Shown piece by piece: positions 1-64,000 of a DNA stretch of 64,000 nucleotides; within the stretch, counting starts at the first letter, position 1, and the number at the start of each line of letters is the position of its first letter. The position numbers and the translations under genes are program-made. Under the pieces are notes generated by a model that ran no database searches, had not been told where the DNA came from, and saw nothing but the letters and a program-made list of their open reading frames with translations. The stretch is taken from positions 4,898,001-4,962,000 of the forward strand of contig NC_014666.1 in the NCBI RefSeq assembly GCF_000166135.1, read 5' to 3'. Origin of the DNA: Pseudofrankia inefficax (GTDB lineage Bacteria > Actinomycetota > Actinomycetes > Frankiales > Frankiaceae).

Positions 1-684
1 CAGCGCCCTGCCGTTGCGCGGCGGCCGGAAGGCCCCCAGCAGCACCACCTCGGTCACCGCGAGCATCCCCCACAACGGGAACGCCATCGCGGTCACGAAC
101 GGCCACCCGTGCACCCCGCTGCCGACGATCCGCCCCAGGGCGGCGATCCAGACGATCAACAGCATCGACGCGACGACCACCAGGCCGTCGAGCACGACAA
201 GAGCATCCGAATACCGCGGCCGCCCCTCGCGACCCGGCGAGAGGGCAGGATCGTCGCGGCGGCCGGACTCGACCGGCAGCCACAGCAGCCCGGCCAGCGC
301 GAGCGCGGCCGGCACCAGGAACAACGCCTCGGCGGGACCCAGCGGCATGGTCTGATGCTGGCGCGGATATCGATATGTCCAGTCCGCGGCGCCGAAAACG
401 ACAAAAATGAGGAACAGTTCCAGCAACGCCCGCCAAAGACGCTCACGTCCCCGGGTACGCGCCACCCCCACGGCACCGACCACCGCCGCGGCCGCCGCCG
501 CGCACGACAACACCGCGCTCTGGGCAATCAACATCGACTGGCCGCCGAAGAGTACCGGGACAAGGACGGCAGTCAGGGCCAGCAGCACGGCACCAGCCCC
601 AAGCCGCCTAAATGTGCGCTCGGAAACCGGCTGAACCCCATCAATGCTCGAATTCTGGGGCACACCAGCCCTACGCCGTCGCAT
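1..684 (-). CDS. multi-pass membrane protein, N-terminal part only
   Basis: An open frame of 228 codons runs from an ATG at 684 off the left edge, so the C-terminus is missing. A GGAGGAGG ribosome site lies about 8 bases before the ATG. After about 25 polar residues there are roughly six hydrophobic helices (about residues 28-48, 52-72, 80-97, 113-132, 160-182 and 192-213), with an Arg-rich loop between helices 2 and 3. The segment LDGLVVVASMLLIVWIAALG resembles the membrane sensor halves of actinobacterial GGDEF/EAL proteins, but no catalytic domain is inside the window, so function is open. That it is a membrane protein is clear; the diguanylate-cyclase idea is only inference. Confidence 0.6.
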   Translation of the reverse strand, partial: MRRRRAGVPQNSSIDGVQPVSERTFRRLGAGAVLLALTAVLVPVLFGGQSMLIAQSAVLSCAAAAAAVVGAVGVARTRGRERLWRALLELFLIFVVFGAADWTYRYPRQHQTMPLGPAEALFLVPAALALAGLLWLPVESGRRDDPALSPGREGRPRYSDALVVLDGLVVVASMLLIVWIAALGRIVGSGVHGWPFVTAMAFPLWGMLAVTEVVLLGAFRPPRNGRAL

Positions 685-886
685 GGGTCACGCCTCCTCC
701 GACAAAGATGTCGCCCCCACGCCGACCGTCACACGTGGACGCACAGATCGGCTGGCAGGAAGCGGCGAGAAGCGACCGGGCCGCAGCCGGCGTCGGCGCC
801 CGCGGCCCGCGGACGACCATGACCATCACCTATGACGAGCTGACACGCCGAATCACCAGGATCCGCACCGTCCGAGCCGGACCTGA

Positions 887-1015
887 CGCGGCGGACCCCG
901 TCCAGGACCTGCGCTCAGCTACGACACCGTCTACTCGGTGGCGTTCTCGCCGGACGGGCGTGTTCTGGCCGCTGGCAGCTCCGATCACACCGCACGGCTA
1001 TGGGAAGCAACATGA
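887..1015 (+). pseudogene. WD40-repeat gene relic
   Basis: Read on the plus strand, bases 920-1015 encode one clean WD40 blade ([16 protein letters not shown], then [10 protein letters not shown]) followed by a TGA at 1013. The frame has a stop at 884-886 and no usable start after it, so there is no intact gene. A short frame starting at about 819 (MTITYDELTRR...) may be the shifted front part. The blade faces opposite to the large WD40 gene at 6913-10932, so it is not a simple tail of that gene. Most likely it is the decayed end of another WD40/STAND-type protein. Confidence 0.55.
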
Positions 1016-1133
1016 CCCTCGGCTTGGCCCGGTGATGCTGGGTCGCCATTTCCAGACTCGGCACCAGGAAGCCGCTGGCCCGCCGCCCGACGGGTGCTCC
1101 GGCGAGTGAGGTGTATGGCTCAACCGCGGAGCT

Positions 1134-4100
1134 TCAAGGCAGGCAGCGTTGTATGCGTAGCAGCGTCGCGGTGATGGCCGTGCCCGCGGACACGTCGTCG
1201 ATGAGGCCGAGGGCCAGGACATCGAGGATGACCGTGACGACGGCGGCTCTGCTGGACAGCGCGGCCGAGTCCAGAGCCTGTGCGAGGACGTGGCGGCGCT
1301 CCCCGGCGGGCAGGTGAGAGGTGAGCTGGACCAGGGCCGCCGCTCGCTGGTCCGGCTCGTCGATCGACGACGCCGCGGCCAGCGCGCGGGTGAGAAGCGG
1401 ACCCCGCTGCTCGGTGTTGAGTATGGGGATCAACGCCGTCAGCCCAGCGGCACGGATGGCTGGCTGTTCGATGGCCATCGCCGCGGCGAGCGCGTCGTCA
1501 AGGAGCGGTCCACGTTCTCCGGCGGGTATGTAGGGCACGAGGCCGGTCAGTGCCGCTGCCCGTGCGTCCGGCGGGCCTATGGCTGTCGCGGCGCGTCGTG
1601 CACCGCGGACCAGGTCGGCAGGCAGGTGCGGGGCCAGTGTCCGCAGCGCCGTCGCCCTGTCGTGCGGCTGGTCAAGGGTGACGGCTGCGGCCAAGGCCTG
1701 AGCGAGTAGGTCGGGAGGCAGGTGCGGGGCCAGCAACTCCAGGGCCTCGACCTGGCCCCGCGGCCAGGTGAGGTCCATACCGGCCTTCAATGCCTCCGCG
1801 AGCATCCGACCACGCTGCTCAGCGGGCACGAGCGGCGCGAGCGTGAGCAGCACCACCAGGCGGTCGGCCGGCCAGGGGATTGCCGCGGCAGCCCCGGCGG
1901 CGTCACCGAGGACCCATCGGCGTTCGCTGGCCGGTAGGCGGGCGGCGAGCGCGCTGAGAGCAGCGGTGCGGCGGTGGGCCGGGACGATGGTCGCGGCGAG
2001 GTCGCGGGCCGCGCTGATCAGCCTGTCGGGAAGGTGCGGCGCGATCCCTGCCAGAACGGCCGCCCGGTCGGTCGGGTCCTCCAGGCGGGACGCCGCGTCG
2101 AGTGTGCGGGCGAGCAGTTCGGCAGGCAGGTGCGGAGCCAGCCAGCGGAGCGCCGCCGCCCGCTGGTCGGACCGGTCGATGGTGACAGCGGCGTCGAAGG
2201 CGTTGCCGAGGAGGACGGGGGGTAGATGCGGTGCCAACGCCTGAAGCGAGTCCGCGCGCATCCGCGGCTGGTCAATCAGGGTGGCGGCGGCGAGCGCCTC
2301 GGCCAGCAGCGGGCCGCGTTGTTCCTCGGGCAGGTGCGGGGCGAGGCCGCCGAGCGCTGCCACCCGGTCATGTGCCTGGTCGATGGCGACGGCGGAGCTG
2401 AGTGCCTGTGCGAGCAGGTCGGCGGGAAGAAACGGAGCCACCCCGGCCAGCGCGGCGGCGCGCAGCGCCGGCTGGTCGATGGAAGTGGCGGTAGCCAACG
2501 CCACGGCGAGCAGTCCTCGACGGGAGCGCAGGTAGGGAGCGATGTGAACGAGCGCCGCCACGCGGTCGGTCGGCCAGGCGAGAGCGACGGCTTCCAGCGC
2601 CTCGGCGAGCAGCGGTTCCTGCTGGTCAGCGGGCTGCAACGGAACCAGCGCCGTCAGCGCTGTCGCTCGGGAGGCCGGCGCCGTGATCGAAGCGGCGCTG
2701 TCGTGAGCAAGCAGGAGCGCCTGGCCTCGCCGCGGGTCGGCGAGATGCGGCCCGAGGGCCGTCAGCGCCGCGGCGCGGCTGTGCGGCGACGAGATGGCTG
2801 TGACAGCGTCGAGCGCTTCGGTGAGCACCGGCCCGCGCTGGGCGGCCGTGAGGCTCGGAAGTAGCCCGATCAGCGTCGCGATGCGGTCGGACGGTCGGTC
2901 GCCCGCGCTGGCGGAGGCGAGCGCCGACACCAGGACGGCAGTAGGCAGATGCGCCGCGAGAGACGCGAGCGCGGTGGTCCTTTCGGCCGGTAGGTCGATC
3001 TTCGTCGTGCTGACGAGCGCCTCGGCGACGGCTACGTCGCGAGTATCCGCCGGGAGATATGCGGCCAGTCCAGCCAGCGCTGAGACGCGTGCGGTAGGCC
3101 TGGAAATGGCCTTGGCGACGCCGAGCGCGCGGCGGAGCAGGTTCGGTGGCAGCAAGGGGGCAAGCCTCGACAACGCCCTCGCGTTGCCGGTCGAGGTGTC
3201 AATCGCCTTGGTGGCGTCACGGACCGCGTCATCCGAGGGCCCGGCTGCCGCGGACCGGTCGGCCATGGCCGCCAACGCGTCCGCGAGCGCTGCTGTGCGC
3301 TGCCAGGTGGGCAGATGGGGGGCCAGCGCGGTCAACGCCGTGAGACGGGCCGCCGGCCTGTTGATCGACCGCGCCACCGCCGCGGCTTCGACGAGCTGCG
3401 TCGGCGGCAGATGCGGGGCCAGCTCGGCGAGCGCGGTCGCGCGCCGTTCAGGCGGCTCGAGGCCGGCCGCTGCGCCCAGCGTCGTGCGCAGCAGAGCGTC
3501 GCGCTGGTCGACCGGTAGCCGCGGGATCAGCGCGGTGAGCGCGGACACGCGGGCGGCCCGCGGGCCTATCGCGCGTGCTGCCGCGACTGCCTCGGGGAGC
3601 TGATCGGCAGCCAGATACGGAGCCAGGTGGATCAGCGTGGCGGCGAGGTCGACGGGCTCATCGACGGCCAGCGCCAGCGCCAGCGCGTCACCGAGCAGAT
3701 CTGGCGGGAGGTGCGGTGCCAAGATGCCCATGGCGACGGCCCGACGGTCGGGCTGGTCGATCGCGCTCGCGGTCGCAAGCGCGCGCCGCACGAGGCGGCC
3801 GCGGTGGTCAGAGGGCAGGCTCGGCAGCAGGGCGGTCAGCGTCGCTATTTGCTCGTCTGGGTTCTCGAGACTATCGACGGTGGTGAGACCGTCGGCGAGC
3901 ACCGGTGCACGTTGCTCGGCGGGCAAATAGGGCGCCAAGGTGGCGAGTTCCGCCACTCTGGCGCCGGCCGGGCCGATCACGGCGACCGCCGCGAGCGCCT
4001 GCTGGACTACGGGCGCGCGGTAATCGGGCGGCAGGTGACCCAGCAACTCGGTGAGGGTCACGGCTCGGGCGTCGGGTCCGGTGCCCGCGGCCGCCGTGAG

Positions 4101-6632
4101 CACCGGGCCGATCAGCTCGCCGGGCAGGTGCGGAACCAGGCTGGCGAGCGCGCGGTGTCTCTCGTTGAGCCGGTCGATGGCGAGGACGGCGGCCAAGGCT
4201 TCGGCGAGCACCGGCCCGCGGCCATCCTCGGTCACTTGCTGCGCAAGGTCCGTCAGCGCACTCGCGCGCGCTGCTGGCGTGGTGATCTCTCTGGCAAGGA
4301 CCGTTGCCTCGCGGAGGAGATCAGTCGACAGGTACGGGGCGATCGCCGCCAGCGCAGCCGCCTGGTCGTTCGGCCAGGTGACAGATCCGACCGCGGCGAG
4401 CACGGCGGCGAGCAGCGGGCCCCGCCGCTCGACCGCCACTCGCGGGGCCAACGCCGTCAGCGCCGCTACACGAGACAGCGGCCTCTCGATGGCCCCAGCG
4501 ATCACCAACGCCTGATCAAGCAGTCCGCCGGACAGGTAGGGCGCCAGGCCGACCAGAGCGGTTTCCCGGTAGTCCGACCGCACGGAAGCAGTAGCCGTCT
4601 CCAGCGCCTCGCGCAGCAGGTCGGCGGGCAGACAGGGCGCGAGCCCTACAAGCGCTGCTACTCGATGGTCCGGACGGTCGACGGCGCTAGCGAGCGCAAC
4701 GGCTCTCGCCTGGAGCGTGCCCGCCGGACTGGCGGTCAGATGCGGGACCAGCTCGGTCAGCGCCGTGACTTGCTGATCCGGACGGCCGATGGCCGCCACG
4801 GCGGCCAAGGCGGCACCGAGCAGCGAGGCACGTTGTTTCGGCGCCAGATCGTCGGCCAGGCCGGTCAGGGCGGCGGCCCGGGCAGCCGGGTCGGGAATCG
4901 CCTGGGCGTAGGCGAGCGCCCTGGGCGGCGGCCAGAGCCCGGCCTTCACGGCGTGGATCAGCAGCGGAGGGGGAATGTTCGCGGCCATGCTGGTGACCGA
5001 CCCGATGAGCAGCGCATAGCCAGCCAGACGGACGAAGACCTCGGCGTCCGGGTGCGGCCTGGTCTGCGCGTCGTTCCAGGCCGCGCGGATCGTCGCCAGG
5101 TAGGCGGCCGTACTGCCCAGTCCCTCGTGGACGGTGTACCAGACGTTCTCGGCCCGTCCGCCGGCTGTCGACCGCTCGGCGGCCAGGAGCCGGTCGACCG
5201 ACGCGGCATCGTCGGCGGCCAGCAGATGGGTGACGGTCGCGGCGAGGGCATAGTGATCTACCTCGTCGAACGCCGCGGCCTCGGGTATCTGGCGAAGCCC
5301 GGTCGAGAGACCACCCCACCGTTGCATCAGCCACTGGCTGAGCAGCCTGTGGGCTGCACGTCGTTGACGGTCGGGCAGGGTGATCCGGGCATAGTCGATC
5401 AGTAGGTCATGCAGCTGGACCGTCTGCGAGACCGGGTCGATGCGCACCAGGGAGTGTCGGGCGAACAGGTCGAGGAGATCCTCGGCGTCGAGCTCGTCGA
5501 GCCCACCCGTTTCCCGCCACAACGCTGCAACGGCCGCCGCCGGAAGATAGCCCCGGGCCTCGACCACCGCCAGTTCGCGAAACCGCAGCGCGTCGGCCTC
5601 GGGAAAGGCATTGACCGACGCCTCCAGCGCGGCCAGTAGCGTCGGATGCGGGTAGCCGGGGAATCGGCTTTTGATCGCGGCGAGGTCGGCACGGCTCAGC
5701 CGCTCCGCGACGGTCCGCCAGCGCCGCCCGGTGCCCACCATCGCGCCGACCAGCGCCAGCGCCAGCACGAGCCCGCCGCACCGGCGCACGATTCCGTCCG
5801 ACTCGGCCGGCAGGTCGGCGACCTCGCAGCGAGCGTAGGAGGCCAGCACCCGCCGCGACGTCTCCGTGTCCGCCATCGTCAGCTCATGAAGCGCCGCATC
5901 GCCGAACAGAGCGTCCTTCGAACGCGTCGTCACCAGGAGCCGCACCCCCGGAGGGACCCTGAAAGCCTCCAGTACGACGACGTCCCACACGTCGTCGAGC
6001 ACGATCAGCGCGCGGGCACCGTCCAGGACGCCACGCAGGCGCCGGGTGCCCTCGGCGACGGCCGGGACCGGCGCATGGTCCGCGAAAGCCGCGAGCACAT
6101 CGGCGATCTTCTCGGCGAGGATCGGCTCGCGTCCGATGGCGACCCAGGCGATGCCGTCGGGGAACTTCTCGACGACGTTCGCGTCCTGGACGAGCGCGGC
6201 GGCCAGCGTCGACTTCCCGACGCCGCCCATGCCGACGATGGCCACGACCTGCCCGGGCGGCCGCGCGCACAGCAGATCGCGCACGGCGGCGGCGTCCGCG
6301 GTTCTGGCGACGAAATGTGCGGGCACCACGGGTAGGAGATCGCGCGAGGGCACTGCCCGGAAAGGACGCGTCGCCTCCCAGCCAGCAGCAAACACGCTGC
6401 TATCCGGACAACGGGCCGCCGCAGCCGTCAACAGCCGACGCCGGCCATCCCGGACCGCGCCGTGCTCCAGCTCGGCGGCCACCTCCTGCCAGAACTCGAG
6501 CGCGTTCCTGGCCCGCCACGACGGGACCAGCTCGGCAGACCAGCCGGTGGCCGCCAACAGGTGCGTGGCCGATCCGGCATCCGCGAAACGCCTGGCGAGC
6601 TCCCGAATCTCGATCTCCGAGAGGCGTTCCAC
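1134..6632 (-). CDS. EAD-like/NB-ARC STAND ATPase with long helical-repeat C-terminus
   Basis: A predicted STAND-family signalling ATPase of about 1832 residues. The N-terminal 80 residues are a helical domain resembling bacterial effector-associated domains (EAD); an HMM is needed to say which EAD family. NB-ARC follows, with Walker A GMGGVGKS (about residue 134), Walker B ALIVLDDVWD (about 211), the sensor LLVTTR, a GLPLA-like GGLVLAL and an MHD-like LHDLL. From about residue 575 to the end runs an array of about 35 repeats of the form xAALxxLAPHLPxxLLxxAL. In related proteins EADs recruit effectors by like-with-like contacts and the repeats act as sensor. I chose GTG 6632 because GGGGAGG sits 8 bases upstream; an ATG at 6692 adds 20 residues. 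It lies 280 bases behind the TIR gene in the same direction. Confidence 0.85.
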   Translation of the reverse strand: MERLSEIEIRELARRFADAGSATHLLAATGWSAELVPSWRARNALEFWQEVAAELEHGAVRDGRRRLLTAAAARCPDSSVFAAGWEATRPFRAVPSRDLLPVVPAHFVARTADAAAVRDLLCARPPGQVVAIVGMGGVGKSTLAAALVQDANVVEKFPDGIAWVAIGREPILAEKIADVLAAFADHAPVPAVAEGTRRLRGVLDGARALIVLDDVWDVVVLEAFRVPPGVRLLVTTRSKDALFGDAALHELTMADTETSRRVLASYARCEVADLPAESDGIVRRCGGLVLALALVGAMVGTGRRWRTVAERLSRADLAAIKSRFPGYPHPTLLAALEASVNAFPEADALRFRELAVVEARGYLPAAAVAALWRETGGLDELDAEDLLDLFARHSLVRIDPVSQTVQLHDLLIDYARITLPDRQRRAAHRLLSQWLMQRWGGLSTGLRQIPEAAAFDEVDHYALAATVTHLLAADDAASVDRLLAAERSTAGGRAENVWYTVHEGLGSTAAYLATIRAAWNDAQTRPHPDAEVFVRLAGYALLIGSVTSMAANIPPPLLIHAVKAGLWPPPRALAYAQAIPDPAARAAALTGLADDLAPKQRASLLGAALAAVAAIGRPDQQVTALTELVPHLTASPAGTLQARAVALASAVDRPDHRVAALVGLAPCLPADLLREALETATASVRSDYRETALVGLAPYLSGGLLDQALVIAGAIERPLSRVAALTALAPRVAVERRGPLLAAVLAAVGSVTWPNDQAAALAAIAPYLSTDLLREATVLAREITTPAARASALTDLAQQVTEDGRGPVLAEALAAVLAIDRLNERHRALASLVPHLPGELIGPVLTAAAGTGPDARAVTLTELLGHLPPDYRAPVVQQALAAVAVIGPAGARVAELATLAPYLPAEQRAPVLADGLTTVDSLENPDEQIATLTALLPSLPSDHRGRLVRRALATASAIDQPDRRAVAMGILAPHLPPDLLGDALALALAVDEPVDLAATLIHLAPYLAADQLPEAVAAARAIGPRAARVSALTALIPRLPVDQRDALLRTTLGAAAGLEPPERRATALAELAPHLPPTQLVEAAAVARSINRPAARLTALTALAPHLPTWQRTAALADALAAMADRSAAAGPSDDAVRDATKAIDTSTGNARALSRLAPLLPPNLLRRALGVAKAISRPTARVSALAGLAAYLPADTRDVAVAEALVSTTKIDLPAERTTALASLAAHLPTAVLVSALASASAGDRPSDRIATLIGLLPSLTAAQRGPVLTEALDAVTAISSPHSRAAALTALGPHLADPRRGQALLLAHDSAASITAPASRATALTALVPLQPADQQEPLLAEALEAVALAWPTDRVAALVHIAPYLRSRRGLLAVALATATSIDQPALRAAALAGVAPFLPADLLAQALSSAVAIDQAHDRVAALGGLAPHLPEEQRGPLLAEALAAATLIDQPRMRADSLQALAPHLPPVLLGNAFDAAVTIDRSDQRAAALRWLAPHLPAELLARTLDAASRLEDPTDRAAVLAGIAPHLPDRLISAARDLAATIVPAHRRTAALSALAARLPASERRWVLGDAAGAAAAIPWPADRLVVLLTLAPLVPAEQRGRMLAEALKAGMDLTWPRGQVEALELLAPHLPPDLLAQALAAAVTLDQPHDRATALRTLAPHLPADLVRGARRAATAIGPPDARAAALTGLVPYIPAGERGPLLDDALAAAMAIEQPAIRAAGLTALIPILNTEQRGPLLTRALAAASSIDEPDQRAAALVQLTSHLPAGERRHVLAQALDSAALSSRAAVVTVILDVLALGLIDDVSAGTAITATLLRIQRCLP
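1200..4920 (-). repeat. array of about 35 helical (HEAT/TPR-like) coding repeats
   Basis: I counted about 35 units each carrying a variant of LxxLAPHLP, spaced about 34-39 residues (average near 106 bases). Two unit types are mixed: a short one continuing PADLLxxAL and a longer one continuing PxxQRGPLLxEALAA. Periodicity is also visible in the DNA as recurring GGTGCGGGGCCAG-like blocks. This is the likely ligand-sensing part of the STAND protein. The array is very regular, as expected for repeats that expand or are homogenised by recombination. Confidence 0.8.
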
Positions 6633-6912
6633 CCCCGCGGCCTCCCCCGCAACGATTCCCGGCGACCACGTACCGGACGAGAAACCCATCATCGCACTGG
6701 AAGGTTTCGGATCGGTCCGCCCCGGCTGGCGGGGCCACGATGCCCCGCTGAGACGGTTGGTCTGCGGGTCCGTCGCCCACGCGGCACCGGCCCGATTCAG
6801 CCTGACGATCGTCGAACATCCGACCGTCCGGTTCGGGCTCTACCGCGATGACGGTGCGTCACGACCGCCGGCAGAGGCTCCATGGTCGATCCCGCCACCC
6901 GATGAAAGGAAG

Positions 6913-9900
6913 TTAGGAAACGCACCGCAGTATAGTCACTTCGCGACCGGCGGCGCAGCACAGGAATTCGTCGTTCCATGTCAGGCGGCTGATCGGACCG
7001 TTGATTCTGAGCGAAGAGACCGCGACACCTCCGGCGACGTCCCAGATCCGGATTGTTCCGTCGTGACCGCCACTCGCCAGCAACTCGCCGTGCGGCGAGA
7101 ACGCCACCCCGGCTACGGCGCCTCTATGGCCGGTAAGAACCCGGCCCGCGACACCTGTCATCGCGTCCCACAGTCTCACCGTCCCGTCGGCGCTACTCGT
7201 GGCGAATAGTCCGCCTACAGGCGAAAACAGTCCCCCGGTCACCGGCCCGCTGTGGCCGGCGAGGACGGTTTTTTCGGCACCGGTCACCACATTCCAGAGC
7301 TGTACGGTGCAATCGGGGCCACTGACAGCGAGAAATCGACCATCCGGGGAGAAGGCCGGCCTGGATTTCATCCTGTCGGCGCCGTGGAGGACAGCGCGGT
7401 CGGCGCCTGTGGCGACATCCCACAAGCGCACTGTTCCGTGCGCGCCGCCGGTGGCGATTGTCTGGCCGTCTGGCGAGAAGAGAACAGTCAGGATACGACC
7501 GCTGTGACCGACGAGAGCCCGACGTTCGACTCCAGCCTCCGGATCCCACACTCGCGCTGTACGGTCGTGGCTGCAGGTTGCGAGCAGACTTCCGTCCGGC
7601 GAAAATGCCGCACCGGAGATGGGCCGGGTATGCCCGACAAGAACGGCGCGCTGGGCTCCGGAGGCTGGATCCCACAGCCGCACTGTGTTGTCGAAGCAAT
7701 CGGTGGCGAGCAGGCGCCCGTTGGGCGAGAACGCGACGACGTTACCCCAGCCGGCGTAGCCATCGAGGGCCGGGTGTTCCGCGCCAGTTTCGACGTCCCA
7801 CAGCCGCACCGTCTTGTCGTCGCTACCGGTGGCGATCAAGCGGCCGTCCCGTGAGAATACGGTTTCTGTCACCTGGTGGGTGTGGCCGCCGCGGGCCTGA
7901 TGGTCGGCTCCGTCCGCCACATCCCAGATCAGCGCGTAGGTGTCATCGCTGCCCGTGGCGAGGACCTGGCCATCGGGCGAGAACGCCAGCCCGTTGACGG
8001 GCCGCCCGTGGCCAGAAAGGATGGCGTTCGCGGTGCCCGTCGCGGAGTTCCATAAGCGGACCGTCCAATCCTCGCTACTCGTGGCGATCACCCTGCCGTC
8101 AGGCGAGAAAACGGCGCCCGACACTCCACCCGTGTGGCCAGCGAGAATCGCGTGTTCGACCCCGGTCGCGAGGTCGAACAGCAGCACGGAGCGCGCGTGG
8201 CCTACGACCGCGAGCAGCCGCCCGTCGGGCGAAAACGTCACACCGGTTACCCGGCCTTTATAGTCGGTGATGACGGTCAGTTCATCACCGGTCGCCGCAT
8301 CCCAGAGCCGTACTGTGCGGTCATATCCTCCGGTGACGACCATACGCCCATCCGGGGAAAACCGGACCACCTTGATCGAGCCGGCGTGACCCGTGAGGAC
8401 AACCGGTTCCGCGGTCGCGCCGGGCCTCCAGATGCGTGCCGTTCTGTCGGCGCCTCCGGTAACCAGGAGGCGACCATCCGGCGAGAACGCCATCGTGGTC
8501 ACCGCACCGACGTGGCCGGTAAAGGCCGCTCGCTCGGCGCCGGTGACGACGTCCCACAGTCGTGCTGTTCCGTCCTGCCCGCCGGTCGCTACCAGGATTT
8601 CTTCCGGCGAGAAGACGAGCGCGTTCACCGCCCGATCATGCCCAGCAAGGCATGCGCGCTCGGTTCCTGTTCCCGCGTCCCAGAGGCGCGCTGTCCCCTC
8701 AGCACCATAGGTCGCGAGCGTGCTGCCGTCAGGTGAAAATGCCACGGTGGTAGCGGTGCCGCCATACCCGGGGAGAACCGCGCGCACAACTCCGGTGGCG
8801 ACATCCCACAGTCGCGCTGTGCCGTCACTGGCGCCTGTCGCCAACAGACGACCGTCAGGTGAGAAGACGACCATCCCGACCGGCGCGGTGTGCCCGGCAA
8901 ACGCCCGGAGCTGCGTGGGATTCTTTCTGTCTGTGGACCAGCCGAAACCGAGATAGGGGCGGGCCAGGGTTTGTGTGTACGCCCGCGCGCTCGTGGCAAG
9001 TCCTGGGACCGCGGCGGCGCAGGCGGCCAGGGTGGGGCCGAGGCCACCGGGCGGGGGCGGGCCGGTCAGCAGATGGGCGTTCTGAGCAAGGGCGCGCGCG
9101 AGCAGCGGAGCCTCGTCCCCGCCGACCGTGGCCAGGTCATTCTCGGCCGTCAAGGTCGAACTGGTACGGCGGATAGACGCCGCGATCCAGCGCAGATCCC
9201 GGGCAACCGCGGCGGCCTCATCGACCTGGCCGGCGGCGAGAAGGTGCCCGGCCAGGCGCCGGGTCAGGTAGTCGCTCGCCCGACCGTCGGGCAACGCCCA
9301 CCAGGCGCCTGGGGCTTCCTGTGCAGTGAGGCGCGCACGGATGCCTGTCAGCAACGCCTGATGGGTGAGGCGTAGCCCGTCCACGCCGAGCTCGCGGCGC
9401 AGGTGGGCGCGAACGACGTCGTGCAGGGCGATCACAGCTCCGGAGCCGGTCCACCGCCGTCGGATCAGCCGTAGGTCAAACAGCCGGTCGCAGAGCTCGT
9501 CGGCCTCGAACGCGTCGAGCCCGCCTGACCCCTGCCAAAGGAGGCCGACGACCTCGACGGGCACATCGTCGTCCTCGGGAAAGACACTCAGCTCCAGATA
9601 GCGGCGCTGGTTCTCAGGGTGAAGGAGCGACAGGCTGGCCCCGACCGACTGGCGGACGCTGACGCTGCGGCTGCGCTCGTCTCCGATATCGAGAGTCGCC
9701 GGTCCGGCGCCCTGCAGGCGCAGGACCAGTTGTTCAGCGGCCAGGGCAGGAGCGGCATGCTCGGCCACATCCTTGGCGAGCTTGCTCGCTGCCAGGCTCA
9801 GGAGCAGCGGCCAGTTGCCGGACACCGCTCGCAGCCGAGCCACGACCTCGTCGGGGAGCTCACCGATTCCGGCGCACAGCACGTCGCGCGCTTCCTCATC

Positions 9901-10932
9901 GGTCATCTGTTCGACGATTACCGATCTGGCGGTGGGCGGCAGTGTGGATGCACGGCGGGTCGTGATCAACAGCTGGCAGGCTCGGCCTATCTCCAGGAAC
10001 GGCGCCAGCTGAGACCGCCGCCAGATGTCGTCGACGACCAGGAGCGTGCGCGGCCGGCCCATGAGCAGCTCCGCGAGCGCACCCGCGGCCTTGCCCGGGT
10101 CTGACAGACCCGTTCCGGAGCCGGTGAGGGTGATCACCAGGTCATCGATGAGAGCGGTCAACGCGGCGCCGTCGCGTTCTTGGCCGACTTCCGTCCATAA
10201 CAGGCCGCCCCGGAACGCCTCGCGGACCTCCGGCCGGCTACACACCATTTGGGCCAGTGTGGTTTTCCCGAAGCCGCCCTCCCCCTGGATCCCGGTCGTC
10301 ATTCCGACGACGGGCGCCGCGGGGTCCAGCAGGGCTTCGAGGAGGTCGGCCTCGGCCAAGGGTCTCGGCACTATGGGCGCCGCAGGCGGTGGAAGCATCC
10401 ACAACCGGCCTGGGAAGCCCGCTGGACCCGAGGATGTCCGTGTTCCGGCCGGCATCGCGGGACCGGCCGCCGGTTTCGCCCGGCCGCCGGACAACGCGAG
10501 CCGCGCCGCCGCGACCAGCCGCTTGCGCGCGTCAGGCTCCGCGATGTCGAACAGGTCCACGCCTGCGACCTGGGCGAGCAGGCCCTCCCGTGGGCAGTCC
10601 TCAAGGCGCACGGGAAGCAGCTTCCGTCCCCGCCCGCCAGGAACCTCGACGAACGCCGCCTGCCACTCGACGGCGACAATCATTGAGGTGCAATAGGCCG
10701 CGGAGACCATCGCGATGGTCCGGCGGGCCCGCCGGACAGCTTGGTCCAGCAGGGAGGGCCAGCTCGTGCCCGGCGTCATGTCCCAGGCCTGCAGGAGCAC
10801 CGCGTAACCAACGTCTTCGAGCTGCCAGGCGGCCCACTCCGCCCAGGCCCGATCCGACTGCACATAGGACACAAAGAAGTCCCAGCCATCGGCCTCGCCG
10901 TCAGAGCGGCCGACAGTCCCCCCGTCGCGCAT
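6913..10932 (-). CDS. TIR-NB-ARC-WD40 STAND protein
   Basis: 1339 residues. A TIR domain (about residues 17-145) begins WDFFVSYVQSDRAWAEW; the glutamate in AVEWQAAF (E89) is at the position of the catalytic Glu of TIR NADases. NB-ARC follows with Walker A GEGGFGKTT (K223), Walker B LLVVDDIWR, sensor LITTRR and an MHD-like LHD. From about residue 673 come 15 full WD40 blades and a partial one, enough for two seven-bladed propellers. By family knowledge the propellers sense a trigger, NB-ARC oligomerises and TIR cleaves NAD+ or makes a signal nucleotide, typical of abortive defence. The ATG 10932 has only a weak ribosome site. The gene is directly followed by the EAD-STAND gene, possibly co-transcribed. 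Confidence 0.9.
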   Translation of the reverse strand: MRDGGTVGRSDGEADGWDFFVSYVQSDRAWAEWAAWQLEDVGYAVLLQAWDMTPGTSWPSLLDQAVRRARRTIAMVSAAYCTSMIVAVEWQAAFVEVPGGRGRKLLPVRLEDCPREGLLAQVAGVDLFDIAEPDARKRLVAAARLALSGGRAKPAAGPAMPAGTRTSSGPAGFPGRLWMLPPPAAPIVPRPLAEADLLEALLDPAAPVVGMTTGIQGEGGFGKTTLAQMVCSRPEVREAFRGGLLWTEVGQERDGAALTALIDDLVITLTGSGTGLSDPGKAAGALAELLMGRPRTLLVVDDIWRRSQLAPFLEIGRACQLLITTRRASTLPPTARSVIVEQMTDEEARDVLCAGIGELPDEVVARLRAVSGNWPLLLSLAASKLAKDVAEHAAPALAAEQLVLRLQGAGPATLDIGDERSRSVSVRQSVGASLSLLHPENQRRYLELSVFPEDDDVPVEVVGLLWQGSGGLDAFEADELCDRLFDLRLIRRRWTGSGAVIALHDVVRAHLRRELGVDGLRLTHQALLTGIRARLTAQEAPGAWWALPDGRASDYLTRRLAGHLLAAGQVDEAAAVARDLRWIAASIRRTSSTLTAENDLATVGGDEAPLLARALAQNAHLLTGPPPPGGLGPTLAACAAAVPGLATSARAYTQTLARPYLGFGWSTDRKNPTQLRAFAGHTAPVGMVVFSPDGRLLATGASDGTARLWDVATGVVRAVLPGYGGTATTVAFSPDGSTLATYGAEGTARLWDAGTGTERACLAGHDRAVNALVFSPEEILVATGGQDGTARLWDVVTGAERAAFTGHVGAVTTMAFSPDGRLLVTGGADRTARIWRPGATAEPVVLTGHAGSIKVVRFSPDGRMVVTGGYDRTVRLWDAATGDELTVITDYKGRVTGVTFSPDGRLLAVVGHARSVLLFDLATGVEHAILAGHTGGVSGAVFSPDGRVIATSSEDWTVRLWNSATGTANAILSGHGRPVNGLAFSPDGQVLATGSDDTYALIWDVADGADHQARGGHTHQVTETVFSRDGRLIATGSDDKTVRLWDVETGAEHPALDGYAGWGNVVAFSPNGRLLATDCFDNTVRLWDPASGAQRAVLVGHTRPISGAAFSPDGSLLATCSHDRTARVWDPEAGVERRALVGHSGRILTVLFSPDGQTIATGGAHGTVRLWDVATGADRAVLHGADRMKSRPAFSPDGRFLAVSGPDCTVQLWNVVTGAEKTVLAGHSGPVTGGLFSPVGGLFATSSADGTVRLWDAMTGVAGRVLTGHRGAVAGVAFSPHGELLASGGHDGTIRIWDVAGGVAVSSLRINGPISRLTWNDEFLCCAAGREVTILRCVS
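6950..8916 (-). repeat. WD40 coding repeats, 126-base period
   Basis: Fifteen blades of 42 residues, each carrying FSPDGRxLATGxxDxTxRLWD-type signatures, plus a degenerate sixteenth (RINGPISRLTWNDEFL). The near-constant blade length gives a clean 126-base period. Blades 2, 6 and 13 are the most divergent (YGGTATTVAF, VVGHARSVLLFD, HGADRMKSRPAF). Confidence 0.9.
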
Positions 10933-11140
10933 GTCCCGATCGTCTCACCGCGGTCCGAACTGGATCGTTCGGCTCGTTCCTGCGGGGTCCGCCACAGGGA
11001 CGCGGGGGCGGTGCGAGCCGCGTGGCTCTGCCGTGGGCGTCTGGCTGTGGCGGACCTCGGGCCGCGGTTAACCTAACCTCGATATTTCATGGCCGAACGG
11101 GAACAGTGACCCGCGCCCGCCAAACACCGAGGGACGGGCG

Positions 11141-12139
11141 CTAGGCCGGCGGCGGGTCGAGGCTGTGCTCCGGGTCGGCGGGCCAGGGGCCCGCCTTGCC
11201 GTGGGAACTGACGTTGACCTGCGCCCCGGCCTCGCCGACGCGTGGGCGCGGAACGAGCGGGGCCCGCGGCTCGGCCGCGACTTCCAGATCGTCGCTGGGA
11301 CGAGGTCGGGCGCGGTCGTCTCTGCCATCCGTGGTCGAGTCCGGGTTGTCCGGCTCCAGGTATCCCCAGGCGCGGGCAACGGCACGCAGTTTGGGTGGAA
11401 TCGACGGGGGCGGCTGGGCCGGTGGCTGAATCCGGCCTGATCGGATCTTGTCGCGCCAGTCGCCGATGCCGGGAACGAACTGGTCGCGGCCGGCGCCGTA
11501 GTCGAGCATGGCCGGCTCGAAGTCGACGCCGATGAACGCGCAGAGGTCGGTCATGACCTCCGCCGGCCGGGTCGCGAGATCCTCGTAACGCACCGTGCGG
11601 CCGGGCAGCGCCTGCCGGGCCGCCTCCAGCTTTGTCATGAACGGTTCGATGCCGATCTTCAGGTCCCGCGCGTGGCCTCCGATCACCAGGCGGACGGCGT
11701 CCTGGGTGATGTCGCGGGCATACTTCAGGCGATCTCTCGCGCCAAAGCTCTTCACCGCCGCGACCGCGGACTCGGCCACGGCCGCCGGATGGCGGATGAG
11801 GAAGATGAAACGGGCGTCTGGCCAGCACTCGACGATTCGCTCCCACATGTACACGTTGGTGGGCGTCTTCTCGACGATGATGTCCTTGCCGCTGGCGACC
11901 AGACTTCGGTGCAGGAGGCGGTCCCAGAGGAGGTGCTCCGCGCCTCGGAGGGTGAGCCCGGAGACCTTCAAGGACGTCTCGCCGAACGAGGAGAAACATT
12001 TCACCCGTTGCATGTCCAGGTATAGCTCGTGCGGCGAGTGGATACGGCTGTGGCTGTCCAGAATGCATCGCAGAAGGGTCGACCCCGACCGTGGCGGCGA
12101 CAGCAGGAAGATCGGAAATTGCACCAGTCTGTCGCGCAT
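11141..12139 (-). CDS. sulfotransferase family protein
   Basis: A soluble PAPS-dependent sulfotransferase of about 332 residues. The 5'-phosphosulfate loop PRSGSTLL lies near the N-terminus and the 3'-phosphate-binding motif RHPAAVAES in the middle; DKIRSGRIQPP near the end fits the family's late substrate region. I placed the start at ATG 12139, where GGAAGGA stands 7 bases upstream; a GTG at 12241 would add 34 residues with no clear ribosome site. The acceptor substrate cannot be told. It is tandem with, but 208 bases upstream of, the TIR-STAND gene, and I see no link to that system. Confidence 0.85.
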   Translation of the reverse strand: MRDRLVQFPIFLLSPPRSGSTLLRCILDSHSRIHSPHELYLDMQRVKCFSSFGETSLKVSGLTLRGAEHLLWDRLLHRSLVASGKDIIVEKTPTNVYMWERIVECWPDARFIFLIRHPAAVAESAVAAVKSFGARDRLKYARDITQDAVRLVIGGHARDLKIGIEPFMTKLEAARQALPGRTVRYEDLATRPAEVMTDLCAFIGVDFEPAMLDYGAGRDQFVPGIGDWRDKIRSGRIQPPAQPPPSIPPKLRAVARAWGYLEPDNPDSTTDGRDDRARPRPSDDLEVAAEPRAPLVPRPRVGEAGAQVNVSSHGKAGPWPADPEHSLDPPPA

Positions 12140-12495
12140 GCGCTGGTCCTTCCGGCAGCCGATCCCGATGCCAAGGCTGGGGCCTGAGCTTGCCTGAAAG
12201 GTACCAAGGAGTACGGGCGGCATTTCCGCGGGCGCGCTCACGCCACGCGAACGAGCATTTGATTCGCGACCTTGAGGACCACTGAACCTCGCCCGGCCGG
12301 AATGGTATCGACATCCGAGGCCTACTGCCCTCGTCAGGGAATACCAAGGCTTTCCCGGGAAAAGGCGGAGGCTGGGAGATCAGCTCCGCGCCCGAGGTCC
12401 TCATCGCGCACGCAGCGGCGCGAACGGCGGACGCAAGGAGCTGACCTCGCCGGGCCCCCTTAACTTGATCGACCAACGCACGTGTCCCTCGACCC
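12140..12495. other. gene-free stretch upstream of the sulfotransferase gene
   Basis: No convincing coding frame. It is the presumed promoter region of the minus-strand sulfotransferase gene and also follows the end of the MFS gene. The one visible structure is a perfect 12-base palindrome TTTCCCGGGAAA at 12351-12362. Confidence 0.4.
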
Positions 12496-14082
12496 CTACC
12501 GCACGTCCTCCGTCAGCGCGGGCTCGGACGGGCTGGCCTGGCTTGGCACCGCGGGGGCCGTCGGTGGCGGGGTATGGCCGGGCAGGATCGCGAGGGCCAG
12601 CGCGGCTCCGGCGAGGCTGATGCCACCACAAAGCCAGAGCGTCAGGTCCATGCCGTGGACGAAGGCCGTCTGGACCGAGGTGAGCAGCGCGGGGTCGTGC
12701 AGCCGGTGTGCCACGGCGACGCCAGAGGTCACGCTGTCGCGGGCGGCGGTGTCGCCCGCGGCGCCCGGGAGGTCGAGGCCGCCTCGGTAGCGGGCCAGCG
12801 CGAGGGTGCCGAGGATCGCGACGCCGACCGTGCTGCCGAGCTGGCGCGTCGCGAAGACGAGGGCGGACCCAGCGCCTGCGCGGGCCTTCTCCAGGGAGCC
12901 GACGGCCGCGAGGGTCGCGGTCGGGATCGAGAGGCCGACGCCGAGGCCGAACAGCGCGAACCACACCGCCGCTTCGCCGTAGCTGGTGGCGGTCGTCGTG
13001 AACGCACCGAGGAACAGCCCGGCGGACGTGACCAGGAGGCCCACCGTCACGATCGCCTTCGGCCCGATCCGCTGGACGACTCGGGTCGCGGTCTGGACGC
13101 CGACCATCATCGCCCCGAGCATGGGCAGCAGCCGCAGGCCCGTGCCCAGAGAGTCGGCCCCGAGCACCCCGCGCAGGTACTGCGGAGTGTTGAACAGGAC
13201 GCCGAACAGCGCGAAAGCCATGATCGTTACGAGGATGGTGCCGGCGGTGTAGGCGCGGGCCCGGAACAGCGCCAGGTCGATCAGCGCGTCCCGGGTCCTC
13301 GCCACGCGGCGCTCCACCACGATGAACAGACCGAGGATCACCACGCCGCCGATCAGTGGCCCGAGCGACCGGACGTCGGTCCAGCCACGATCACCGGCCT
13401 CGATCACGCCGTAGGTCACGCCGACCATGCCGGCGGCGGACAGCGCGATGCCGAACGGGTCGAGCCCGGAGGCGTCCGGGTTACGCGACTCCGGCAGCAA
13501 CGTCGCCACCGCGATCAGGCCGACGACCGCCACCGGCGCGTTGATCAGAAACACCGAGCCCCACCAGAAGCCGTGCAGCAGCAGGCCACCCGCGATCGGC
13601 CCGAGCGGGATGCCCACCATGCTGCCCAGCGTCACGACCGCGATGGCCCGCGGCCGCTCCGCCGGCTCGAAGAGGACCAGAACCCCGGCGACCACGAGCG
13701 GGATCAGGAAGGCCGCGCCAACGCCGAGGACGGCACGAGCCGCCGCCAGTTCCCCAGGCGACGTCGAATAGGCGCTCCAGACGGAGCCTGCGCCGAAGAC
13801 GGCCAGCGCGCCCATGATGAGCCTCTTACGCCCGTAGCGGTCACCCAACAGGCCGGCCGGCAGCAGCAGGGCGGCCAGTACGAGGTTGTACGAGTCGGTG
13901 ATCCATTGGAGCTCGCTCGTCGACGCTCCGAGTGTCGTGCTCAGTGTGGGCAGCGCCGTGTTGAGCACGGTGGTGTCCAGACCGACAGCAAGCAGGCACA
14001 GGGCGACGCGCCGAGCGCCCACCACCGTCCCGCGCTTCCCACAGACATGCGGCTCCCAAGTAAGAGACAGTGTGTATCTCAT
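12496..14082 (-). CDS. MFS drug exporter, DHA2 (EmrB/QacA) type
   Basis: Integral membrane proton antiporter of up to 528 residues, the usual size for a 14-helix DHA2 exporter. Motifs: LDTTVLNTALP in helix 1, GLLGDRYGRKRLI (motif A) after helix 2, and GIPLGPIAGG (motif C) in helix 5. It is divergent from a TetR gene, the classic arrangement for an efflux pump and its repressor. The ATG at 14082 is only 4 bases from a palindromic operator and lacks a ribosome site. Either the mRNA is leaderless or the real start is a GTG about 20 codons in (near 14022-14025), which has GGGAAG upstream. Substrate is unknown. Confidence 0.9.
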   Translation of the reverse strand: MRYTLSLTWEPHVCGKRGTVVGARRVALCLLAVGLDTTVLNTALPTLSTTLGASTSELQWITDSYNLVLAALLLPAGLLGDRYGRKRLIMGALAVFGAGSVWSAYSTSPGELAAARAVLGVGAAFLIPLVVAGVLVLFEPAERPRAIAVVTLGSMVGIPLGPIAGGLLLHGFWWGSVFLINAPVAVVGLIAVATLLPESRNPDASGLDPFGIALSAAGMVGVTYGVIEAGDRGWTDVRSLGPLIGGVVILGLFIVVERRVARTRDALIDLALFRARAYTAGTILVTIMAFALFGVLFNTPQYLRGVLGADSLGTGLRLLPMLGAMMVGVQTATRVVQRIGPKAIVTVGLLVTSAGLFLGAFTTTATSYGEAAVWFALFGLGVGLSIPTATLAAVGSLEKARAGAGSALVFATRQLGSTVGVAILGTLALARYRGGLDLPGAAGDTAARDSVTSGVAVAHRLHDPALLTSVQTAFVHGMDLTLWLCGGISLAGAALALAILPGHTPPPTAPAVPSQASPSEPALTEDVR

Positions 14083-14086
14083 CCGG

Positions 14087-14101
14087 GAGGTACCGTACCT
14101 C
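14087..14101. promoter_or_regulatory. probable TetR operator
   Basis: GAGGTACCGTACCTC is a perfect 7-base inverted repeat with a 1-base centre. It sits between the divergent MFS exporter and TetR genes (next start at 14135), the expected place for the repressor to control both. Confidence 0.65.
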
Positions 14102-14134
14102 GATAAGAGCCACAGTGAACCCTAAGGGAAAGAG

Positions 14135-14803
14135 ATGAGCAGCACCGTCGGCCCAGTCGGCGCGGACGCCGCCACACCGGCCGACGACGCGGGCTCCTCC
14201 AGCGCTCAGCGGACCGGCACGCGCCGGCGGGGCGCCGCGCTCGAGCGGGCGATCATCGCCGCCGTGTGGGAGGAGCTGGCCGCGGTCGGCTACTCGGGCC
14301 TCACGATCGAAGGCGTCGCGGAACGCGCCCGCACCAGCAGAACCGTTCTGTACCGCCGCTGGTCCACCCGGGCGCAGCTCGTCGTCGCGGCCATGACGCA
14401 GTCGATCCCGGAGCCGGCGGACCTGCCCGACACCGGCGACCTGCGCACCGACGTGATCACACTGTTGACGCGACTCGAAAGCCGGTTCGAGGGGCTGCCC
14501 GCCGACGCCGTACGCGGGTTGCTGTTCGAGGTTCTTCAGGATCCGGAGGCGATCGCGATCCGCGATCAGGTCGTCCAGCCGCAGTGCACCGACCTGGTCA
14601 TGATCCTTCTTGGCCGCGCGGCCTCCCGCGGGGAGATCGACCCGTCGGTGATCAGGCGTCGTGTCGCCAGCCTGCCCAAGGACCTCGTCCGCGCCGAGTA
14701 CCTGACCAGGAAGGACGGCCGCGTCCCCGAGGACGTCATCGCCGAGATCGTCGACGACGTGTTCCTCCCGCTCGTGAGATACCGGCCGTCGGGCGGCGGC
14801 TGA
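14135..14803 (+). CDS. TetR family repressor of the divergent MFS exporter
   Basis: 222 residues. After a 30-residue Ala/Ser-rich N-terminal tail comes a TetR helix-turn-helix (about residues 35-85: AAVWEELAAVGYSGLTIEG, then TSRTVLYRRW). The C-terminal region resembles the TetR_C_11-like ligand domains that carry LFEVLQDPE-type segments. The ribosome site AAGGGAAAGAG precedes the ATG. Its position beside an exporter with a palindrome between them suggests it senses the exporter's substrate; that is inference. Confidence 0.88.
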   Translation: MSSTVGPVGADAATPADDAGSSSAQRTGTRRRGAALERAIIAAVWEELAAVGYSGLTIEGVAERARTSRTVLYRRWSTRAQLVVAAMTQSIPEPADLPDTGDLRTDVITLLTRLESRFEGLPADAVRGLLFEVLQDPEAIAIRDQVVQPQCTDLVMILLGRAASRGEIDPSVIRRRVASLPKDLVRAEYLTRKDGRVPEDVIAEIVDDVFLPLVRYRPSGGG

Positions 14804-14897
14804 GACGGGCGGCCCGACGACCGATCGCCGCGAACACCGAGGTGATCTGGGCGGTACGGCCGCGGGCGCGACGCTGACCAGGGTGTAAAGAAGGAGA

Positions 14898-16610
14898 GTG
14901 GCCGGCCGGGTGATCGCTGCGACGATGCGCGGCTACCGGGTGGGATGGCTGCGGCGTGACGTCGTGGCCGGGCTGATGCTCGTCGCGATCGCCGTGCCGG
15001 AGCAGATGGCGACCGCGGGCCTGGCCGGCGCGCCGGCGGTCGCGGGACTTTACGCGTTCGTGGCCGGGTCGGTGTTGTTCGCGCTGCTGGGCCGTCATCC
15101 CCAGTTGTCCGTCGGGGCGGACTCCACGATCGCGCCGGTGATGGCCATCGGTGTCGGCGGCGTCGCGACGGTCGGAACGCCTGGCTACGCGCACCTGCTG
15201 GCAGTCCTCGCCCTGCTGGTGGGCGGACTGGTCGTCGCCGTCGGCCTGCTGCGCCTCGGGTGGATCTCGCAGTTCCTGTCCACCCCGGTGGTCACGGGTG
15301 TGCTGGCGGGGATCGCGGCGCAGATCCTGGTCCATCAGCTCCCCGCCGTCCTCGGGGTGCCCGGCGGTGGCACGACGACGATCGGGCGGGTGCGGGCCAT
15401 CGCCGCGCAGCTCGGGCACGTCACCGGCTGGGCGGTGGGAATCGCCCTCGGCGTGCTCGCGATCATTGTTCTCACCGAACGCGTCGACCGCCGGATTCCG
15501 GGCGCGTTGATCGGCGTGGTCGGCTCCATTCTGGTCGTCTTCGGCTTCGGCCTCGCCTCGCACGGCGTGGCGGTCGTCGGCGCGATCGACACCGGCATGC
15601 CGAGCTTCGGCCTGGCCTCGGCGTCGCTCGCCGACGTGCGCGCCCTGGTCGGACCGGCGTTGACCGTCGCGTTCATCTGCGTCGTCCAGTCCGCGGCGAC
15701 CGAGCGAGGGTCCGGAACCGCAGCTCGCGGCTCCGAGAGCTTCAACCGCGATCTCGTCGCTGTGGGAGCCGGAAGCCTCGCGTCCGGCCTCACCGGCTCG
15801 TTCGCGGTCAACGCGAGCCCGCCGCGGACGGAGGTCGTCGTCTCGTCGGGTGGGCGGTCGCAGGCCGGGTCACTCGTCGCCGCCGGTCTCGTCGTCGTGC
15901 TGCTCGCGACCGCCACGCAGTCGCTCGAATACCTGCCGCGGGCCGCGCTGGGCGCCATTCTGGTCTTCGTCGCGTCTCGGCTGCTGCGGGTGGGCGAGTT
16001 CCGGTCGATCCTGCGCTTCGACCGGCTCGAGTTCGTCCTCGCCATCATCACCGCGCTCGCCGTCGCGCTGGTGGGAATCGAACAGGGCGTCCTCGTGGCG
16101 ATGCTGCTGTCGCTCGCCGATCGGACCTGGCGAGCCGCCCGTCCCCGCGACGCCGTCCTCGGCCGCGAACCCGGCACGGAACACTGGATCCCGTCCGACG
16201 TCGGCCAGCCGGTCGAGCAGGTGCCCGGCGTCCTCGTCTACCTTCCCTACGCGCCACTGTGGTACGGCAACGCCGAGTTCATCGCGGTCCGCCTGCGGGC
16301 CGTCCTCGACGCGACGACACCGCCGGTCCACGCCTTCGTCCTCGACGCCAACGGAATCTCGGACATCGACTACACCGGAGCCCGGATGCTCGGCGAACTG
16401 GCGACGGAGCTCCGGCACCGGGGCGTGACGATGGGGGTCGCCCGCTCCTCCCACCTGGTCCACCATGACCTCAAGCACGCGGGCCTGGTCGACGCCATCG
16501 GACCGGAGCGCATCTACGCGACCGTCGACCAGGCCGTCGACGACCTGACCGGGCCGCCGTCGCGCCCAGCCGACGACGATCGCCCCGAGAGGCCCGCCAC
16601 CGGTCGGTAG
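14898..16610 (+). CDS. SulP family anion transporter with STAS domain
   Basis: Membrane transporter of about 570 residues. The SulP core (about residues 10-400) has the conserved stretch TAGLAGAPAVAGLYAF followed by QLSVGADSTIAPVM. A cytoplasmic STAS domain follows (about 440-545) with DANGISDIDYTGARML in place of the phosphorylatable DxSG loop. Transported anion (sulfate, bicarbonate or other) cannot be read from sequence. The start is uncertain: GTG 14898 is only 1 base after AAGGAG, while GTG 14910 is 13 bases after it. Convergent with the ABC permease gene. Confidence 0.88.
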   Translation: MAGRVIAATMRGYRVGWLRRDVVAGLMLVAIAVPEQMATAGLAGAPAVAGLYAFVAGSVLFALLGRHPQLSVGADSTIAPVMAIGVGGVATVGTPGYAHLLAVLALLVGGLVVAVGLLRLGWISQFLSTPVVTGVLAGIAAQILVHQLPAVLGVPGGGTTTIGRVRAIAAQLGHVTGWAVGIALGVLAIIVLTERVDRRIPGALIGVVGSILVVFGFGLASHGVAVVGAIDTGMPSFGLASASLADVRALVGPALTVAFICVVQSAATERGSGTAARGSESFNRDLVAVGAGSLASGLTGSFAVNASPPRTEVVVSSGGRSQAGSLVAAGLVVVLLATATQSLEYLPRAALGAILVFVASRLLRVGEFRSILRFDRLEFVLAIITALAVALVGIEQGVLVAMLLSLADRTWRAARPRDAVLGREPGTEHWIPSDVGQPVEQVPGVLVYLPYAPLWYGNAEFIAVRLRAVLDATTPPVHAFVLDANGISDIDYTGARMLGELATELRHRGVTMGVARSSHLVHHDLKHAGLVDAIGPERIYATVDQAVDDLTGPPSRPADDDRPERPATGR

Positions 16611-16631
16611 TGGTACGTCAGCGCTGGTCGG

Positions 16632-18215
16632 TCAGCGGCTGGCCAGATCGCGACGACCGAACAGCGTTGTCGCGGCGGCCGCGGCCGCCACGCCGACGGC
16701 CGCCAGGATGACCGCGGCGACGGGCCGGAACGGTTGGGCCGGGACCAGTCCGACATGGGCGAACGGGCTCAGGTCGACCACCCACTGGGGTGGGCCGAGC
16801 AGCGAGGCGACGAGCTGCCACCCGAAGGCCACCACGAGACCGCCGTAGGCGAGACCGCTGCCGGCCCGCGGGGCAAGGGCGTAGGCGAGGGCGGCGAGGC
16901 CAAGGAACAGCACCGCCGTCGGAAGGCTGTTCGCTCCCGCCTCCAGCATCCTGGGCAGGGAGATCCGCACGCCCCCGACGATCGCTCCGGTCCAGGCGAA
17001 GAACCCGGCGGTGAGCGCCAGCACGGCAAGGACCGCTACGGCGAGAGCGAGGCGGCCGGCCAGCCACCGGGACCGACGGACCGGCTGTGCGAGCAGCGTC
17101 TCCAGACGCTGGTCGAGTTCCTCCTCCCGCGCGGCGCCCACCTGCGCGCACGCGCACGCGCTGACCGCGACGACCACGAAGAGGAACAGAAAGGCCAGAT
17201 AGCCGGCCGGGGTCGCGATCGATCCGGTGCCCAGCTTGGCGATCTCGTCCTGGGTGCCCTGGGGAATGTCCGACGGCGAGATGCTCCGGGAGACGACGCC
17301 CAGAATGAACATCAGCACCGCCATCGCCGCGACCCAGGTGGCGACGGCGCCGAGCTGGGTGCGCAACGCCTGCGCCGTCGGCGAGGCCAGCAGGAACCGG
17401 CGCGCCGGAGCACTGTCGCGCCGCGGCAGCAGCCCGGTGCCGAGGTCGCGCCGTGACGCCAGCCGCGCGCTCGCCCAGAGCAGGGCGGCGGTCGCCGCGA
17501 GGGGCAGCAGGAGCACCAGCGGGCGCGGCGCCGCGAAAGGTCTGAGCAGTTCGGCCCACCCCAGTGGCGTCGCCCAGCGCAGCCCAGCCAGGCCCGGCAC
17601 GGTGTCGGCGAGGACGCGGACGGCGAACAGGAGGGCCAACACCGCGAAGCCCAGCCCGAGGGCACCCCGTCCGGTGGGCGCGAGCTGGCTGGCCAGGGCG
17701 CCGACACCGGCGAACACCGCGGCGACCGACACGGTGGCCAGCGCCAGGTAGGCCGCGCCCGTCACCGGCACGCCACCCGCGACCAGGCCGAGGAACTCCG
17801 CCGCCCAGAGCAGCCCAGCTCCCACCGCGACGGCGGCTACCGACCCCCAGTAGGCACCGCCGCGCGCGACCGGGCCCGCGAGGATGACCTCCAGCCGCCC
17901 GGACTCCTCCTGAGCGCGCAGTGCGCGCACGGCCGCCAGCACGCCGAACGCGGCGGCGGCCAGGGCCAGCACACCGCCGACCCGCCAGGCCGCGTAGCCC
18001 GGGACCGTGCTGACGTCGTGGGGCTGCCCGTAGAGCAGCCGCAGCCCCTTGTTGACCGCGAAGCTGTCGGCGAAGCGCAGCCGGGAGGCCCGGTCGGGAA
18101 AGCTGTGCCGGTAGCCGACCGGCTGCACGAAGGAGTACACCGCGAACAGGTAGACGAACACGGCCGTGCGAATCCTGCTGTCCCGCAGCTCCCGCCTCGC
18201 CAGCAGCCGCATCAT
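16632..18215 (-). CDS. ABC exporter permease (ABC-2/polyketide antibiotic exporter type)
   Basis: 527 residues with about 12 hydrophobic helices in two similar halves, as in actinobacterial double-size ABC-2 permeases annotated as polyketide antibiotic exporters. A short polar start (MMRLLARRELRDSRIR) precedes the first helix, and each half has an amphipathic EEELDQRLETLLAQPV or EESGRLEVILAGPV segment before its core. It overlaps the ATPase gene by 4 bases (ATGA at 18212-18215), so the two are translationally coupled. Probably exports a drug or lipid-like compound. Confidence 0.85.
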   Translation of the reverse strand: MMRLLARRELRDSRIRTAVFVYLFAVYSFVQPVGYRHSFPDRASRLRFADSFAVNKGLRLLYGQPHDVSTVPGYAAWRVGGVLALAAAAFGVLAAVRALRAQEESGRLEVILAGPVARGGAYWGSVAAVAVGAGLLWAAEFLGLVAGGVPVTGAAYLALATVSVAAVFAGVGALASQLAPTGRGALGLGFAVLALLFAVRVLADTVPGLAGLRWATPLGWAELLRPFAAPRPLVLLLPLAATAALLWASARLASRRDLGTGLLPRRDSAPARRFLLASPTAQALRTQLGAVATWVAAMAVLMFILGVVSRSISPSDIPQGTQDEIAKLGTGSIATPAGYLAFLFLFVVVAVSACACAQVGAAREEELDQRLETLLAQPVRRSRWLAGRLALAVAVLAVLALTAGFFAWTGAIVGGVRISLPRMLEAGANSLPTAVLFLGLAALAYALAPRAGSGLAYGGLVVAFGWQLVASLLGPPQWVVDLSPFAHVGLVPAQPFRPVAAVILAAVGVAAAAAATTLFGRRDLASR

Positions 18216-19099
18216 GCCTGGGGGTCCCGGTAGTGGTGCAGGAAGATCTCCTCCAGCGACGGGCCGCGGCTGGACATCGTCGCGACGTCATGCCCGGCGA
18301 GGGCGTCGACGAGCGGGGCGATGCTGCCGGCGACCTCGAAGTGCAGCGCGTTCGCGCCGGCTGGTCGCGTGCGCACCCCGGGCAGGGTGTCCAGTCCGGG
18401 CGGTGGCGGTCCGGTGAAGGTGACCTCGACGGTCTGGGTGTGCAGATGGCGCAGCTGCGCCAGGCTGCCCTGATCGACCAGCCGGCCCTGGCGCAGGATG
18501 CCGATCCGGTCGCACAGCGCCTCCACCTCGCTGAGGATGTGCGAGGACAGCAGAATGGCCTGGCCACGGCCCTTCGCCTCCAGCGCGCACTGGCGGAACG
18601 TGACCTCCATCAGCGGGTCCAGGCCACTGGTCGGCTCGTCGAAGATCAGCAGGTCCGCGCGGGTGGCCAGCGCCGCGATGAGCTGCACCTTCTGCCGGTT
18701 GCCCTTCGAGAGGGCCCGCACCTTCTTGCTCGGATCCAGCTCGAACCGATCGACCAGCTCGGCGCGGTAGCCCGCGTCGGCACCCCCTCGCAGGCGGGCG
18801 AGGAACTCCAGGGTCTCGGCGCCCGTCAGCGAGGGCCACAACAGCGGCTCCCCCGCGACGTAGCCGACCCGCCGATGGGCGGCTGGCGCGTCGGCCCACG
18901 CGTCGAGGCCGAACAGCAGTGCCCGGCCGGCGCTCGGGCGGTGCAGGCCGAGCAGGAGGCGGATCGTGGTCGTCTTGCCGGCGCCGTTCGGCCCCAGGTA
19001 CCCGTACACCTCGCCCGGCGCCACCGTGAGATCCAGCCGGTCCAGGGCGACTGTGTCCCCGTACCGCTTGGTCAGGCCCTCGGCGTAGATTGCCTCCAT
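18212..19099 (-). CDS. ABC transporter ATP-binding protein
   Basis: About 295 residues, partner of the permease above. Walker A GPNGAGKTT, signature LSKGNRQKV (a variant of LSGGQ usual in this exporter class), Walker B LLIFDEPTSGLDP and switch His in LSSH. I prefer ATG 19099 because AGGG lies about 10 bases upstream; GTG 19108 would add three residues. A divergent MarR/GbsR-type gene begins only 33 bases away, suggesting direct control. Confidence 0.9.
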   Translation of the reverse strand: MEAIYAEGLTKRYGDTVALDRLDLTVAPGEVYGYLGPNGAGKTTTIRLLLGLHRPSAGRALLFGLDAWADAPAAHRRVGYVAGEPLLWPSLTGAETLEFLARLRGGADAGYRAELVDRFELDPSKKVRALSKGNRQKVQLIAALATRADLLIFDEPTSGLDPLMEVTFRQCALEAKGRGQAILLSSHILSEVEALCDRIGILRQGRLVDQGSLAQLRHLHTQTVEVTFTGPPPPGLDTLPGVRTRPAGANALHFEVAGSIAPLVDALAGHDVATMSSRGPSLEEIFLHHYRDPQA

Positions 19100-19132
19100 G
19101 GTCGTCACACCCTACAGAACTTTCAGGAAACT

Positions 19133-19636
19133 GTGAACACTCAGACCGATGACCGTGACCCAGCCGAGGTCCGCGACTTCGTCGAGCGCTTCGCCGCCGC
19201 CCTCGTCGACGCAGGCATGCCCCGGATGCCGTCCCTGGTCTTCGTGGCACTGCTCGCGACCGACGACGCCCGGCTCAACGCGGACGAGCTGGCCGCCAGG
19301 CTGGGGATCAGCCGAGCCGCGGTCTCCGGCGCGGTGCAGTACCTGACCCACGTCGGCATGATCCGCCGCGAGCGCCAGCCGGGCTCACGCCGCGACTACT
19401 ACGTCCTGCACGACGAGAACTGGTTCGAGATCGTCGCGCGCCGCGAACAGATCCTGCGCCACTGGGCCACGGCCGCCGACCACGGCGTCGCCGTGCTGGG
19501 CGCCGACACCCCGGCCGGACGGCGCGTGGCCGAGTCCCGGTCCTTCTTCGAGTTCCTCCTCGCCGAGCTTCCCGCCCTGCTCCAGCGGTGGCGGGCGACC
19601 CGCTCTCAGGTCACCGGCCAGGCCCCGGGTTCCTAG
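19133..19636 (+). CDS. MarR/GbsR family regulator
   Basis: 167 residues. The winged-helix segment is ELAARLGISRAAVSGAVQYL with a wing RERQPGSRRDYY. Proteins of this type stand beside ATPase-permease pairs like the divergent one here and repress them. GTG 19133 follows AGGAAA. The 33-base gap to the ATPase gene holds the imperfect palindrome ACTTTCAGGAAACT (19119-19132), which overlaps the ribosome site and could be the operator. The last bases are shared with the convergent stress-protein gene through a CTAG (19633-19636). Confidence 0.82.
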   Translation: MNTQTDDRDPAEVRDFVERFAAALVDAGMPRMPSLVFVALLATDDARLNADELAARLGISRAAVSGAVQYLTHVGMIRRERQPGSRRDYYVLHDENWFEIVARREQILRHWATAADHGVAVLGADTPAGRRVAESRSFFEFLLAELPALLQRWRATRSQVTGQAPGS

Positions 19637-20607
19637 CCGGCCGCGAGACCGGCGCCTGTCATCGCGGCGGCCGGCTCGGCGGCCGGCACCGCGTCGCCGT
19701 CGGTGTGGACGACGGCCGTGTCGCAGGCCGCGTACAGCACGCACTGATGGCTGACGGAGCCGATCAGGAGACGGGCGAAACCACCCAGACCGCGGCTGCC
19801 GACGACCAGCAGCTGCGCGTCGCGCGACTCGCGCAGCAGCGCCCGCACGGCCGGGTCGGGTGCCAGGACAGTGTCCACGGCCAGATCGGCGGCACCGTCG
19901 AGGCCGAGCGTCACGGCGTGGTCGAGGATGCCCTCGGCCTGACGGAGCAGAGCGCCCTGCGCGGTGACGAGCGCCTCGGCGTACATCTGGTCCAGGCCGC
20001 CCCAGGCATGCACCACCCGCAGCGGCGCCCCGCGCAGGGCCGCCTCGTGCGCCGCCCAGCGCAGGGCACCCAACGACAGGTCCGAGCCGTCGACCCCGAC
20101 GACGACCGGGCGATCGGCCCGCCGCGCCGACGCCGCCGGCGCGCTGTCGCGGCGAGCGACCACGACCGGAATCGACGAGTGGTGCACGACGCCCTGGCTG
20201 ACCGAGCCGGCGGTCCGCCGGTACAGGGGCGTGTGCCCGTGCTCGCCGACGACCAGCAGGTCGTAGTTCCTGGCCGCCCCGGTCAGGGCCTGCGTCGCCT
20301 TGCCCCGCACGACCAGCCGACGCAGCTCAACCGCCCCGTCCGGCTCACCGACCCGCTTGATCGCGCGTTCGAGCATCTCCGCCGCGGCAGCACCGAGCGT
20401 CCCCTCGTCGGTCTGCTCCGCGGCGCGGAGCACCCCAGCGGGCAGGCCCTCGCCCGTCCAGGCGAGCAGCGCCGTCACGGTGCACGCCGGGCCACCGGCG
20501 TCCGGCCTCCCGGCCCGCAGGGCCGCTTCCGCCAGCGCCCACCGCAGGGCGGCCTCGGAACCCGGGGAGCCGTCCACACCAACCAGAATTCGCAGCGAGT
20601 TGCTCAT
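19633..20607 (-). CDS. tandem-domain universal stress protein
   Basis: 324 residues made of two UspA domains (about 5-150 and 158-305). Each starts with a VGVDGS motif and ends with a nucleotide loop: GEHGHTPLYRRTAGSVS in the first and the complete ATP-type GSRGLGGFARLLIGSVS in the second. A cytoplasmic nucleotide-binding stress protein, in actinomycetes commonly part of hypoxia or redox dormancy responses. GGAG lies about 8 bases before the ATG. A 17-base palindrome 31 bases upstream may be its control site. Confidence 0.92.
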   Translation of the reverse strand: MSNSLRILVGVDGSPGSEAALRWALAEAALRAGRPDAGGPACTVTALLAWTGEGLPAGVLRAAEQTDEGTLGAAAAEMLERAIKRVGEPDGAVELRRLVVRGKATQALTGAARNYDLLVVGEHGHTPLYRRTAGSVSQGVVHHSSIPVVVARRDSAPAASARRADRPVVVGVDGSDLSLGALRWAAHEAALRGAPLRVVHAWGGLDQMYAEALVTAQGALLRQAEGILDHAVTLGLDGAADLAVDTVLAPDPAVRALLRESRDAQLLVVGSRGLGGFARLLIGSVSHQCVLYAACDTAVVHTDGDAVPAAEPAAAMTGAGLAAG

Positions 20608-20637
20608 GTCCCACGCTCCAGGTCCGATGATCGGGTT

Positions 20638-20654
20638 GATGGGACTGTTCCATC
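20638..20654. promoter_or_regulatory. 17-base palindrome upstream of the stress-protein gene
   Basis: GATGGGACTGTTCCATC pairs with itself at all but one position. It contains GGGACT on one strand and a near copy on the other, resembling DevR/DosR-type boxes that control universal stress genes in actinobacteria. The link is inference from motif and position. Confidence 0.4.
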
Positions 20655-20777
20655 GGCACGGTCGGGCGACCCTCGGCCATCTGGCGGCCGTGGCCAGTCC
20701 GTTGGGCCGGGACCGGCGGGCCTGTCGGCCGGAAGGCAGCCGGTGTCCGATGGGGCGACGACGGGTAGGCCCTACGG

Positions 20778-22063
20778 GTGGCCAACCTGGCGCCGCCGCG
20801 CCGAACCTCCTGTCTGGGGCCTCGCTCGGAGGTTCCAGAGGTTCCGGAGCCCTGGACGGTCCTCGCCCAGTTGCTCGAGGTGCTGCGGCTCCGTCTCGGG
20901 ATGGATTTCGCCTGGCTTGGGCGGCTTGACGGGGATCTGCTCACTCTTCAGGTTGTCAGCGGTGACAGCACTGGCTTCGGGCTGGCGCCGGGCACCGGCA
21001 TCCGCCGCGCCGATTCGCTGTACGCACGGGTCCTGGCGGGGGACCTGCCGGCGTTGCTCCCCGACGTCCGGGCGGATCCGAGCACCCGCGACGTGACGGT
21101 GGTCCGTGAGCTGGGCATCGGCTCGTACGCGGCGACTCCGGTGACGGACCTCGACGGGCAGGTGTACGGCATGCTCGGCTGCCTCGGCAGGCGGCCCAAC
21201 CCCGCGCTACACCAGAGCGATGACGGGTTCCTCCGGTTGCTCGCCTCGTTCCTCACCGAGTTCGTCATCGATCTGCGCCGGCTGTGGGACAACCGAAGCG
21301 CGGTCTGGCGGCAGATCCGCGACCTGCTCGACCAGGGCGGCCCGAGGATGGTCTTCCAGCCAGTCGTCGACCTGGCCAGCGGGCGAACCGTGGCGGTCGA
21401 GGGATTGTCGCGGTTCCGGGTCGGCCTGCCGGGAGCGGAGGACCTCTTCGCCGCCGCGGCCGGCGTCGGACTGGGCGCCGAGCTGGAGCTGGCCGCCGTT
21501 CGCAACGCTCTGCGGGTGCTCCCGACCTGCCGCCCGGTGTGATCCTGGCGGTGAACGCGTCGCCGAGCACGGTGACGGGCGACCTGACCGACCTGATCGT
21601 CGGAACGGGAGCCGCGCAGCGCGTGGCGGTCGAGATCACCGAGCACGAGTACATCCACGACGAGGCCGACCTGATGCTGGCCGTCGAGGTACTGCGGGGG
21701 CACGGCACGCACATCGCGGTCGACGATGTTGGAAGCTGCTACTCGGGGCTGGAGCAGCTTCTGCACCTGCGGCCCGAAGTGATCAAGATGGACCGCTTCA
21801 TCACGCAGGACATCCATCTCGACCCGGCGCGCCGCGCCGTGGCCGCCGGGCTGACCAAGGTGGCGGCGGAGATCGGCGGTCGGGTCGTCGCCGAGGGCAT
21901 CGAGACCAGCGAGGAGTTCGACGCCGTCGTCGAGGCTGGCATCCACTACGGTCAGGGGCACCTGCTCGGTCAACCGGTCGCCGAGATACGCGATGCCTGC
22001 TCCAGCAGACCGGTGCCCGCCGGTCATGGCCGAGCGCAGGAGCCTCAGCCCCCGCGGCCGTGA
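20778..22063 (+). pseudogene. GAF-EAL cyclic-di-GMP phosphodiesterase, frameshifted
   Basis: Two overlapping frames together give one GAF-EAL protein of about 428 residues. Frame one (20778-21542) holds a GAF domain (about residues 25-165) and the start of EAL, with EGLSRFR for the EAL signature. It runs into a stop after LRVLPTCRPV. The other frame continues as DLPPGVILAVNASPSTV, then VEITEHEYI, VDDVGSCYSG, IKMDRFI, VVAEGIETSEEF and GQGHLLGQP, ending at 22063. Inserting one C in the CCC run near 21523-21525 would restore one frame. Metal-binding residues look intact, so the loss is recent, a sequencing error or deliberate recoding. Start GTG 20778 is uncertain. Confidence 0.8.
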
Positions 22064-22169
22064 TCGGTGACGTGGTCCGCCACGGTCTCGTCGCCGCGGT
22101 TCACGATTCCCGGTCTGCTCATAGGGTCCTCCCAGCCAACTCCCAGCTTGCGCCGCCACTGTTCGTGGC

Positions 22170-23717
22170 ATGAGCGCCAGACCCCGCCCGTCGGACCCGA
22201 CGAGGACGCCCCCAGGCAGCACAGCACCGCTCGGGATCACCCGTGTCCCCACCTCCGGTGGATTGCCGGCGACGCCCGGCCGGCGCGCGGGCGCCGGCGT
22301 GGACACGCTGGTCCGGCAGGCGGACACCCGGCGCTCGGCAGGCGGAGACGGCTCCGGCGCGGCGTCGGGGGGATGGGTTCCACGGCGGTCGCCGGGCTGG
22401 CGGGGGCGACTCGCCGTTCGGGCGGGTCTCACGGGCTGGAGCCTCCTGGTCGTGGCCCTGTGGTGGACGAGCACGACCGCGCGCAGCGTGCACGGCGGCG
22501 CCGCCGTGATGACCGATCTCGGGCGGGTCAGTGGGCTGCTCGCGGCCTATCTGATGCTGGTCGAGGTGCTGCTCATGGCGCGTGTGCCGGTGCTGGAACG
22601 CGCCGTCGGGCTGGATCGGCTGGCGGCCTGGCATCGCGGCCTGGGGACCAACATCGTCGTGTTGATGGTCACGCACGTGTTGCTGGTCGTCTGGGGATAT
22701 GGACTGAGCGACCATCATCAGCCGGTCTCCGAGCTGTTCACCGTCGTGACCACGTACCCGGACATGTGGAAGGCGACGATAGGCACCGTCCTCTTCGTCG
22801 CTGTCGGAGTGGCCAGTGCCCGTCGTCTCCGGCCGCGGATCTCGTATGAGCTCTGGTATCTGCTTCACCTGACCGTGTACGGCGCGGTTCTCCTGGTCTA
22901 CGGCCATCAGGCGGCGAACGGTGCCGAGTTCGTTGGCCATCCGATAAATCGTGTGCTGTGGCAGCTCATGTACGTGGCTGTCGCGGTCTGCCTGGTGGTC
23001 TGGCGTCTCGTTCTCCCGCTGGCCAGGATTGCCTGGCATCGGATGCGGGTGGAGCGGGTGGTCGAGGAAGCTCCGGGGATCGTGTCGATCTGGATACGAG
23101 GCCAGCATCTCGACCGTCTGGGCGTCCGCTCCGGCCAGTTCCTGCTGTGGCGGTTCCTCGCTCCGGGGCATTGGTTGACCGCCCATCCGTACTCGCTGTC
23201 GGCCGGGCCGCAGCCCGACCGACTGCGCATCACCGTCAAGGCGGCCGGCGACCACTCGGCCGCGATCGCCCGTCTTCGCCCCGGCACCTTCGTCGTCGCC
23301 GAGGGCCCGTTCGGCCACTTCACCGCGGCGCGGGCGACTCTCGGCAAGGCGCTTCTCGTCGCCGGCGGCAGCGGCATCGGACCGGTGCGGGCGCTCGCCG
23401 AGGACCTGGTCGCGCGAGGTGACGACGTCGTGGTCGTCCACCGGGTCCGCACCTCCAAGGACCTCGCCCTGTGGCGGGAGCTTCGCCGAATGGCCCAGCA
23501 ACCGCGACTGCTGGTGCACGGCGTCGTCGGCTCCCGCGCGGAGCTCGGCTATGACCCACTGGCCGCCGACCTCATCGCGGCGTCCGTGCCGGACGTCGTC
23601 GAACGGGACGTCTTCATCTGCGGCCCGCCCGGCCTGACCCACGGTCTCGTCCGGTCGCTGCGGCTCCTTGGCCTGTCGGACGAGCAGATCCACACCGAGG
23701 AGTTCTCGCTCCGGTAG
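22170..23717 (+). CDS. ferric-reductase-like transmembrane flavoprotein
   Basis: 515 residues. A disordered Pro/Arg-rich front of about 75 residues precedes about six membrane helices (80-290) with paired histidines suited to haem (AWHRGL and THVLL; LLHLTVYG and YGHQ). A cytoplasmic FAD/NAD(P)H module follows (about 295-515): HPYSLSAGP for FAD, GGSGIGPVRALAEDL for NAD(P), and ICGPPGLTHGLVRSL near the end. It probably moves electrons from NAD(P)H across the membrane. The next two genes encode an exported FMN protein and ApbE, so the electron acceptor is likely the FMN protein rather than iron. ATG 22170 lacks a clear ribosome site, and part of the front may not be translated. Confidence 0.85.
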   Translation: MSARPRPSDPTRTPPGSTAPLGITRVPTSGGLPATPGRRAGAGVDTLVRQADTRRSAGGDGSGAASGGWVPRRSPGWRGRLAVRAGLTGWSLLVVALWWTSTTARSVHGGAAVMTDLGRVSGLLAAYLMLVEVLLMARVPVLERAVGLDRLAAWHRGLGTNIVVLMVTHVLLVVWGYGLSDHHQPVSELFTVVTTYPDMWKATIGTVLFVAVGVASARRLRPRISYELWYLLHLTVYGAVLLVYGHQAANGAEFVGHPINRVLWQLMYVAVAVCLVVWRLVLPLARIAWHRMRVERVVEEAPGIVSIWIRGQHLDRLGVRSGQFLLWRFLAPGHWLTAHPYSLSAGPQPDRLRITVKAAGDHSAAIARLRPGTFVVAEGPFGHFTAARATLGKALLVAGGSGIGPVRALAEDLVARGDDVVVVHRVRTSKDLALWRELRRMAQQPRLLVHGVVGSRAELGYDPLAADLIAASVPDVVERDVFICGPPGLTHGLVRSLRLLGLSDEQIHTEEFSLR

Positions 23718-23849
23718 TGCCCTCCCCCGCCGATGGGTCCGTGGCGCGATGGGCCACCGCTTGTAGGGCGGCCTTACTTCATTTCTCTGCTGGAAGGAGG
23801 CAAGCGGCGTCTGGCACCAGTTCCAGTGTGCTGGGCGTCGTGACCTCAG

Positions 23850-24404
23850 ATGAATCTCAATGCCGGTAAGACGTACCGGGCTCGGCTTGGTTTCGCCGGG
23901 CTGCTCGGCGCGGTTGTCGTGGTCGTCGCGGGCAGGGCAGCGACGGGACAGGGCGGGCAGCTCGCCGCGGCGACCTCCATGCCCGGGGCGACGACAGCGG
24001 CGCCTCAGCAGACCGCGAGCGGAGTACCCAGTCCCACCGCGGCGGCCGCCGCCACCGCGTCGCCCGCGGCCACGGGCACGCCCACCGCCGGCGCGGCGAG
24101 TGGCTCGGCGGGCGCGGCCTCGTCCACCCCCAGGACCGTGATCGGAGACGTGGAGGGCACCCACTACGGACCCGTGCAGGTTGAGATCGTCATCACCGGC
24201 AACACGATCACGAACGTGATCACGCTGCAGGTGCCGAACCGGGAACGGCGCGACGTCGAGATCAATGACCAGGCCGTGTCGATCCTGCGCCAGGAGGTCC
24301 TCGCGGCGCAGAGCGCCAAGATCGACGCCGTGTCCGGTGCCTCGTTCACCAGCAGCGGCTACGCCTGGTCGGTGCAGTCCGCGATCGACAAGGCTGGGCT
24401 CTAG
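23850..24404 (+). CDS. exported FMN-binding domain protein
   Basis: 184 residues. A single hydrophobic segment (about residues 12-28) anchors or exports the protein, then an Ala/Thr/Pro linker (about 30-95), then an FMN_bind domain (about 96-184). Near the end IDAVSGASFTSSGY matches the ApbE flavinylation motif (D-x-x-S/T-G-A-S/T); here the acceptor would be the Ser of SGAS, where Thr is usual. An in-frame TGA at 23841 fixes the start at or after ATG 23850, although the only strong ribosome site (GGAAGGAGG, 23792-23800) is 50 bases away. ApbE is encoded 2 bases downstream, and the two surely work together. Confidence 0.85.
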   Translation: MNLNAGKTYRARLGFAGLLGAVVVVVAGRAATGQGGQLAAATSMPGATTAAPQQTASGVPSPTAAAAATASPAATGTPTAGAASGSAGAASSTPRTVIGDVEGTHYGPVQVEIVITGNTITNVITLQVPNRERRDVEINDQAVSILRQEVLAAQSAKIDAVSGASFTSSGYAWSVQSAIDKAGL

Positions 24405-24406
24405 CG

Positions 24407-25273
24407 GTGGCCGACGTTCCGACAGGCACCATCCGAGGTGACGAGCGGACGCGCCGCGTGCATGCCGAACCGGTGATGGGCACCGTCGTCAGCATCGACG
24501 TGCGCGTCCCGGCCGACCCGATCGCCAAGGCAGGGTCCGGGCCCGTGAACCCTCACCCGGATCTCACCAGCGCGGCCGTCGACGCGGCGATCGCGTCCGC
24601 GGTCCGCGTGCTGCACCGGGCCGACGACGACTTCAGTACGTTCAAACCCACGTCGTGGGTGTCTCGGCTCCGCCGGGCCGACATCGGTGTCGACGACTGC
24701 CCCGAGCACGTGCGGGAGGTGCACCGGCTCGCCATCGCCTGCCGGGAGCGCACCAGCGGCTATTTCGATCCCGGCTGGCGGGGCGACGGCACCCTCGACC
24801 CAACCGGCCTGGTCAAGGGCTGGGCCGCGGACGCGGCGTCCGCCGCGTTGACCGCGGCAGGATTCGCGACTCACTGCGTGAACGCCGCTGGAGACCTCCG
24901 CGCCAGCGGACAGGCGGCGCCCGGGCGGCCGTGGCGAGTCGGGATCGCCGACCCCATCCGGCGCGGCCGGTTCGTGGCCGTCCTCGAGTGCACGGATCTC
25001 GCCGTCGCGACGTCCGGTGTCGCCGAGCGGGGCGATCACGTCGTCAACCCGAGGACGGGCGCGCCTGCCTCGGGACTCGCCTCCGTCACGGTGGTCGGGC
25101 CTGACCTGACCTTGGCCGACGCGTATGCCACCGCTGGCCTCGCCGCCGGCCTGGAAGCGTGGGACCTGCTCACGGACCTCGGCCACGACGGATGGGAGTG
25201 GCTGACCGTCGAGGCCGCCGGCCGGTTGCGATGCTCACCCGGTCTTCGCCGGCACCTGGCGCGCCACGCGTGA
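24407..25273 (+). CDS. apbE: ApbE-type FAD:protein FMN transferase
   Basis: 288 residues. Attaches FMN covalently to Ser/Thr in FMN_bind domains, using FAD and Mg. Motifs seen: PVMGTVVSIDV at the front, DDDFSTFKP, DPTGLVKGWAA, GDLRASG, VATSGVAERGDHVVNPRTG (cut here to its key parts) and a late ADAYATA metal site. No signal peptide is visible, so it would act inside the cell unless modified by export. GTG 24407 lies 2 bases after the stop of the FMN protein gene, its evident substrate. Confidence 0.92.
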   Translation: MADVPTGTIRGDERTRRVHAEPVMGTVVSIDVRVPADPIAKAGSGPVNPHPDLTSAAVDAAIASAVRVLHRADDDFSTFKPTSWVSRLRRADIGVDDCPEHVREVHRLAIACRERTSGYFDPGWRGDGTLDPTGLVKGWAADAASAALTAAGFATHCVNAAGDLRASGQAAPGRPWRVGIADPIRRGRFVAVLECTDLAVATSGVAERGDHVVNPRTGAPASGLASVTVVGPDLTLADAYATAGLAAGLEAWDLLTDLGHDGWEWLTVEAAGRLRCSPGLRRHLARHA

Positions 25274-25428
25274 CCCGGAGCTGGCGCTGCCCCGGGCGCC
25301 TCTCACCGACGCGCGGGCAGTGGGCGGCGCTCTCGCCCGCGGCCGAGCGCCCGGCGCCGGAGCCCGCGGTCGGCGGGCTGGGCCAGGTCAACGAGTCGCT
25401 CACCTGGACAGGTAACACTGGGTGGGTG

Positions 25429-26190
25429 ATGGCGCGAGTGAACCCGTCGACGGGTGATCTGCCGGTGACCCCGGATTCGACCGTGGACGTGGGGAAATCG
25501 CGGGTCCGGGTCCTGGTGGTGGACGACGAGGAGGCCATTACCGACCTCGTCGCGATGGCGCTGCGCTATGAGGGTTTCGAGGTCGAGACGGTGCGCTCCG
25601 GGCAGGCGGCGCTGACCAGGGTCGCGCTCGACCCGCCAGACCTCCTGGTCCTGGACGTGATGCTCGGTGACATCGACGGGTTCGCGGTGTGCGAGCGGCT
25701 GCGCGGCGCCGGTCACGGCGTCCCGACGCTGTTCCTGACCGCGCGGGACACGACCCAGGACAAGGTGCGCGGCCTGACCCTCGGCGGCGACGACTACGTG
25801 ACCAAGCCGTTCTCCGTCTCCGAGCTGGTCGCACGGGTCCGCGCCATCCTGCGGCGCGCCGGTTCACCGGTGACCGGTGACGGCCATCCGGCCCCGCTGC
25901 GGTTCGCCGACCTGGAACTCGATCCGAGGACCCGGGAGGTCCGCCGCGCGGGCCGTCTTGTCGAGCTCACGGCCACCGAGTACCGGCTGCTCCAGTTCCT
26001 GCTGGCCAACGCCCGCGCCGTCCTGACGAGGGCCCAGCTCCTCGACCACGTCTGGGGACACGACTTCAGCGGGGAAGGAGGGGTGCTGGAGACCTACATC
26101 AGCTATCTCCGCCGGAAGGTCGACAACGTCGAGCCGCCGCTGATCCACACCGTCCGTGGAGTCGGCTACGTCCTGCGCCTGCCCCGCTGA
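25429..26190 (+). CDS. OmpR-family response regulator
   Basis: 253 residues. Receiver domain about 26-140 with acidic pair D32-D33, phospho-acceptor D76 (LLVLDVMLG) and Lys of TKPF. A winged-helix DNA-binding domain follows (about 155-250: LTATEYRLLQFLLAN ... YISYLRRKV ... RGVGYVLR). The ATG 25429 is preceded by an in-frame GTG at 25426; no ribosome site is clear. The kinase gene begins 14 bases after the stop. With the upstream flavin genes in the same direction, this pair probably controls them. Confidence 0.93.
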   Translation: MARVNPSTGDLPVTPDSTVDVGKSRVRVLVVDDEEAITDLVAMALRYEGFEVETVRSGQAALTRVALDPPDLLVLDVMLGDIDGFAVCERLRGAGHGVPTLFLTARDTTQDKVRGLTLGGDDYVTKPFSVSELVARVRAILRRAGSPVTGDGHPAPLRFADLELDPRTREVRRAGRLVELTATEYRLLQFLLANARAVLTRAQLLDHVWGHDFSGEGGVLETYISYLRRKVDNVEPPLIHTVRGVGYVLRLPR

Positions 26191-26204
26191 GCAGGACCTT
26201 CGCC

Positions 26205-27755
26205 ATGTCGCTGCGCGCCCGCCTGCTGCTGGCCCTGGTCGGGCTCCTCGCGGTCGGCCTGTCCCTGGGCGCCGTCGGCACCCATCTCGCGTTGCGGTCC
26301 TACCTGATGGGCCGCCTCGATCAGCAGGTCCGCGACGCGCATCCGGTGATGGAACAGACCCTGCTGCGGGGCACGCCCTACGGGGACAACGACCCCTACA
26401 GCTCGGCGGCGGGCGCGCGCGGGCAGGGCGACCCCGACGACCGCAACCCGCGGTTCGGCAGCTCGTACCTCGTCGGCACCTACGGCGCGCTGTATGACCG
26501 GACCGGACGCCGGTTGCTGGAGTCCAGCCCCGGGCCCGGGGGCGCCCGGACGCCGACCGAGCGTCCGACCGTCACCGTGAGCCAGCTGGCCACCGCCGAA
26601 GTGCGGCCCGATCTGGCGACGGTCCCGCTGTGGACGGTGCCGGCCGCGGACGGCCACGACGACCAGTTCCGGGTGCTGGCCGAACGCTACGACAGCGGGG
26701 ACGTCCTCATCGTCGCCGTTCCGTTCACGGAGCTGGACGCGACACTCGACCGCGTCACCCGCATCGAGATCGTCGCGAGCTCCGTCGTGATGGCGGCCCT
26801 GGCCGCACTGGCCTATCTCCTCATCCGGGTCGGGCTACGCCCGCTGACCCGCATCGAACACACGGCGGACGAGATCGCCTGGGGCGACCTGACGAGACGG
26901 GTCACCGACACCAACCGCCGCACCGAGGTCGGCCGGCTCGGCAGCGCCTTCAACGCGATGCTCACCCAGATCGAGGCGGGCTTCCGAGCACGCGAGGCAT
27001 CGGAGCAGCGGCTGCGCCGCTTCGTCGCCGACGCGAGCCACGAACTGCGCACCCCGCTCACCTCGATTCGCGGCTACGCCGAGATGTTCCACCGCGGCGC
27101 CGACAGCAGGCCGCAGGACCTCGCCATGGCGATGCGACGCATCGAGGAGGAATCCGCGCGCATGTCAGGGCTGGTCGACGACCTCCTGCTGCTCGCGCAG
27201 CTCGACCAGGGACCACCCAGCGAACGCGAACCACTCGACCTCGCCGCGATGGTCCGAGACATCGGCACGGACGCCCGAGCCGTCGCGCCCAACCGCCGCA
27301 TCGACGTCGACACGCCGCCCTTCCTCGAGATCACCGGCGATCAGGGCCGGCTACGTCAGGCGGTCGGCAACCTCGTGCGCAACGCCCTCGTCCACACCCC
27401 GGCCGGCACCCCGCTGTCCCTCACCCTCACCACCACGGTCGGATCCACCTCACCGCTACCGAACGCAGAGCCAGACCTCTCGGGAGCGGCGACACCAAAG
27501 CCCACGTCCTCCGAGGTGGTGATCTCGGTGATCGACCACGGTCCCGGAATCCCGGCGGAAGCCGCGGACCACGTGTTCGAGCGGTTCTTCCGTGCGGATG
27601 CGGGGCGGTCCCGGGACGTCGGTGGCGCCGGTCTGGGCCTCTCCATCGTCGCCGCGGTCGCCGCCGCCCACGGCGGCCGCGCCGACTTCGAGCCGACGCC
27701 GGGCGGCGGCGCGACCTTCCGCCTCACCCTCCCCCGGTCCGCGGCGCCGCTCTGA
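26205..27755 (+). CDS. sensor histidine kinase
   Basis: 516 residues. Membrane helices at about 7-29 and 187-208 flank an external sensor domain of about 155 residues. HAMP (about 209-262) leads to HisKA with H279 in DASHELRTPLTS, and HATPase with N-box NLVRNALVHTP, G1 DHGPGIP and G2 GGAGLGLSIV. Typical of the actinobacterial CutS/TcrY-like kinases. It forms a two-component pair with the regulator 14 bases upstream. Signal unknown; the linked flavin redox genes suggest envelope redox state, by inference. Confidence 0.93.
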   Translation: MSLRARLLLALVGLLAVGLSLGAVGTHLALRSYLMGRLDQQVRDAHPVMEQTLLRGTPYGDNDPYSSAAGARGQGDPDDRNPRFGSSYLVGTYGALYDRTGRRLLESSPGPGGARTPTERPTVTVSQLATAEVRPDLATVPLWTVPAADGHDDQFRVLAERYDSGDVLIVAVPFTELDATLDRVTRIEIVASSVVMAALAALAYLLIRVGLRPLTRIEHTADEIAWGDLTRRVTDTNRRTEVGRLGSAFNAMLTQIEAGFRAREASEQRLRRFVADASHELRTPLTSIRGYAEMFHRGADSRPQDLAMAMRRIEEESARMSGLVDDLLLLAQLDQGPPSEREPLDLAAMVRDIGTDARAVAPNRRIDVDTPPFLEITGDQGRLRQAVGNLVRNALVHTPAGTPLSLTLTTTVGSTSPLPNAEPDLSGAATPKPTSSEVVISVIDHGPGIPAEAADHVFERFFRADAGRSRDVGGAGLGLSIVAAVAAAHGGRADFEPTPGGGATFRLTLPRSAAPL

Positions 27756-27784
27756 CGCACCGGCCATGTCGGTATTCCTCGTGC

Positions 27785-28684
27785 TCAGGTCGGCCGCGGT
27801 CCGCGGGGCGACGGGTGGGCGGCCCGGGCGGGCTCGCCGTCGGGACCGCTCGCGGGGTCGCGGGCCAGCGCGTAGGAGGCCAGCAGCGCGAGCTTCTCCG
27901 CGGCCGGCGAGCCGGCGGGGGCGTGCCACAGCGCCAGGACCTGCCCCGCGGTCCCGGGGAGCGGCAGCTTCTCCCGGTAGAGCGTGAGCGCGCCGGCCTC
28001 CGGGTGGTGCACGGTCATGGTGGTGCCCTCGCGGCGGACGACGTCCTGGCGTGCCCAGAGGGTGCGGAAGAGGTCGCTGGCCAGGGACAGCTCGCCGACG
28101 ATCTCGACGAACCGCGGGTCGTCGAGATCGCTGCCCACCGACGCGCGGAACCCGGCGATGATGCCCCGCGCCGAGTTCTCCCAGTCGGGGTAGAAGTCCC
28201 GTTCGGCGGGTTCGAGGAAGAAGTCGCGCACCCGGTTGCGCCCGACGACGAAACGCGGTGAGAGGACAGCCGCCAGCGGGTTCGCGGCCAGGATGTCGAA
28301 GTACCGGCTCTCCACGAAGGCGGGGAACGTGACGGCGTCCAGCAGGGCGTGGATGTTCTCCGGCACGGCCTCGCGGCGGCGCTCGCGGCGCCGTGGCCGG
28401 CGGGGCCGGCCGTGCGCGAGGCCGAGCAGGTACTCCAGCCCGGCCGCGTCGAGCCGCAGCACCCGCGCCAGCGACTCCAGGACCTGCGTCGACGGGCCGC
28501 GGTCGCGCCCCTGCTCCAGCCGCAGGTAGTAGTCGGCGCTGATCCCGGCGAGCATCGCGACCTCCTCGCGCCGCAGCCCTGGCACCCGGCGCGCCCCGAG
28601 CTGCGGGATGCCGGCCTGCTCGGGGGTCACCAGCGCGCGCCGGGCCCGCAGGTACTCGCCCAGCGCGTTCGGTCCGTCGCCCAC
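27785..28684 (-). CDS. XRE/MmyB-like transcription regulator
   Basis: 299 residues. N-terminal helix-turn-helix (about 10-85: LGARRVPGLRREEVAMLAGI, then DYYLRLEQGRDRGPS), followed by an MmyB-like ligand-binding domain with the segments FDILAANPLA, RDFFLEPAERDFYPDWE and LYREKLPLPGT. Family members of this kind often bind fatty-acid-like ligands and control the divergent dehydrogenase gene. GTG 28684 is the only start that gives the usual family length. It is convergent with the kinase gene (29 bases apart) and divergent from the SDR gene at 28814. Confidence 0.9.
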   Translation of the reverse strand: MGDGPNALGEYLRARRALVTPEQAGIPQLGARRVPGLRREEVAMLAGISADYYLRLEQGRDRGPSTQVLESLARVLRLDAAGLEYLLGLAHGRPRRPRRRERRREAVPENIHALLDAVTFPAFVESRYFDILAANPLAAVLSPRFVVGRNRVRDFFLEPAERDFYPDWENSARGIIAGFRASVGSDLDDPRFVEIVGELSLASDLFRTLWARQDVVRREGTTMTVHHPEAGALTLYREKLPLPGTAGQVLALWHAPAGSPAAEKLALLASYALARDPASGPDGEPARAAHPSPRGPRPT

Positions 28685-28813
28685 CCGTCGACCATAGGTC
28701 GGCCGGTGCCGGCCAGGGGTGGTCCTGCCACTCCCAGGAACGCCCGGGCACTCCCCGGCCCGCGCCGCCGCCCGCAGGCTCGGCTGGAGCAGCAACACGA
28801 CGGAAGGAACACC

Positions 28814-29797
28814 ATGACAACCGATCTGGCCCTGGTCACCGGTGGGTCCGGGTATGTGGGCACCCAGCTGATCGCCGCGATGTTGCGTGCCGGAACTCCC
28901 GTGCGCGCCACGGTGCGCTCGCTGGAACGCGCGGACGGGCTGCGCGCGGCCGTGCGCCGCGGCGGCGCGGACGACGGCGGCCTGGAGCTGGTGGCCACGG
29001 ACCTGACCGCGGACGACGGGTGGGCCAGGGCGATGACCGGCAGCGTCGAGATCTACCACGTCGCCAGCCCGCTGCCCTACGTCCAGCCGGAGAACCCGGA
29101 CGACCTGATCGTGCCCGCCCGCGATGGCGTGCTGCGGGTCCTGCGGGCCGCGCGCGACGCGGGCGCCCGCCGCGTCGTGCTGACGTCGTCGTTCGCCGCG
29201 GTCGGCTACACGCCCAAGCCCGGCGCCGAGTTCACCGAGGACGACTGGACCGACCCCGACACGCCCGGCCTCGCGCCCTACCCACGGTCCAAGACGATCG
29301 CCGAACGGGCCGCCTGGGACTTCATGGCACGTGAGGGTGGCGACACGGAGCTGGTCACCATCAACCCGACGTTCATCCTGGGCCCGACCCTCACCTCGGA
29401 CCTGCGCTCGTCCACGCAGCTGATCAAGGCGATGATCGACGGCACGATGCCGGTCGCGCCCCGCGCCCGGTTCGGCCTCGCCGACGTCCGGGACGTCGCC
29501 GACCTGCACCTGCGGGCGATGGCCGCGCCGAACGCCGCCGGCCGGCGCTTCCTGGCCGTCGCCGACGGGCCGACGATCAGCTATCTGACGGTGGCACAGA
29601 CCCTGCGCGCACGCCTCGGGTCGCTGGCCGAAGCCGTGCCGACCGAGGAGGCACCCGGCGCCGAGCTGCCTCAGCCGATCATCCACAACGACCGCGCGCG
29701 CACCGAGCTCGGCTGGCGGCCGCGCCCCGTCGAGGCGACGATCGTCGACACGGCCGAGAGCCTGCGCGAGCTCGGCCTCCTGGCCCAGACCGGCTGA
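28814..29797 (+). CDS. extended SDR, NAD-dependent epimerase/dihydroflavonol-reductase-like
   Basis: 327 residues. Rossmann motif VTGGSGYVGTQ at the N-terminus, NADP-type Arg patch after strand 2 (TVRSLERADGL), the serine of TSSFAAVGY, and catalytic YPRSKTIAE. GGAAGGA stands before the ATG. In actinomycetes such reductases sit divergent to MmyB-like regulators and are their main target. Substrate unknown, probably an aldehyde or ketone. Confidence 0.9.
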   Translation: MTTDLALVTGGSGYVGTQLIAAMLRAGTPVRATVRSLERADGLRAAVRRGGADDGGLELVATDLTADDGWARAMTGSVEIYHVASPLPYVQPENPDDLIVPARDGVLRVLRAARDAGARRVVLTSSFAAVGYTPKPGAEFTEDDWTDPDTPGLAPYPRSKTIAERAAWDFMAREGGDTELVTINPTFILGPTLTSDLRSSTQLIKAMIDGTMPVAPRARFGLADVRDVADLHLRAMAAPNAAGRRFLAVADGPTISYLTVAQTLRARLGSLAEAVPTEEAPGAELPQPIIHNDRARTELGWRPRPVEATIVDTAESLRELGLLAQTG

Positions 29798-30129
29798 CCG
29801 AGCCGCGGTCCGGGGAGGCGAGCCGCTCCCCCGTCAGCCGGCCAGGCCACCGGCCAGTCCGTCCGACCTGCAGGTCAGCCGAGATGAACGCGCAGTGCAC
29901 TCCTTGCACCTGCGCTCAGCGCGAGGCCAATATGTAACAGTGGCGTCAGCTGATCGGCTGGCTGCATGGCGGGCGGCCCTCGCGCTGGACCACGTGTCAG
30001 CTGTGGATCATCTGTCCACGAGCGAAGGTCGCCGCAGACGCGTTGGACGGGCTCGGGCTCCTGATCTTCAGGCGGCCCGCGCCGCGATGATCCACTCTAC
30101 GAGGAGGGCAGCTTCCCATTCCTACATAC
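29798..30129. other. gene-free stretch before the amidohydrolase
   Basis: No frame here looks coding; a plus-strand frame from 29895 has none of the local codon pattern. It presumably carries the amidohydrolase promoter. GAGGAGGG at 30101-30108 is the ribosome site nearest the gene. Confidence 0.4.
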
Positions 30130-31392
30130 TTGAGCTACCCGGTATTTGACGCCGACAACCACATGTACGAGACGACGGACGCGTTCACGAAGTATCTCCC
30201 GGCGGAGTACGAGAACCTGGTCAAGTACGTTCAGGTCAACGGCCGGACGAAGATCGCGCTGCGGAACGTCATCAGCGAGTACATCCCCAACCCGACCTTC
30301 AACAAGGTCGCCCCGCCCGGTGCGCAGGAAATCGAGTTCCGCCTCAAGAACCCGTCTTCCAAGCACACGATCGGGACCGGCTTCACGCTCGGCAAGTCGA
30401 AGAACGAGCAGATCGCCGAGCGGGTGGCAGGAATGCCGCCGCGCTACATCGAGTCACCGTCGTCGTTCTTCGACCCCGCCGCCCGGCTGCAGCTGATGGA
30501 CGAGCAGAAGGTCGACCGGGCCATGATGTGGCCGACGCTGGCCAGCCTGCTCGAGGAACGCCTGGCCGACGACCCGAAGGCGACCGCGGTCGTGGTCCAC
30601 GCCCTGAACGAGTGGATGCACGAGCACTGGACCTACAACTTCGAGAACCGGATCTTCGCCACGCCGGTCATCAACCTGTCGATCGTCGACGAGGCGATCA
30701 GGGAGCTCGACTACGTCGTGGAGCGCGGCGCCCGGGCGGTACTGATCCGGCCGGCGACCGTGCCCGACTTCGGAGCGCGGCGCCGGTCCTTCGCGCTGCC
30801 GGAGTTCGACCCGTTCTGGGCCCGGGTGCAGGAGTCCGGCATCCTGGTCGGGATGCACTCCTCCGACGACGGCTACACCCGTCACACGAACGAGTGGAAC
30901 GGCATCACCGACGAGATGAAGCCCTTCGCCGGGCGGAACAAGTTCACCGAGCTTGTCAGCAGCGAGTACCGCAGCATTCGTGACGCCATCTACTCGATCA
31001 TCGGTCATGGTCTGGCGACCCGGTTCCCGGACATCCGGTTCATGCCGGTCGAGAACGGCAGCCAGTGGGTGCCGACGGCCATCAAGCAGTTCAAGAAGGT
31101 CTACGCGGTCGACCCGGGGAGCTGGGACGAGGACCCGATCGTCGCGCTGCACCGTTCGATCGTCGTCCACCCGTTCTTCGAGGAGGACGTGATGGCGATC
31201 GTCAACGCGATCGGTGTCGACAACGTCGTCTTCGGTTCGGACTACCCGCATCCCGAGGGCATGGCCGACCCGACCTCCTTCGTCGAGGAGCTCGACGACT
31301 CCCTTTCCGAGGGCGACAAGGCCAAGATCATGGGCGGGAACCTGTCCAAGCTCATGAAGTGCGACCCCACCGAGAAGGTCATCGCCGCCTGA
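30130..31392 (+). CDS. amidohydrolase 2 family metal enzyme
   Basis: About 420 residues, a TIM-barrel hydrolase/decarboxylase of the Amidohydro_2 (ACMSD-like) family. Metal ligands: FDADNHMYE near the N-terminus (D-x-D/N-x-H), GMHSSDDGY (His), and the late VVFGSDYPHPEG (Asp, His). Such proteins are common next to aromatic and steroid breakdown genes in actinomycetes. The start is doubtful: TTG 30130 is 21 bases from GAGGAGGG, while an ATT at 30118 is 9 bases from it. The frame is blocked by TGA at 30088. Confidence 0.88.
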   Translation: MSYPVFDADNHMYETTDAFTKYLPAEYENLVKYVQVNGRTKIALRNVISEYIPNPTFNKVAPPGAQEIEFRLKNPSSKHTIGTGFTLGKSKNEQIAERVAGMPPRYIESPSSFFDPAARLQLMDEQKVDRAMMWPTLASLLEERLADDPKATAVVVHALNEWMHEHWTYNFENRIFATPVINLSIVDEAIRELDYVVERGARAVLIRPATVPDFGARRRSFALPEFDPFWARVQESGILVGMHSSDDGYTRHTNEWNGITDEMKPFAGRNKFTELVSSEYRSIRDAIYSIIGHGLATRFPDIRFMPVENGSQWVPTAIKQFKKVYAVDPGSWDEDPIVALHRSIVVHPFFEEDVMAIVNAIGVDNVVFGSDYPHPEGMADPTSFVEELDDSLSEGDKAKIMGGNLSKLMKCDPTEKVIAA

Positions 31393-31401
31393 CTCGACGG
31401 G

Positions 31402-31418
31402 CCCGCTCATAAGGCGGG
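31402..31418. terminator. short hairpin between convergent genes
   Basis: CCCGC-tcataag-GCGGG followed by TT. It lies between the ends of the amidohydrolase and the desaturase genes. The 5-base stem is weak. Confidence 0.3.
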
Positions 31419-31471
31419 TTCTGGGTCGGTGCTCGGCTGGGCGTGCGGCAGCGCGCCCGGCCGGGCCAGGC

Positions 31472-32653
31472 TCAGGGGCTACCGACGAGTTGGCCAGGGC
31501 GTGCGGGTGCCGGAGTTCTGGACGGTCGGGGTAGGGAAAGCCGCAGAATCCTCCGCCATACCTCGGCGGTCTGGCGTGAGAGTGACCCCGTGGTGTAGGG
31601 GATGCCGAATCGTTCACACAGGGCGCGCACCTGTGGGGCTATCTGGGCGTACCTGTTGCTGGGGAGGTCGGGGAACAGGTGGTGCTCGATCTGGTGGCTC
31701 AGGTTGCCGCTGAGGATGTGAAAGAGCGGGGAGCCCTCGATGTTCGCGGAGCCCCGTAGCTGACGCAGGTACCACTGCCCGCGGGTCTCGCCGTCGAGGT
31801 CCTCCGCCGTGAACGTCTCGGTGCCGTCCGGAAAGTGCCCGCAGAAGATGATGGTGTGGGCCCAGAGATTGCGTGCCAGGTTCGCCGTGAGGTTGGCGGC
31901 CAGCACGGGCAGGAACACGGGCCCGGCGAGCGCCGGGAACAGCACGTAGTCCTTGAGTACCTGCCGCCTGACCTTGCGGAGTGTCGCACCGAGATCGGCC
32001 CGGGTTTCCCGCCAGCTCCTGTCCCCTGACCAGAACCGATCGAGCTCCAGATCGAAGATCGCGATTCCCCATTCGAACGTGATCGCGAGTCCGAGGTTGT
32101 ACAGCGGCTGGGCGAGGTGTATCGGGCGCCACCGCTGGGCCGGCGTCATCCGCAGGATGCCGAAACCGAGATCCCGGTCCTCGCCCTCGACGTTGGTGAA
32201 CGTGTGGTGGCGATAGTTGTGGGCCCGCCGCCACTGGTCCGACGGCGACACGGAATCCGACTCCCAGGCGGTGGAGCGGATCGCCGGATCGCCCATCCAG
32301 TCCCACTGGCCGTGCAGCACGTTGTGGCCGATCTCCATGTTCTCCAGGATCTTGGCCGTCGCGAGCATCATCGTGCCCGCGAGCCAGGCGGGTGGCAGGG
32401 CGGAGGCGAACAACGTCGCCCGGCCGCAGGCCTCCAGGAGACGCTGAACGCCGATCACCCGCCGGATGTAACGGGAGTCGTCCTCCCCGAGGCTGGCCAG
32501 CACCCGGGTCCTTATCTGGTCGAGCTCGCGGCCGAGTTCCTCGACGTCCGCCGCGGTCATCCCGAGCGCACCCCGGCCAGCGTGGGACCCGGCGCCGTTG
32601 AAGGCGCCCAGCCGGCCGCGGCGCGGGACAGGTCGTTGCGGATCAGTCACCAT
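31472..32653 (-). CDS. membrane fatty-acid desaturase
   Basis: 393 residues. Di-iron desaturase/hydroxylase with three histidine boxes: GHNVLHGQWDW, HNYRHH and the late QIEHHLFPDL typical of linoleoyl-CoA (front-end/acyl-CoA) desaturases. Hydrophobic helices lie around residues 75-110 and 225-270. Electrons would come from a ferredoxin or cytochrome partner not seen here. The ATG 32653 has no ribosome site and sits at the edge of a tandem octamer repeat, so either the mRNA is leaderless or translation starts at Met-32 (32560). Confidence 0.9.
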   Translation of the reverse strand: MVTDPQRPVPRRGRLGAFNGAGSHAGRGALGMTAADVEELGRELDQIRTRVLASLGEDDSRYIRRVIGVQRLLEACGRATLFASALPPAWLAGTMMLATAKILENMEIGHNVLHGQWDWMGDPAIRSTAWESDSVSPSDQWRRAHNYRHHTFTNVEGEDRDLGFGILRMTPAQRWRPIHLAQPLYNLGLAITFEWGIAIFDLELDRFWSGDRSWRETRADLGATLRKVRRQVLKDYVLFPALAGPVFLPVLAANLTANLARNLWAHTIIFCGHFPDGTETFTAEDLDGETRGQWYLRQLRGSANIEGSPLFHILSGNLSHQIEHHLFPDLPSNRYAQIAPQVRALCERFGIPYTTGSLSRQTAEVWRRILRLSLPRPSRTPAPARPGQLVGSP

Positions 32654-32655
32654 GT

Positions 32656-32675
32656 CTACTACACGCTACTACAAA
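32656..32675. promoter_or_regulatory. tandem CTACTACA repeat at the desaturase start
   Basis: Two direct copies of CTACTACA 10 bases apart (32656-32663 and 32666-32673), just before the desaturase ATG. One helical turn of spacing suggests a regulator binding side by side on one face, or a promoter element of a leaderless gene. Confidence 0.4.
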
Positions 32676-32701
32676 CCGGGGGATGGGCCGGCCGCCAGAG
32701 G

Positions 32702-34705
32702 TCACGCGAGAGGTGGGCCGACTCCAGGCGGGGTGTCGCCAGCGGTGGCGGGCCGGCGCGGCAGGTGGCGGCGCGCCGCGGCGGCGAGTCTGGTCAGTGG
32801 GTGTCGCCAGCTGGGCCAGACCAGGAACGCCTCGGCTTCGAGCATGGCCAGCGCGATGCGGGGCAGGTCGGTGCTCGCGGGGTAGCAGATGTAGCGGGGC
32901 TGCCAGACTGGCTGGAACTTGGCGTTGAACCGGTAGAGGCTGTCGATCTGGAACCAGCGGGACAGGAAGAGGAGCAGCCCCCGCCAGCCGCGGATGAACG
33001 GCCCCGCGCCGAGCCGTTCGCCGTGTTCGAGCGCCGACCGCAGGAACGCGAAGTTCAGCGAGACCTTGGTGACACCCAGGTCGGCGGCGTGGCAGAGCGT
33101 GTGGACGATGAGGAACTCGTTCAGGCCGTTGTCCGCAGACCGGTCTCGGAGCATGGCGTCCAGCGACAGGCCCGTGTGGCCCCAGGGCACGAAGTGCAGC
33201 AGCGCGCGTGGCTGAGGTTCCCCACCGTCCGGGTCGGCGCGCAACGCCGTCACGGCCACGCAGTCGCCGTCGGCGGTGTCGCCGAGCCGCCCGAGGGCCA
33301 TCGAGAAGCCTCGTTCCGTCTCGGCCCCCCGCCACGCCGCGGCCTTCCGCGTGAGCTGCTCGGCCTCGTCCGGCGGTATGTCGCGCATCCGGCGGGCCAG
33401 CGCGGTGTAGCCGGCACGTTCCACCCGGCCTGTCGCCTGGCGGACGTTGCGCATCGACCGGCCCTGCAGGGTGAAGCTGGCGGTGTCGATGACCGCCTCG
33501 TCGCCGAGTTCCAGGACGGACAGGCCGGTGCGTTTCCAGACGACGGCACCAGCCTGCGAGCAGCCGATCACCGCCGGCGTCCAGGCATGGTCAGCCGCCT
33601 CGCGAAGGAACTCCTTGATCGCCGCCGGCCAGGCCTCCGAGTCCCCCAGTGGGTCGCCGCTGGCCAGCATGACGCCGGAGACCACCCGGAACGCGACACC
33701 GGCCTTACCGGTGGGCGACCAGATCACCGACTTGTCGCGGCGCAGCGCGAAGTACCCCAGCGAATCGGCGTCGCCGTGCCGATCGAGCAGATCACGTACC
33801 CGCATCTCGTCCTCGTCGGTCAGGCGAGGACGCGGCTGGGGTGGCCGTAGCGCCAGGTAGCCGGTCGTCACGACGGTGAGCCCACCCATGGCCAGGAGCA
33901 CCCGGGTCGCGAGGTCGCCGAACCAGTCCGAGGTGTAACGCAGCGGTCCCGGGATCCCGACGAGACCCCCGAGGATCTGTTCGAGCTCGGCGGACAGGGG
34001 GTGCGGACCGGCGATGTGATTCGACCGGGCGTGCAGGAGCAGCAACCCGATACCGACGGAGATGACGGTGAGCGTCACGCCGACGCCGAGCGCGCGCCAA
34101 CGCGTCGTCGGGTCGCCCTTGGCCTGGAACTCCCGTCGGGTCACCAGCAGAACTCCGAACAGCGCGGCCGATCCGGCAGCCTCCTCGTAGTCCAGTCCGT
34201 CCACGAGGTGCAGCACGACGCTCGCGCCCAGCAGGATCGCGACCGCCCGCCAGGCCCGCTGTTTGCGGCGACGCAGACCGCGCGCGAGCAGCACCAGCAG
34301 CATCCCGACCAGGACGGTGAACGCCGCCGCCTGCCGCGACACCGACCCGGGCAGCACCTCCCGGAGATCCGCCAGCTGGGAGCGCCACTCCGGGGTGACC
34401 GCGAAGACGATGTCGATCACGCCGATGGTCAACGTCAACAACGCGACGACCCGCGGAACCCAGGGCAGGCGCCAGGCGGGCAGCCGAGGCAGCACCCCGC
34501 CGCCGGCAGGCCCAGGCCCCGCCACGCCGCCCTTCGGGCCTCGCGGCAGGCGTCCGCCGGTCGTCGGCTCCGCCGCTCGCCGCGGCGGACCGCCCGCCGC
34601 GGCGCGGGCAGGCCTGTCGGACGGGCGCCGGTCCCGCCGCGCCTGGCCGGGACGAGTCACCTGCTGGGGCCCGCCCGCGGCCTCGTTGTCGTTGGACGCA
34701 TCCAT
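32702..34705 (-). CDS. MprF/LysX-like lysyltransferase-domain membrane protein
   Basis: 667 residues. A disordered Pro/Arg-rich front (about 1-75), about five to six membrane helices (80-310), then a C-terminal LPG_synthase (DUF2156, GNAT-like) domain, recognisable by GYFALRRDKSVIW, VSGVMLASGDPLGD and FNAKFQPVWQPRYI. The family transfers amino acids from aminoacyl-tRNA to phosphatidylglycerol and so lowers surface charge and raises peptide resistance. The lysyl-tRNA synthetase half found in mycobacterial LysX is absent, so either a cellular synthetase supplies the tRNA or the substrate differs. CCGGAGAC precedes the ATG. Confidence 0.85.
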   Translation of the reverse strand: MDASNDNEAAGGPQQVTRPGQARRDRRPSDRPARAAAGGPPRRAAEPTTGGRLPRGPKGGVAGPGPAGGGVLPRLPAWRLPWVPRVVALLTLTIGVIDIVFAVTPEWRSQLADLREVLPGSVSRQAAAFTVLVGMLLVLLARGLRRRKQRAWRAVAILLGASVVLHLVDGLDYEEAAGSAALFGVLLVTRREFQAKGDPTTRWRALGVGVTLTVISVGIGLLLLHARSNHIAGPHPLSAELEQILGGLVGIPGPLRYTSDWFGDLATRVLLAMGGLTVVTTGYLALRPPQPRPRLTDEDEMRVRDLLDRHGDADSLGYFALRRDKSVIWSPTGKAGVAFRVVSGVMLASGDPLGDSEAWPAAIKEFLREAADHAWTPAVIGCSQAGAVVWKRTGLSVLELGDEAVIDTASFTLQGRSMRNVRQATGRVERAGYTALARRMRDIPPDEAEQLTRKAAAWRGAETERGFSMALGRLGDTADGDCVAVTALRADPDGGEPQPRALLHFVPWGHTGLSLDAMLRDRSADNGLNEFLIVHTLCHAADLGVTKVSLNFAFLRSALEHGERLGAGPFIRGWRGLLLFLSRWFQIDSLYRFNAKFQPVWQPRYICYPASTDLPRIALAMLEAEAFLVWPSWRHPLTRLAAAARRHLPRRPATAGDTPPGVGPPLA

Positions 34706-35188
34706 CGTGCAGTCTCCGGTGGGCTCGTGGCTTGCGCCCTAGGTCGTCACGACCATAGACCCGGCCACGAAGGGCGCGGCCCGAGCCGCCTCCTGGGGAG
34801 CAGCCATGTCCGGGGGCTGAGGTGTCCGGCCGGCGGGCGGGGAGCGGCGACGCCGGAGAGGTCTGATCCCGACTCGCAGCCTGACGCCGGGTGCCCCGCC
34901 GGCCGGTGCCAGGCCGACATCCCCGGCCCTTTCGGCGGCGCACTCCATCCCCGCGATATACACATTGTTAACGAGACGACACTGTCCGAAATAGTCCCGT
35001 GACGGCTGGTTTACATCCACTTGCCCCGGGGAATCGCGGTGCCGTCACCGGTCGTCCGGCCGGTGGACGCACACCTCGAGGCGACGTGGCCTGGATGGAG
35101 GTGGCGGGCTGGTCATCGCCCGGCCGTCACCGTCTCGTGCCCACGTGTCGTCCTTGGCAGCGCGACATGGGGTGGTGAGGCACGGCCC
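34706..35188. other. divergent promoter region
   Basis: About 480 bases between the MprF-like gene and lpqY without a convincing gene. The part 34955-35020 is markedly AT-richer than its surroundings and contains a GTTAAC palindrome and TTGTTA ... AATAGT, possibly a promoter reading towards lpqY. I see no clear operator. Confidence 0.4.
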
Positions 35189-36571
35189 ATGAGAGTCCGA
35201 CAGTTCGGCCCGCCCGGGGGATTTCGCGGACGCCGTCGACATCTCGGTCCACGCTCGGGGGCAGCCGGATCCGGCAGGGGCGGCAGGCCGCCGAGAAGAA
35301 ACAGCCTGTCCACGGCGAGCCTTCTGGGAGCGCTGGTATTCGCCGCGGGAGCGGCCCTGGCCGGTTGCGGCTCCGGCCACGGAGGCGGTGGCCACGGCCC
35401 GGCCGCGCTGACCTGGTACGTCTACAACGAGTCGTCCGGGTCGTTCGCGAAGGCCGCGGCGGACTGCTCGGCCGCGTCGCACGGTCAGTACACGATCGGC
35501 ATCAACGTCCTGCCGAACGATTCCGACGGTCAGCGCCAGCAACTGGTGCGCCGGCTCGCCGCCGGGGACTCCTCGATGGACATCCTCGCGTTGGACGTGA
35601 CCTGGACCGCCGAGTTCGCCGAGGCCCGCTGGATCGAGCCCGTCCCGGCGACGGACGCGAAGCGGATGACCGCCGGAATGCTGCCGGTCTCGGTGCAGAC
35701 CGGCACCTGGGACAACCAGCTCTATGCCGTGCCGCTGAACACCAATGCCCAGCTCCTCTGGTACCGCAAGGACCTGGTCCCGCGGCCGCCGAAGACCTGG
35801 GACGAGATGCTGGCCGACGCCCGCCAACTCGCCACGGAGAACAAGCCGCATTACGTCGAGGTGCAGGGCGCCCAGTACGAGGGCTACACCGTTCTGTTCA
35901 ACTCGCTGGTGGCCTCGGCCGGCGGCCAGATCCTCACCAAGGACGGGACCGAGGTGGTGCTCGGGCCGCCGGCGGACAAGGCCGTCGAAGCGATCCGGGC
36001 GCTGGCGCACTCGCCGGCCGCCGACCCGTCCTGGTCCAACCAGCGGGAGGACGACAACCGGCTGGCGTTCGAGACCGGCTCGGCCGCCTTCCAGCTCAAC
36101 TACCCGTTCATCTATCCGTCGGCCAAGCAGAACAACCCGCGGCTGGCCGAGCAGATCGGCTGGACCCAGTGGCCGACGCTGGTCCCCGGGCAGCATTCGC
36201 ACAGCACGATCGGCGGCTACAACCTCGCGATCAGCGCGTACAGCCGGCACAAGACCGCGGCCGCCGCGGCGATCACCTGCCTGACCAACCGGGACAACCA
36301 GATCCGTGACGCCATCGACGGTGGGCTCCCGCCGACCATCGGGGCGCTCTACACCGACCAGAAGTTCATCGCCGCGGGCTACCCGTTCGCCCCGGCCATC
36401 TACGAGGCGCTGCAGAACGCCAGCGTGCGGCCGCGGACACCGGCCTACCAGAGCGTGTCGCTGCAGATCGCCCACACCTTGTCGCCGCCGTCCTCGGCGA
36501 GCCTCGGGCGGCTCGCGGCGCTGCGCGGGGCGATCTCCGACGCGATCGAGTCGAAGGGGCTGGTGCCGTGA
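35189..36571 (+). CDS. lpqY: ABC importer sugar-binding lipoprotein (LpqY-like)
   Basis: About 460 residues, an extracellular solute-binding protein anchored by lipid. Arg-rich front, hydrophobic segment ending LAGC (lipobox, Cys-60), then mature protein starting with a Gly/His linker and LTWYVYNESSGSF. It has the family 1 fold marks: SSMDILALDVTWTAEFAEA and QLYAVPLNTNAQLLWYRKDL. Along with the next three genes it matches the mycobacterial LpqY-SugABC system that recycles trehalose. The substrate is by analogy. Downstream sugA starts inside its last codons. Confidence 0.85.
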   Translation: MRVRQFGPPGGFRGRRRHLGPRSGAAGSGRGGRPPRRNSLSTASLLGALVFAAGAALAGCGSGHGGGGHGPAALTWYVYNESSGSFAKAAADCSAASHGQYTIGINVLPNDSDGQRQQLVRRLAAGDSSMDILALDVTWTAEFAEARWIEPVPATDAKRMTAGMLPVSVQTGTWDNQLYAVPLNTNAQLLWYRKDLVPRPPKTWDEMLADARQLATENKPHYVEVQGAQYEGYTVLFNSLVASAGGQILTKDGTEVVLGPPADKAVEAIRALAHSPAADPSWSNQREDDNRLAFETGSAAFQLNYPFIYPSAKQNNPRLAEQIGWTQWPTLVPGQHSHSTIGGYNLAISAYSRHKTAAAAAITCLTNRDNQIRDAIDGGLPPTIGALYTDQKFIAAGYPFAPAIYEALQNASVRPRTPAYQSVSLQIAHTLSPPSSASLGRLAALRGAISDAIESKGLVP

Positions 36572-37599
36572 GCGCGAGCGGAGCGGAACACGACGCGCGG
36601 CCCCCGTCCGACCCGAAGCCGGAGCCATCCAGCGGGCCAGCGACACCAGACAGGCCGGCGACGCCAAGGGCGCCAGAGACGTCAAGCAGGCCAGAGACGC
36701 CAGCCGGGCGCCGGAAGGCGCCGCTCTCGGCGGGGGCCCGGGCCGAGCGCCGGCTCGGTTGGGCCCTGTGCGCGCCGGCGTTCCTCGTCATCCTGGCGGT
36801 GACCGGCTACCCGGTCGGGTACGCGGTCTACCTGTCGCTGCACCGCTATGACCTGCGGTTCCCCCAGGATTCCAGGTTCATCGGGCTGGCCAACTACGGG
36901 ACGGTGCTGGGGTCGTCGCTGTGGTGGCAGGCACTCGCGGTCACCGCGATCATCACGGTGATCGCAGTGGCGATCCAGTTCGTGCTGGGGATGGCGCTCG
37001 CGCTGGTGATGCACCGGGCGCTGATCGGCCGCGGGCTGGTGCGGACGGTGATCCTCATCCCGTACGGGATCGTGACCGTGGTAGCCGCGTTCGGCTGGCG
37101 GTACGCCTGGACACCGGACACCGGCTACCTGTCCGGCCTGTTCGGCGACTCGGCCCCGCTGACCTCGCAGGTCTGGGGCATCGGCGTCATCATCCTGGCC
37201 GAGGTGTGGAAGACGACGCCGTTCATGGCGCTGCTCCTGCTGGCCGGGCTGGCGCTGGTCCCGGAGGAGCTGCTGCGGGCGGCGAAGGTCGACGGGGCGA
37301 CGGCCTGGCAGCGCCTCACCCGGGTGATGCTGCCGCTGATGAAGCCGGCGATCCTGGTCGCGGTGCTGTTCCGGGTGCTGGACTCGTTCCGCATCTTCGA
37401 CAGCATCTACGTGCTGACCGCCGGCGCGTACGACACCCGTTCCGTGTCGATTCTGGGCTACGACAACCTGTTCACCGCGCTGAATCTCGGCGTCGGTTCG
37501 TCGTTGTCGGTCCTGATCTTCCTCGTCGTGGCTCTCGTCGCGTTCGTCTTCATCAAGGGCTTCGGCGCGGCCGCGCCCGGGACGGAGGGCCGCCGCTGA
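36568..37599 (+). CDS. sugA: ABC sugar importer permease, SugA-like
   Basis: 343 residues. A 65-residue Pro/Glu-rich cytoplasmic front is encoded by a run of imperfect short repeats (about 36640-36712). Six helices follow, with the EAA loop [22 protein letters not shown] that docks onto the ATPase (key residues E-AA-DGA). GTG 36568 overlaps the lpqY stop by 4 bases and the stop overlaps the sugB start, so the operon is translationally coupled. Confidence 0.88.
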
Positions 37600-38486
37600 T
37601 GGCCACCATCGCCACCGCCCCCGGGGCAGGTTCCGCCGCCGTCCGTTACCGGCGGCCGTCGCGGAACGGCACCGCGCTGCTCGGCTGGTCCGTCGCGAAC
37701 CTCGTCATCATCGCGATCTCGCTGGTGCCGATGCTCTGGCTGGTCTCGCTGTCGTTCAAGGCTCCGTCCACGATCACGGACGGCCATTTCATACCGCGCA
37801 CCTGGACCCTCGAGAACTATCGAGGGATCTTCACCGAGTCGCTGTTCACGAGGGCGCTGCTGAACAGCCTCGGGATCGCGCTCATCTCGACCGTGCTCGC
37901 GGTGGCACTCGGCTCGATGGCCGCCTACGCGATCGCCCGGCTCGAGTTTCCCGGTAAACGGCTGCTCGTCGGGCTGGCCCTGCTGATCGCCATGTTCCCC
38001 CAGGTCTCGCTCGTCAGCCCGCTGTTCAACGTCTGGCGGCAGATCGGCATCTTCGACACGTGGGTCGGGCTCATCATCCCGTACCTGACGTTCTCGCTGC
38101 CGCTCGCCATCTACACGTTGTCGGCGTTCTTCCGGGAGATCCCCTGGGACCTGGAGAAGGCCGCGCAGGTCGACGGCGCCACCCCGCTTCAGGCGTTTCT
38201 GCGGGTCATCGCCCCGCTGGCCGCGCCCGGCATGGTGACCACCGCCATCCTGGTGTTCATCTTCTGCTGGAACGACTTCCTCTTCTCGATCTCCCTGACG
38301 TCGACGGAGCGCTCCAGGACCGTCCCGGCGGCCATCGCGTTCTTCACCGGGGCGTCGCAGTTCGCCCAGCCGATCGGCTCGATCGCGGCGGCGGCCGTCG
38401 TCATCACGATCCCGATCATCATCTTCGTGCTGTTGTTCCAACGTCGGATAGTCGCCGGGCTGACCTCCGGCGCGGTGAAGGGATAG
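37599..38486 (+). CDS. sugB: ABC sugar importer permease, SugB-like
   Basis: 295 residues, second membrane half of the importer. Six helices and the EAA loop with [18 protein letters not shown] 37599 overlaps the sugA stop (TGATG). The next gene is the ATPase, 10 bases on. Confidence 0.9.
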
Positions 38487-38496
38487 GGCCGGCGCC

Positions 38497-39693
38497 ATGG
38501 CGGACATCGTTCTCGACCACGTCACCAAGCGGTATCCGGACGGCCAGCTCGCCGTGGACGACGCGAGCCTCTCCATCGCGGACGGCGAGTTCGTCATCTT
38601 CGTCGGACCGTCGGGCTGCGGGAAGTCCACCACCCTGAACATGATCGCCGGCCTGGAGGACATCACCTCCGGCGAGCTGCGGATCGGCGGGAAGGTCGTC
38701 AACGACCTGGCGCCGAAGGACCGCGACATCGCGATGGTGTTCCAGAGCTACGCGCTGTACCCGCACATGTCGGTGCGGAAGAACATGGGCTTCGCGCTGG
38801 CACTGGCGAAACGTCCGAAGGACGAGATCAACCGGAGGGTCGAGGAGGCCGCCCAGGTGCTCGACCTCACCGAGCACCTCGACCGCAAGCCGGCCCAGCT
38901 GTCCGGTGGTCAGCGGCAGCGCGTCGCGATGGGCCGGGCGATCGTCCGTTCCCCGAAGGCGTTCCTGATGGACGAGCCGCTGTCCAACCTGGACGCCAAG
39001 CTGCGGGTCCAGATGCGCATCGAGGTGTCCCGGCTCCAGAACCGGCTCGGCACCACGACGGTCTACGTCACCCACGACCAGACCGAGGCGATGACGCTCG
39101 GCGACCGGGTGGCGGTGATGCGGTCCGGGCGGATCCAGCAGGCCGGGACGCCGGCCGAGTTGTACGGCCGGCCGGCGACCGTCTTCGTGGCCGGTTTCAT
39201 CGGCTCGCCGGCGATGAACTTCGTGCCGGCCACCGTCGAGTCGGGCGAGCTGCGCACCCCGTTCGGGACGATCGCCCCGGACGACCGGCAGCGGCGGCTG
39301 CTGGAGAGCTGGGCCGGGGGCGGCGCCGGCGGCCGGTCGCTGATCGTCGGCCTGCGGCCCGAGCACTTCGAGGACGCCGCGCTGGAGTCGGTGCGGGACC
39401 GGCCTGGACTGCGGACCACGGTCACGGTGGACGTGCTGGAGCGGCTCGGCTCGGACATCTACGCCTACTTCACGCTGGCGGGTGGCCGCGCCCAGGTCGC
39501 CGACCTCGACGAGCTGGCCCATGACGCCGGCACCGTCGACCTGTCCAGCAGGGCCGAACAGGTCGTCGCCCGGCTCGACGCGGACAGCCGGATCCGGGAG
39601 GGCGAGAACGTGGAGCTGTGGCTGGACACGGCCCGGCTGCACCTGTTCGACCCGGAGACCGGCCGCAACCTGGACGCCCCGGCCACCGGCTGA
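38497..39693 (+). CDS. sugC: ABC sugar importer ATPase, UgpC/MsmK/SugC-like
   Basis: 398 residues. Walker [11 protein letters not shown]-loop [11 protein letters not shown], signature [14 protein letters not shown], Walker [13 protein letters not shown], switch VTHDQTEA, and the C-terminal regulatory OB (TOBE) domain of the carbohydrate (CUT1) ATPases. It is last in the lpqY-sugABC operon and energises sugar uptake. Confidence 0.93.
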
Positions 39694-39711
39694 CCCGACC
39701 GGGTCCGTGCC

Positions 39712-40143
39712 TCACGGGTGCAGGTGGCTGCCTTTGAGGATCTTGTCGACGGCGTTCTTGGGCCCGTGCAGCGCGAGGCCGACGAGGTCCAGGGCCTCGC
39801 CGGCGACGGTGGCCACGGTCGCGCGGTTGGCGGCGTCATGGCCGGTGCCGAACATGTCCCGGGTGTAGATGGCCAACGGGAGGTCACGCAGGAGCGCGCG
39901 GCTTCGGGCGGCCCGGAGGGTGGCGGCGCTGCCTTCGAACACGAGGATCGGCACGCCGAGCAGGCTCAGGTACTTGCGGCCGTCCGCGTCCTGGTAGGCG
40001 TCGCCGACGAGTTCGGGATGGGCGGCGGTGAGGCCGCTGACGAGGAACGCGGTGACGTTGAGTCGCTGCCAGGACGCGAGGTCGTCGCGCACGAGAACAG
40101 CGATCTTGGTCGAGAACGGCGGGGTCAGTGGATCGTCTGGCAC
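39712..40143 (-). CDS. DUF2000 family protein
   Basis: 143 residues, the usual length of this family. Recognised by KIAVLVRDDLASWQRLNVTAF at the front (key residues RDDL, WQ, LN) and YTRDMFGTGHDAANR. Cytoplasmic, small, function not established. Convergent with sugC. Confidence 0.75.
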   Translation of the reverse strand: MPDDPLTPPFSTKIAVLVRDDLASWQRLNVTAFLVSGLTAAHPELVGDAYQDADGRKYLSLLGVPILVFEGSAATLRAARSRALLRDLPLAIYTRDMFGTGHDAANRATVATVAGEALDLVGLALHGPKNAVDKILKGSHLHP

Positions 40144-40214
40144 CCTGCCATGGTCGGGCCCGGGTCGGTCGCCTGGCTTGTACGTGGTTGATCCCGCTCG
40201 GGCCGCGATCCCGG

Positions 40215-41018
40215 TCAGGCCGCGGTCGGGCGGCCGCGCTGGTAGGCACCGGGGGTCGTGGCGAGCAGGCGCCTGAAGTGGCGGGTGAGGTGCGCCTGGT
40301 CGTAGAAGCCGGTCGCGGTCGCCACCGTCGCGGCGGCCTCGCCGGCGAGCAGCCGGTGGCGGGCGAGATCGAGTCGCCTGCCGATCAGGTAGCGATGCGG
40401 CGGGATGCCGTAGCAGCGGGTGAACGAGCGCACCAGATGGGCGGTGCTGACGCCGATCCGGTCGGCGGCGGCCCCGATGCCGGGCGCGGCGACCGGATCG
40501 GCGTCGAGAAGCTCCCGGGCCCGCCGCGCGACCAGGGCGACCGGCGGCAGCGGCTTCCCGGGTGGCCGGCCGGTGAGGTGCCAGGCGAGCCGGTCGGTCA
40601 CCAGCGCGAGGCGGGACTCCGCCTCGACGTCGTCACCACGGGTCAGCGCCTGGTCCAACCGTGACACCTGGCGACGCAGCCCAGGGTCGTCGATCAGCGG
40701 TCCGTCCACCGCCACGCCGATCAGACGGGGGTCGAGCACCTGCTCGTCGAGGTAGATCACGCGCTTGCGGAATCCATGAGCGGTGATCGGACGCCCGTCG
40801 TGCGGCACGTGCGGGGGCAGCAGGGTGACGCCGGTCCGCGGCGCGGCATGACCGTTGCGCTCCAGCTCGTAGCCGATCAGCCCGTCGTCGACGATCAGCA
40901 GCGTCCAGGTGTCGTGCGTATGGGCCGGGTACGCGTGGTCGCGCCACTCGGCGTGCAGAACCTCGGCCACCCCGGCCACCCCGGGCCGCCACGCGTGCAC
41001 TCGCCCTGGGTCCGCCAC
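40215..41018 (-). CDS. AraC family regulator
   Basis: 267 residues. N-terminal cupin sensor (about 1-150; HAEWRDHAYPAHTHDTW and LLPPHVPHDG) and C-terminal AraC double helix-turn-helix (about 165-260; GVSTAHLVRSFTRCYGIPPH and ATATGFYDQAHLTRHFRRL). GTG 41018 has TGGAG at correct distance. Target genes are not obvious; neighbours are the DUF2000 and PEP-mutase-like genes. Confidence 0.88.
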   Translation of the reverse strand: MADPGRVHAWRPGVAGVAEVLHAEWRDHAYPAHTHDTWTLLIVDDGLIGYELERNGHAAPRTGVTLLPPHVPHDGRPITAHGFRKRVIYLDEQVLDPRLIGVAVDGPLIDDPGLRRQVSRLDQALTRGDDVEAESRLALVTDRLAWHLTGRPPGKPLPPVALVARRARELLDADPVAAPGIGAAADRIGVSTAHLVRSFTRCYGIPPHRYLIGRRLDLARHRLLAGEAAATVATATGFYDQAHLTRHFRRLLATTPGAYQRGRPTAA

Positions 41019-41082
41019 GGCTCCAGTCTGCCGCGCCGGTCCCACGCCGTGGCTCGCCAGACCACGCCTCGATCTCCCCTGG

Positions 41083-41904
41083 CTAGGCCTTGGGCGCGAG
41101 GAGACGGGCCAACCGGCCGAAGCTGGGGCCCGTGGTCGCCGTCGCGAGGTCGCCGGCGGCGAGGGCGGCCGCTGCCTGCTGGAGGGCGCCCATGGTGTGC
41201 GCGTACAGGGAGACGCCCAGGCTGATTCGCCGCACACCGGCTTGCTGGAGCTCGGCCACCGACAGGGTCCTGTCGACCGGAGAGACGACGACGTTGACGG
41301 GTTTGGGCGCGACGGCCTGGACGATGGCGGTGACGGCGGCCAGATCGGGCGGGAAGGGCGCGTAGAGGACGTCCGCGCCGGCTTCCGCGAACGCGGTCAG
41401 CCGACGCAGCGTGTCGTCCAAGTCGGGCCGGCTCTGGAGGAAGTTGTCGGTCCGGCCGGTGACCACGATCCGGCCCCGGGCGGCGGCGACGGCGTGGCGC
41501 ACCCGGTCGACGGCCTCGTCGAAGGGGCGAAGGGGCCGCCGCGGGTCGCCGGACGTGTCCTCGATGCCGATGCCGGCGAGCCCGGCGTCGACGGCGGCCT
41601 CGACGGTCGCGGCGACGTCCTGGGCCGTCTCGCCGTAGCCGTCCTCGAAGTCGCCGTTGATCGGCAGACCGGTGAGCCGGGCGAGCAGGGCGGCGTGGTC
41701 GAGGTGCTCCTGGCGGCTGACGGCGTGCCGCCCATCGAGGCGGCCGAGGGTGGCGGCCAGCGCGGCCGACGACGTCCCGATGGCCTCGAATCCCGCGTCG
41801 GCCAGCATCAGGGCGGACAGCCCGTCCCAGGCGTTGGGCATGACGAGCCCGCCGGTGCGGGTGTGCAGGGCCAGGAAGTGCTCGTAGATCTCGGAACCGG
41901 GCAT
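41083..41904 (-). CDS. isocitrate lyase/PEP mutase superfamily enzyme
   Basis: 273 residues. TIM-barrel C-C or P-C lyase family: MPNAWDGLSALMLADAGFEA at the front, metal site GLPINGDFEDGYG (D and E), GIGIEDTSGDPRRPLR and GRTDNFL. The KKCGH-type catalytic loop of true isocitrate lyases is absent, so activity is more like the oxaloacetase or 2-methylisocitrate lyase relatives. ATG 41904 has AAGGA 7 bases upstream. Confidence 0.85.
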   Translation of the reverse strand: MPGSEIYEHFLALHTRTGGLVMPNAWDGLSALMLADAGFEAIGTSSAALAATLGRLDGRHAVSRQEHLDHAALLARLTGLPINGDFEDGYGETAQDVAATVEAAVDAGLAGIGIEDTSGDPRRPLRPFDEAVDRVRHAVAAARGRIVVTGRTDNFLQSRPDLDDTLRRLTAFAEAGADVLYAPFPPDLAAVTAIVQAVAPKPVNVVVSPVDRTLSVAELQQAGVRRISLGVSLYAHTMGALQQAAAALAAGDLATATTGPSFGRLARLLAPKA

Positions 41905-41965
41905 GGTCACGTCCTTACTCGTCGGGACGGGAGAAGTGGTGGCATCTACGCGGCGACGCGCCGGA

Positions 41966-42628
41966 TCAGGTGGTCACGGTGAACGACTCGACGTAGGCGA
42001 GCGCCATGTCCAGGGCGACGGCCATCGGTGTGGAGTCGTGGGCGTTCTGGGCCAGCAGGTAGCCGCCTTGCACGGCGGCGAAGACACCCGTGGCGAGCTT
42101 CCCGGGATCGGCGGTCTCGGACAGGACGCCCAGGTCGCGCAGCCGCGTGAGAGCGCCGGCGATCAGCGCTTCCCAGGCCGCGAAGGTGCTGAAGAGCGCC
42201 GCGCGCGACAGTTCGTCGGTGTCGGAGAGCTCGATGGACATACACCCGAGCGCGCAGCCGTGGGAACCGTTCTGCAGGGAGTTGGCCTGCACCAGGGCGT
42301 CGCGCCAGCGGCGCAGGCCGGCCAGGCTGCGCACGCCGCGCAGGCGCTGCTCCTCGCGGTCGAGCACGAACGCGGACTGAACCTCGATCACCGCGTGGAT
42401 CAGCGCCCGCTTGTCGGGAAAGTACTTGTACAGCTGCGACTTGCTGGTGCTGCTGGCAAGCCGGACGTCGTCCAGCGTCGTCGCGTTGACCCCTCGCAGG
42501 TAGAACAGCTCCGCCGCCGACTGCACGATCCGGGCACGCGTCCGCAGGCCACGGGTGGTGAGCCGCGGCGAGGAGCCCGGGGCCTCGACGGCGATCGTCG
42601 GGCTGGCCTCGTTCGCCGCGGCTGTCAT
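41966..42628 (-). CDS. TetR family regulator beside alkB-like gene
   Basis: 220 residues. Helix-turn-helix about 30-80 (AAELFYLRGVNATTLDDVRL and STSKSQLYKYFPDKRAL). The ligand domain contains HGCALGCMSIEL, a cysteine pair typical of the LmrA/YxaF-like branch, which often senses flavonoids or redox-active compounds. ATG 42628 has GGAGG upstream. The next gene (AlkB-like) is 39 bases upstream in the same direction, and two copies of an 18-base palindrome lie before it. Confidence 0.88.
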   Translation of the reverse strand: MTAAANEASPTIAVEAPGSSPRLTTRGLRTRARIVQSAAELFYLRGVNATTLDDVRLASSTSKSQLYKYFPDKRALIHAVIEVQSAFVLDREEQRLRGVRSLAGLRRWRDALVQANSLQNGSHGCALGCMSIELSDTDELSRAALFSTFAAWEALIAGALTRLRDLGVLSETADPGKLATGVFAAVQGGYLLAQNAHDSTPMAVALDMALAYVESFTVTT

Positions 42629-42666
42629 GTTGGTCCTCCGGTCTGGTGCGGTGGCATGGGCGATGC

Positions 42667-43302
42667 TCAGCCGTCGAGCCGGGCCTGGTCGCGGCTGGTG
42701 AAGTTGACGCTGATCCGGGGACCGGCGGGCCGGGCCTGCTTGGGCACCATGTGCAGCCAGTCCTGCTGCGCTCGGCCGCCCATGACGATCAGGTCGCCGG
42801 AACCGGGGGTAAACCGGGCGCTCGCGCCCCCCGCCCGCGGGCGGATCAGGAACCGGCGCGGCGCACCCAGGCTGAGGACCGGCACGACGCAGGTCTCCCG
42901 CTTGCAGGACGGCCAGTCCGCGTGCCAGCTGGTGCTGTCCCGGTGGTCGCGGTACTGGTTGATCCACAGCCCGTCGTAGGTGACGCCGTACCGCCGCGCG
43001 AGCGCGGCCGCGATCTCACGCAGCGCCGCCGGCGCGGCGGAGACCTCGGGGTACTGCGCGGTCAGCCGCGGCTCGGTGACCCGCCGGTTGATCATCCAGC
43101 GTTCGCGCTGTTCCCAGGCGGCCTCCCGGCGCAGCAGGCCGAACAGCTCCTCGCCGCCGGTCAGCCAGCCGGGCACGAACTCCACCCAGGACGACCCGTC
43201 GAGCGCCACCCGCCGCGCCGTCGGGAACCGATCGTCCCAGCCGAACGGCGCGGCGTCGAAGGCGTCCAGCTGCGTCGCGCCCAGGTCGGTCAGCACGCTC
43301 AT
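42667..43302 (-). CDS. AlkB-like 2-oxoglutarate/Fe(II) dioxygenase
   Basis: 211 residues. NQYRDHRDSTSWHADWPS carries the iron ligands H127 and D129; the third His is in DWLHMVPK (H184) and the 2-oxoglutarate Arg in GPRISVNF (R196). By family this oxidatively removes alkyl groups from nucleic acids, or modifies another substrate. I prefer ATG 43302, which has GGGGAGGGG upstream. The farther ATG 43356 adds 18 residues, abuts an operator and has no ribosome site. It probably shares a transcript with the TetR gene. Confidence 0.85.
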   Translation of the reverse strand: MSVLTDLGATQLDAFDAAPFGWDDRFPTARRVALDGSSWVEFVPGWLTGGEELFGLLRREAAWEQRERWMINRRVTEPRLTAQYPEVSAAPAALREIAAALARRYGVTYDGLWINQYRDHRDSTSWHADWPSCKRETCVVPVLSLGAPRRFLIRPRAGGASARFTPGSGDLIVMGGRAQQDWLHMVPKQARPAGPRISVNFTSRDQARLDG

Positions 43303-43336
43303 CCCGATCAGCCCCTCCCCCTCGACCATCAACTTA

Positions 43337-43354
43337 GTGGACCATCTAGTCCGC
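43337..43354. promoter_or_regulatory. operator copy 1 (18-base inverted repeat)
   Basis: GTGGACCATCTAGTCCGC; the reverse complement GCGGACTAGATGGTCCAC differs from copy 2 at two positions only. On the minus strand it follows TTGACT (43359-43364), a plausible -35 box of the AlkB-like and TetR genes, so a bound repressor would block the promoter. Confidence 0.65.
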
Positions 43355-43456
43355 ATTGAGTCAAGGGAGCCGACCGAGTAGCGAGCATGATGCGCGTCAA
43401 AACTCGCACAATAGACGACAACCTGGCGGCGCGACCCCAGCGACTCCAGTCGGAGA

Positions 43457-43474
43457 GTGGACTAGAAGGTCCAC
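43457..43474. promoter_or_regulatory. operator copy 2 (18-base inverted repeat)
   Basis: GTGGACTAGAAGGTCCAC has perfect 6-base arms around a 6-base centre. It lies about 120 bases from copy 1, and repression by looping or control of a plus-strand transcript are both possible. Confidence 0.65.
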
Positions 43475-43869
43475 AACTGGACGGCGGTCCTGGCATCCGG
43501 GCGCGTCCTCGCGTCCGCGGCCATCTCTGCCGCGGCGATCTGCTCCGGTGCCGGGCGCCAGCGTCGTCGGAGCCGAGGGATGAGATGATCCGAACGTGGC
43601 CAGCGGGGGCCGACTCAACGAGGCGCCGGGGTGCGGCCGATTTCCGGAGATCCGCGGACCCGTTCGATCGGCGCCGCGACCCGCGGGACACATTGGCTGG
43701 AGCGCGTCGTCGGCGCAGCAGCGGGGTTCCGAATCCTCACGACGGGGAACGGGAGCCACGGCTGCTCCGAGGGCATTATGTCTTCTTCGGGGAATCTCCC
43801 CATGATCCACATCCTGGCACCAAGAAGGGACACGCACTTCACTTGGACGCGGCGCGGAGCTCCGGTGGA
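43475..43869. other. stretch without a clear gene
   Basis: About 400 bases between operator copy 2 and the orphan gene. The orphan's frame stays open back to 43387 (M at 43585 is an alternative start), but residues before about 43780 lack protein-like pattern. I see no RNA gene here. Confidence 0.35.
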
Positions 43870-44499
43870 ATGGCGCTGCGAGGTTCGTTGCCCGACGATC
43901 CCGAGCTGACATTCGCACACCATGAAGCCATCGTGGCTCTCGAGGAGATGATGCAGGGAAGCCATCTCAGTCCAGCTGGACTTTCACCAACCGGACAGCC
44001 ACTCACCCTGCGCTACCGCCGCTCACCGCGACCGACCGAGGGGCTGAATCCGGCTCTCATCAGCCCAGAATACGCAGACCTGTACCTGCGCGAGGGAGTG
44101 CTCAGCCTGAACGTGATCGCGGTTAGCCACGTCGCCGTCGCGCTTGCGCCCTCGGTCGAGACCGGTCCACGCCTCTGGTTTCGGGAAGCCCAACACGAAG
44201 ACTGGTATGGCGAATTGGTCGCGGGCGCTACCGCCCTTCGCGACCAGGTGCGCGCGTGGGTCGTGCGCGCGAATCCCGATCCCGAACTCGGGAGACTGCT
44301 CGACTCGTTCGTTCACCGACTGGACAAGGACCTCGTCATTCAGCTGGCGGCGACGATGGAAACGACTGTCCGCCCGGAGGAGCGCCCAGCAGTATGGTCC
44401 TATTTTGACCGGCAGAGATCTCTTGAGGAGAAACGGCTTCTCCTGAGCCTGTCGAGTTCGCAGCTCGTAGACCTCGCGAACGGACCGGCGGAATCCTAG
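43870..44499 (+). CDS. hypothetical protein, lower-GC orphan
   Basis: 209 residues from ATG 43870 (GGAG 10 bases upstream); earlier starts are possible. I do not recognise the family. The protein is soluble and mixed alpha/beta by eye, with FAHHEAIVALEEMM, an LNVIAVSHVAVALAP strand-like stretch, a WF-REAQHEDWYGELV segment, and a charged helical end (DRQRSLEEKRLLLS). Base composition differs from its neighbours: three sampled 60-base lines gave 31-35 G/C each, well below the surrounding genes. This suggests acquisition from elsewhere. Confidence 0.55.
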   Translation: MALRGSLPDDPELTFAHHEAIVALEEMMQGSHLSPAGLSPTGQPLTLRYRRSPRPTEGLNPALISPEYADLYLREGVLSLNVIAVSHVAVALAPSVETGPRLWFREAQHEDWYGELVAGATALRDQVRAWVVRANPDPELGRLLDSFVHRLDKDLVIQLAATMETTVRPEERPAVWSYFDRQRSLEEKRLLLSLSSSQLVDLANGPAES

Positions 44500-44587
44500 G
44501 CCAGACAGACAGCCGGCGGGACGCTTCTGTGCGGCTCCATCGTGTACAAGTCCCCTCGATCGCCCTCGGTCGAGCTGACAGGCAGAA

Positions 44588-44639
44588 CCGGCGGACAACT
44601 CCCGAGGCTTACCTGGTGAGGCTGGGAGTCGTCCGCCGG
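44588..44639. terminator. long hairpin between convergent genes
   Basis: Arms 44588-44603 (CCGGCGGACAACTCCC) and 44624-44639 pair over 16 bases with one mismatch around a 20-base loop. It lies between the orphan gene (plus) and the secreted-protein gene (minus), so it can end both transcripts. Confidence 0.7.
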
Positions 44640-44651
44640 AAGCTGCGTCGC

Positions 44652-45038
44652 TCAGTTGTGTGAGACCCCGGCGGGCCCGACCCACCACGTCTGGCCCGAC
44701 CGGGTCGGATGGATCGTCTGCGACGACGCGGGCCCCCAGTAGCTCTGAGTCCCCTTGTAACACAGGCCCTCGGCGACGACCGTCTGGTTCTGGCCGATAA
44801 CGACCTTGGCATAGACGAGGTCGTCGCCCGCGTCACCGCCGGACCAGGTATCTCCCACCATCACCTGGAGATACTGAACGGATCCCCCTCCCGGGCAGTT
44901 GCCCAGCCACGTCGGCAGTGAGATGTAGTCCCAACCGGACGAGGCCGCACTGGCAGGAGCGGCCGTCACGGCGCCCGCCGCAGCGAGAACGCCGAACAGG
45001 GCCGACACGAAAGCGGCCTTCACGCGCATAGATTTCAA
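44652..45038 (-). CDS. small secreted protein, function unknown
   Basis: 128 residues. A Sec signal peptide (RVKAAFVSALFGVLAAAGAV, cleavage likely after APASA) leaves a mature protein of about 95 residues with two cysteines (GNCPGG, GLCYKG) that could form a disulfide, and a Trp-rich end (QTWWVGPAG). Small secreted proteins with this look occur in Streptomyces-type actinomycetes. I chose TTG 45038 since AAGGAA stands 6 bases before it; ATG 45029 is the alternative. Confidence 0.7.
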   Translation of the reverse strand: MKSMRVKAAFVSALFGVLAAAGAVTAAPASAASSGWDYISLPTWLGNCPGGGSVQYLQVMVGDTWSGGDAGDDLVYAKVVIGQNQTVVAEGLCYKGTQSYWGPASSQTIHPTRSGQTWWVGPAGVSHN

Positions 45039-45624
45039 GCCGGGTTCCTTTCTCAGGTGCCGAAACGGAGTGAACACACAGGCCGGTCCGAGCCCGGCCG
45101 CACATGTCCGGCAGGTAATCGGCACGCATGCCGCTCGGAACGCCGTTCAGTTCTTCTCGTCGTGCCGGCCATGGGCGGAACCTGTATCCGCCCCTCGCAG
45201 CCAGTGTTACCAGTCTTGACCGTCGATTCGTGGCGGCGACGGTCTATGGAGCGTGGCGACGGACATCGGCGGCTTGTGGGTGCTCCTCGCCAGAGTCGTG
45301 GCAGAACGAGGCGACGGCTGTCCTCGGCCGAGCGCCGGGGTGGCCGCGTGCCGGGGTTCTACTCGCCCGCCCGGCGGGCCGGTCGAGGGCGCACAGGACG
45401 CGGCCGGTCAGCGCGGCCGCACTCCGCGACCCAACCGCGTGAGGCGCCAGATCGGCCAGGACACATCGCCTGACCCTCCCGTGGACGATGGTCACTCTGT
45501 GCAACCATTCGGTCGGCTCTCTGCCTGGCGCGCCAGGGGCGACGGGAACAGTCCGTCGGCACAGGGGCTGGATCTGTCCGTCCCGGCGGGAGCGCTCGCC
45601 GACGAGCGCGAGGAGCGCGCCACG
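45039..45624. other. gene-free stretch, divergent promoter region
   Basis: About 590 bases between the secreted-protein gene and the DUF11 gene. Open frames exist on both strands but are Arg/Pro-rich shadows without ribosome sites. I see no operator or RNA gene. Confidence 0.4.
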
Positions 45625-46872
45625 ATGTCAACCCGCAGTCCTTCGGATCGTCCTGGCCACGGGACCTCGCCCGGCGGTCGGTCGCTCGCGGCGAGAAGAC
45701 GGGGAGCCGCCGTGCTGCTCGCCGCGGCGGCCTGCGCCGGCGCGCTGGGTGCCGGGTCTCCCAGCGCTGCCGCGGCGGCCCCGCCCGCCCCGCCCGCCGC
45801 ACCGGGGCCGTCGATCTCGCTGACGATGAGCCCCCTCGCGGTGTCGTTCGCCTCCGCCGGGATCCGGGTGTTCTTCCATTACACGATCACCAACACGGGC
45901 GGTCAGACCCTGACCGAGGTCACCGTGCGCAACTCCGTGTCGAGCCAGGGCGTCAACTGCGTCCAGCGCACCCTCGGCCCCGGCCAGGCGACCGACTGCT
46001 TCGACGCGCACACCACCACCGCGGCGGACGTGGCGGCCGGCGGGGTGACGAACACGGCGACCGCGACCGGACTGCCGCCCACGGGCACGGTGGTGACCTC
46101 GGCGCCGGTGTCCGCGACCGTCCCGGCCCGCGCCGCGCCGGCACTGGCGCTGATCAAGAACAACTACCTGGTGGGGACCTACGAGGCGGGCAGGGCCATC
46201 CCCTACCTCTACGGGGTCGAGAACACCGGCAACGTGACGCTCACCGGCATCGCGGTGCACGACCCACAGCCGGGGCTCACCGGGCTGCGCTGCCAGGGGA
46301 CGACGGTCGCGCCCGGCGAGCTGATCCCCTGCTTCGCCGCCTACACGCCCACCGCCGCGGACGTCGCCGCCGGTCACATCACGGACACCGCCACCGCGTC
46401 GGCAGTCGCGCCGGACACGGCGACGATCACGTCCAACACGGCGACGTGGACGATCTACGGACCGCAGCCGTGGCTCAGCATCACGAAGACCGTCAGCCCG
46501 GCCACCTACACCGCCGGCACCAGGCTGCGCTTCACCTACACCTACGCGAACGCCGGCAACACCCCTCTGGCCAAGGTCACGGTGACCGACACCCTGCCCG
46601 GGCTCGCACCGAACGACTGCCCGGTCCTCGACATCTACATCTCCGACTCGTGGACCTGCTCCGCGACCTACATCGCCACCGCGGCGGACGTCAGGGCCGG
46701 CTCGATCACCAACAGCGCCACCGTCTCCGGCACCACGCTCACGGGGCCGCCCACGCCGGTGACCGCCGGGCCCGCGACGGCGACCGCGTTCGCCGGCGGA
46801 TCCGTGACGCCGCCCAACCAGGGCCGGCCCATCTTCCTGCCCCTGCCCTACCCGTTCCCGCTAGGACGCTGA
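45625..46872 (+). CDS. secreted DUF11-repeat protein
   Basis: 415 residues. A signal peptide with Arg-rich front (SLAARRRGAAVLLAAAACAG) and Ala/Pro linker, then three DUF11 beta-sandwich repeats of about 110 residues (about 60-165, 172-285, 292-395). Each has a hallmark such as YTITNTGGQTLTEVTV or YGVENTGNVTLTGIAV and a TAADVAAG...T(N/D)TATA end. Each repeat has a cysteine pair. The chain ends in a Pro-rich tail with no sortase LPxTG motif or anchor helix. Probably a cell-surface or released structural protein. GAGGAG lies 9 bases before the ATG. Confidence 0.82.
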   Translation: MSTRSPSDRPGHGTSPGGRSLAARRRGAAVLLAAAACAGALGAGSPSAAAAAPPAPPAAPGPSISLTMSPLAVSFASAGIRVFFHYTITNTGGQTLTEVTVRNSVSSQGVNCVQRTLGPGQATDCFDAHTTTAADVAAGGVTNTATATGLPPTGTVVTSAPVSATVPARAAPALALIKNNYLVGTYEAGRAIPYLYGVENTGNVTLTGIAVHDPQPGLTGLRCQGTTVAPGELIPCFAAYTPTAADVAAGHITDTATASAVAPDTATITSNTATWTIYGPQPWLSITKTVSPATYTAGTRLRFTYTYANAGNTPLAKVTVTDTLPGLAPNDCPVLDIYISDSWTCSATYIATAADVRAGSITNSATVSGTTLTGPPTPVTAGPATATAFAGGSVTPPNQGRPIFLPLPYPFPLGR

Positions 46873-47096
46873 CCTGGCGGGAGGAGCAGACGACCGCGGG
46901 GCCGCGCCGTCAGCAGGCGCGACCCCGAGGTCGGGGTGACGCGTCCGGCCTCGATCGCGGTCTTCACCCCTAGGTGGACCTATCGCCGACCACCACACCG
47001 GCTCTGCCGAATGGGCCAGCAGGGTCAGGAGATAGTGTTCGGCCGGTTGGGCTGGTGGTCAGTCCTGCCAGGCCGGTTGGTGGGGGCATCGGGTTC

Positions 47097-47678
47097 GTGA
47101 CGGTTCAGCGGGCCCAACGGGTCGGCCCAGCACGGGATCGTGTGCTGGCGGTCGCGTTGGAGCTGTTCGCGCGGCACGGCGTGAGCGGTACCTCGATCCA
47201 GATGATCGCCGACGAGCTGGGCGTGACCAAGGCGGCGGTGTACTTCCAGTTCAACGCCAAGGAGGGCCTGCTCCGGGCGCTCGTCGCTCCGGCGATCGAG
47301 GAGCTGCGCCTGCTGGTCGAGGCGGCGGAGGCCCAGCCGCGCCGGTCCGGCCAGGTGGCGACGGCGCTGTCGGGCATCGTGGAGCTGGTCATCAAGAACA
47401 GCCGGCTGAACGCCGTCGTCCTGGCTGACCCCGCGGTGAGCCGTCTTGCCCACGAGGATCCGATCCTGCGTGACCTGACGGGCAGGCTTGACCGGCTGCT
47501 GGCGGGACCGGACCCGGATGCCAGGGCGACGGTCGCCGCGGTCATGGTGGGCGGCGGCCTGATGGCGGCGACGACCGATCCGCGGCTGGCCGAGCTCGAC
47601 AAGGACGAGCTTCGCGAATATCTGCTGGAGCTTGCGCGCCGCCTGCTGGGACTACGGGCTCCACGCACCCGAGCCTGA
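47097..47678 (+). CDS. TetR family regulator of the molybdopterin enzyme
   Basis: 193 residues. Helix-turn-helix about 12-60 (ALELFARHGVSGTSIQMIA and VTKAAVYFQFNAKEGLL) and a C-terminal ligand domain. GTG 47097 fits the domain start; an earlier GTG at 46974 would add 41 residues without a domain. It is 193 bases upstream of, and parallel to, the oxidoreductase gene, with twin palindromes in between. That makes it the probable regulator. Confidence 0.85.
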   Translation: MTVQRAQRVGPARDRVLAVALELFARHGVSGTSIQMIADELGVTKAAVYFQFNAKEGLLRALVAPAIEELRLLVEAAEAQPRRSGQVATALSGIVELVIKNSRLNAVVLADPAVSRLAHEDPILRDLTGRLDRLLAGPDPDARATVAAVMVGGGLMAATTDPRLAELDKDELREYLLELARRLLGLRAPRTRA

Positions 47679-47795
47679 CCCGCGCGGAGCACAGCGGCCC
47701 GGCCGGCGTCCGGCGGTTGACGCCTGGCAGGGCCGGACGCAGCCCTTCCTGATCGATTGCCTCGTCGGCTTCGTTTGACATCGCCGTCGTACCTA

Positions 47796-47828
47796 GACGA
47801 TCGTCAAGGTCCGGCCGTGACGATCGTC
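47796..47828. promoter_or_regulatory. twin GACGATCGTC palindromes
   Basis: Two perfect 10-base palindromes GACGATCGTC at 47796-47805 and 47819-47828, both followed by AAGG, with centres 23 bases apart. The second extends to 12 bases. A perfect TTGACA (47775-47780) stands just upstream, so the first site would overlap the -10 region of the oxidoreductase promoter. Likely operator of the upstream TetR. Confidence 0.65.
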
Positions 47829-47871
47829 AAGGCGCCACCGGACCGGCCGAGGTTCGCGATCGGAGGCAGCC

Positions 47872-49887
47872 ATGGACGACACCGCGGCCAGCGGCACTCG
47901 CACGATTCGTAGCTTCTGCCGGATCTGCACCTCGGTGTGCGGAATTCTCGTCGAGACGGACGGGGACGAGGTGGTCAAGGTCCGGGGCGACCGCGACCAT
48001 CCACTGTCGCGGGGCTACACCTGCCCGAAGGGCCGCTCTCTGCCGCAGATGCACCACCACCCGAACCGGATCGAGCGCCCGTTGCTGAAGGTCGACGGCG
48101 AGTTACGCCCGACCAGCTGGGACGCCTGCCTGGACGACCTGGGGACCCGGTTACGGGACATCATCGACCGCCACGGCCCGCAGGCGGTCGGGGTCTTCTT
48201 CGGCAGCGGCATCGGCATGGACGCCGCCGGCTACCGGATGGCCCAGCGGCTGCACGCCGCGATCGGCACCCCGGCGAAGTTCAGCCCGTTGACGATCGAC
48301 GGCACGGCCAAGGCACTGATCTCGGACCTCGTGGGCGGATCCCCCGCCCTCAGCGGCCGGCCCGACTACGACAACGCCACCTTCGTCCTGTTCGTCGGCA
48401 GCAACCCGGTCGTGTCCCACGGGCACACCGTCGCGATGCCGAACCCCACCGGCACCCTGCGGGCGTTGCGCGAACGGGCCGAGGTGTGGGTCATCGACCC
48501 TCGCCACACCGAGACCGCCCGCCTGGCCAGCCGGCATCTGGCCGCTCGGCCGGGCGCGGACTACGCGATCCTCGCCTACCTGGTCCGCGAGATCCTGCGT
48601 GACGGCGCGGACCGCGAGGTGATCGCCCGCAGCACCCAGGACAGCACCGTACTGGCCGCCGCCGTCGAGCCGTTCACCCTGGAACGCGCCGCCCAGACCG
48701 CCGACGTCTCCCCCGACGATCTGCGGGATCTTCTCGACGCCGTGCGCCGGGCCGGCCGCATCGCGGTCGAGACCGGCACGGGCGTCACGATGGCCTCAAG
48801 CGCCAACGTCACCCAGTGGCTCGCCTGGGCCCTCATGGCCATCACCGGTTCCATGAACCAACCCGGCGGCGCCTGGTTCCATCCCGGGTTCGGCCACCAG
48901 CTGGAAAAGGCCGTGCTCCCCATCTCGCCGGCCGAAGGATCGTTCGGGCCCGGACCGCGCAGCCGCCCGGAGACCCAGTCCTTCCTCGGCGAGTGGCCCT
49001 GCGCGGTGCTCGCCGACGAGATCAACGCGGGGAACATCCGCGCGGTGCTCAACCTCGGCGGTCACCTCGTCACGGCCTTCCCCGACACCGAACGGCTCGT
49101 CCCGGCGCTGCGCGACCTGGAGCTGTTCGCCACGATCGAGATCATCGACAACGAGACGACCGCGCTGTCCACCCATGTCCTGCCGACGAAGGACCAGCTG
49201 GAGCGCGCGGACATCACCCTCTGGGACGCGCTGCTGCCGCGCGTCGCGGCGCAGCACACCCCGGCGGCCGTCGAACCGGTCGGGGACCGCCGATCGGTCT
49301 GGTGGGTGCTCGCGGAGATCGGCCGTCGGCTGGGCCACCAGCTGGCCGACACCACGTCGGCCGAGGTCACCGACGAGACCATGCTCGCCCGCATCACGGC
49401 CCGGGCCCGCCGCCCGTTCGCGGACATCGCCGTCGAGCACTGGATCGAGGTTCCCCACGAGGTGCCCGCGCCGTGGGTCGACGCGCACGTCGAGCGGATG
49501 GGTGGCTGGCGGCTCGCGCCCCGGCTGCTGGTCGACCAGCTGGCGGCCCTCGAGCCGGTCGAGTCGCTCGTCTTCACGCCACGGCGGCAGAAGCGCCGGC
49601 TGAACTCGCAGCTCGACCATCTCGGCGCCGTCCCGGAGATCCTGCTGCACCCGGACGACGCGGCGGGCGCCGGGGTGGCCGACAGCCAGCCGGTCACCGT
49701 CCGCTCCGCCAGCGGCGCCATCACCGGGACCGCCCGGCTCGACGCCACCCTGCGGCGCGGCGTCGTGTCGGTGCCGCACGGCCACCAGTCGGCGAACGTC
49801 AACCGCCTGACCTGCAAGGACGACCTCGACCTCGTGACCGGCATGGTCCGCTACGGCGGCATACCCGTCACCATCCACCCGGCCTGA
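47872..49887 (+). CDS. molybdopterin-dependent oxidoreductase (formate-dehydrogenase-like)
   Basis: 671 residues. The N-terminal 4Fe-4S site is C16-x2-C19-x3-C23 (CRICTSVC) with the fourth Cys in CPKGR. Molybdopterin dinucleotide binding runs through the middle (FVGSNPVVSHGH) and the C-terminal Molydop_binding domain ends SVPHGHQSANVNRLT. It resembles single-chain thiosulfate/formate/nitrate-type enzymes of actinomycetes lacking small subunits. No Tat signal, so cytoplasmic. The substrate cannot be told, and no electron partner is adjacent. Confidence 0.9.
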   Translation: MDDTAASGTRTIRSFCRICTSVCGILVETDGDEVVKVRGDRDHPLSRGYTCPKGRSLPQMHHHPNRIERPLLKVDGELRPTSWDACLDDLGTRLRDIIDRHGPQAVGVFFGSGIGMDAAGYRMAQRLHAAIGTPAKFSPLTIDGTAKALISDLVGGSPALSGRPDYDNATFVLFVGSNPVVSHGHTVAMPNPTGTLRALRERAEVWVIDPRHTETARLASRHLAARPGADYAILAYLVREILRDGADREVIARSTQDSTVLAAAVEPFTLERAAQTADVSPDDLRDLLDAVRRAGRIAVETGTGVTMASSANVTQWLAWALMAITGSMNQPGGAWFHPGFGHQLEKAVLPISPAEGSFGPGPRSRPETQSFLGEWPCAVLADEINAGNIRAVLNLGGHLVTAFPDTERLVPALRDLELFATIEIIDNETTALSTHVLPTKDQLERADITLWDALLPRVAAQHTPAAVEPVGDRRSVWWVLAEIGRRLGHQLADTTSAEVTDETMLARITARARRPFADIAVEHWIEVPHEVPAPWVDAHVERMGGWRLAPRLLVDQLAALEPVESLVFTPRRQKRRLNSQLDHLGAVPEILLHPDDAAGAGVADSQPVTVRSASGAITGTARLDATLRRGVVSVPHGHQSANVNRLTCKDDLDLVTGMVRYGGIPVTIHPA

Positions 49888-49900
49888 CCGGACGGCCCGC

Positions 49901-51355
49901 TCAGAGCTGGCTGTAGACGGACTTGGTCTCCAGGTACATCTCGATGCCGTCTCTGGCGTACTCGCGGCCCCAGCCGGACTGCTTGTAGCCGCCGAAGGGC
50001 ATCTGGTGGTCGTAGACGAGCTGGCAGTTCAGGGTGATGGTGCCCGCCTCGATGCGCCGGGCGACGCGGTGGGCGCGGCGGACGTTCTGGGTGTAGACGG
50101 CGCCGGCGAGGCCGTAGGTGGTGTCGTTGGCCAGGGCGACGGCCTCGTCCTCGTCCTCGAACGGCAGGACGGTGACGACCGGGCCGAAGATCTCCTCGCG
50201 GTAGAGCCGCGCGTCGGTGGAGACGTTGGTCAGCACGGTCGGGTGGACGAAGTAGCCCTTGCGGTCCAGCCGGTTGCCACCGGTGACGACCTGGACGCCT
50301 TCCTGCTTGCCCTCATCCACGTAGCCCATCACCCGGGTGAGCTGCTTCTTGCTGATGAGCGGGCCGAGCTGGGCGCCGTCGTCGGTGGGGCCGCCGAGGC
50401 GCAGCTTGTCCGCGACGGCGGCGATGCCCTCGACGACCTGGTCGAAGACGCCGCGCTGGACGAAGATCCGCGAGCCGCAGACGCAGCCCTGGCCGGAGCC
50501 CGAGAAGATTCCCATCGCGGCCGAGACGGTGGCCGACCTCATCGCCGCGTCGTCGAAGATCAGAACGGGTGACTTGCCGCCGAGCTCCAGGCTGACCTTC
50601 TTCAGGTTGCCCGAGGCCGCCTGCACGATCAGCTTCCCGACCTCGGTGGAGCCGGTGAACGCGACCTTGTCGACGTCGGGGTGCGCGGCCAGGGCGGCGC
50701 CCGCGGTGTGGCCGTAGCCGAACACCAGGTTGACCACGCCCTCGGGGACGCCGGCGTCACGCAGGATCTGGTCGAGCACGAAGGCCGTCAGCGGCGTCTC
50801 CTCCGCCGGCTTGATCACGCAGCTGCACCCGGCCGCCAGCGCGGGCGCGAGCTTGATGCACGCGTTGAACAGCGGCCCGTTCCACGGGAAGATCATCCCG
50901 ACGACGCCGATGGGCTCCTTGAGGGTGTAGCCGTGCAGGTCAGCCTGCCGCCCGGTGATTCCGGCGGTCATCTGGATGTCGAACGAGGTGCCTTCGACCT
51001 TGGTGCACCAGCCGGCGTAGTAGCGGAACAGCTCGGCGGCGCTGGGCAGGATGCCCTCGCCCGACCGGAACGGCATCCCGTTGTTCAGCGAGTCCAGCTG
51101 AACAAGCTCCGAGCCGCGCGCCTCGATCAGGTCCGCGACCTTCCAGAGAATCCGCGCCCGCTCCCGGCCGGGCAGGTTCCGCCACACACCCGACCGGAAC
51201 GACGCCCGCGCGCGAGCCACGGCCTCGTCGACCGCGGCCGCCCCGCCGTCGCGGAACTCGGTGATCTGCTCCTCGGTCGCCGGGTTGATGACCGGAATCA
51301 GCTCACCGGCCCCGGGAACCTCACTGACCTTGTCGAGCACCGATTGCAGGGACAT
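49901..51355 (-). CDS. aldehyde dehydrogenase
   Basis: 484 residues, the usual ALDH length. Catalytic Cys in GSGQGCVCGSR, general base Glu in LELGGKSP, NAD-site FTGSTEVGK, and FPWNGPLFN. Oxidises an aldehyde to acid with NAD(P). AAGGAA lies about 11 bases before the ATG. It heads the catabolic block and is parallel to the thiolase gene. Confidence 0.95.
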   Translation of the reverse strand: MSLQSVLDKVSEVPGAGELIPVINPATEEQITEFRDGGAAAVDEAVARARASFRSGVWRNLPGRERARILWKVADLIEARGSELVQLDSLNNGMPFRSGEGILPSAAELFRYYAGWCTKVEGTSFDIQMTAGITGRQADLHGYTLKEPIGVVGMIFPWNGPLFNACIKLAPALAAGCSCVIKPAEETPLTAFVLDQILRDAGVPEGVVNLVFGYGHTAGAALAAHPDVDKVAFTGSTEVGKLIVQAASGNLKKVSLELGGKSPVLIFDDAAMRSATVSAAMGIFSGSGQGCVCGSRIFVQRGVFDQVVEGIAAVADKLRLGGPTDDGAQLGPLISKKQLTRVMGYVDEGKQEGVQVVTGGNRLDRKGYFVHPTVLTNVSTDARLYREEIFGPVVTVLPFEDEDEAVALANDTTYGLAGAVYTQNVRRAHRVARRIEAGTITLNCQLVYDHQMPFGGYKQSGWGREYARDGIEMYLETKSVYSQL

Positions 51356-51463
51356 CCGTCACCATTCCTTCAGGCTTTACGCGTCGGTCAGCCCCGCGCG
51401 AGGTATTCGCCCGCCTGCCTACATGCTGCCGGTCAGGCGAATCGGGGCGTCATTGTTGATCGG

Positions 51464-52624
51464 TCAGGTCGAGAGAATCGCGACGCCGGCGGTGCCGGGG
51501 GCGCCGTAGAGCTGGGCGTAGCCGACGTGGGGGCTGCCGGGGACCTGGCGGTCGCCGGCGGTGCCGCGCAGCTGCTGGGTCAGCTCGTAGACCTGGCGCA
51601 GGCCCGAGGCGCCGATCGGCTCGCCGTTGGCGATGAGGCCGCCGTCGGTGTTGACCGGGAGGCTGCCGCCGATCTCGGTCGCGCCCTCGGCGACGAGCCG
51701 TTCCTGCTCGCCGTCCTCGCACAGCCCGTTCTCGGCCAGGTGAATGACCTCGGCCCCGGCATCGGTGTCCTGCAGCTGCGCGACATCGACGTCGCGCGGG
51801 CCGATCCCGGCCAGCTCGTAGGCGGCGTTCGACGCCGTGACCGTCGGCGCGTCGGCCCGGTCCAGCGGCAGCCACGGGCTGTGCACCTCGAACGCGCCGA
51901 ACTGGCGGGTCCGCACCACCGAGGCGCGCAGGTGAACCGGGCTGTTCGCGGTGTACCTGCGCACGGCGGAGGCCCTGCACAGGATCACTGCCGCGGCTCC
52001 TTCGTCGGGCGAGCAGAACATGTACTGCGTCAGGGGATCGTTGACCATCCGCGAGGTGAGGATCTTCTCCTCGCTCATCGGTGTCCGCCGGAACGCCTTG
52101 GGCGTGATCGATCCGTTGCGGTAGTTCTTCGCCGCGACCTTCGCCAACGTCCGCGGCGAGATTCCGTGGTCGTGCATATACCGTTGGATCTTCATCGCGA
52201 AGAACTTGGGCGTCAGGAACAGTCCGGTTTCCCCGTACCAGGCGGGGAGGCCCATTCCTTCCGAGTAGGAGGCGAACGCCCCGGTGGGATGTTTGTCCAT
52301 CCCGATCGCGATGCCCAGCTCGTATTCACCCAGCCGGATCGTGTTCGCCGCCTGGGTCAGCGCGCTCGCCGCGGTCGCGCACCCGTTGTACACGCCCGTG
52401 ATCGGGATCCCGGTGAGCCCGAGGAAGTTGATGACCGAGTCGGGGTTGTCGACCTCGAAACTGCCCGCGAACCCGAACTGGATCTGCTTCCACTCCAGGC
52501 CGGCGTCCGCGAGCGCGGCCCGCACCGCCTGGGCGCCGAGCTGGATGGCGGTCTGGCCCGGGAACCGGCCGAACGAGGTCCGACCAACACCGATGATCGC
52601 CACATCGTCCATGCCAAGACTCAC
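51464..52624 (-). CDS. thiolase family protein (SCP-x/lipid-transfer type)
   Basis: 386 residues. Thiolase fold with nucleophilic Cys in YNGCATAASAL. The second half has QDTDAGAEVIHLAENGL and NTDGGLIANGEPIGASG in place of the NEAF and HPxGA motifs. The late CxG cysteine is missing (YGAPGTAGVAIL), as in non-classical thiolases that act as retro-aldolases in sterol side-chain breakdown. A DUF35 partner, usual for those, is not in the window. GTG 52624 or ATG 52612 could be the start. A TetR-type operator sits about 150 bases upstream. Confidence 0.88.
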   Translation of the reverse strand: MSLGMDDVAIIGVGRTSFGRFPGQTAIQLGAQAVRAALADAGLEWKQIQFGFAGSFEVDNPDSVINFLGLTGIPITGVYNGCATAASALTQAANTIRLGEYELGIAIGMDKHPTGAFASYSEGMGLPAWYGETGLFLTPKFFAMKIQRYMHDHGISPRTLAKVAAKNYRNGSITPKAFRRTPMSEEKILTSRMVNDPLTQYMFCSPDEGAAAVILCRASAVRRYTANSPVHLRASVVRTRQFGAFEVHSPWLPLDRADAPTVTASNAAYELAGIGPRDVDVAQLQDTDAGAEVIHLAENGLCEDGEQERLVAEGATEIGGSLPVNTDGGLIANGEPIGASGLRQVYELTQQLRGTAGDRQVPGSPHVGYAQLYGAPGTAGVAILST

Positions 52625-52772
52625 TTCCCACTGTCGAGGCCCACCAGCACATCGGGGCGACGCCCGCGGAACGGCCCAGCCAGCACATCGGCCGACCGCG
52701 CGCCCCGGGGACGACTCGCGGAACCACCACGGGGCCTTGTGCCGGACGGCCCCTCGACCAGGTTCACACGCC

Positions 52773-52792
52773 TGCTGAACACATGTTTAGCA
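52773..52792. promoter_or_regulatory. regulon operator, thiolase promoter
   Basis: TGCTGAACACATGTTTAGCA: 8 of 10 base pairs of the palindrome match. It overlaps the stop codon of the esterase gene (52787-52789) and precedes the thiolase gene. It matches the shared motif TGYTRAAC-N4-GTTYARCA. Confidence 0.65.
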
Positions 52793-53803
52793 TTCGGGCT
52801 CGGCAGCGTCAACCGGGGACGAGCGGGACCAGTGTCGGTCGCAGAACGCGCGGATCTCCCGGGTGCGCTCGCGCTCCTCGGGCGCGGTCCCGAAGAACAT
52901 CGCGTGGCCGGCGGCCTCGAAGACGTGCAGGTCGGCGGGTATGCCGGCGGCGCGCAGCGCGCGGTGCATGCGGACGGTGTCGGACAGCAGGAGGTCGCGG
53001 GTGCCGGTGAGCAGGATGGTCGGGGGGAAGCCCTTGGACAGGTCACCGAACAGGGGCGAGAGGTAGGGGTCGCGCAGGTCGTGGCCGCCCGCGTAGAGCG
53101 CGAAGGGGGGCTCGAAGCTGCCGGTGAGCGTGTTGTCGATGCCGAGGTTCGTCCGCCAGGAGTCGCCCGCGCCGGTGAGGTCGACCGCCGGGGTCGCCAG
53201 CACCGCGGCGGCCGGCAGCGGCAGCCCCTCGTCGCGGGCCCGCAGGATCAGCGCGGCCGCCAGGTTCCCGCCAGCCGACGGACCCCCGATGATGACCTGG
53301 CCGGGACGGCGGTCGGCCAGCAGCGTCCGGTAGACGGCCAGGCAGTCGTCCAGCGCCGCCGGGTACGGGTGGCCGGGCGGCATCCGGTAGTCGACCGACC
53401 ACACCGTCGCGCGCACCTGCTTCGCCGTGTCGACGGCCATCGAGCGGCACATCGCCCCGCCGCCCGCGATGAACCCGCTGCCGTGGATCTCCAGATAGAC
53501 GCGCTCGTCGTCGGCGGCGACGCCGTCCGGGGTCACCGCGTAGACACGGACGCCATCAACGTCGAGGTCCTCGACCTGGGCGCCGTCCGCCGGCTTGGTG
53601 AAGTCGAACAGGCCGAGCGCCTGCTTCTCCTGCTCGGCGACGTACGTCCGCCACCCGTCGGGGTCGTCCAGCGCCGGCCACACGGGCGGCGGGCCGACCA
53701 GGCCCAGGGCGAGCACCGCCTGCGCCTCGGGGCTCACGGACGTCGGGACAGGAATGTCGCGGGCCGGAACGTGTAAGGCCGGTCCGGTCGTGCTGGGTGT
53801 CAT
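52787..53803 (-). CDS. alpha/beta-hydrolase-3 (HSL family) esterase
   Basis: 338 residues. Oxyanion loop HGSGFIAGGG (H107, the HGGG equivalent), nucleophile S176 in GPSAGGN, acid Asp in GTRDLL, and His in AGHAMFF. Hydrolyses an acyl or lactone ester. The promoter region carries a copy of the regulon operator 95 bases upstream. GGAG precedes the ATG. Confidence 0.92.
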   Translation of the reverse strand: MTPSTTGPALHVPARDIPVPTSVSPEAQAVLALGLVGPPPVWPALDDPDGWRTYVAEQEKQALGLFDFTKPADGAQVEDLDVDGVRVYAVTPDGVAADDERVYLEIHGSGFIAGGGAMCRSMAVDTAKQVRATVWSVDYRMPPGHPYPAALDDCLAVYRTLLADRRPGQVIIGGPSAGGNLAAALILRARDEGLPLPAAAVLATPAVDLTGAGDSWRTNLGIDNTLTGSFEPPFALYAGGHDLRDPYLSPLFGDLSKGFPPTILLTGTRDLLLSDTVRMHRALRAAGIPADLHVFEAAGHAMFFGTAPEERERTREIRAFCDRHWSRSSPVDAAEPEC

Positions 53804-53897
53804 CGCTCGCTCCGGTGTCGGTCGACGTAGAGGCGGCTATCGGGCCGAGTTCGCGCCGTCCATGGAGGCCGACCCATGTTGAACAGCCGGTCAGGGA

Positions 53898-53917
53898 TGT
53901 TGACCGACTGTTTAGCA
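53898..53917. promoter_or_regulatory. regulon operator, esterase promoter
   Basis: TGTTGACCGACTGTTTAGCA: halves TGTTGACC and TGCTAAAC (complement) around 4 bases. A further half-site TGTTGAAC lies about 20 bases away at 53878. The site falls between the esterase start and the TetR stop. Confidence 0.5.
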
Positions 53918-53952
53918 CAGCGACGAGCGGGCCGGCTACACCGAAAGGAGGC

Positions 53953-54558
53953 TCAGGCGCCGGCGTCGCCGGCGGGCGGGTCGCCGCCAAGTCTGCTCAG
54001 CAGGCGGTCGACGAGAGCGATGGTCTCGGCGTGGCCTTCGGAGAGCCCGAGCAGGTCCTCCGAGACCAGCCCGGCCGAGACGGCACCGACGAGGAACAGG
54101 AGCGCGGCGGGCGGGACATCGTCGAGGTCGAGCCCGAGGTCGGGCAGCCGGTCCGCGAGCAGCTGCGCCTGCTGGCGGCGGAACTTCCGCGAGTAGTCGG
54201 CGATCTCGTGCCGGATGGTCTTGCGGTGGTTCGCCAGGGCCATGAACTCGGTCAGCAGGGCCGTCGCGCCGGCATCGATGCTGAACTCCCACAGGTCGCG
54301 CAGCGGGTGTGGTGACGCGAGCAGCCGGGTCTGTCGTTCCAGGTTCTTCTCGGCCCCGCGCCGGAAGACGGCGAGGAACAGGTCGTCCAGCGTCGGGAAG
54401 TAGTAGTGGATCAGCGCCGGCGTGACGCCCGCGATCCTCGCGACGCTGCGCGAGCTCACGGCCGCGTAGCCGTCCTCGCGCATCAGTCGTTCGGTGACGT
54501 CGAGCAGCAGTGCGCGGGTCTGCGAGCTCTCGGTGCCGGTGCGGCGTGGGCTGGACAT
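53953..54558 (-). CDS. TetR family regulator of the catabolic block
   Basis: 201 residues. Helix-turn-helix about 15-62 (ERLMREDGYAAVSSRSVA and VTPALIHYYFPTLDDLF) with a C-terminal ligand domain. The ATG is at 54558. An operator-like palindrome (54592-54611) in its own upstream region, similar to those before thiolase and esterase, suggests it represses itself and the block. Ligand unknown, probably an acyl-CoA. Confidence 0.88.
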   Translation of the reverse strand: MSSPRRTGTESSQTRALLLDVTERLMREDGYAAVSSRSVARIAGVTPALIHYYFPTLDDLFLAVFRRGAEKNLERQTRLLASPHPLRDLWEFSIDAGATALLTEFMALANHRKTIRHEIADYSRKFRRQQAQLLADRLPDLGLDLDDVPPAALLFLVGAVSAGLVSEDLLGLSEGHAETIALVDRLLSRLGGDPPAGDAGA

Positions 54559-54591
54559 GCCCCCATTCTGGTTGACGCGGCCCGGCCGCCG

Positions 54592-54611
54592 TGCTGAACT
54601 ACCGTTCAACC
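54592..54611. promoter_or_regulatory. regulon operator, TetR/luciferase-like promoter
   Basis: TGCTGAACTACCGTTCAACC contains the exact inner palindrome TGAAC-TACC-GTTCA. It lies between the divergent TetR and luciferase-like oxidoreductase genes. Confidence 0.6.
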
Positions 54612-54720
54612 AACGTGGCTTCAGTCTCACCGCCGGGCAGCGCGGCGGCCGGGCCGGCGCCGCCGGGCGCCCGAGCGGCGCCAAGGCGGGTTCAGTGGCT
54701 CGACCCTTCGGAGGACATGG

Positions 54721-55647
54721 ATGCGGATAGGTCTGGGCGGCGGCGGCTCGACGCCGGACAAACTGGTCGACCAGGCGCGGAAGGCGCAGGCCGACGGCTT
54801 CCACTCGCTGTGGTACGCGAGCGTCGTCCAGGGGGACCCGCTGGTCTCGATGGCGCTGGCCGGCCGGGAGACGACCGCGGTCGAGCTGGGTACCGCCGTG
54901 CTGCAGACCTACCCCTGCCACCCGCTGCTGCAGGCGCAGCGCATCGCCGGGGCCGCGGCGGCGATGGGACGCGCCGGCCTGACGATCGGCCTGGGCCCGT
55001 CGCACCAGGCGAACATCGAGGGCATGTACGGCCTGTCCTACGACCACCCGGGCCGCAACACGGAGGAGTACCTGCGGATCCTCACCGCCCTGCTGCGCGG
55101 CGAGGCCGTCGACTTCACCGGCCAGGAGTGGACCACCCGAGTGCCGGCCGCGACGGTTCGGCTCGCCCACCCGGTCCAGGTACTGCTCGCGGCGCTCTCG
55201 CCGCGGATGTTGCGGGTCGCCGGCGAGTACGCGGACGGCGCGATCCTCTGGATGGCTCCGGCGGCCGCGATCGAGAAGCACGTCGAGCCGCGGCTCGCCG
55301 CGGCCGCGCGGGACGCGGGCCGGCCCGCGCCGCGCATCGTCGCGGGCCTGCCGATCTGTGTGCACGACGACGAGCAGGAGGCCCGCGCGGCCGTCGCGGC
55401 ACAGTCGGTCGTCTACGCCAGCTCGCCCGCCTACCAGCGGATCATGGCCATCGGTGGTGCCGACAGCGCGGCCGAGGCGGCGATCGTCGGCGACGAGGCG
55501 TCCGTCGAGGCGCAGCTGCGCGGGCTTCTCGATGCCGGCGCGACCGACATCCACGCGCACATCGTCCCGGCCGGAAGCGACGCGCGGTCATCCTTGAAGC
55601 GTGGCCGGGACCTTCTCAGCTCTCTGGCCAGGGAATCGGCCAGCTGA
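54721..55647 (+). CDS. LLM-class (F420-type) flavin oxidoreductase
   Basis: 308 residues, TIM-barrel luciferase-like monooxygenase family, in actinomycetes usually using F420. Front MRIGLGGGGSTPDKLVDQA; middle GLTIGLGPSHQ, YDHPGRNTEEYLRIL and PVQVLLAALSPRMLRVAGEYADG typical of F420-dependent members. GGAGGA precedes the ATG. The operator at 54592 should control it. Same direction as the next two genes. Confidence 0.88.
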   Translation: MRIGLGGGGSTPDKLVDQARKAQADGFHSLWYASVVQGDPLVSMALAGRETTAVELGTAVLQTYPCHPLLQAQRIAGAAAAMGRAGLTIGLGPSHQANIEGMYGLSYDHPGRNTEEYLRILTALLRGEAVDFTGQEWTTRVPAATVRLAHPVQVLLAALSPRMLRVAGEYADGAILWMAPAAAIEKHVEPRLAAAARDAGRPAPRIVAGLPICVHDDEQEARAAVAAQSVVYASSPAYQRIMAIGGADSAAEAAIVGDEASVEAQLRGLLDAGATDIHAHIVPAGSDARSSLKRGRDLLSSLARESAS

Positions 55648-55698
55648 CCGCGCGGCCGCAACCGGGTTGGCTTCGGCCACTTCTCAGGGGAGCGTCTG

Positions 55699-56796
55699 AT
55701 GACTGAGCTTTCTCGTCCTGTCCGGGTCATCCAGTGGTGCACCGGCAAGATCGGCCAGATCGCGATCCGGCATCTCGTGGCGAACCCGAGATTCGAGCTG
55801 GTCGGCGTCTACACGACGTCCGCGGCGAAGGAGGGCGTCGACGCGGGATTACTCGCCGGCATCGGCCCGGTCGGCGTCCCGGCGACGACCGACAAGGAGG
55901 CGCTCTTCGCGCTGGAGGCCGACTGCGTGAACTACCTGCCGCTGGCGGTCGACGTCGAGGACCTGGAGCGGCTGCTGCGGTCGGGGAAGAACGTCGTCAC
56001 GGCCGTCGGCCTCACCTTCCCGCCGCCCGAGGACGAGCGGACGCAGCGGCTGGAGGCGGCCTGTCAGGCCGGTGGGACCACGCTGCACGGCGGCGGTGTG
56101 CACCCGGGCTTCGCCGGCGACATCCTGCCGCTGGTCACCTCGCGGCTGATCAGCCGCATCGACCAGGTGGTCGTGACCGAGGTCTGCGACTTCAGCGAGC
56201 ATCCGCAGGCCGAGCTGCTCTTCGGCCTGTTCGGCTTCGGGCTCTCGCCTGAGGAGGCCCACAAGCACGCCACCGCCGTCACGGGCGAGGTCGACGCCCC
56301 GTACGAGGAGTCCATCGCCCTGCTGGCCGCGGCGCTGGGCCTGCGCGTCGAGCGCAACACCCACGAGCTGACCATGGCCGTCGCCGACCGGGACATCACC
56401 ATCGCCGCCGGCGCGATCCCCGCCGGGAAGGTGGCCGGCATCCGCCGCCGCTGGGAGGCGATCGTCGACGGCCGGCCCGCCATCGTCTTCGTCTCGGAGT
56501 GGAAGATGGCCGACGGGCTGACGCCCGCCATCCGGGAGGGCTCGAACCGCTACATCGTCGAGTTCCTCGGCGAGCCGGCCACCCGGATCACCCTGGAGCC
56601 GCTCGAGCCCAGCGCGACCGGCGATCCGGGGTACCCGGGCCGGATCTGGACCGGCATGTCCGTCGTGAACCTGATCCATGACGTCGTCGCCGCGGCGCCC
56701 GGGATCCGTACGCACCTGGACCTCCCGCTGGGACGGCCCCAGGGCCTGTTCCACGAGGGCACCACCTGGCGCGGCCCGCTGCCGGTCGCCCGGTGA
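55699..56796 (+). CDS. dihydrodipicolinate-reductase-like NAD-binding enzyme
   Basis: 365 residues. Rossmann front VIQWCTGKIGQIAIR, catalytic-type segment TTLHGGGVHPGFAGD and C-terminal PLPVAR. Similar proteins in Frankia and mycobacteria are annotated as dihydrodipicolinate reductase or diaminopentanoate dehydrogenase, and their substrate is not established. Stop overlaps the next start by 4 bases, so the pair is co-translated. Confidence 0.82.
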   Translation: MTELSRPVRVIQWCTGKIGQIAIRHLVANPRFELVGVYTTSAAKEGVDAGLLAGIGPVGVPATTDKEALFALEADCVNYLPLAVDVEDLERLLRSGKNVVTAVGLTFPPPEDERTQRLEAACQAGGTTLHGGGVHPGFAGDILPLVTSRLISRIDQVVVTEVCDFSEHPQAELLFGLFGFGLSPEEAHKHATAVTGEVDAPYEESIALLAAALGLRVERNTHELTMAVADRDITIAAGAIPAGKVAGIRRRWEAIVDGRPAIVFVSEWKMADGLTPAIREGSNRYIVEFLGEPATRITLEPLEPSATGDPGYPGRIWTGMSVVNLIHDVVAAAPGIRTHLDLPLGRPQGLFHEGTTWRGPLPVAR

Positions 56797-58004
56797 CCAC
56801 CACCGGGCGCGAGCCAGGCTCGGGCCGGCGCCCCCTGGAGGGGCTGCTCGTCGTCGGCCTGGAGCAGGCGGTGGCGGCCCCGATGGCGACGCGCCACCTG
56901 GCGGACATGGGCGCCCGGGTCATCAAGATCGAGAATCCGCGCGGCGGCGACATGACCCGCCACTACGACGACGCGCAGGCCGGCATGGCCGCGCACTTCG
57001 TCTGGTGCAACCGGGGCAAGGAGTCGGTCGGCCTCAACATCGCCGACCCGCGCGGCGCCGCGGCGCTGGAGCGCCTGCTCGCCCGCGCCGACGTGCTCAT
57101 CCAGAACCTCGCCCCCGGCGCGGCGGCCCGCCGTGGGCTCGACGCGGCCCAGGCGGTCGCCCGCCACCCCCGGCTCGTCGCCGTCGACATCTCCGGCTAC
57201 GGCGAGGGCGGCCCGCTGTCGCACAAGCGGGCCTACGACATGCTGGTCCAGTCCGAGGGCGGCTCCTGCGCGGTCACCGGCGGCCCGGGACAGCCGGCCA
57301 AGCCGGGGATCGCGATGATCGACCTCGCCACCGGCATGTACGCGCTGAGCTGGATCCTCGGCGCGCTGCACGGCCGGGCCGCGACCGGCCGGGGCGAGGC
57401 CCTCACGATCGGCATGTTCGACGTCGTCGCCGAGTGGATGGGCTACCAGGTCAACTACACGATGGGCACCGGGGTCGAGCAGGAGCCGGCCTGGGTCGGC
57501 TCTCCGGCCGTCGCGCCCTATGGCACCTACCGGACGTCCGACGACCAGACGGTCGTGTTGGGAACGACCAACGACGGCGAGTGGCAGCGGCTGGCCCGGA
57601 CCGTGCTCGAACGCGCCGATCTCGCCGACGACCCGGCCCTGGCCACCAACTCCGGACGGGTGGCCGACCGCGCCCGGGTCGACGCGGCCATCAGCACGTG
57701 GACCGGCGGCGTCACGTTGAAGGAGGCCCAGGAGACGCTCGACGCCGCCGCGCTCGGGAACGCCCGGCTCAACGGCGTCCAGGACCTGATCGATCACCCC
57801 CAGCTGGCCGCCCGCGATCGGTGGCGACCCGTGGCGACCCCGCACGGGGAGTTCCGCGCGGTGCTGCCCCCACCGATCGCCGCGACCTGGACGCCGTCGA
57901 TGGGAGAGGTCCCGGGCCTGGGCGAGCACACCGACGCGGTGCTGGCCGAGTTCGGCTACTCCCCCGCCGAGCTCGCGAGCTGGCGCCGCGACGGCGTGAT
58001 CTGA
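56793..58004 (+). CDS. CaiB/BaiF (family III) CoA-transferase
   Basis: 403 residues. Front LEGLLVVGLEQAVAAPMATRHL (key residues EQ...A.P), GADVIKIE-like ARVIKIENP, RGKESV-like NRGKESVGLN, and catalytic Asp in IAMIDLATGMYA. Moves CoA between acids, activating the catabolic substrate. GTG 56793 overlaps the preceding stop (GTGA). Confidence 0.93.
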   Translation: MTTTGREPGSGRRPLEGLLVVGLEQAVAAPMATRHLADMGARVIKIENPRGGDMTRHYDDAQAGMAAHFVWCNRGKESVGLNIADPRGAAALERLLARADVLIQNLAPGAAARRGLDAAQAVARHPRLVAVDISGYGEGGPLSHKRAYDMLVQSEGGSCAVTGGPGQPAKPGIAMIDLATGMYALSWILGALHGRAATGRGEALTIGMFDVVAEWMGYQVNYTMGTGVEQEPAWVGSPAVAPYGTYRTSDDQTVVLGTTNDGEWQRLARTVLERADLADDPALATNSGRVADRARVDAAISTWTGGVTLKEAQETLDAAALGNARLNGVQDLIDHPQLAARDRWRPVATPHGEFRAVLPPPIAATWTPSMGEVPGLGEHTDAVLAEFGYSPAELASWRRDGVI

Positions 58005-58037
58005 CCGGGCCGCGCCTGACCTGAGCCAGCGCCCGGG

Positions 58038-59120
58038 TCAGGCGTCCCGCAGGATGCGCAGCGCGCGGGCGGACATCATGCCGACCCCGGCTCCGCGTTC
58101 GGCCATCCGTTCGTCGGTCGTCTCACCGCGGGCATAGCGGGCGTAGAGCTGCTGACGGATGATCGCGATCCGCCAGCAGGCGAACGACTCGTACCAGGAG
58201 ATCGCCGCGGGGTCGGCGACCCCGCGGCGGGCGTAGTGGTCGACGACCTCGGCGCGGGTCGGCAGGCCCAGCGTCTCCAGCCCGGGGTCGGAGGCGGCGT
58301 GGTCGTCGTCGGTGTCGGCCGGGTCGGGCCAGTAGTTGAGCAGGGTCCCGAGGTCGACGAGAGGGTCGGCGAGCGTGGCCATGTCCCAGTCGAAGACGGA
58401 GGCGACCCGGTCGGGGCGGCCCGCGGCGAACTGGCAGTTGTTGATTTTGAAGTCGTTGTGGACGAGCGTCGCGGTGGCGCTCGCGGGCAGGCGCGCGGCG
58501 AGCAGGTCCGCGGCCGCGACCATCGCGTCGTCGTGGGCGGGCTCGGCCCAGGGGGCGACGCGCTGCCAGCGGTCGCGCCAGCCGGACAGCTGGCGTTCGA
58601 GGAACCCGTCGGGGCGCCCGAGCCGGTCGAGGTCGCAGTCGGCCGGGTCGACGGCGTGCAGGTCCGCGAGGGCGTCGACGGTGGCGAAACCGAGCTCACG
58701 GCCGTCGGCGGGGCCGCCGAGCTCGGCGGGGATCGTTCCCCAGACGACGATGCCCGGCCGGTACTCGCTCACCAGGAAGTGGCTGCCGGCGACGTCGGTG
58801 TCCTCGCAGAACAGGAACGCGCGCGGCGCCCGGTCGTACACCCGCCACAGCCGGGACAGCACCCGGTGCTCGCGGCGCATGTCGTGCGCACCGGGCGCCA
58901 GCACCCCGAACGGCGGCCGGCGCAGCACGAACCGGCGGTCCCCGAACCGGACGAGGTAGGTCAGGTTCGCCGAGCCGTTCGGGAACTGCAGGACCTCCAT
59001 CGGCCCCTCGACGTCGAGCCGCGGCGTGAGGTACTCCCTGACCTGGTCCCAGGGCAGCTCCTGGCCGGGCCGGACGGGCGCCACCTCGGGCGGGACGCCG
59101 GCCACGGACGGTTCGGTCAT
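58038..59120 (-). CDS. aminoglycoside-phosphotransferase-like kinase (ACAD10/11 N-terminal type)
   Basis: 360 residues. Kinase fold with catalytic loop HNDFKINN (H-x-D-x4-N), metal DWD in VFDWDMATLADP, and EYRPGIVVWG. This class is always found with acyl-CoA dehydrogenases, where it is thought to phosphorylate hydroxyacyl-CoA. The acyl-CoA dehydrogenase gene directly upstream (39 bases) supports this. Confidence 0.9.
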   Translation of the reverse strand: MTEPSVAGVPPEVAPVRPGQELPWDQVREYLTPRLDVEGPMEVLQFPNGSANLTYLVRFGDRRFVLRRPPFGVLAPGAHDMRREHRVLSRLWRVYDRAPRAFLFCEDTDVAGSHFLVSEYRPGIVVWGTIPAELGGPADGRELGFATVDALADLHAVDPADCDLDRLGRPDGFLERQLSGWRDRWQRVAPWAEPAHDDAMVAAADLLAARLPASATATLVHNDFKINNCQFAAGRPDRVASVFDWDMATLADPLVDLGTLLNYWPDPADTDDDHAASDPGLETLGLPTRAEVVDHYARRGVADPAAISWYESFACWRIAIIRQQLYARYARGETTDERMAERGAGVGMMSARALRILRDA

Positions 59121-59159
59121 CGCCGGGCCGCCGGCGTCGAGTCAGGGCCGGCCACCGCG

Positions 59160-60458
59160 CTAGCCGGCATGAACGGCCCGCTCGATCCGCGCGGCGAAGC
59201 GCTCCCGGGCGGCGGCACGCCGCGCCGGCAGGTGCCCGGACGGGAACAGGCCGTCGGCCGGCGCGTAGCCGGCGAGCAGGGTGCGGGCGAGGTTCGTCTT
59301 GTGGACCTCGGTGGCGCCGTCGGCCAGGCCCATCTGGAAGCTTTCCAGCACCCACGCGCCGAACGGCATCTCGTTGGAGATTCCGAGCGAGCCGTGGATC
59401 TGCACGGCCCGGGCGGCCACGTCGTGCAGCACCTTGGGCATCGTGGCCTTGACCGCGGCGATGTCGGCGCGGACCCGGCTGTAGTCGTTGTACTGGTCGA
59501 TCCGCCACGCGGTCCGCAGCACCAGCAGGCGGAACTGCTCGATCTCGATCCAGGAGTCGGCGATCATCGCCTGGACCAGCTGCTTGCGGGCCAGCTGCTC
59601 GCCCTTCGTGACCCGGGACAGCGCGCGCTCGCACATCATGTCGAACGCCTCGCGGACCAGCCCGACGGTGCGCATCGCGTGGTGGATCCGGCCGCCACCC
59701 AGGCGGGTCTGCGCGACGGCGAAACCCTGGCCACGTTCGCCGAGCAGGTGGTCGGCGGGGATGCGGACGTCGTCGTAACGCAGGTAGGCATGCGCGCCGT
59801 CCGCGTCGGCCTGGCCGGCGACGGCGACATTGCGCACGTTCGTGATGCCCGGGGTGTCCGCCGGGACGACGAACATCGACTGACGGCGGTGCGGAGCGGC
59901 GTCGGGATCGGTGACCGCGAGCACGATGAGGAACGACGCGAACCGCGCGTGGCTGGAGAACCACTTCTCCCCGTTGATCACCCACTCGTCGCCGTCGAGC
60001 GCGGCGCGGGTGGTGAACCCGGTCGGGTCGCTGCCGCCCTGCGGCTCGGTCATCGAGAACGCCGACACGATCCGGCCGTCGACCAGAGGCTCCAGATAGC
60101 GCTTCTTCAGGTCGTCGGTGCCGAACCGAGCGAGCACCTCCGCGTTCCCGGAGTCGGGCGACTGGCAGCCGAACACCACCGGCGCGGCGGGCGAACGGCC
60201 GAGGATCTCGTGCATCAACGCGAGCTTGAGCTGCCCGTACCCCGGGCCGCCCAGTTCCGGGCCGAGATGACAGGCCCACAGGCCGCGCTCCCGGACCTTC
60301 TGCTGCAGCGGCGGGATCAGCTCCGCGCGCAGCGGGTCGCGCAGGTCGCGCGCGTTGCCGATGAGCAGGTCGACCGGCTGGACCTCGTCGCGCACGAAGG
60401 CGTCGACCCAGTCCAGCTCGGCCTGAAACTCTGGATCGGTCTCGAAACCCCAGGCCAT
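59160..60458 (-). CDS. acyl-CoA dehydrogenase
   Basis: 432 residues. ACAD fold: FSMTEPQGGSDPTGFTTRA for FAD and substrate, GEKWFSSHARFA, and late QIHGSLGISNEMPFGAWVLE with TEVHKTNLAR. Related to the ACAD10/11 group. ATG 60458 has GGGAG upstream. With the neighbouring kinase-like gene it probably converts 4-hydroxyacyl- or branched acyl-CoA. Confidence 0.93.
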   Translation of the reverse strand: MAWGFETDPEFQAELDWVDAFVRDEVQPVDLLIGNARDLRDPLRAELIPPLQQKVRERGLWACHLGPELGGPGYGQLKLALMHEILGRSPAAPVVFGCQSPDSGNAEVLARFGTDDLKKRYLEPLVDGRIVSAFSMTEPQGGSDPTGFTTRAALDGDEWVINGEKWFSSHARFASFLIVLAVTDPDAAPHRRQSMFVVPADTPGITNVRNVAVAGQADADGAHAYLRYDDVRIPADHLLGERGQGFAVAQTRLGGGRIHHAMRTVGLVREAFDMMCERALSRVTKGEQLARKQLVQAMIADSWIEIEQFRLLVLRTAWRIDQYNDYSRVRADIAAVKATMPKVLHDVAARAVQIHGSLGISNEMPFGAWVLESFQMGLADGATEVHKTNLARTLLAGYAPADGLFPSGHLPARRAAARERFAARIERAVHAG

Positions 60459-60528
60459 GCCCGCTCCCTCACCCTCACCAGTACCAGCGCGCCCGTGCCG
60501 CTGCGACGCGCTCTCGACCGTCGCGGCC

Positions 60529-61113
60529 TCAGCCGCCCGCCAGCAGCTCCGGGATGCGGGGGTCGGGCTCAAGGTCCAGCGAGGTCATGAACGAGGCCAT
60601 CGTCGCGTAACAGCCAACCGTGACAATGACATCGAGGAGCTGCCGCACGTCAAGCCCGGCGGCGAGCGACTCCCAGGTGGAGTCCGACACGGCGCCGTCG
60701 TCGACGAGGTCGTCGACCGCGCACAGCAGCGCGCGTTCCAGCGGCACGAGGAAGGGCGCCTTCGGCCCGAACGCGACGCGCGCGATCTCCTCGTCGGTGA
60801 GCCCCGCCTCCCGGCCCGCGAACAGGTGCTGCGCCCACAGGTACGGCGACGCGCGGCGCGCCGCGACCCGCAGGGCGAGGATCTCCACCTGACGGGTGCT
60901 GAGTGTGCTGTCCAGCAGGACGTAGCCGTTGAGAACCATGATGGCGCGGGCCAGGTCCGGGTGGTGCGCCAGCGAGGCGAGCACGTCGCGCCCGCTCGGC
61001 CGTCGGGTCAGGTCCGGCGCCGGCAGCCCCCGGGTGACCGGGTCGATCGCGGCCAGCGCCTGGCGCATCTCGGCGGGCCATTCCCGCGGCGGCAGGGGTG
61101 GAATTCGAGCCAT
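60529..61113 (-). CDS. carboxymuconolactone-decarboxylase/AhpD-like protein
   Basis: 194 residues, CMD-family helical fold: RQVEILALRVAARRASPYLWAQHLFAGREAGLTDEEI carries the conserved E...W..H. The CxxC of peroxidase AhpD is absent, so it is not a thiol peroxidase; reaction unknown. AAGGGAA stands before the ATG. It lies between the SDR and dehydrogenase genes in one direction. Confidence 0.82.
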   Translation of the reverse strand: MARIPPLPPREWPAEMRQALAAIDPVTRGLPAPDLTRRPSGRDVLASLAHHPDLARAIMVLNGYVLLDSTLSTRQVEILALRVAARRASPYLWAQHLFAGREAGLTDEEIARVAFGPKAPFLVPLERALLCAVDDLVDDGAVSDSTWESLAAGLDVRQLLDVIVTVGCYATMASFMTSLDLEPDPRIPELLAGG

Positions 61114-61154
61114 GGGCCGTTCCCTTCGCGCAGCTGGTTGCCGCTCGCCGCGGC

Positions 61155-61991
61155 CTACTTGAGCAGGGCGCCGGCGTCGACGGGGAGGGTCACGCCGGTC
61201 AGGAAGCGGCCTTCCTCGGAGGCGAGGAACAGGGCGGCGTTGGCGATGTCCTCCGGCTCCACCCAGGGGGTGGGCAGCAGGTGCATGTTCTGGGAGACGA
61301 CCGCGAAGTCGTCGATCGTCGGGTTCTCCAGGTCGGGGCGGAACATCTTGAACGTGCCCTCGTGGATCGTCATCGGGGTGTTGACCTGGGTCGGGTGCAG
61401 CGAGTTGACCCGGATGTTGCGGGAGCCGAGCTCCAGGGCGAGGGTGCGCATGATGCCGACGACGCCGTGCTTCGCGGCGATGTAGTGGCCGATGTGGGGG
61501 TGGGCCATCAGCCCGCCGGCCGAGCTGGTCAGGATGATCGACCCGCCGCGCTTGCCGGCGAGGATGTGCGGGATCGAGACCTTGGTGGTCAGCCACACGC
61601 CGGTGAGGTTGATGTCGATCGTGTCGTGCCAGGTCTTCTCGTCCATCTTGTGCAGCAGGGCCCCGGTCGCGCCGATGCCGGCGTTCGCGATGACGATGTC
61701 GAGGCGGCCGAACTCGGCGACGCCCTCGTCGACGACGGCCTTCATCGTGTCGTGGTCGCGGACGTCGGCCTGCGCGGCGTGGATCCGGCGGCCGGTCTTC
61801 TCCACGAGGCGGACCGTCTCCGCGAGGTCCGCGGGGGTCGACATCTGGAAGTCGACGCCGTCGAGCGGCTTGCAGATGTCGATCGCGATGATGTCGGCGC
61901 CCTCCTGCGCGAGACGCACCGCGTGCGCACGGCCCTGGCCTCGCGCCGCCCCCGTGATGAACGCGACCTTGCCCTCAACCCGTCCAGACAT
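61155..61991 (-). CDS. mycofactocin-type short-chain dehydrogenase
   Basis: 278 residues. TGAARGQGRAHAVRLAQEGA at the front, then the insertion IDICKPLDGVDFQMSTPADL and VEKTGRRI that marks the mycofactocin-dependent SDR subfamily; catalytic S in TSSAGG, Y-x3-K in HYIAAKHG. NAD stays bound and mycofactocin re-oxidises it. No mft biosynthesis gene lies within the window. GGAAGAG precedes ATG 61991. A weaker operator-like site stands 28 bases upstream. Confidence 0.93.
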   Translation of the reverse strand: MSGRVEGKVAFITGAARGQGRAHAVRLAQEGADIIAIDICKPLDGVDFQMSTPADLAETVRLVEKTGRRIHAAQADVRDHDTMKAVVDEGVAEFGRLDIVIANAGIGATGALLHKMDEKTWHDTIDINLTGVWLTTKVSIPHILAGKRGGSIILTSSAGGLMAHPHIGHYIAAKHGVVGIMRTLALELGSRNIRVNSLHPTQVNTPMTIHEGTFKMFRPDLENPTIDDFAVVSQNMHLLPTPWVEPEDIANAALFLASEEGRFLTGVTLPVDAGALLK

Positions 61992-62018
61992 TGCTACCCC
62001 ACTCTTCCGGCAGACACG

Positions 62019-62038
62019 TGCTGAACGACCGTACAGTG
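62019..62038. promoter_or_regulatory. half-matching regulon operator, SDR promoter
   Basis: TGCTGAACGACCGTACAGTG: the left half matches the shared motif exactly, the right half is degenerate. It is 28 bases before the mycofactocin-type SDR gene. Confidence 0.35.
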
Positions 62039-62121
62039 GGCGGGGTCGATCAGCAAGATCTGCACGTGCCCGGGCCTGGTTTTGCCCGCGCCAACGTCGC
62101 TTGACCATTGGGATACGCCGA

Positions 62122-62141
62122 TGTTAAACACGTGCTCAACA
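62122..62141. promoter_or_regulatory. regulon operator, divergent SDR/SnoaL region
   Basis: TGTTAAACACGTGCTCAACA: 8 of 10 palindrome pairs match, with a CACGTG core. It lies in the 235 bases between the divergent SDR and SnoaL-like genes. Confidence 0.6.
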
Positions 62142-62226
62142 TGCGTGGACGGCTGTCCAGACAATCTTTGCCCGAGCGGTCACGAGATCCCGGCCGTCTC
62201 GGCAGCAGCAGTGACCAGGGAGCAGC

Positions 62227-62784
62227 ATGAGCACCGACACCGAGATCGAGGAGCTGCGGCGCGAGGTCCGCTTCCTGCGGGACCGGCAGGACATCCTCGA
62301 CACTGTGAACAAGCAGTCGCGTGGCCATGACCGTCACGACGTCGAGCTGATGACGAGCGTGCTGCACGAGGACGGGATCGACGAGCACGGCTCGGTCTCG
62401 AACGTGGGCGCCGCCTACGGTCCGTGGTCGAACAAGCAGCACTCGATGGTGTTCGCCGACCACCTGCACAACATCACGACGCATACCTGTGAGATCGACG
62501 GCGACGTCGCGCACGCCGAGAGCTATGTCATCGGCACCATGGTCGGCCGCGACGAGAAGACGCTGGCCTTCATGGGCGGCCGCTACCTCGACCGGCTGGA
62601 ACGCCGCGACGGCGTCTGGAAGATCGCGCTGCGGCGCTGCACGATCGAGTGGGCCTTCACCGCCGACGCCTCCTTCCTGCACTCCGGCGCGTTCCAGGGC
62701 TTCCTCAAGGGCACCTGGGACACCGAAGACCTGTCCTACGCCCGCCCGCTGCTACCGGACACCGGGCCCGCCGTCCGCTGGTAA
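62227..62784 (+). CDS. SnoaL-like (NTF2 fold) domain protein
   Basis: 185 residues. SnoaL_4-type fold: RDRQDILDTVNKQSRGHDRHD (key RQDI and D-R-HD) at the front, HITTHTCEIDGD-like NITTHTCEIDGDVAHAESY, and RYLDRLERRDGVWKIALR. Such proteins accompany catabolic SDRs and dioxygenases and may be dehydratases or isomerases. AGGGAG precedes ATG 62227. Divergent from the mycofactocin-type SDR. Confidence 0.85.
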   Translation: MSTDTEIEELRREVRFLRDRQDILDTVNKQSRGHDRHDVELMTSVLHEDGIDEHGSVSNVGAAYGPWSNKQHSMVFADHLHNITTHTCEIDGDVAHAESYVIGTMVGRDEKTLAFMGGRYLDRLERRDGVWKIALRRCTIEWAFTADASFLHSGAFQGFLKGTWDTEDLSYARPLLPDTGPAVRW

Positions 62785-62825
62785 TCGCGTCCGGCCGGCC
62801 GGCCACCCGGGACCGGCCACGGTTC

Positions 62826-62905
62826 GATGATCGCTGATTTGGCCCTCAGGTGGTTGTGAATCGCGCCGATTTCACATCCACCTGAGGGCCACACTCGCGA
62901 TCAAA
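62826..62905. repeat. long imperfect palindrome between convergent genes
   Basis: Inner arms TGGCCCTCAGGTGG (62840-62853) and its exact complement (62878-62891), continued by TGTGAA/TTCACA (62855-62860/62871-62876) and outer arms TGATCGC/GCGATCA (62828-62834/62897-62903). It could be a bidirectional terminator or a REP/MITE-like element. The outer arm covers the stop codon of the next gene. Confidence 0.7.
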
Positions 62906-63878
62906 CATCGCCTTTCAGGAGCAGCTCCGGGACTATCGTTTCCAGCTCGTCCACGGTCCAGGGCGCTTCGCGTTTCTCGATCTCGGAGACGATCGTGAAT
63001 CCGTCGTACTGGGCGACACGGCCACCCGCCGTCACCGAGAAGACCTCGCCGTTGATCCCGGCGGCCGCGTCGGAGGCGAGATACGCGAGAAACGGGCCGA
63101 GGTTCTCCGGCGCCTGGTGGTCCCTGTCCTCTCTTTCGAGACGGTGCCGGAGGGCCTCCATCTCGGGGCCGCCCTTCGCCAACTGCCGGCGCATCGAGGC
63201 CCGCCAGTTGACGTGGTTGCGGGAGATCGACCGGGGACAGAACACGTTGCAGGTGATGCCGCTCCCCCGCACCTCCTGGGCAACCGCCCTGGTCAGGCCG
63301 ACCACGCCGGCGTTCGCGGCGCTGTAGGCCGCGAGCATCGGCAGGCCGACCCAGGCGTCCGAGGACGCGTTCAGCACCCGGCCAAAACCCTGACGCCTCA
63401 TGAGCGGCAGGGCATGGTGCATCGTGTTGTAGGTCCCGGTGAGCTTCGCGTGAGTCTGCAGGAACCAGTCCTCCGGCGTCAGCTTCAGAAAAGGACCAAA
63501 ACCCGAGCCCGCGGCACCGTTGACCAGGATGTCGACCCTGCCCCACGTCTCCACCGCGGTCTGGACGAGCGCACCGGCCACCTCGACGTCGCCCGGGTCA
63601 CCGAAGAACGGGACCGCCTCACCACCTTCGGCCACGATCTGGTCCGCGGTCGTCCGGGCGTCACCACTCAGCGACTCGATCAGCCGCCTGTCGTCGTCGG
63701 TCAGCAGACTCTCGGTGTCGTCGCTGTTCGCCCACGCTGACAGACCGACCGAGCCGGGCTTGCGGTTGTTGGTGACCACTCTGGCGCCTTCTCGAGCCAG
63801 GCCGACGGCAATGCCTTTCGCCGCTCCCATGCCGGACCCCGTCACCACCGCCACCTTGCCCGCGAGCCTTCCAGCCAT
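62901..63878 (-). CDS. SDR family protein with altered active site
   Basis: 325 residues. Rossmann front VAVVTGSGMGAAKGIAVGLA and NGAAGSGF. The catalytic triad is incomplete: Ser of NASSDA and Tyr of AAYSAANAG are present, but the usual Lys is Asn (YSAAN). A long insertion (about residues 38-75) after strand 2 and a C-terminal extension resemble the MaoC/hydratase-linked SDRs. Possibly inactive as a dehydrogenase or with changed chemistry. GAGG precedes ATG 63878. Confidence 0.85.
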   Translation of the reverse strand: MAGRLAGKVAVVTGSGMGAAKGIAVGLAREGARVVTNNRKPGSVGLSAWANSDDTESLLTDDDRRLIESLSGDARTTADQIVAEGGEAVPFFGDPGDVEVAGALVQTAVETWGRVDILVNGAAGSGFGPFLKLTPEDWFLQTHAKLTGTYNTMHHALPLMRRQGFGRVLNASSDAWVGLPMLAAYSAANAGVVGLTRAVAQEVRGSGITCNVFCPRSISRNHVNWRASMRRQLAKGGPEMEALRHRLEREDRDHQAPENLGPFLAYLASDAAAGINGEVFSVTAGGRVAQYDGFTIVSEIEKREAPWTVDELETIVPELLLKGDV

Positions 63879-63932
63879 GCGTCTACCTCATCTCCCTGCT
63901 GGTGGTCGTTGGTGGGCTCAGCTCGTCGCTCG

Positions 63933-64000
63933 TCATCGTCCGCGCAGCCGTTCGACCAGCGGCGCGAACGTGTCGATGGCGTTCTGCGGGACGGTGACGT
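63933..64000 (-). CDS. C-terminal end of an oxidoreductase-like protein, cut by window edge
   Basis: The minus-strand frame ends at TGA (63933-63935) and reads VTVPQNAIDTFAPLVERLRG before it. This is like the C-terminus of LLM-type flavin oxidoreductases. Only about 22 residues are inside the window, so the call is weak. Confidence 0.35.
   Translation of the reverse strand, partial: VTVPQNAIDTFAPLVERLRGR

Follow-up and report, generated by a model that had tools for sequence, protein, structure and literature searches.

The closest described systems include the KstR and KstR2 regulons of mycobacteria and rhodococci, in which TetR-family regulators act through palindromic operators at many catabolic promoters (PMC3388012, PMC8700777, PMC6593523). 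In Mycobacterium sp. VKM Ac-1817D, the Rv0767c-type TetR protein G155_05115 is associated with a putative autoregulatory palindrome, motif X, that is assigned to 14 putative operons, including those for SDRs, P450s and dehydrogenases (PMC6593523), and the Rv0767c sites are reported to be enriched for GAC and GTC (PMC10312376). MftR, a TetR regulator of mycofactocin biosynthesis, has an acyl-CoA ligand (PMC8728441), and EdcR is a TetR that represses an estrogen-catabolism cluster, has a palindromic operator and is likely autoregulated (PMC8700777).

A preliminary description of the window, that is, the whole 64,000-nucleotide stretch of Pseudofrankia inefficax DNA analyzed here, listed five operator-like positions, and all five sites are where it placed them (no strand is assigned; mismatches are counted against TGYTRAACN4GTTYARCA). 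The site at 52773..52792 (TGCTGAACACATGTTTAGCA, 0 mismatches) indeed lies ahead of the thiolase gene, but at a distance of ∼150–160 bp from its start, and it covers the final 6 bases of the esterase gene. Three sites have one mismatch each: 53898..53917, 94 bp upstream of the esterase gene and 3' of the stop codon of the TetR gene; 54592..54611, located between the TetR and luciferase-like genes and upstream of both (33 and 109 bp away, respectively); and 62122..62141, with the SnoaL-like gene 85 bp and the SDR gene 130 bp downstream. The weak site at 62019..62038 (3 mismatches) is 27 bp upstream of the SDR gene, and copies similar to it precede another SDR gene (4982719) and a molybdopterin dehydrogenase gene (3336254). 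A sixth match, absent from the original list, is the weak operator-like site at 53877..53896 (3 mismatches), which starts 21 bp before the 53898 site and, together with it, makes up a possible tandem operator. The AAC...GTT core originally given for these sites has both arms intact in the 52773 and 54592 sites but not in the other two of the four strong sites. A scan of positions 52500–54800 for promoters and terminators detected no sigma-70-like promoter and no terminator, so that an overlap of the sites with promoters is unsupported there.

Random sequence does not yield equally good sites: the window contains six matches at ≤3 mismatches, compared with a mean of 0.29 and a maximum of 2 in 100 dinucleotide shuffles. 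In the whole genome, this threshold gives 53 matches, and the reversed pattern gives 20; many of the isolated places with 3 mismatches are therefore background. At ≤2 mismatches, 19 positions remain, of which 13 belong to a single 72-kb stretch (the island) that extends beyond the end of the window and accounts for 0.8% of the genome, a cluster that was noticed first, its probability being computed post hoc. In the 92 kb around, the N4 spacer gives 13 sites at ≤2 mismatches, and each of the spacers of 0–3 and 5–8 bases gives none; the 15 non-island stretches of this control were picked for holding sites, so that only the island is a fair control. None of the island sites is centered inside a called gene, although 82% of the island is coding (outside the window, genes were called with a simple script of our own, and starts may be off). 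A loose symmetric pattern, with 1071 matches compared with 608 for its reverse, was too weak for use. The sites are real, non-random and specific to the N4 spacer.

Comparison of the Frankiaceae genomes links the sites to a distinct class of regulators. TetR proteins with the recognition helix VTPALIHYYFP (hereafter class I) were found in 9 of the 35 genomes, and sites were counted with the relaxed pattern TGYTRARCN4GYTYARCA at ≤1 mismatch, with the reversed pattern as the control. The nine class-I genomes contain 37 sites compared with 5 reversed matches; the counts are 24 and 5 when the genome of the window itself is set aside, and 18 and 5 when its relative G033 is set aside as well. The 26 genomes that lack a class-I TetR have 10 sites and 12 reversed matches. 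Among the 18 sites, 13 adjoin a class-I TetR gene or the homolog of a marked gene, with the genes arranged differently. In size, too, the class-I genomes rank among the larger ones. Alignment of the island with G033 shows identity at 254 of 260 positions in the 13 alignable sites and at 3078 of 3538 positions in the flanks, a total that takes in three stretches whose own site failed to align. In the window, the 52773 site is identical at 20 of 20 positions (flanks, 85%), as are the 53898, 62019 and 62122 sites, and the 53877 and 54592 sites are identical at 19 of 20. The reversed matches, together with the 20 that the own genome has at 3 mismatches, are the background to which one could appeal in arguing that the motif is no operator but an effect of chance or composition, or a piece of a common promoter element. 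Such an account is hardly credible: shuffles, the reversed pattern and other spacers all fail to reproduce the set, and the sites accompany the genes in other genomes, so that chance is contradicted as the general account, although single weak sites could have arisen by chance. There is good support for the original proposal that a catabolic regulon is marked by a common operator, and the predicted regulon is larger than the window, with homologs keeping their sites in other gene orders.

The genes around the sites in the window are as follows. On the minus strand, the thiolase or lipid-transfer-like protein (51464..52624; Pfam Thiolase_C_1) is probably followed by an aldehyde-dehydrogenase-like gene (49901..51355, minus strand; labeled from reading the translation), and the hormone-sensitive-lipase-like esterase (52787..53803; Pfam Abhydrolase_3, 2.1e-46) is encoded on the same strand. 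The plus strand carries the luciferase-like F420-dependent oxidoreductase (54721..55647; TIGR03564, 307.8 bits, cut-off 234.25), a DAP_DH_C-type dehydrogenase (55699..56796), which is probably in the same operon, and a family III CoA-transferase (56793..58004), the gene for which overlaps that of the dehydrogenase. Genes for an APH-type phosphotransferase (58038..59120) and an acyl-CoA dehydrogenase (59160..60458) follow on the minus strand; relatives of the latter in G019 and G021 have paired sites directly in front. For the SDR (61155..61991, minus strand), the mycofactocin-type label holds (TIGR03971, 401 bits, cut-off 300), and its relative in G032 (93%) has a 0-mismatch site in front. The relative of the SnoaL-like protein (62227..62784, plus strand; Pfam SnoaL_4) in the same genome (62%) sits behind a 0-mismatch site common to it and a TetR gene.

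The TetR encoded at 53953..54558 on the minus strand (201 amino acids; recognition helix region VTPALIHYYFPTLDDLF), hereafter TetR1, is a member of the TetR family, with an N-terminal helix-turn-helix domain (Pfam TetR_N PF00440, 1.7e-11, 44.2 bits, cut-off 24) and a predicted model of the all-helical TetR fold (mean pLDDT 86). The 50 fold matches listed have Z scores of 13.9–16.1 over 162–187 residues and are mostly TetR-family entries; searches of solved structures turned up TetR matches of a generic kind, which offered no hint of the ligand. A site stands at −53 of TetR1 and likewise of its homologs in Frankia AgB1.9, Pseudofrankia BMG5.36 and Parafrankia soli, and several relatives, out to Mycobacterium, have in front of their own genes either the site or a variant that matches their helix. 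No site was found in the 320 bp upstream of the class-I TetRs L073 (G021) and L076 (G019), and the one upstream of L072 (G017) is degraded. The island also encodes a paralog, TetR2 (4981852–4982454), located 30 kb away, which is 66% identical to TetR1 and has the identical recognition helix, with sites 34 bp (2 mismatches) and 264 bp upstream. Sites also adjoin further TetR genes (4998253, 5022038 and 4973999), and in Frankia a look-alike, nearly identical site goes with an unrelated lineage of TetRs.

In all likelihood, judging from these comparisons, the 20-base palindrome serves as operator for the VTPALIHYYFP subfamily of TetRs, to which TetR1 belongs. TetR1 is very probably one reader of the sites because site abundance follows the helix class, the marked homologs keep their sites, and the relatives of TetR1 have upstream sites of their own. 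TetR2 is a probable second reader of these sites, which makes shared control likely; the two paralogs are indistinguishable by the DNA and may divide the labor between them. The preliminary description went further and assigned all sites to the TetR at 53953: the site upstream of this gene and the similar sites before its homologs in other genera bear it out as a candidate reader, but sole control is not established, given TetR2, the other TetRs and the unrelated lineage beside like sites. That TetR1 is the single master of every site and TetR2 has a different job appears unlikely: TetR1, at the island edge, adjoins three of the window's four strong sites, and G032 has a TetR1-like protein (76%) and three sites, but TetR2 shares the helix and has its own site 34 bp upstream, and in G028, where the only class-I protein among the matches retrieved is TetR2-like, there are still two sites. 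The converse, with the island governed by TetR2 and TetR1 limited to its own neighborhood, is less likely still, even though TetR2 lies within the island, has two upstream sites, and its relatives in G019 and G028 are accompanied by sites; in G032, it is a TetR1-like protein that has the −53 site among the marked target genes, and the tree places a G020 protein that has a −53 site together with TetR1 (with weak support). It is quite improbable that another TetR lineage, such as the 5343811 family (VSPALVIHHF in Frankia relatives), reads the sites, with TetR1 a bystander. The Frankia relatives in this family (L210–L212, L219) do have TGCTGAACN4GTTCAGCT-like sites directly upstream, but their genomes hold only 1–2 such sites, the copy in the own genome has only a 3-mismatch site, and site abundance tracks the TPALIHYYFP class.

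TetR1 is very probably a dimeric repressor that would silence its own promoter and also the nearby promoters of the luciferase-like/CoA-transferase operon, the esterase, the thiolase, the SDR-acyl-CoA dehydrogenase operon and the SnoaL-like gene. Release would come from an intermediate of the pathway, with a CoA thioester or an ester-derived acid the most likely candidate. The operator also marks a few distant loci, besides a wider aromatic- and ester-breakdown island that reaches ∼5.023 Mb. What sequence comparison shows is the set of sites, their spacing, clustering and conservation and their link to this TetR class; binding, repression, the ligand, the operons and the split of roles between TetR1 and TetR2 are inferred.

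The homologs suggest how such a regulon could have emerged. Among the 51 dereplicated TetR homologs (from 108 matches, one of which was dropped because it starts too late), 23, including 13 mycobacterial ones, have a strong upstream N4 palindrome, compared with 0.45 expected from shuffles that preserve letters only. In the ∼50% identical mycobacterial homologs L106, L116 and L162, the N4 palindrome TGCTGAGCACYTGCTTAGCA lies upstream of the TetR gene, which is divergent from a P450-like gene (labeled by eye); in contrast to TetR1, these have a GC rather than an AAC half-site and a K-P-Q-L helix. Only 1–3 exact copies per genome were found in the 12 genomes searched, a number that points to a small unit and not to a large regulon. 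In the own genome, the sites of the molybdopterin dehydrogenase have AAC arms; in G034, its site is of the GC type and adjoins a K-type TetR gene. As a tentative but plausible reading, the helix residues would set the operator, target operators would have changed along with them, and the mycobacterial switch of 1–3 sites would have expanded in Pseudofrankia to ∼19 sites with two paralogous readers. With the N4 center unchanged, T-P-A-L (perhaps also N-P-A-L) would correspond to the AAC half-site, K-P-(A/Q)-L to the GC half-site, and N-N-G-L to TTC/GTC arms. Counter to this rule, L072 (T-P-A-L) has mixed arms, and among the five N-P-A-L rows, a clear case is seen only in L133; L138 is a weak one, L177 agrees in a single arm, and L166 and L168 show none. 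A Fisher test of helix class against half-site used a hand tally of 6 + 20 homolog rows that left out L072, L073, L076, L138, L166, L168, L177, L078, L092, L118, L082 and L176 (site unclear or inconsistent), and the p-value is not relied on because the rows share ancestry in the tree.

The analysis turns a hunch from the sequence into a predicted regulon with a candidate regulator and operator in a catabolic island of a Frankia relative. It also provides a compact natural data set of TetR recognition helices and operator letters that could aid regulon prediction for uncharacterized actinobacterial TetRs.

Among the matches listed from open-license PubMed Central papers on Frankia and Pseudofrankia TetRs, helix-operator covariation, mycobacterial TetR/P450 operators and the letters of the mycobacterial motif, none dealt with this system. 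The KstR operator has a 2-base center, and the preliminary description set the present sites apart from it; in the 92 kb, the half-sites occur at ≤2 mismatches 13 times with the 4-base spacer and never with the 2-base one; assignment of TetR1 to the KstR family likewise fails (NF033703 of NCBIfam, 19.8 bits, cut-off 280). As printed, the operator of MftR (TCCATTCTGGCACTCGATGCCATATAT; PMC8728441) is, by eye, unlike these sites, and that of EdcR (TnnCnnTACnAnTnGTAnnGnnA; PMC8700777) differs from them, so neither was kept as a known reader. The GAC and GTC reported as enriched in the Rv0767c sites are unlike the AAC/GTT here. The kind of system is ordinary: it resembles KstR and KstR2 in combining a TetR regulator and a palindromic operator with many catabolic promoters, MftR in linking a TetR to the mycofactocin system, EdcR in the catabolic cluster, palindromic operator and likely autoregulation, and, by description, G155_05115 in the putative autoregulatory palindrome and the many putative operons that include SDRs.

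The 20-base palindrome TGYTRAACN4GTTYARCA, proposed in the preliminary description as an operator shared by catabolic genes, matches the window at six positions with up to three mismatches (52773, 53877, 53898, 54592, 62019 and 62122), compared with a mean of 0.29 in shuffled sequence, and none of 100 shuffles reached six. Throughout the single-contig genome of 8,815,781 bases, in which the window spans 4,898,001-4,962,000, 53 positions match at this threshold, compared with 20 for the pattern read backwards, and 19 strong sites have at most two mismatches (two with none, nine with one and eight with two). Thirteen of these strong sites form an island at 4,950,773-5,022,798, with four inside the window and nine past its end. 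In the 92 kb around the island, the four-base spacer yields 13 sites with at most two mismatches, whereas none is found with any other spacer from 0 to 8 bases; despite 82% coding (genes called with our own script), no island site is centered inside a gene. The observation of the shared sites, specific to the four-base spacer, is confirmed, and the regulon is, with high probability, real. When the island is aligned to the near relative G033, 13 of 18 island sites are alignable, with 254 of 260 site letters agreeing, compared with 3078 of 3538 in the flanks.

The sites mark, within the window, a thiolase, an esterase, a TetR-family regulator (TetR1; 53953..54558, minus strand) together with a luciferase-like gene, an SDR and a SnoaL-like gene, and, past it, a second luciferase-like gene (4961933), the TetR1 paralogue TetR2 (4981852), another SDR (4982780), an alpha/beta hydrolase (5008459) and a second esterase (5022909). 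A perfect site at 4999202 (5202 in the fetched locus L048), outside the window, precedes FAA-hydrolase, acetaldehyde dehydrogenase and DmpG-type aldolase family genes (4999523-5002430). This site aligned nowhere within 54 kb retrieved from G033, so the stretch may have been inserted more recently under the same operator. Distant loci with sites include an SDR, a molybdopterin dehydrogenase and an S15-type hydrolase. Together with the tannase/feruloyl esterase, Rieske oxygenase and LigB dioxygenase also found in the island, the marked genes are consistent with degradation of esters and aromatic acids, the inferred substrates. Three weaker sites (4960019, 4982719 and 3336254), standing before two SDR genes and one molybdopterin dehydrogenase, share the longer string CTGTACGGTCGTTCAGCA and may represent an operator sub-class. 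Between the SnoaL-like gene and the next, convergent SDR gene lies an inverted repeat (62828-62903; 33 bases, 85% complementary, 10 bases between arms), possibly a two-way terminator.

TetR1 has its own site 33 bp upstream, and protein search found relatives in Frankia sp. AgB1.9, Pseudofrankia and Parafrankia. As for TetR1, a site lies at -53 before the homologues of AgB1.9, BMG5.36 and Parafrankia soli; that of P. colletiae is degraded, and the EUN1f homologue has none. TetR1 is very likely one reader of the sites. That it alone controls all of them, as originally suggested, is unproven: TetR2 (4981852-4982454) shares 66% identity and the recognition helix with TetR1 and has its own site 34 bp upstream, so that sites are not assignable to either by sequence alone. 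Both are putative repressors, with putative release by ligand. Among other TetRs with this helix (TPALIHYYFP, class I), no site lies upstream of two, and that of a third is degraded; an unrelated TetR lineage of Frankia genomes has a look-alike site. In four Frankia loci (L210 4937, L211 869, L212 1685 and L219 4261), a similar palindrome lies directly upstream of a different TetR (65% like that at 5343811) and beside a small gene, SnoaL-like by eye. At 53877-53917, as well as before a distant TetR homologue (L146 5889-5929), operator-like sites come in pairs spaced by exactly 21 bp, which would suit two dimers on one DNA face. A promoter scan of 52500-54800 found none, so no promoter overlap was seen for the sites there.

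Across 35 family genomes, we counted the relaxed pattern TGYTRARCN4GYTYARCA with at most one mismatch. In nine genomes, which tend to be large, the best TetR hit carries the class I helix (read only from fetched hits); these contain 37 sites compared with five reversed matches, 24 compared with five without the window's genome, and 18 compared with five without G033 as well, whereas the other 26 have 10 and 12, respectively (Mann-Whitney p = 1.2e-5 with the window's genome left out). Next to 13 of the 18 is either a class I TetR or a marked-gene homologue. These include one site before a 93% SDR relative and another between a TetR and a SnoaL relative (G032), paired sites before an acyl-CoA dehydrogenase relative (88-89%; G019 and G021), and one before a luciferase-like relative (82%; G018). 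The other five, equal to the reversed count, comprise two that fall within reading frames, one upstream of an untyped dehydrogenase-like gene and two elsewhere.

An N4 palindrome scoring at least 2.0 lies upstream of 23 of 51 dereplicated TetR homologues (13 of the 23 mycobacterial), compared with 0.45 expected from letter shuffles. The half-site tends to track the recognition helix, although the shared ancestry of the cases limits how much this trend proves: T-P-A-L goes with AAC, K-P-(A/Q)-L with GC and N-N-G-L with TTC/GTC arms. For N-P-A-L the evidence is sparse, one of five cases being clear, and L072, with mixed arms, breaks the pattern. Whole-genome search found exact TGCTGAGCACYTGCTTAGCA in all 12 mycobacterial genomes that we chose, at only 1-3 copies each, with 32 matches at up to one mismatch compared with 10 reversed. 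The molybdopterin dehydrogenase that has AAC-arm sites in the window's genome has a 65% relative in G034, and between this relative and a K-type TetR stands a GC-type site. TetRs of a second class, with helix NNGLVYYYFG (L093, L094, L095 and L083), are preceded at 112-132 bp by a conserved palindrome of their own, which follows TGTTCKTCANNYGACTAACA with minor variation. The kind of system is itself a familiar one, and what merits pursuit is the link between helix and operator.
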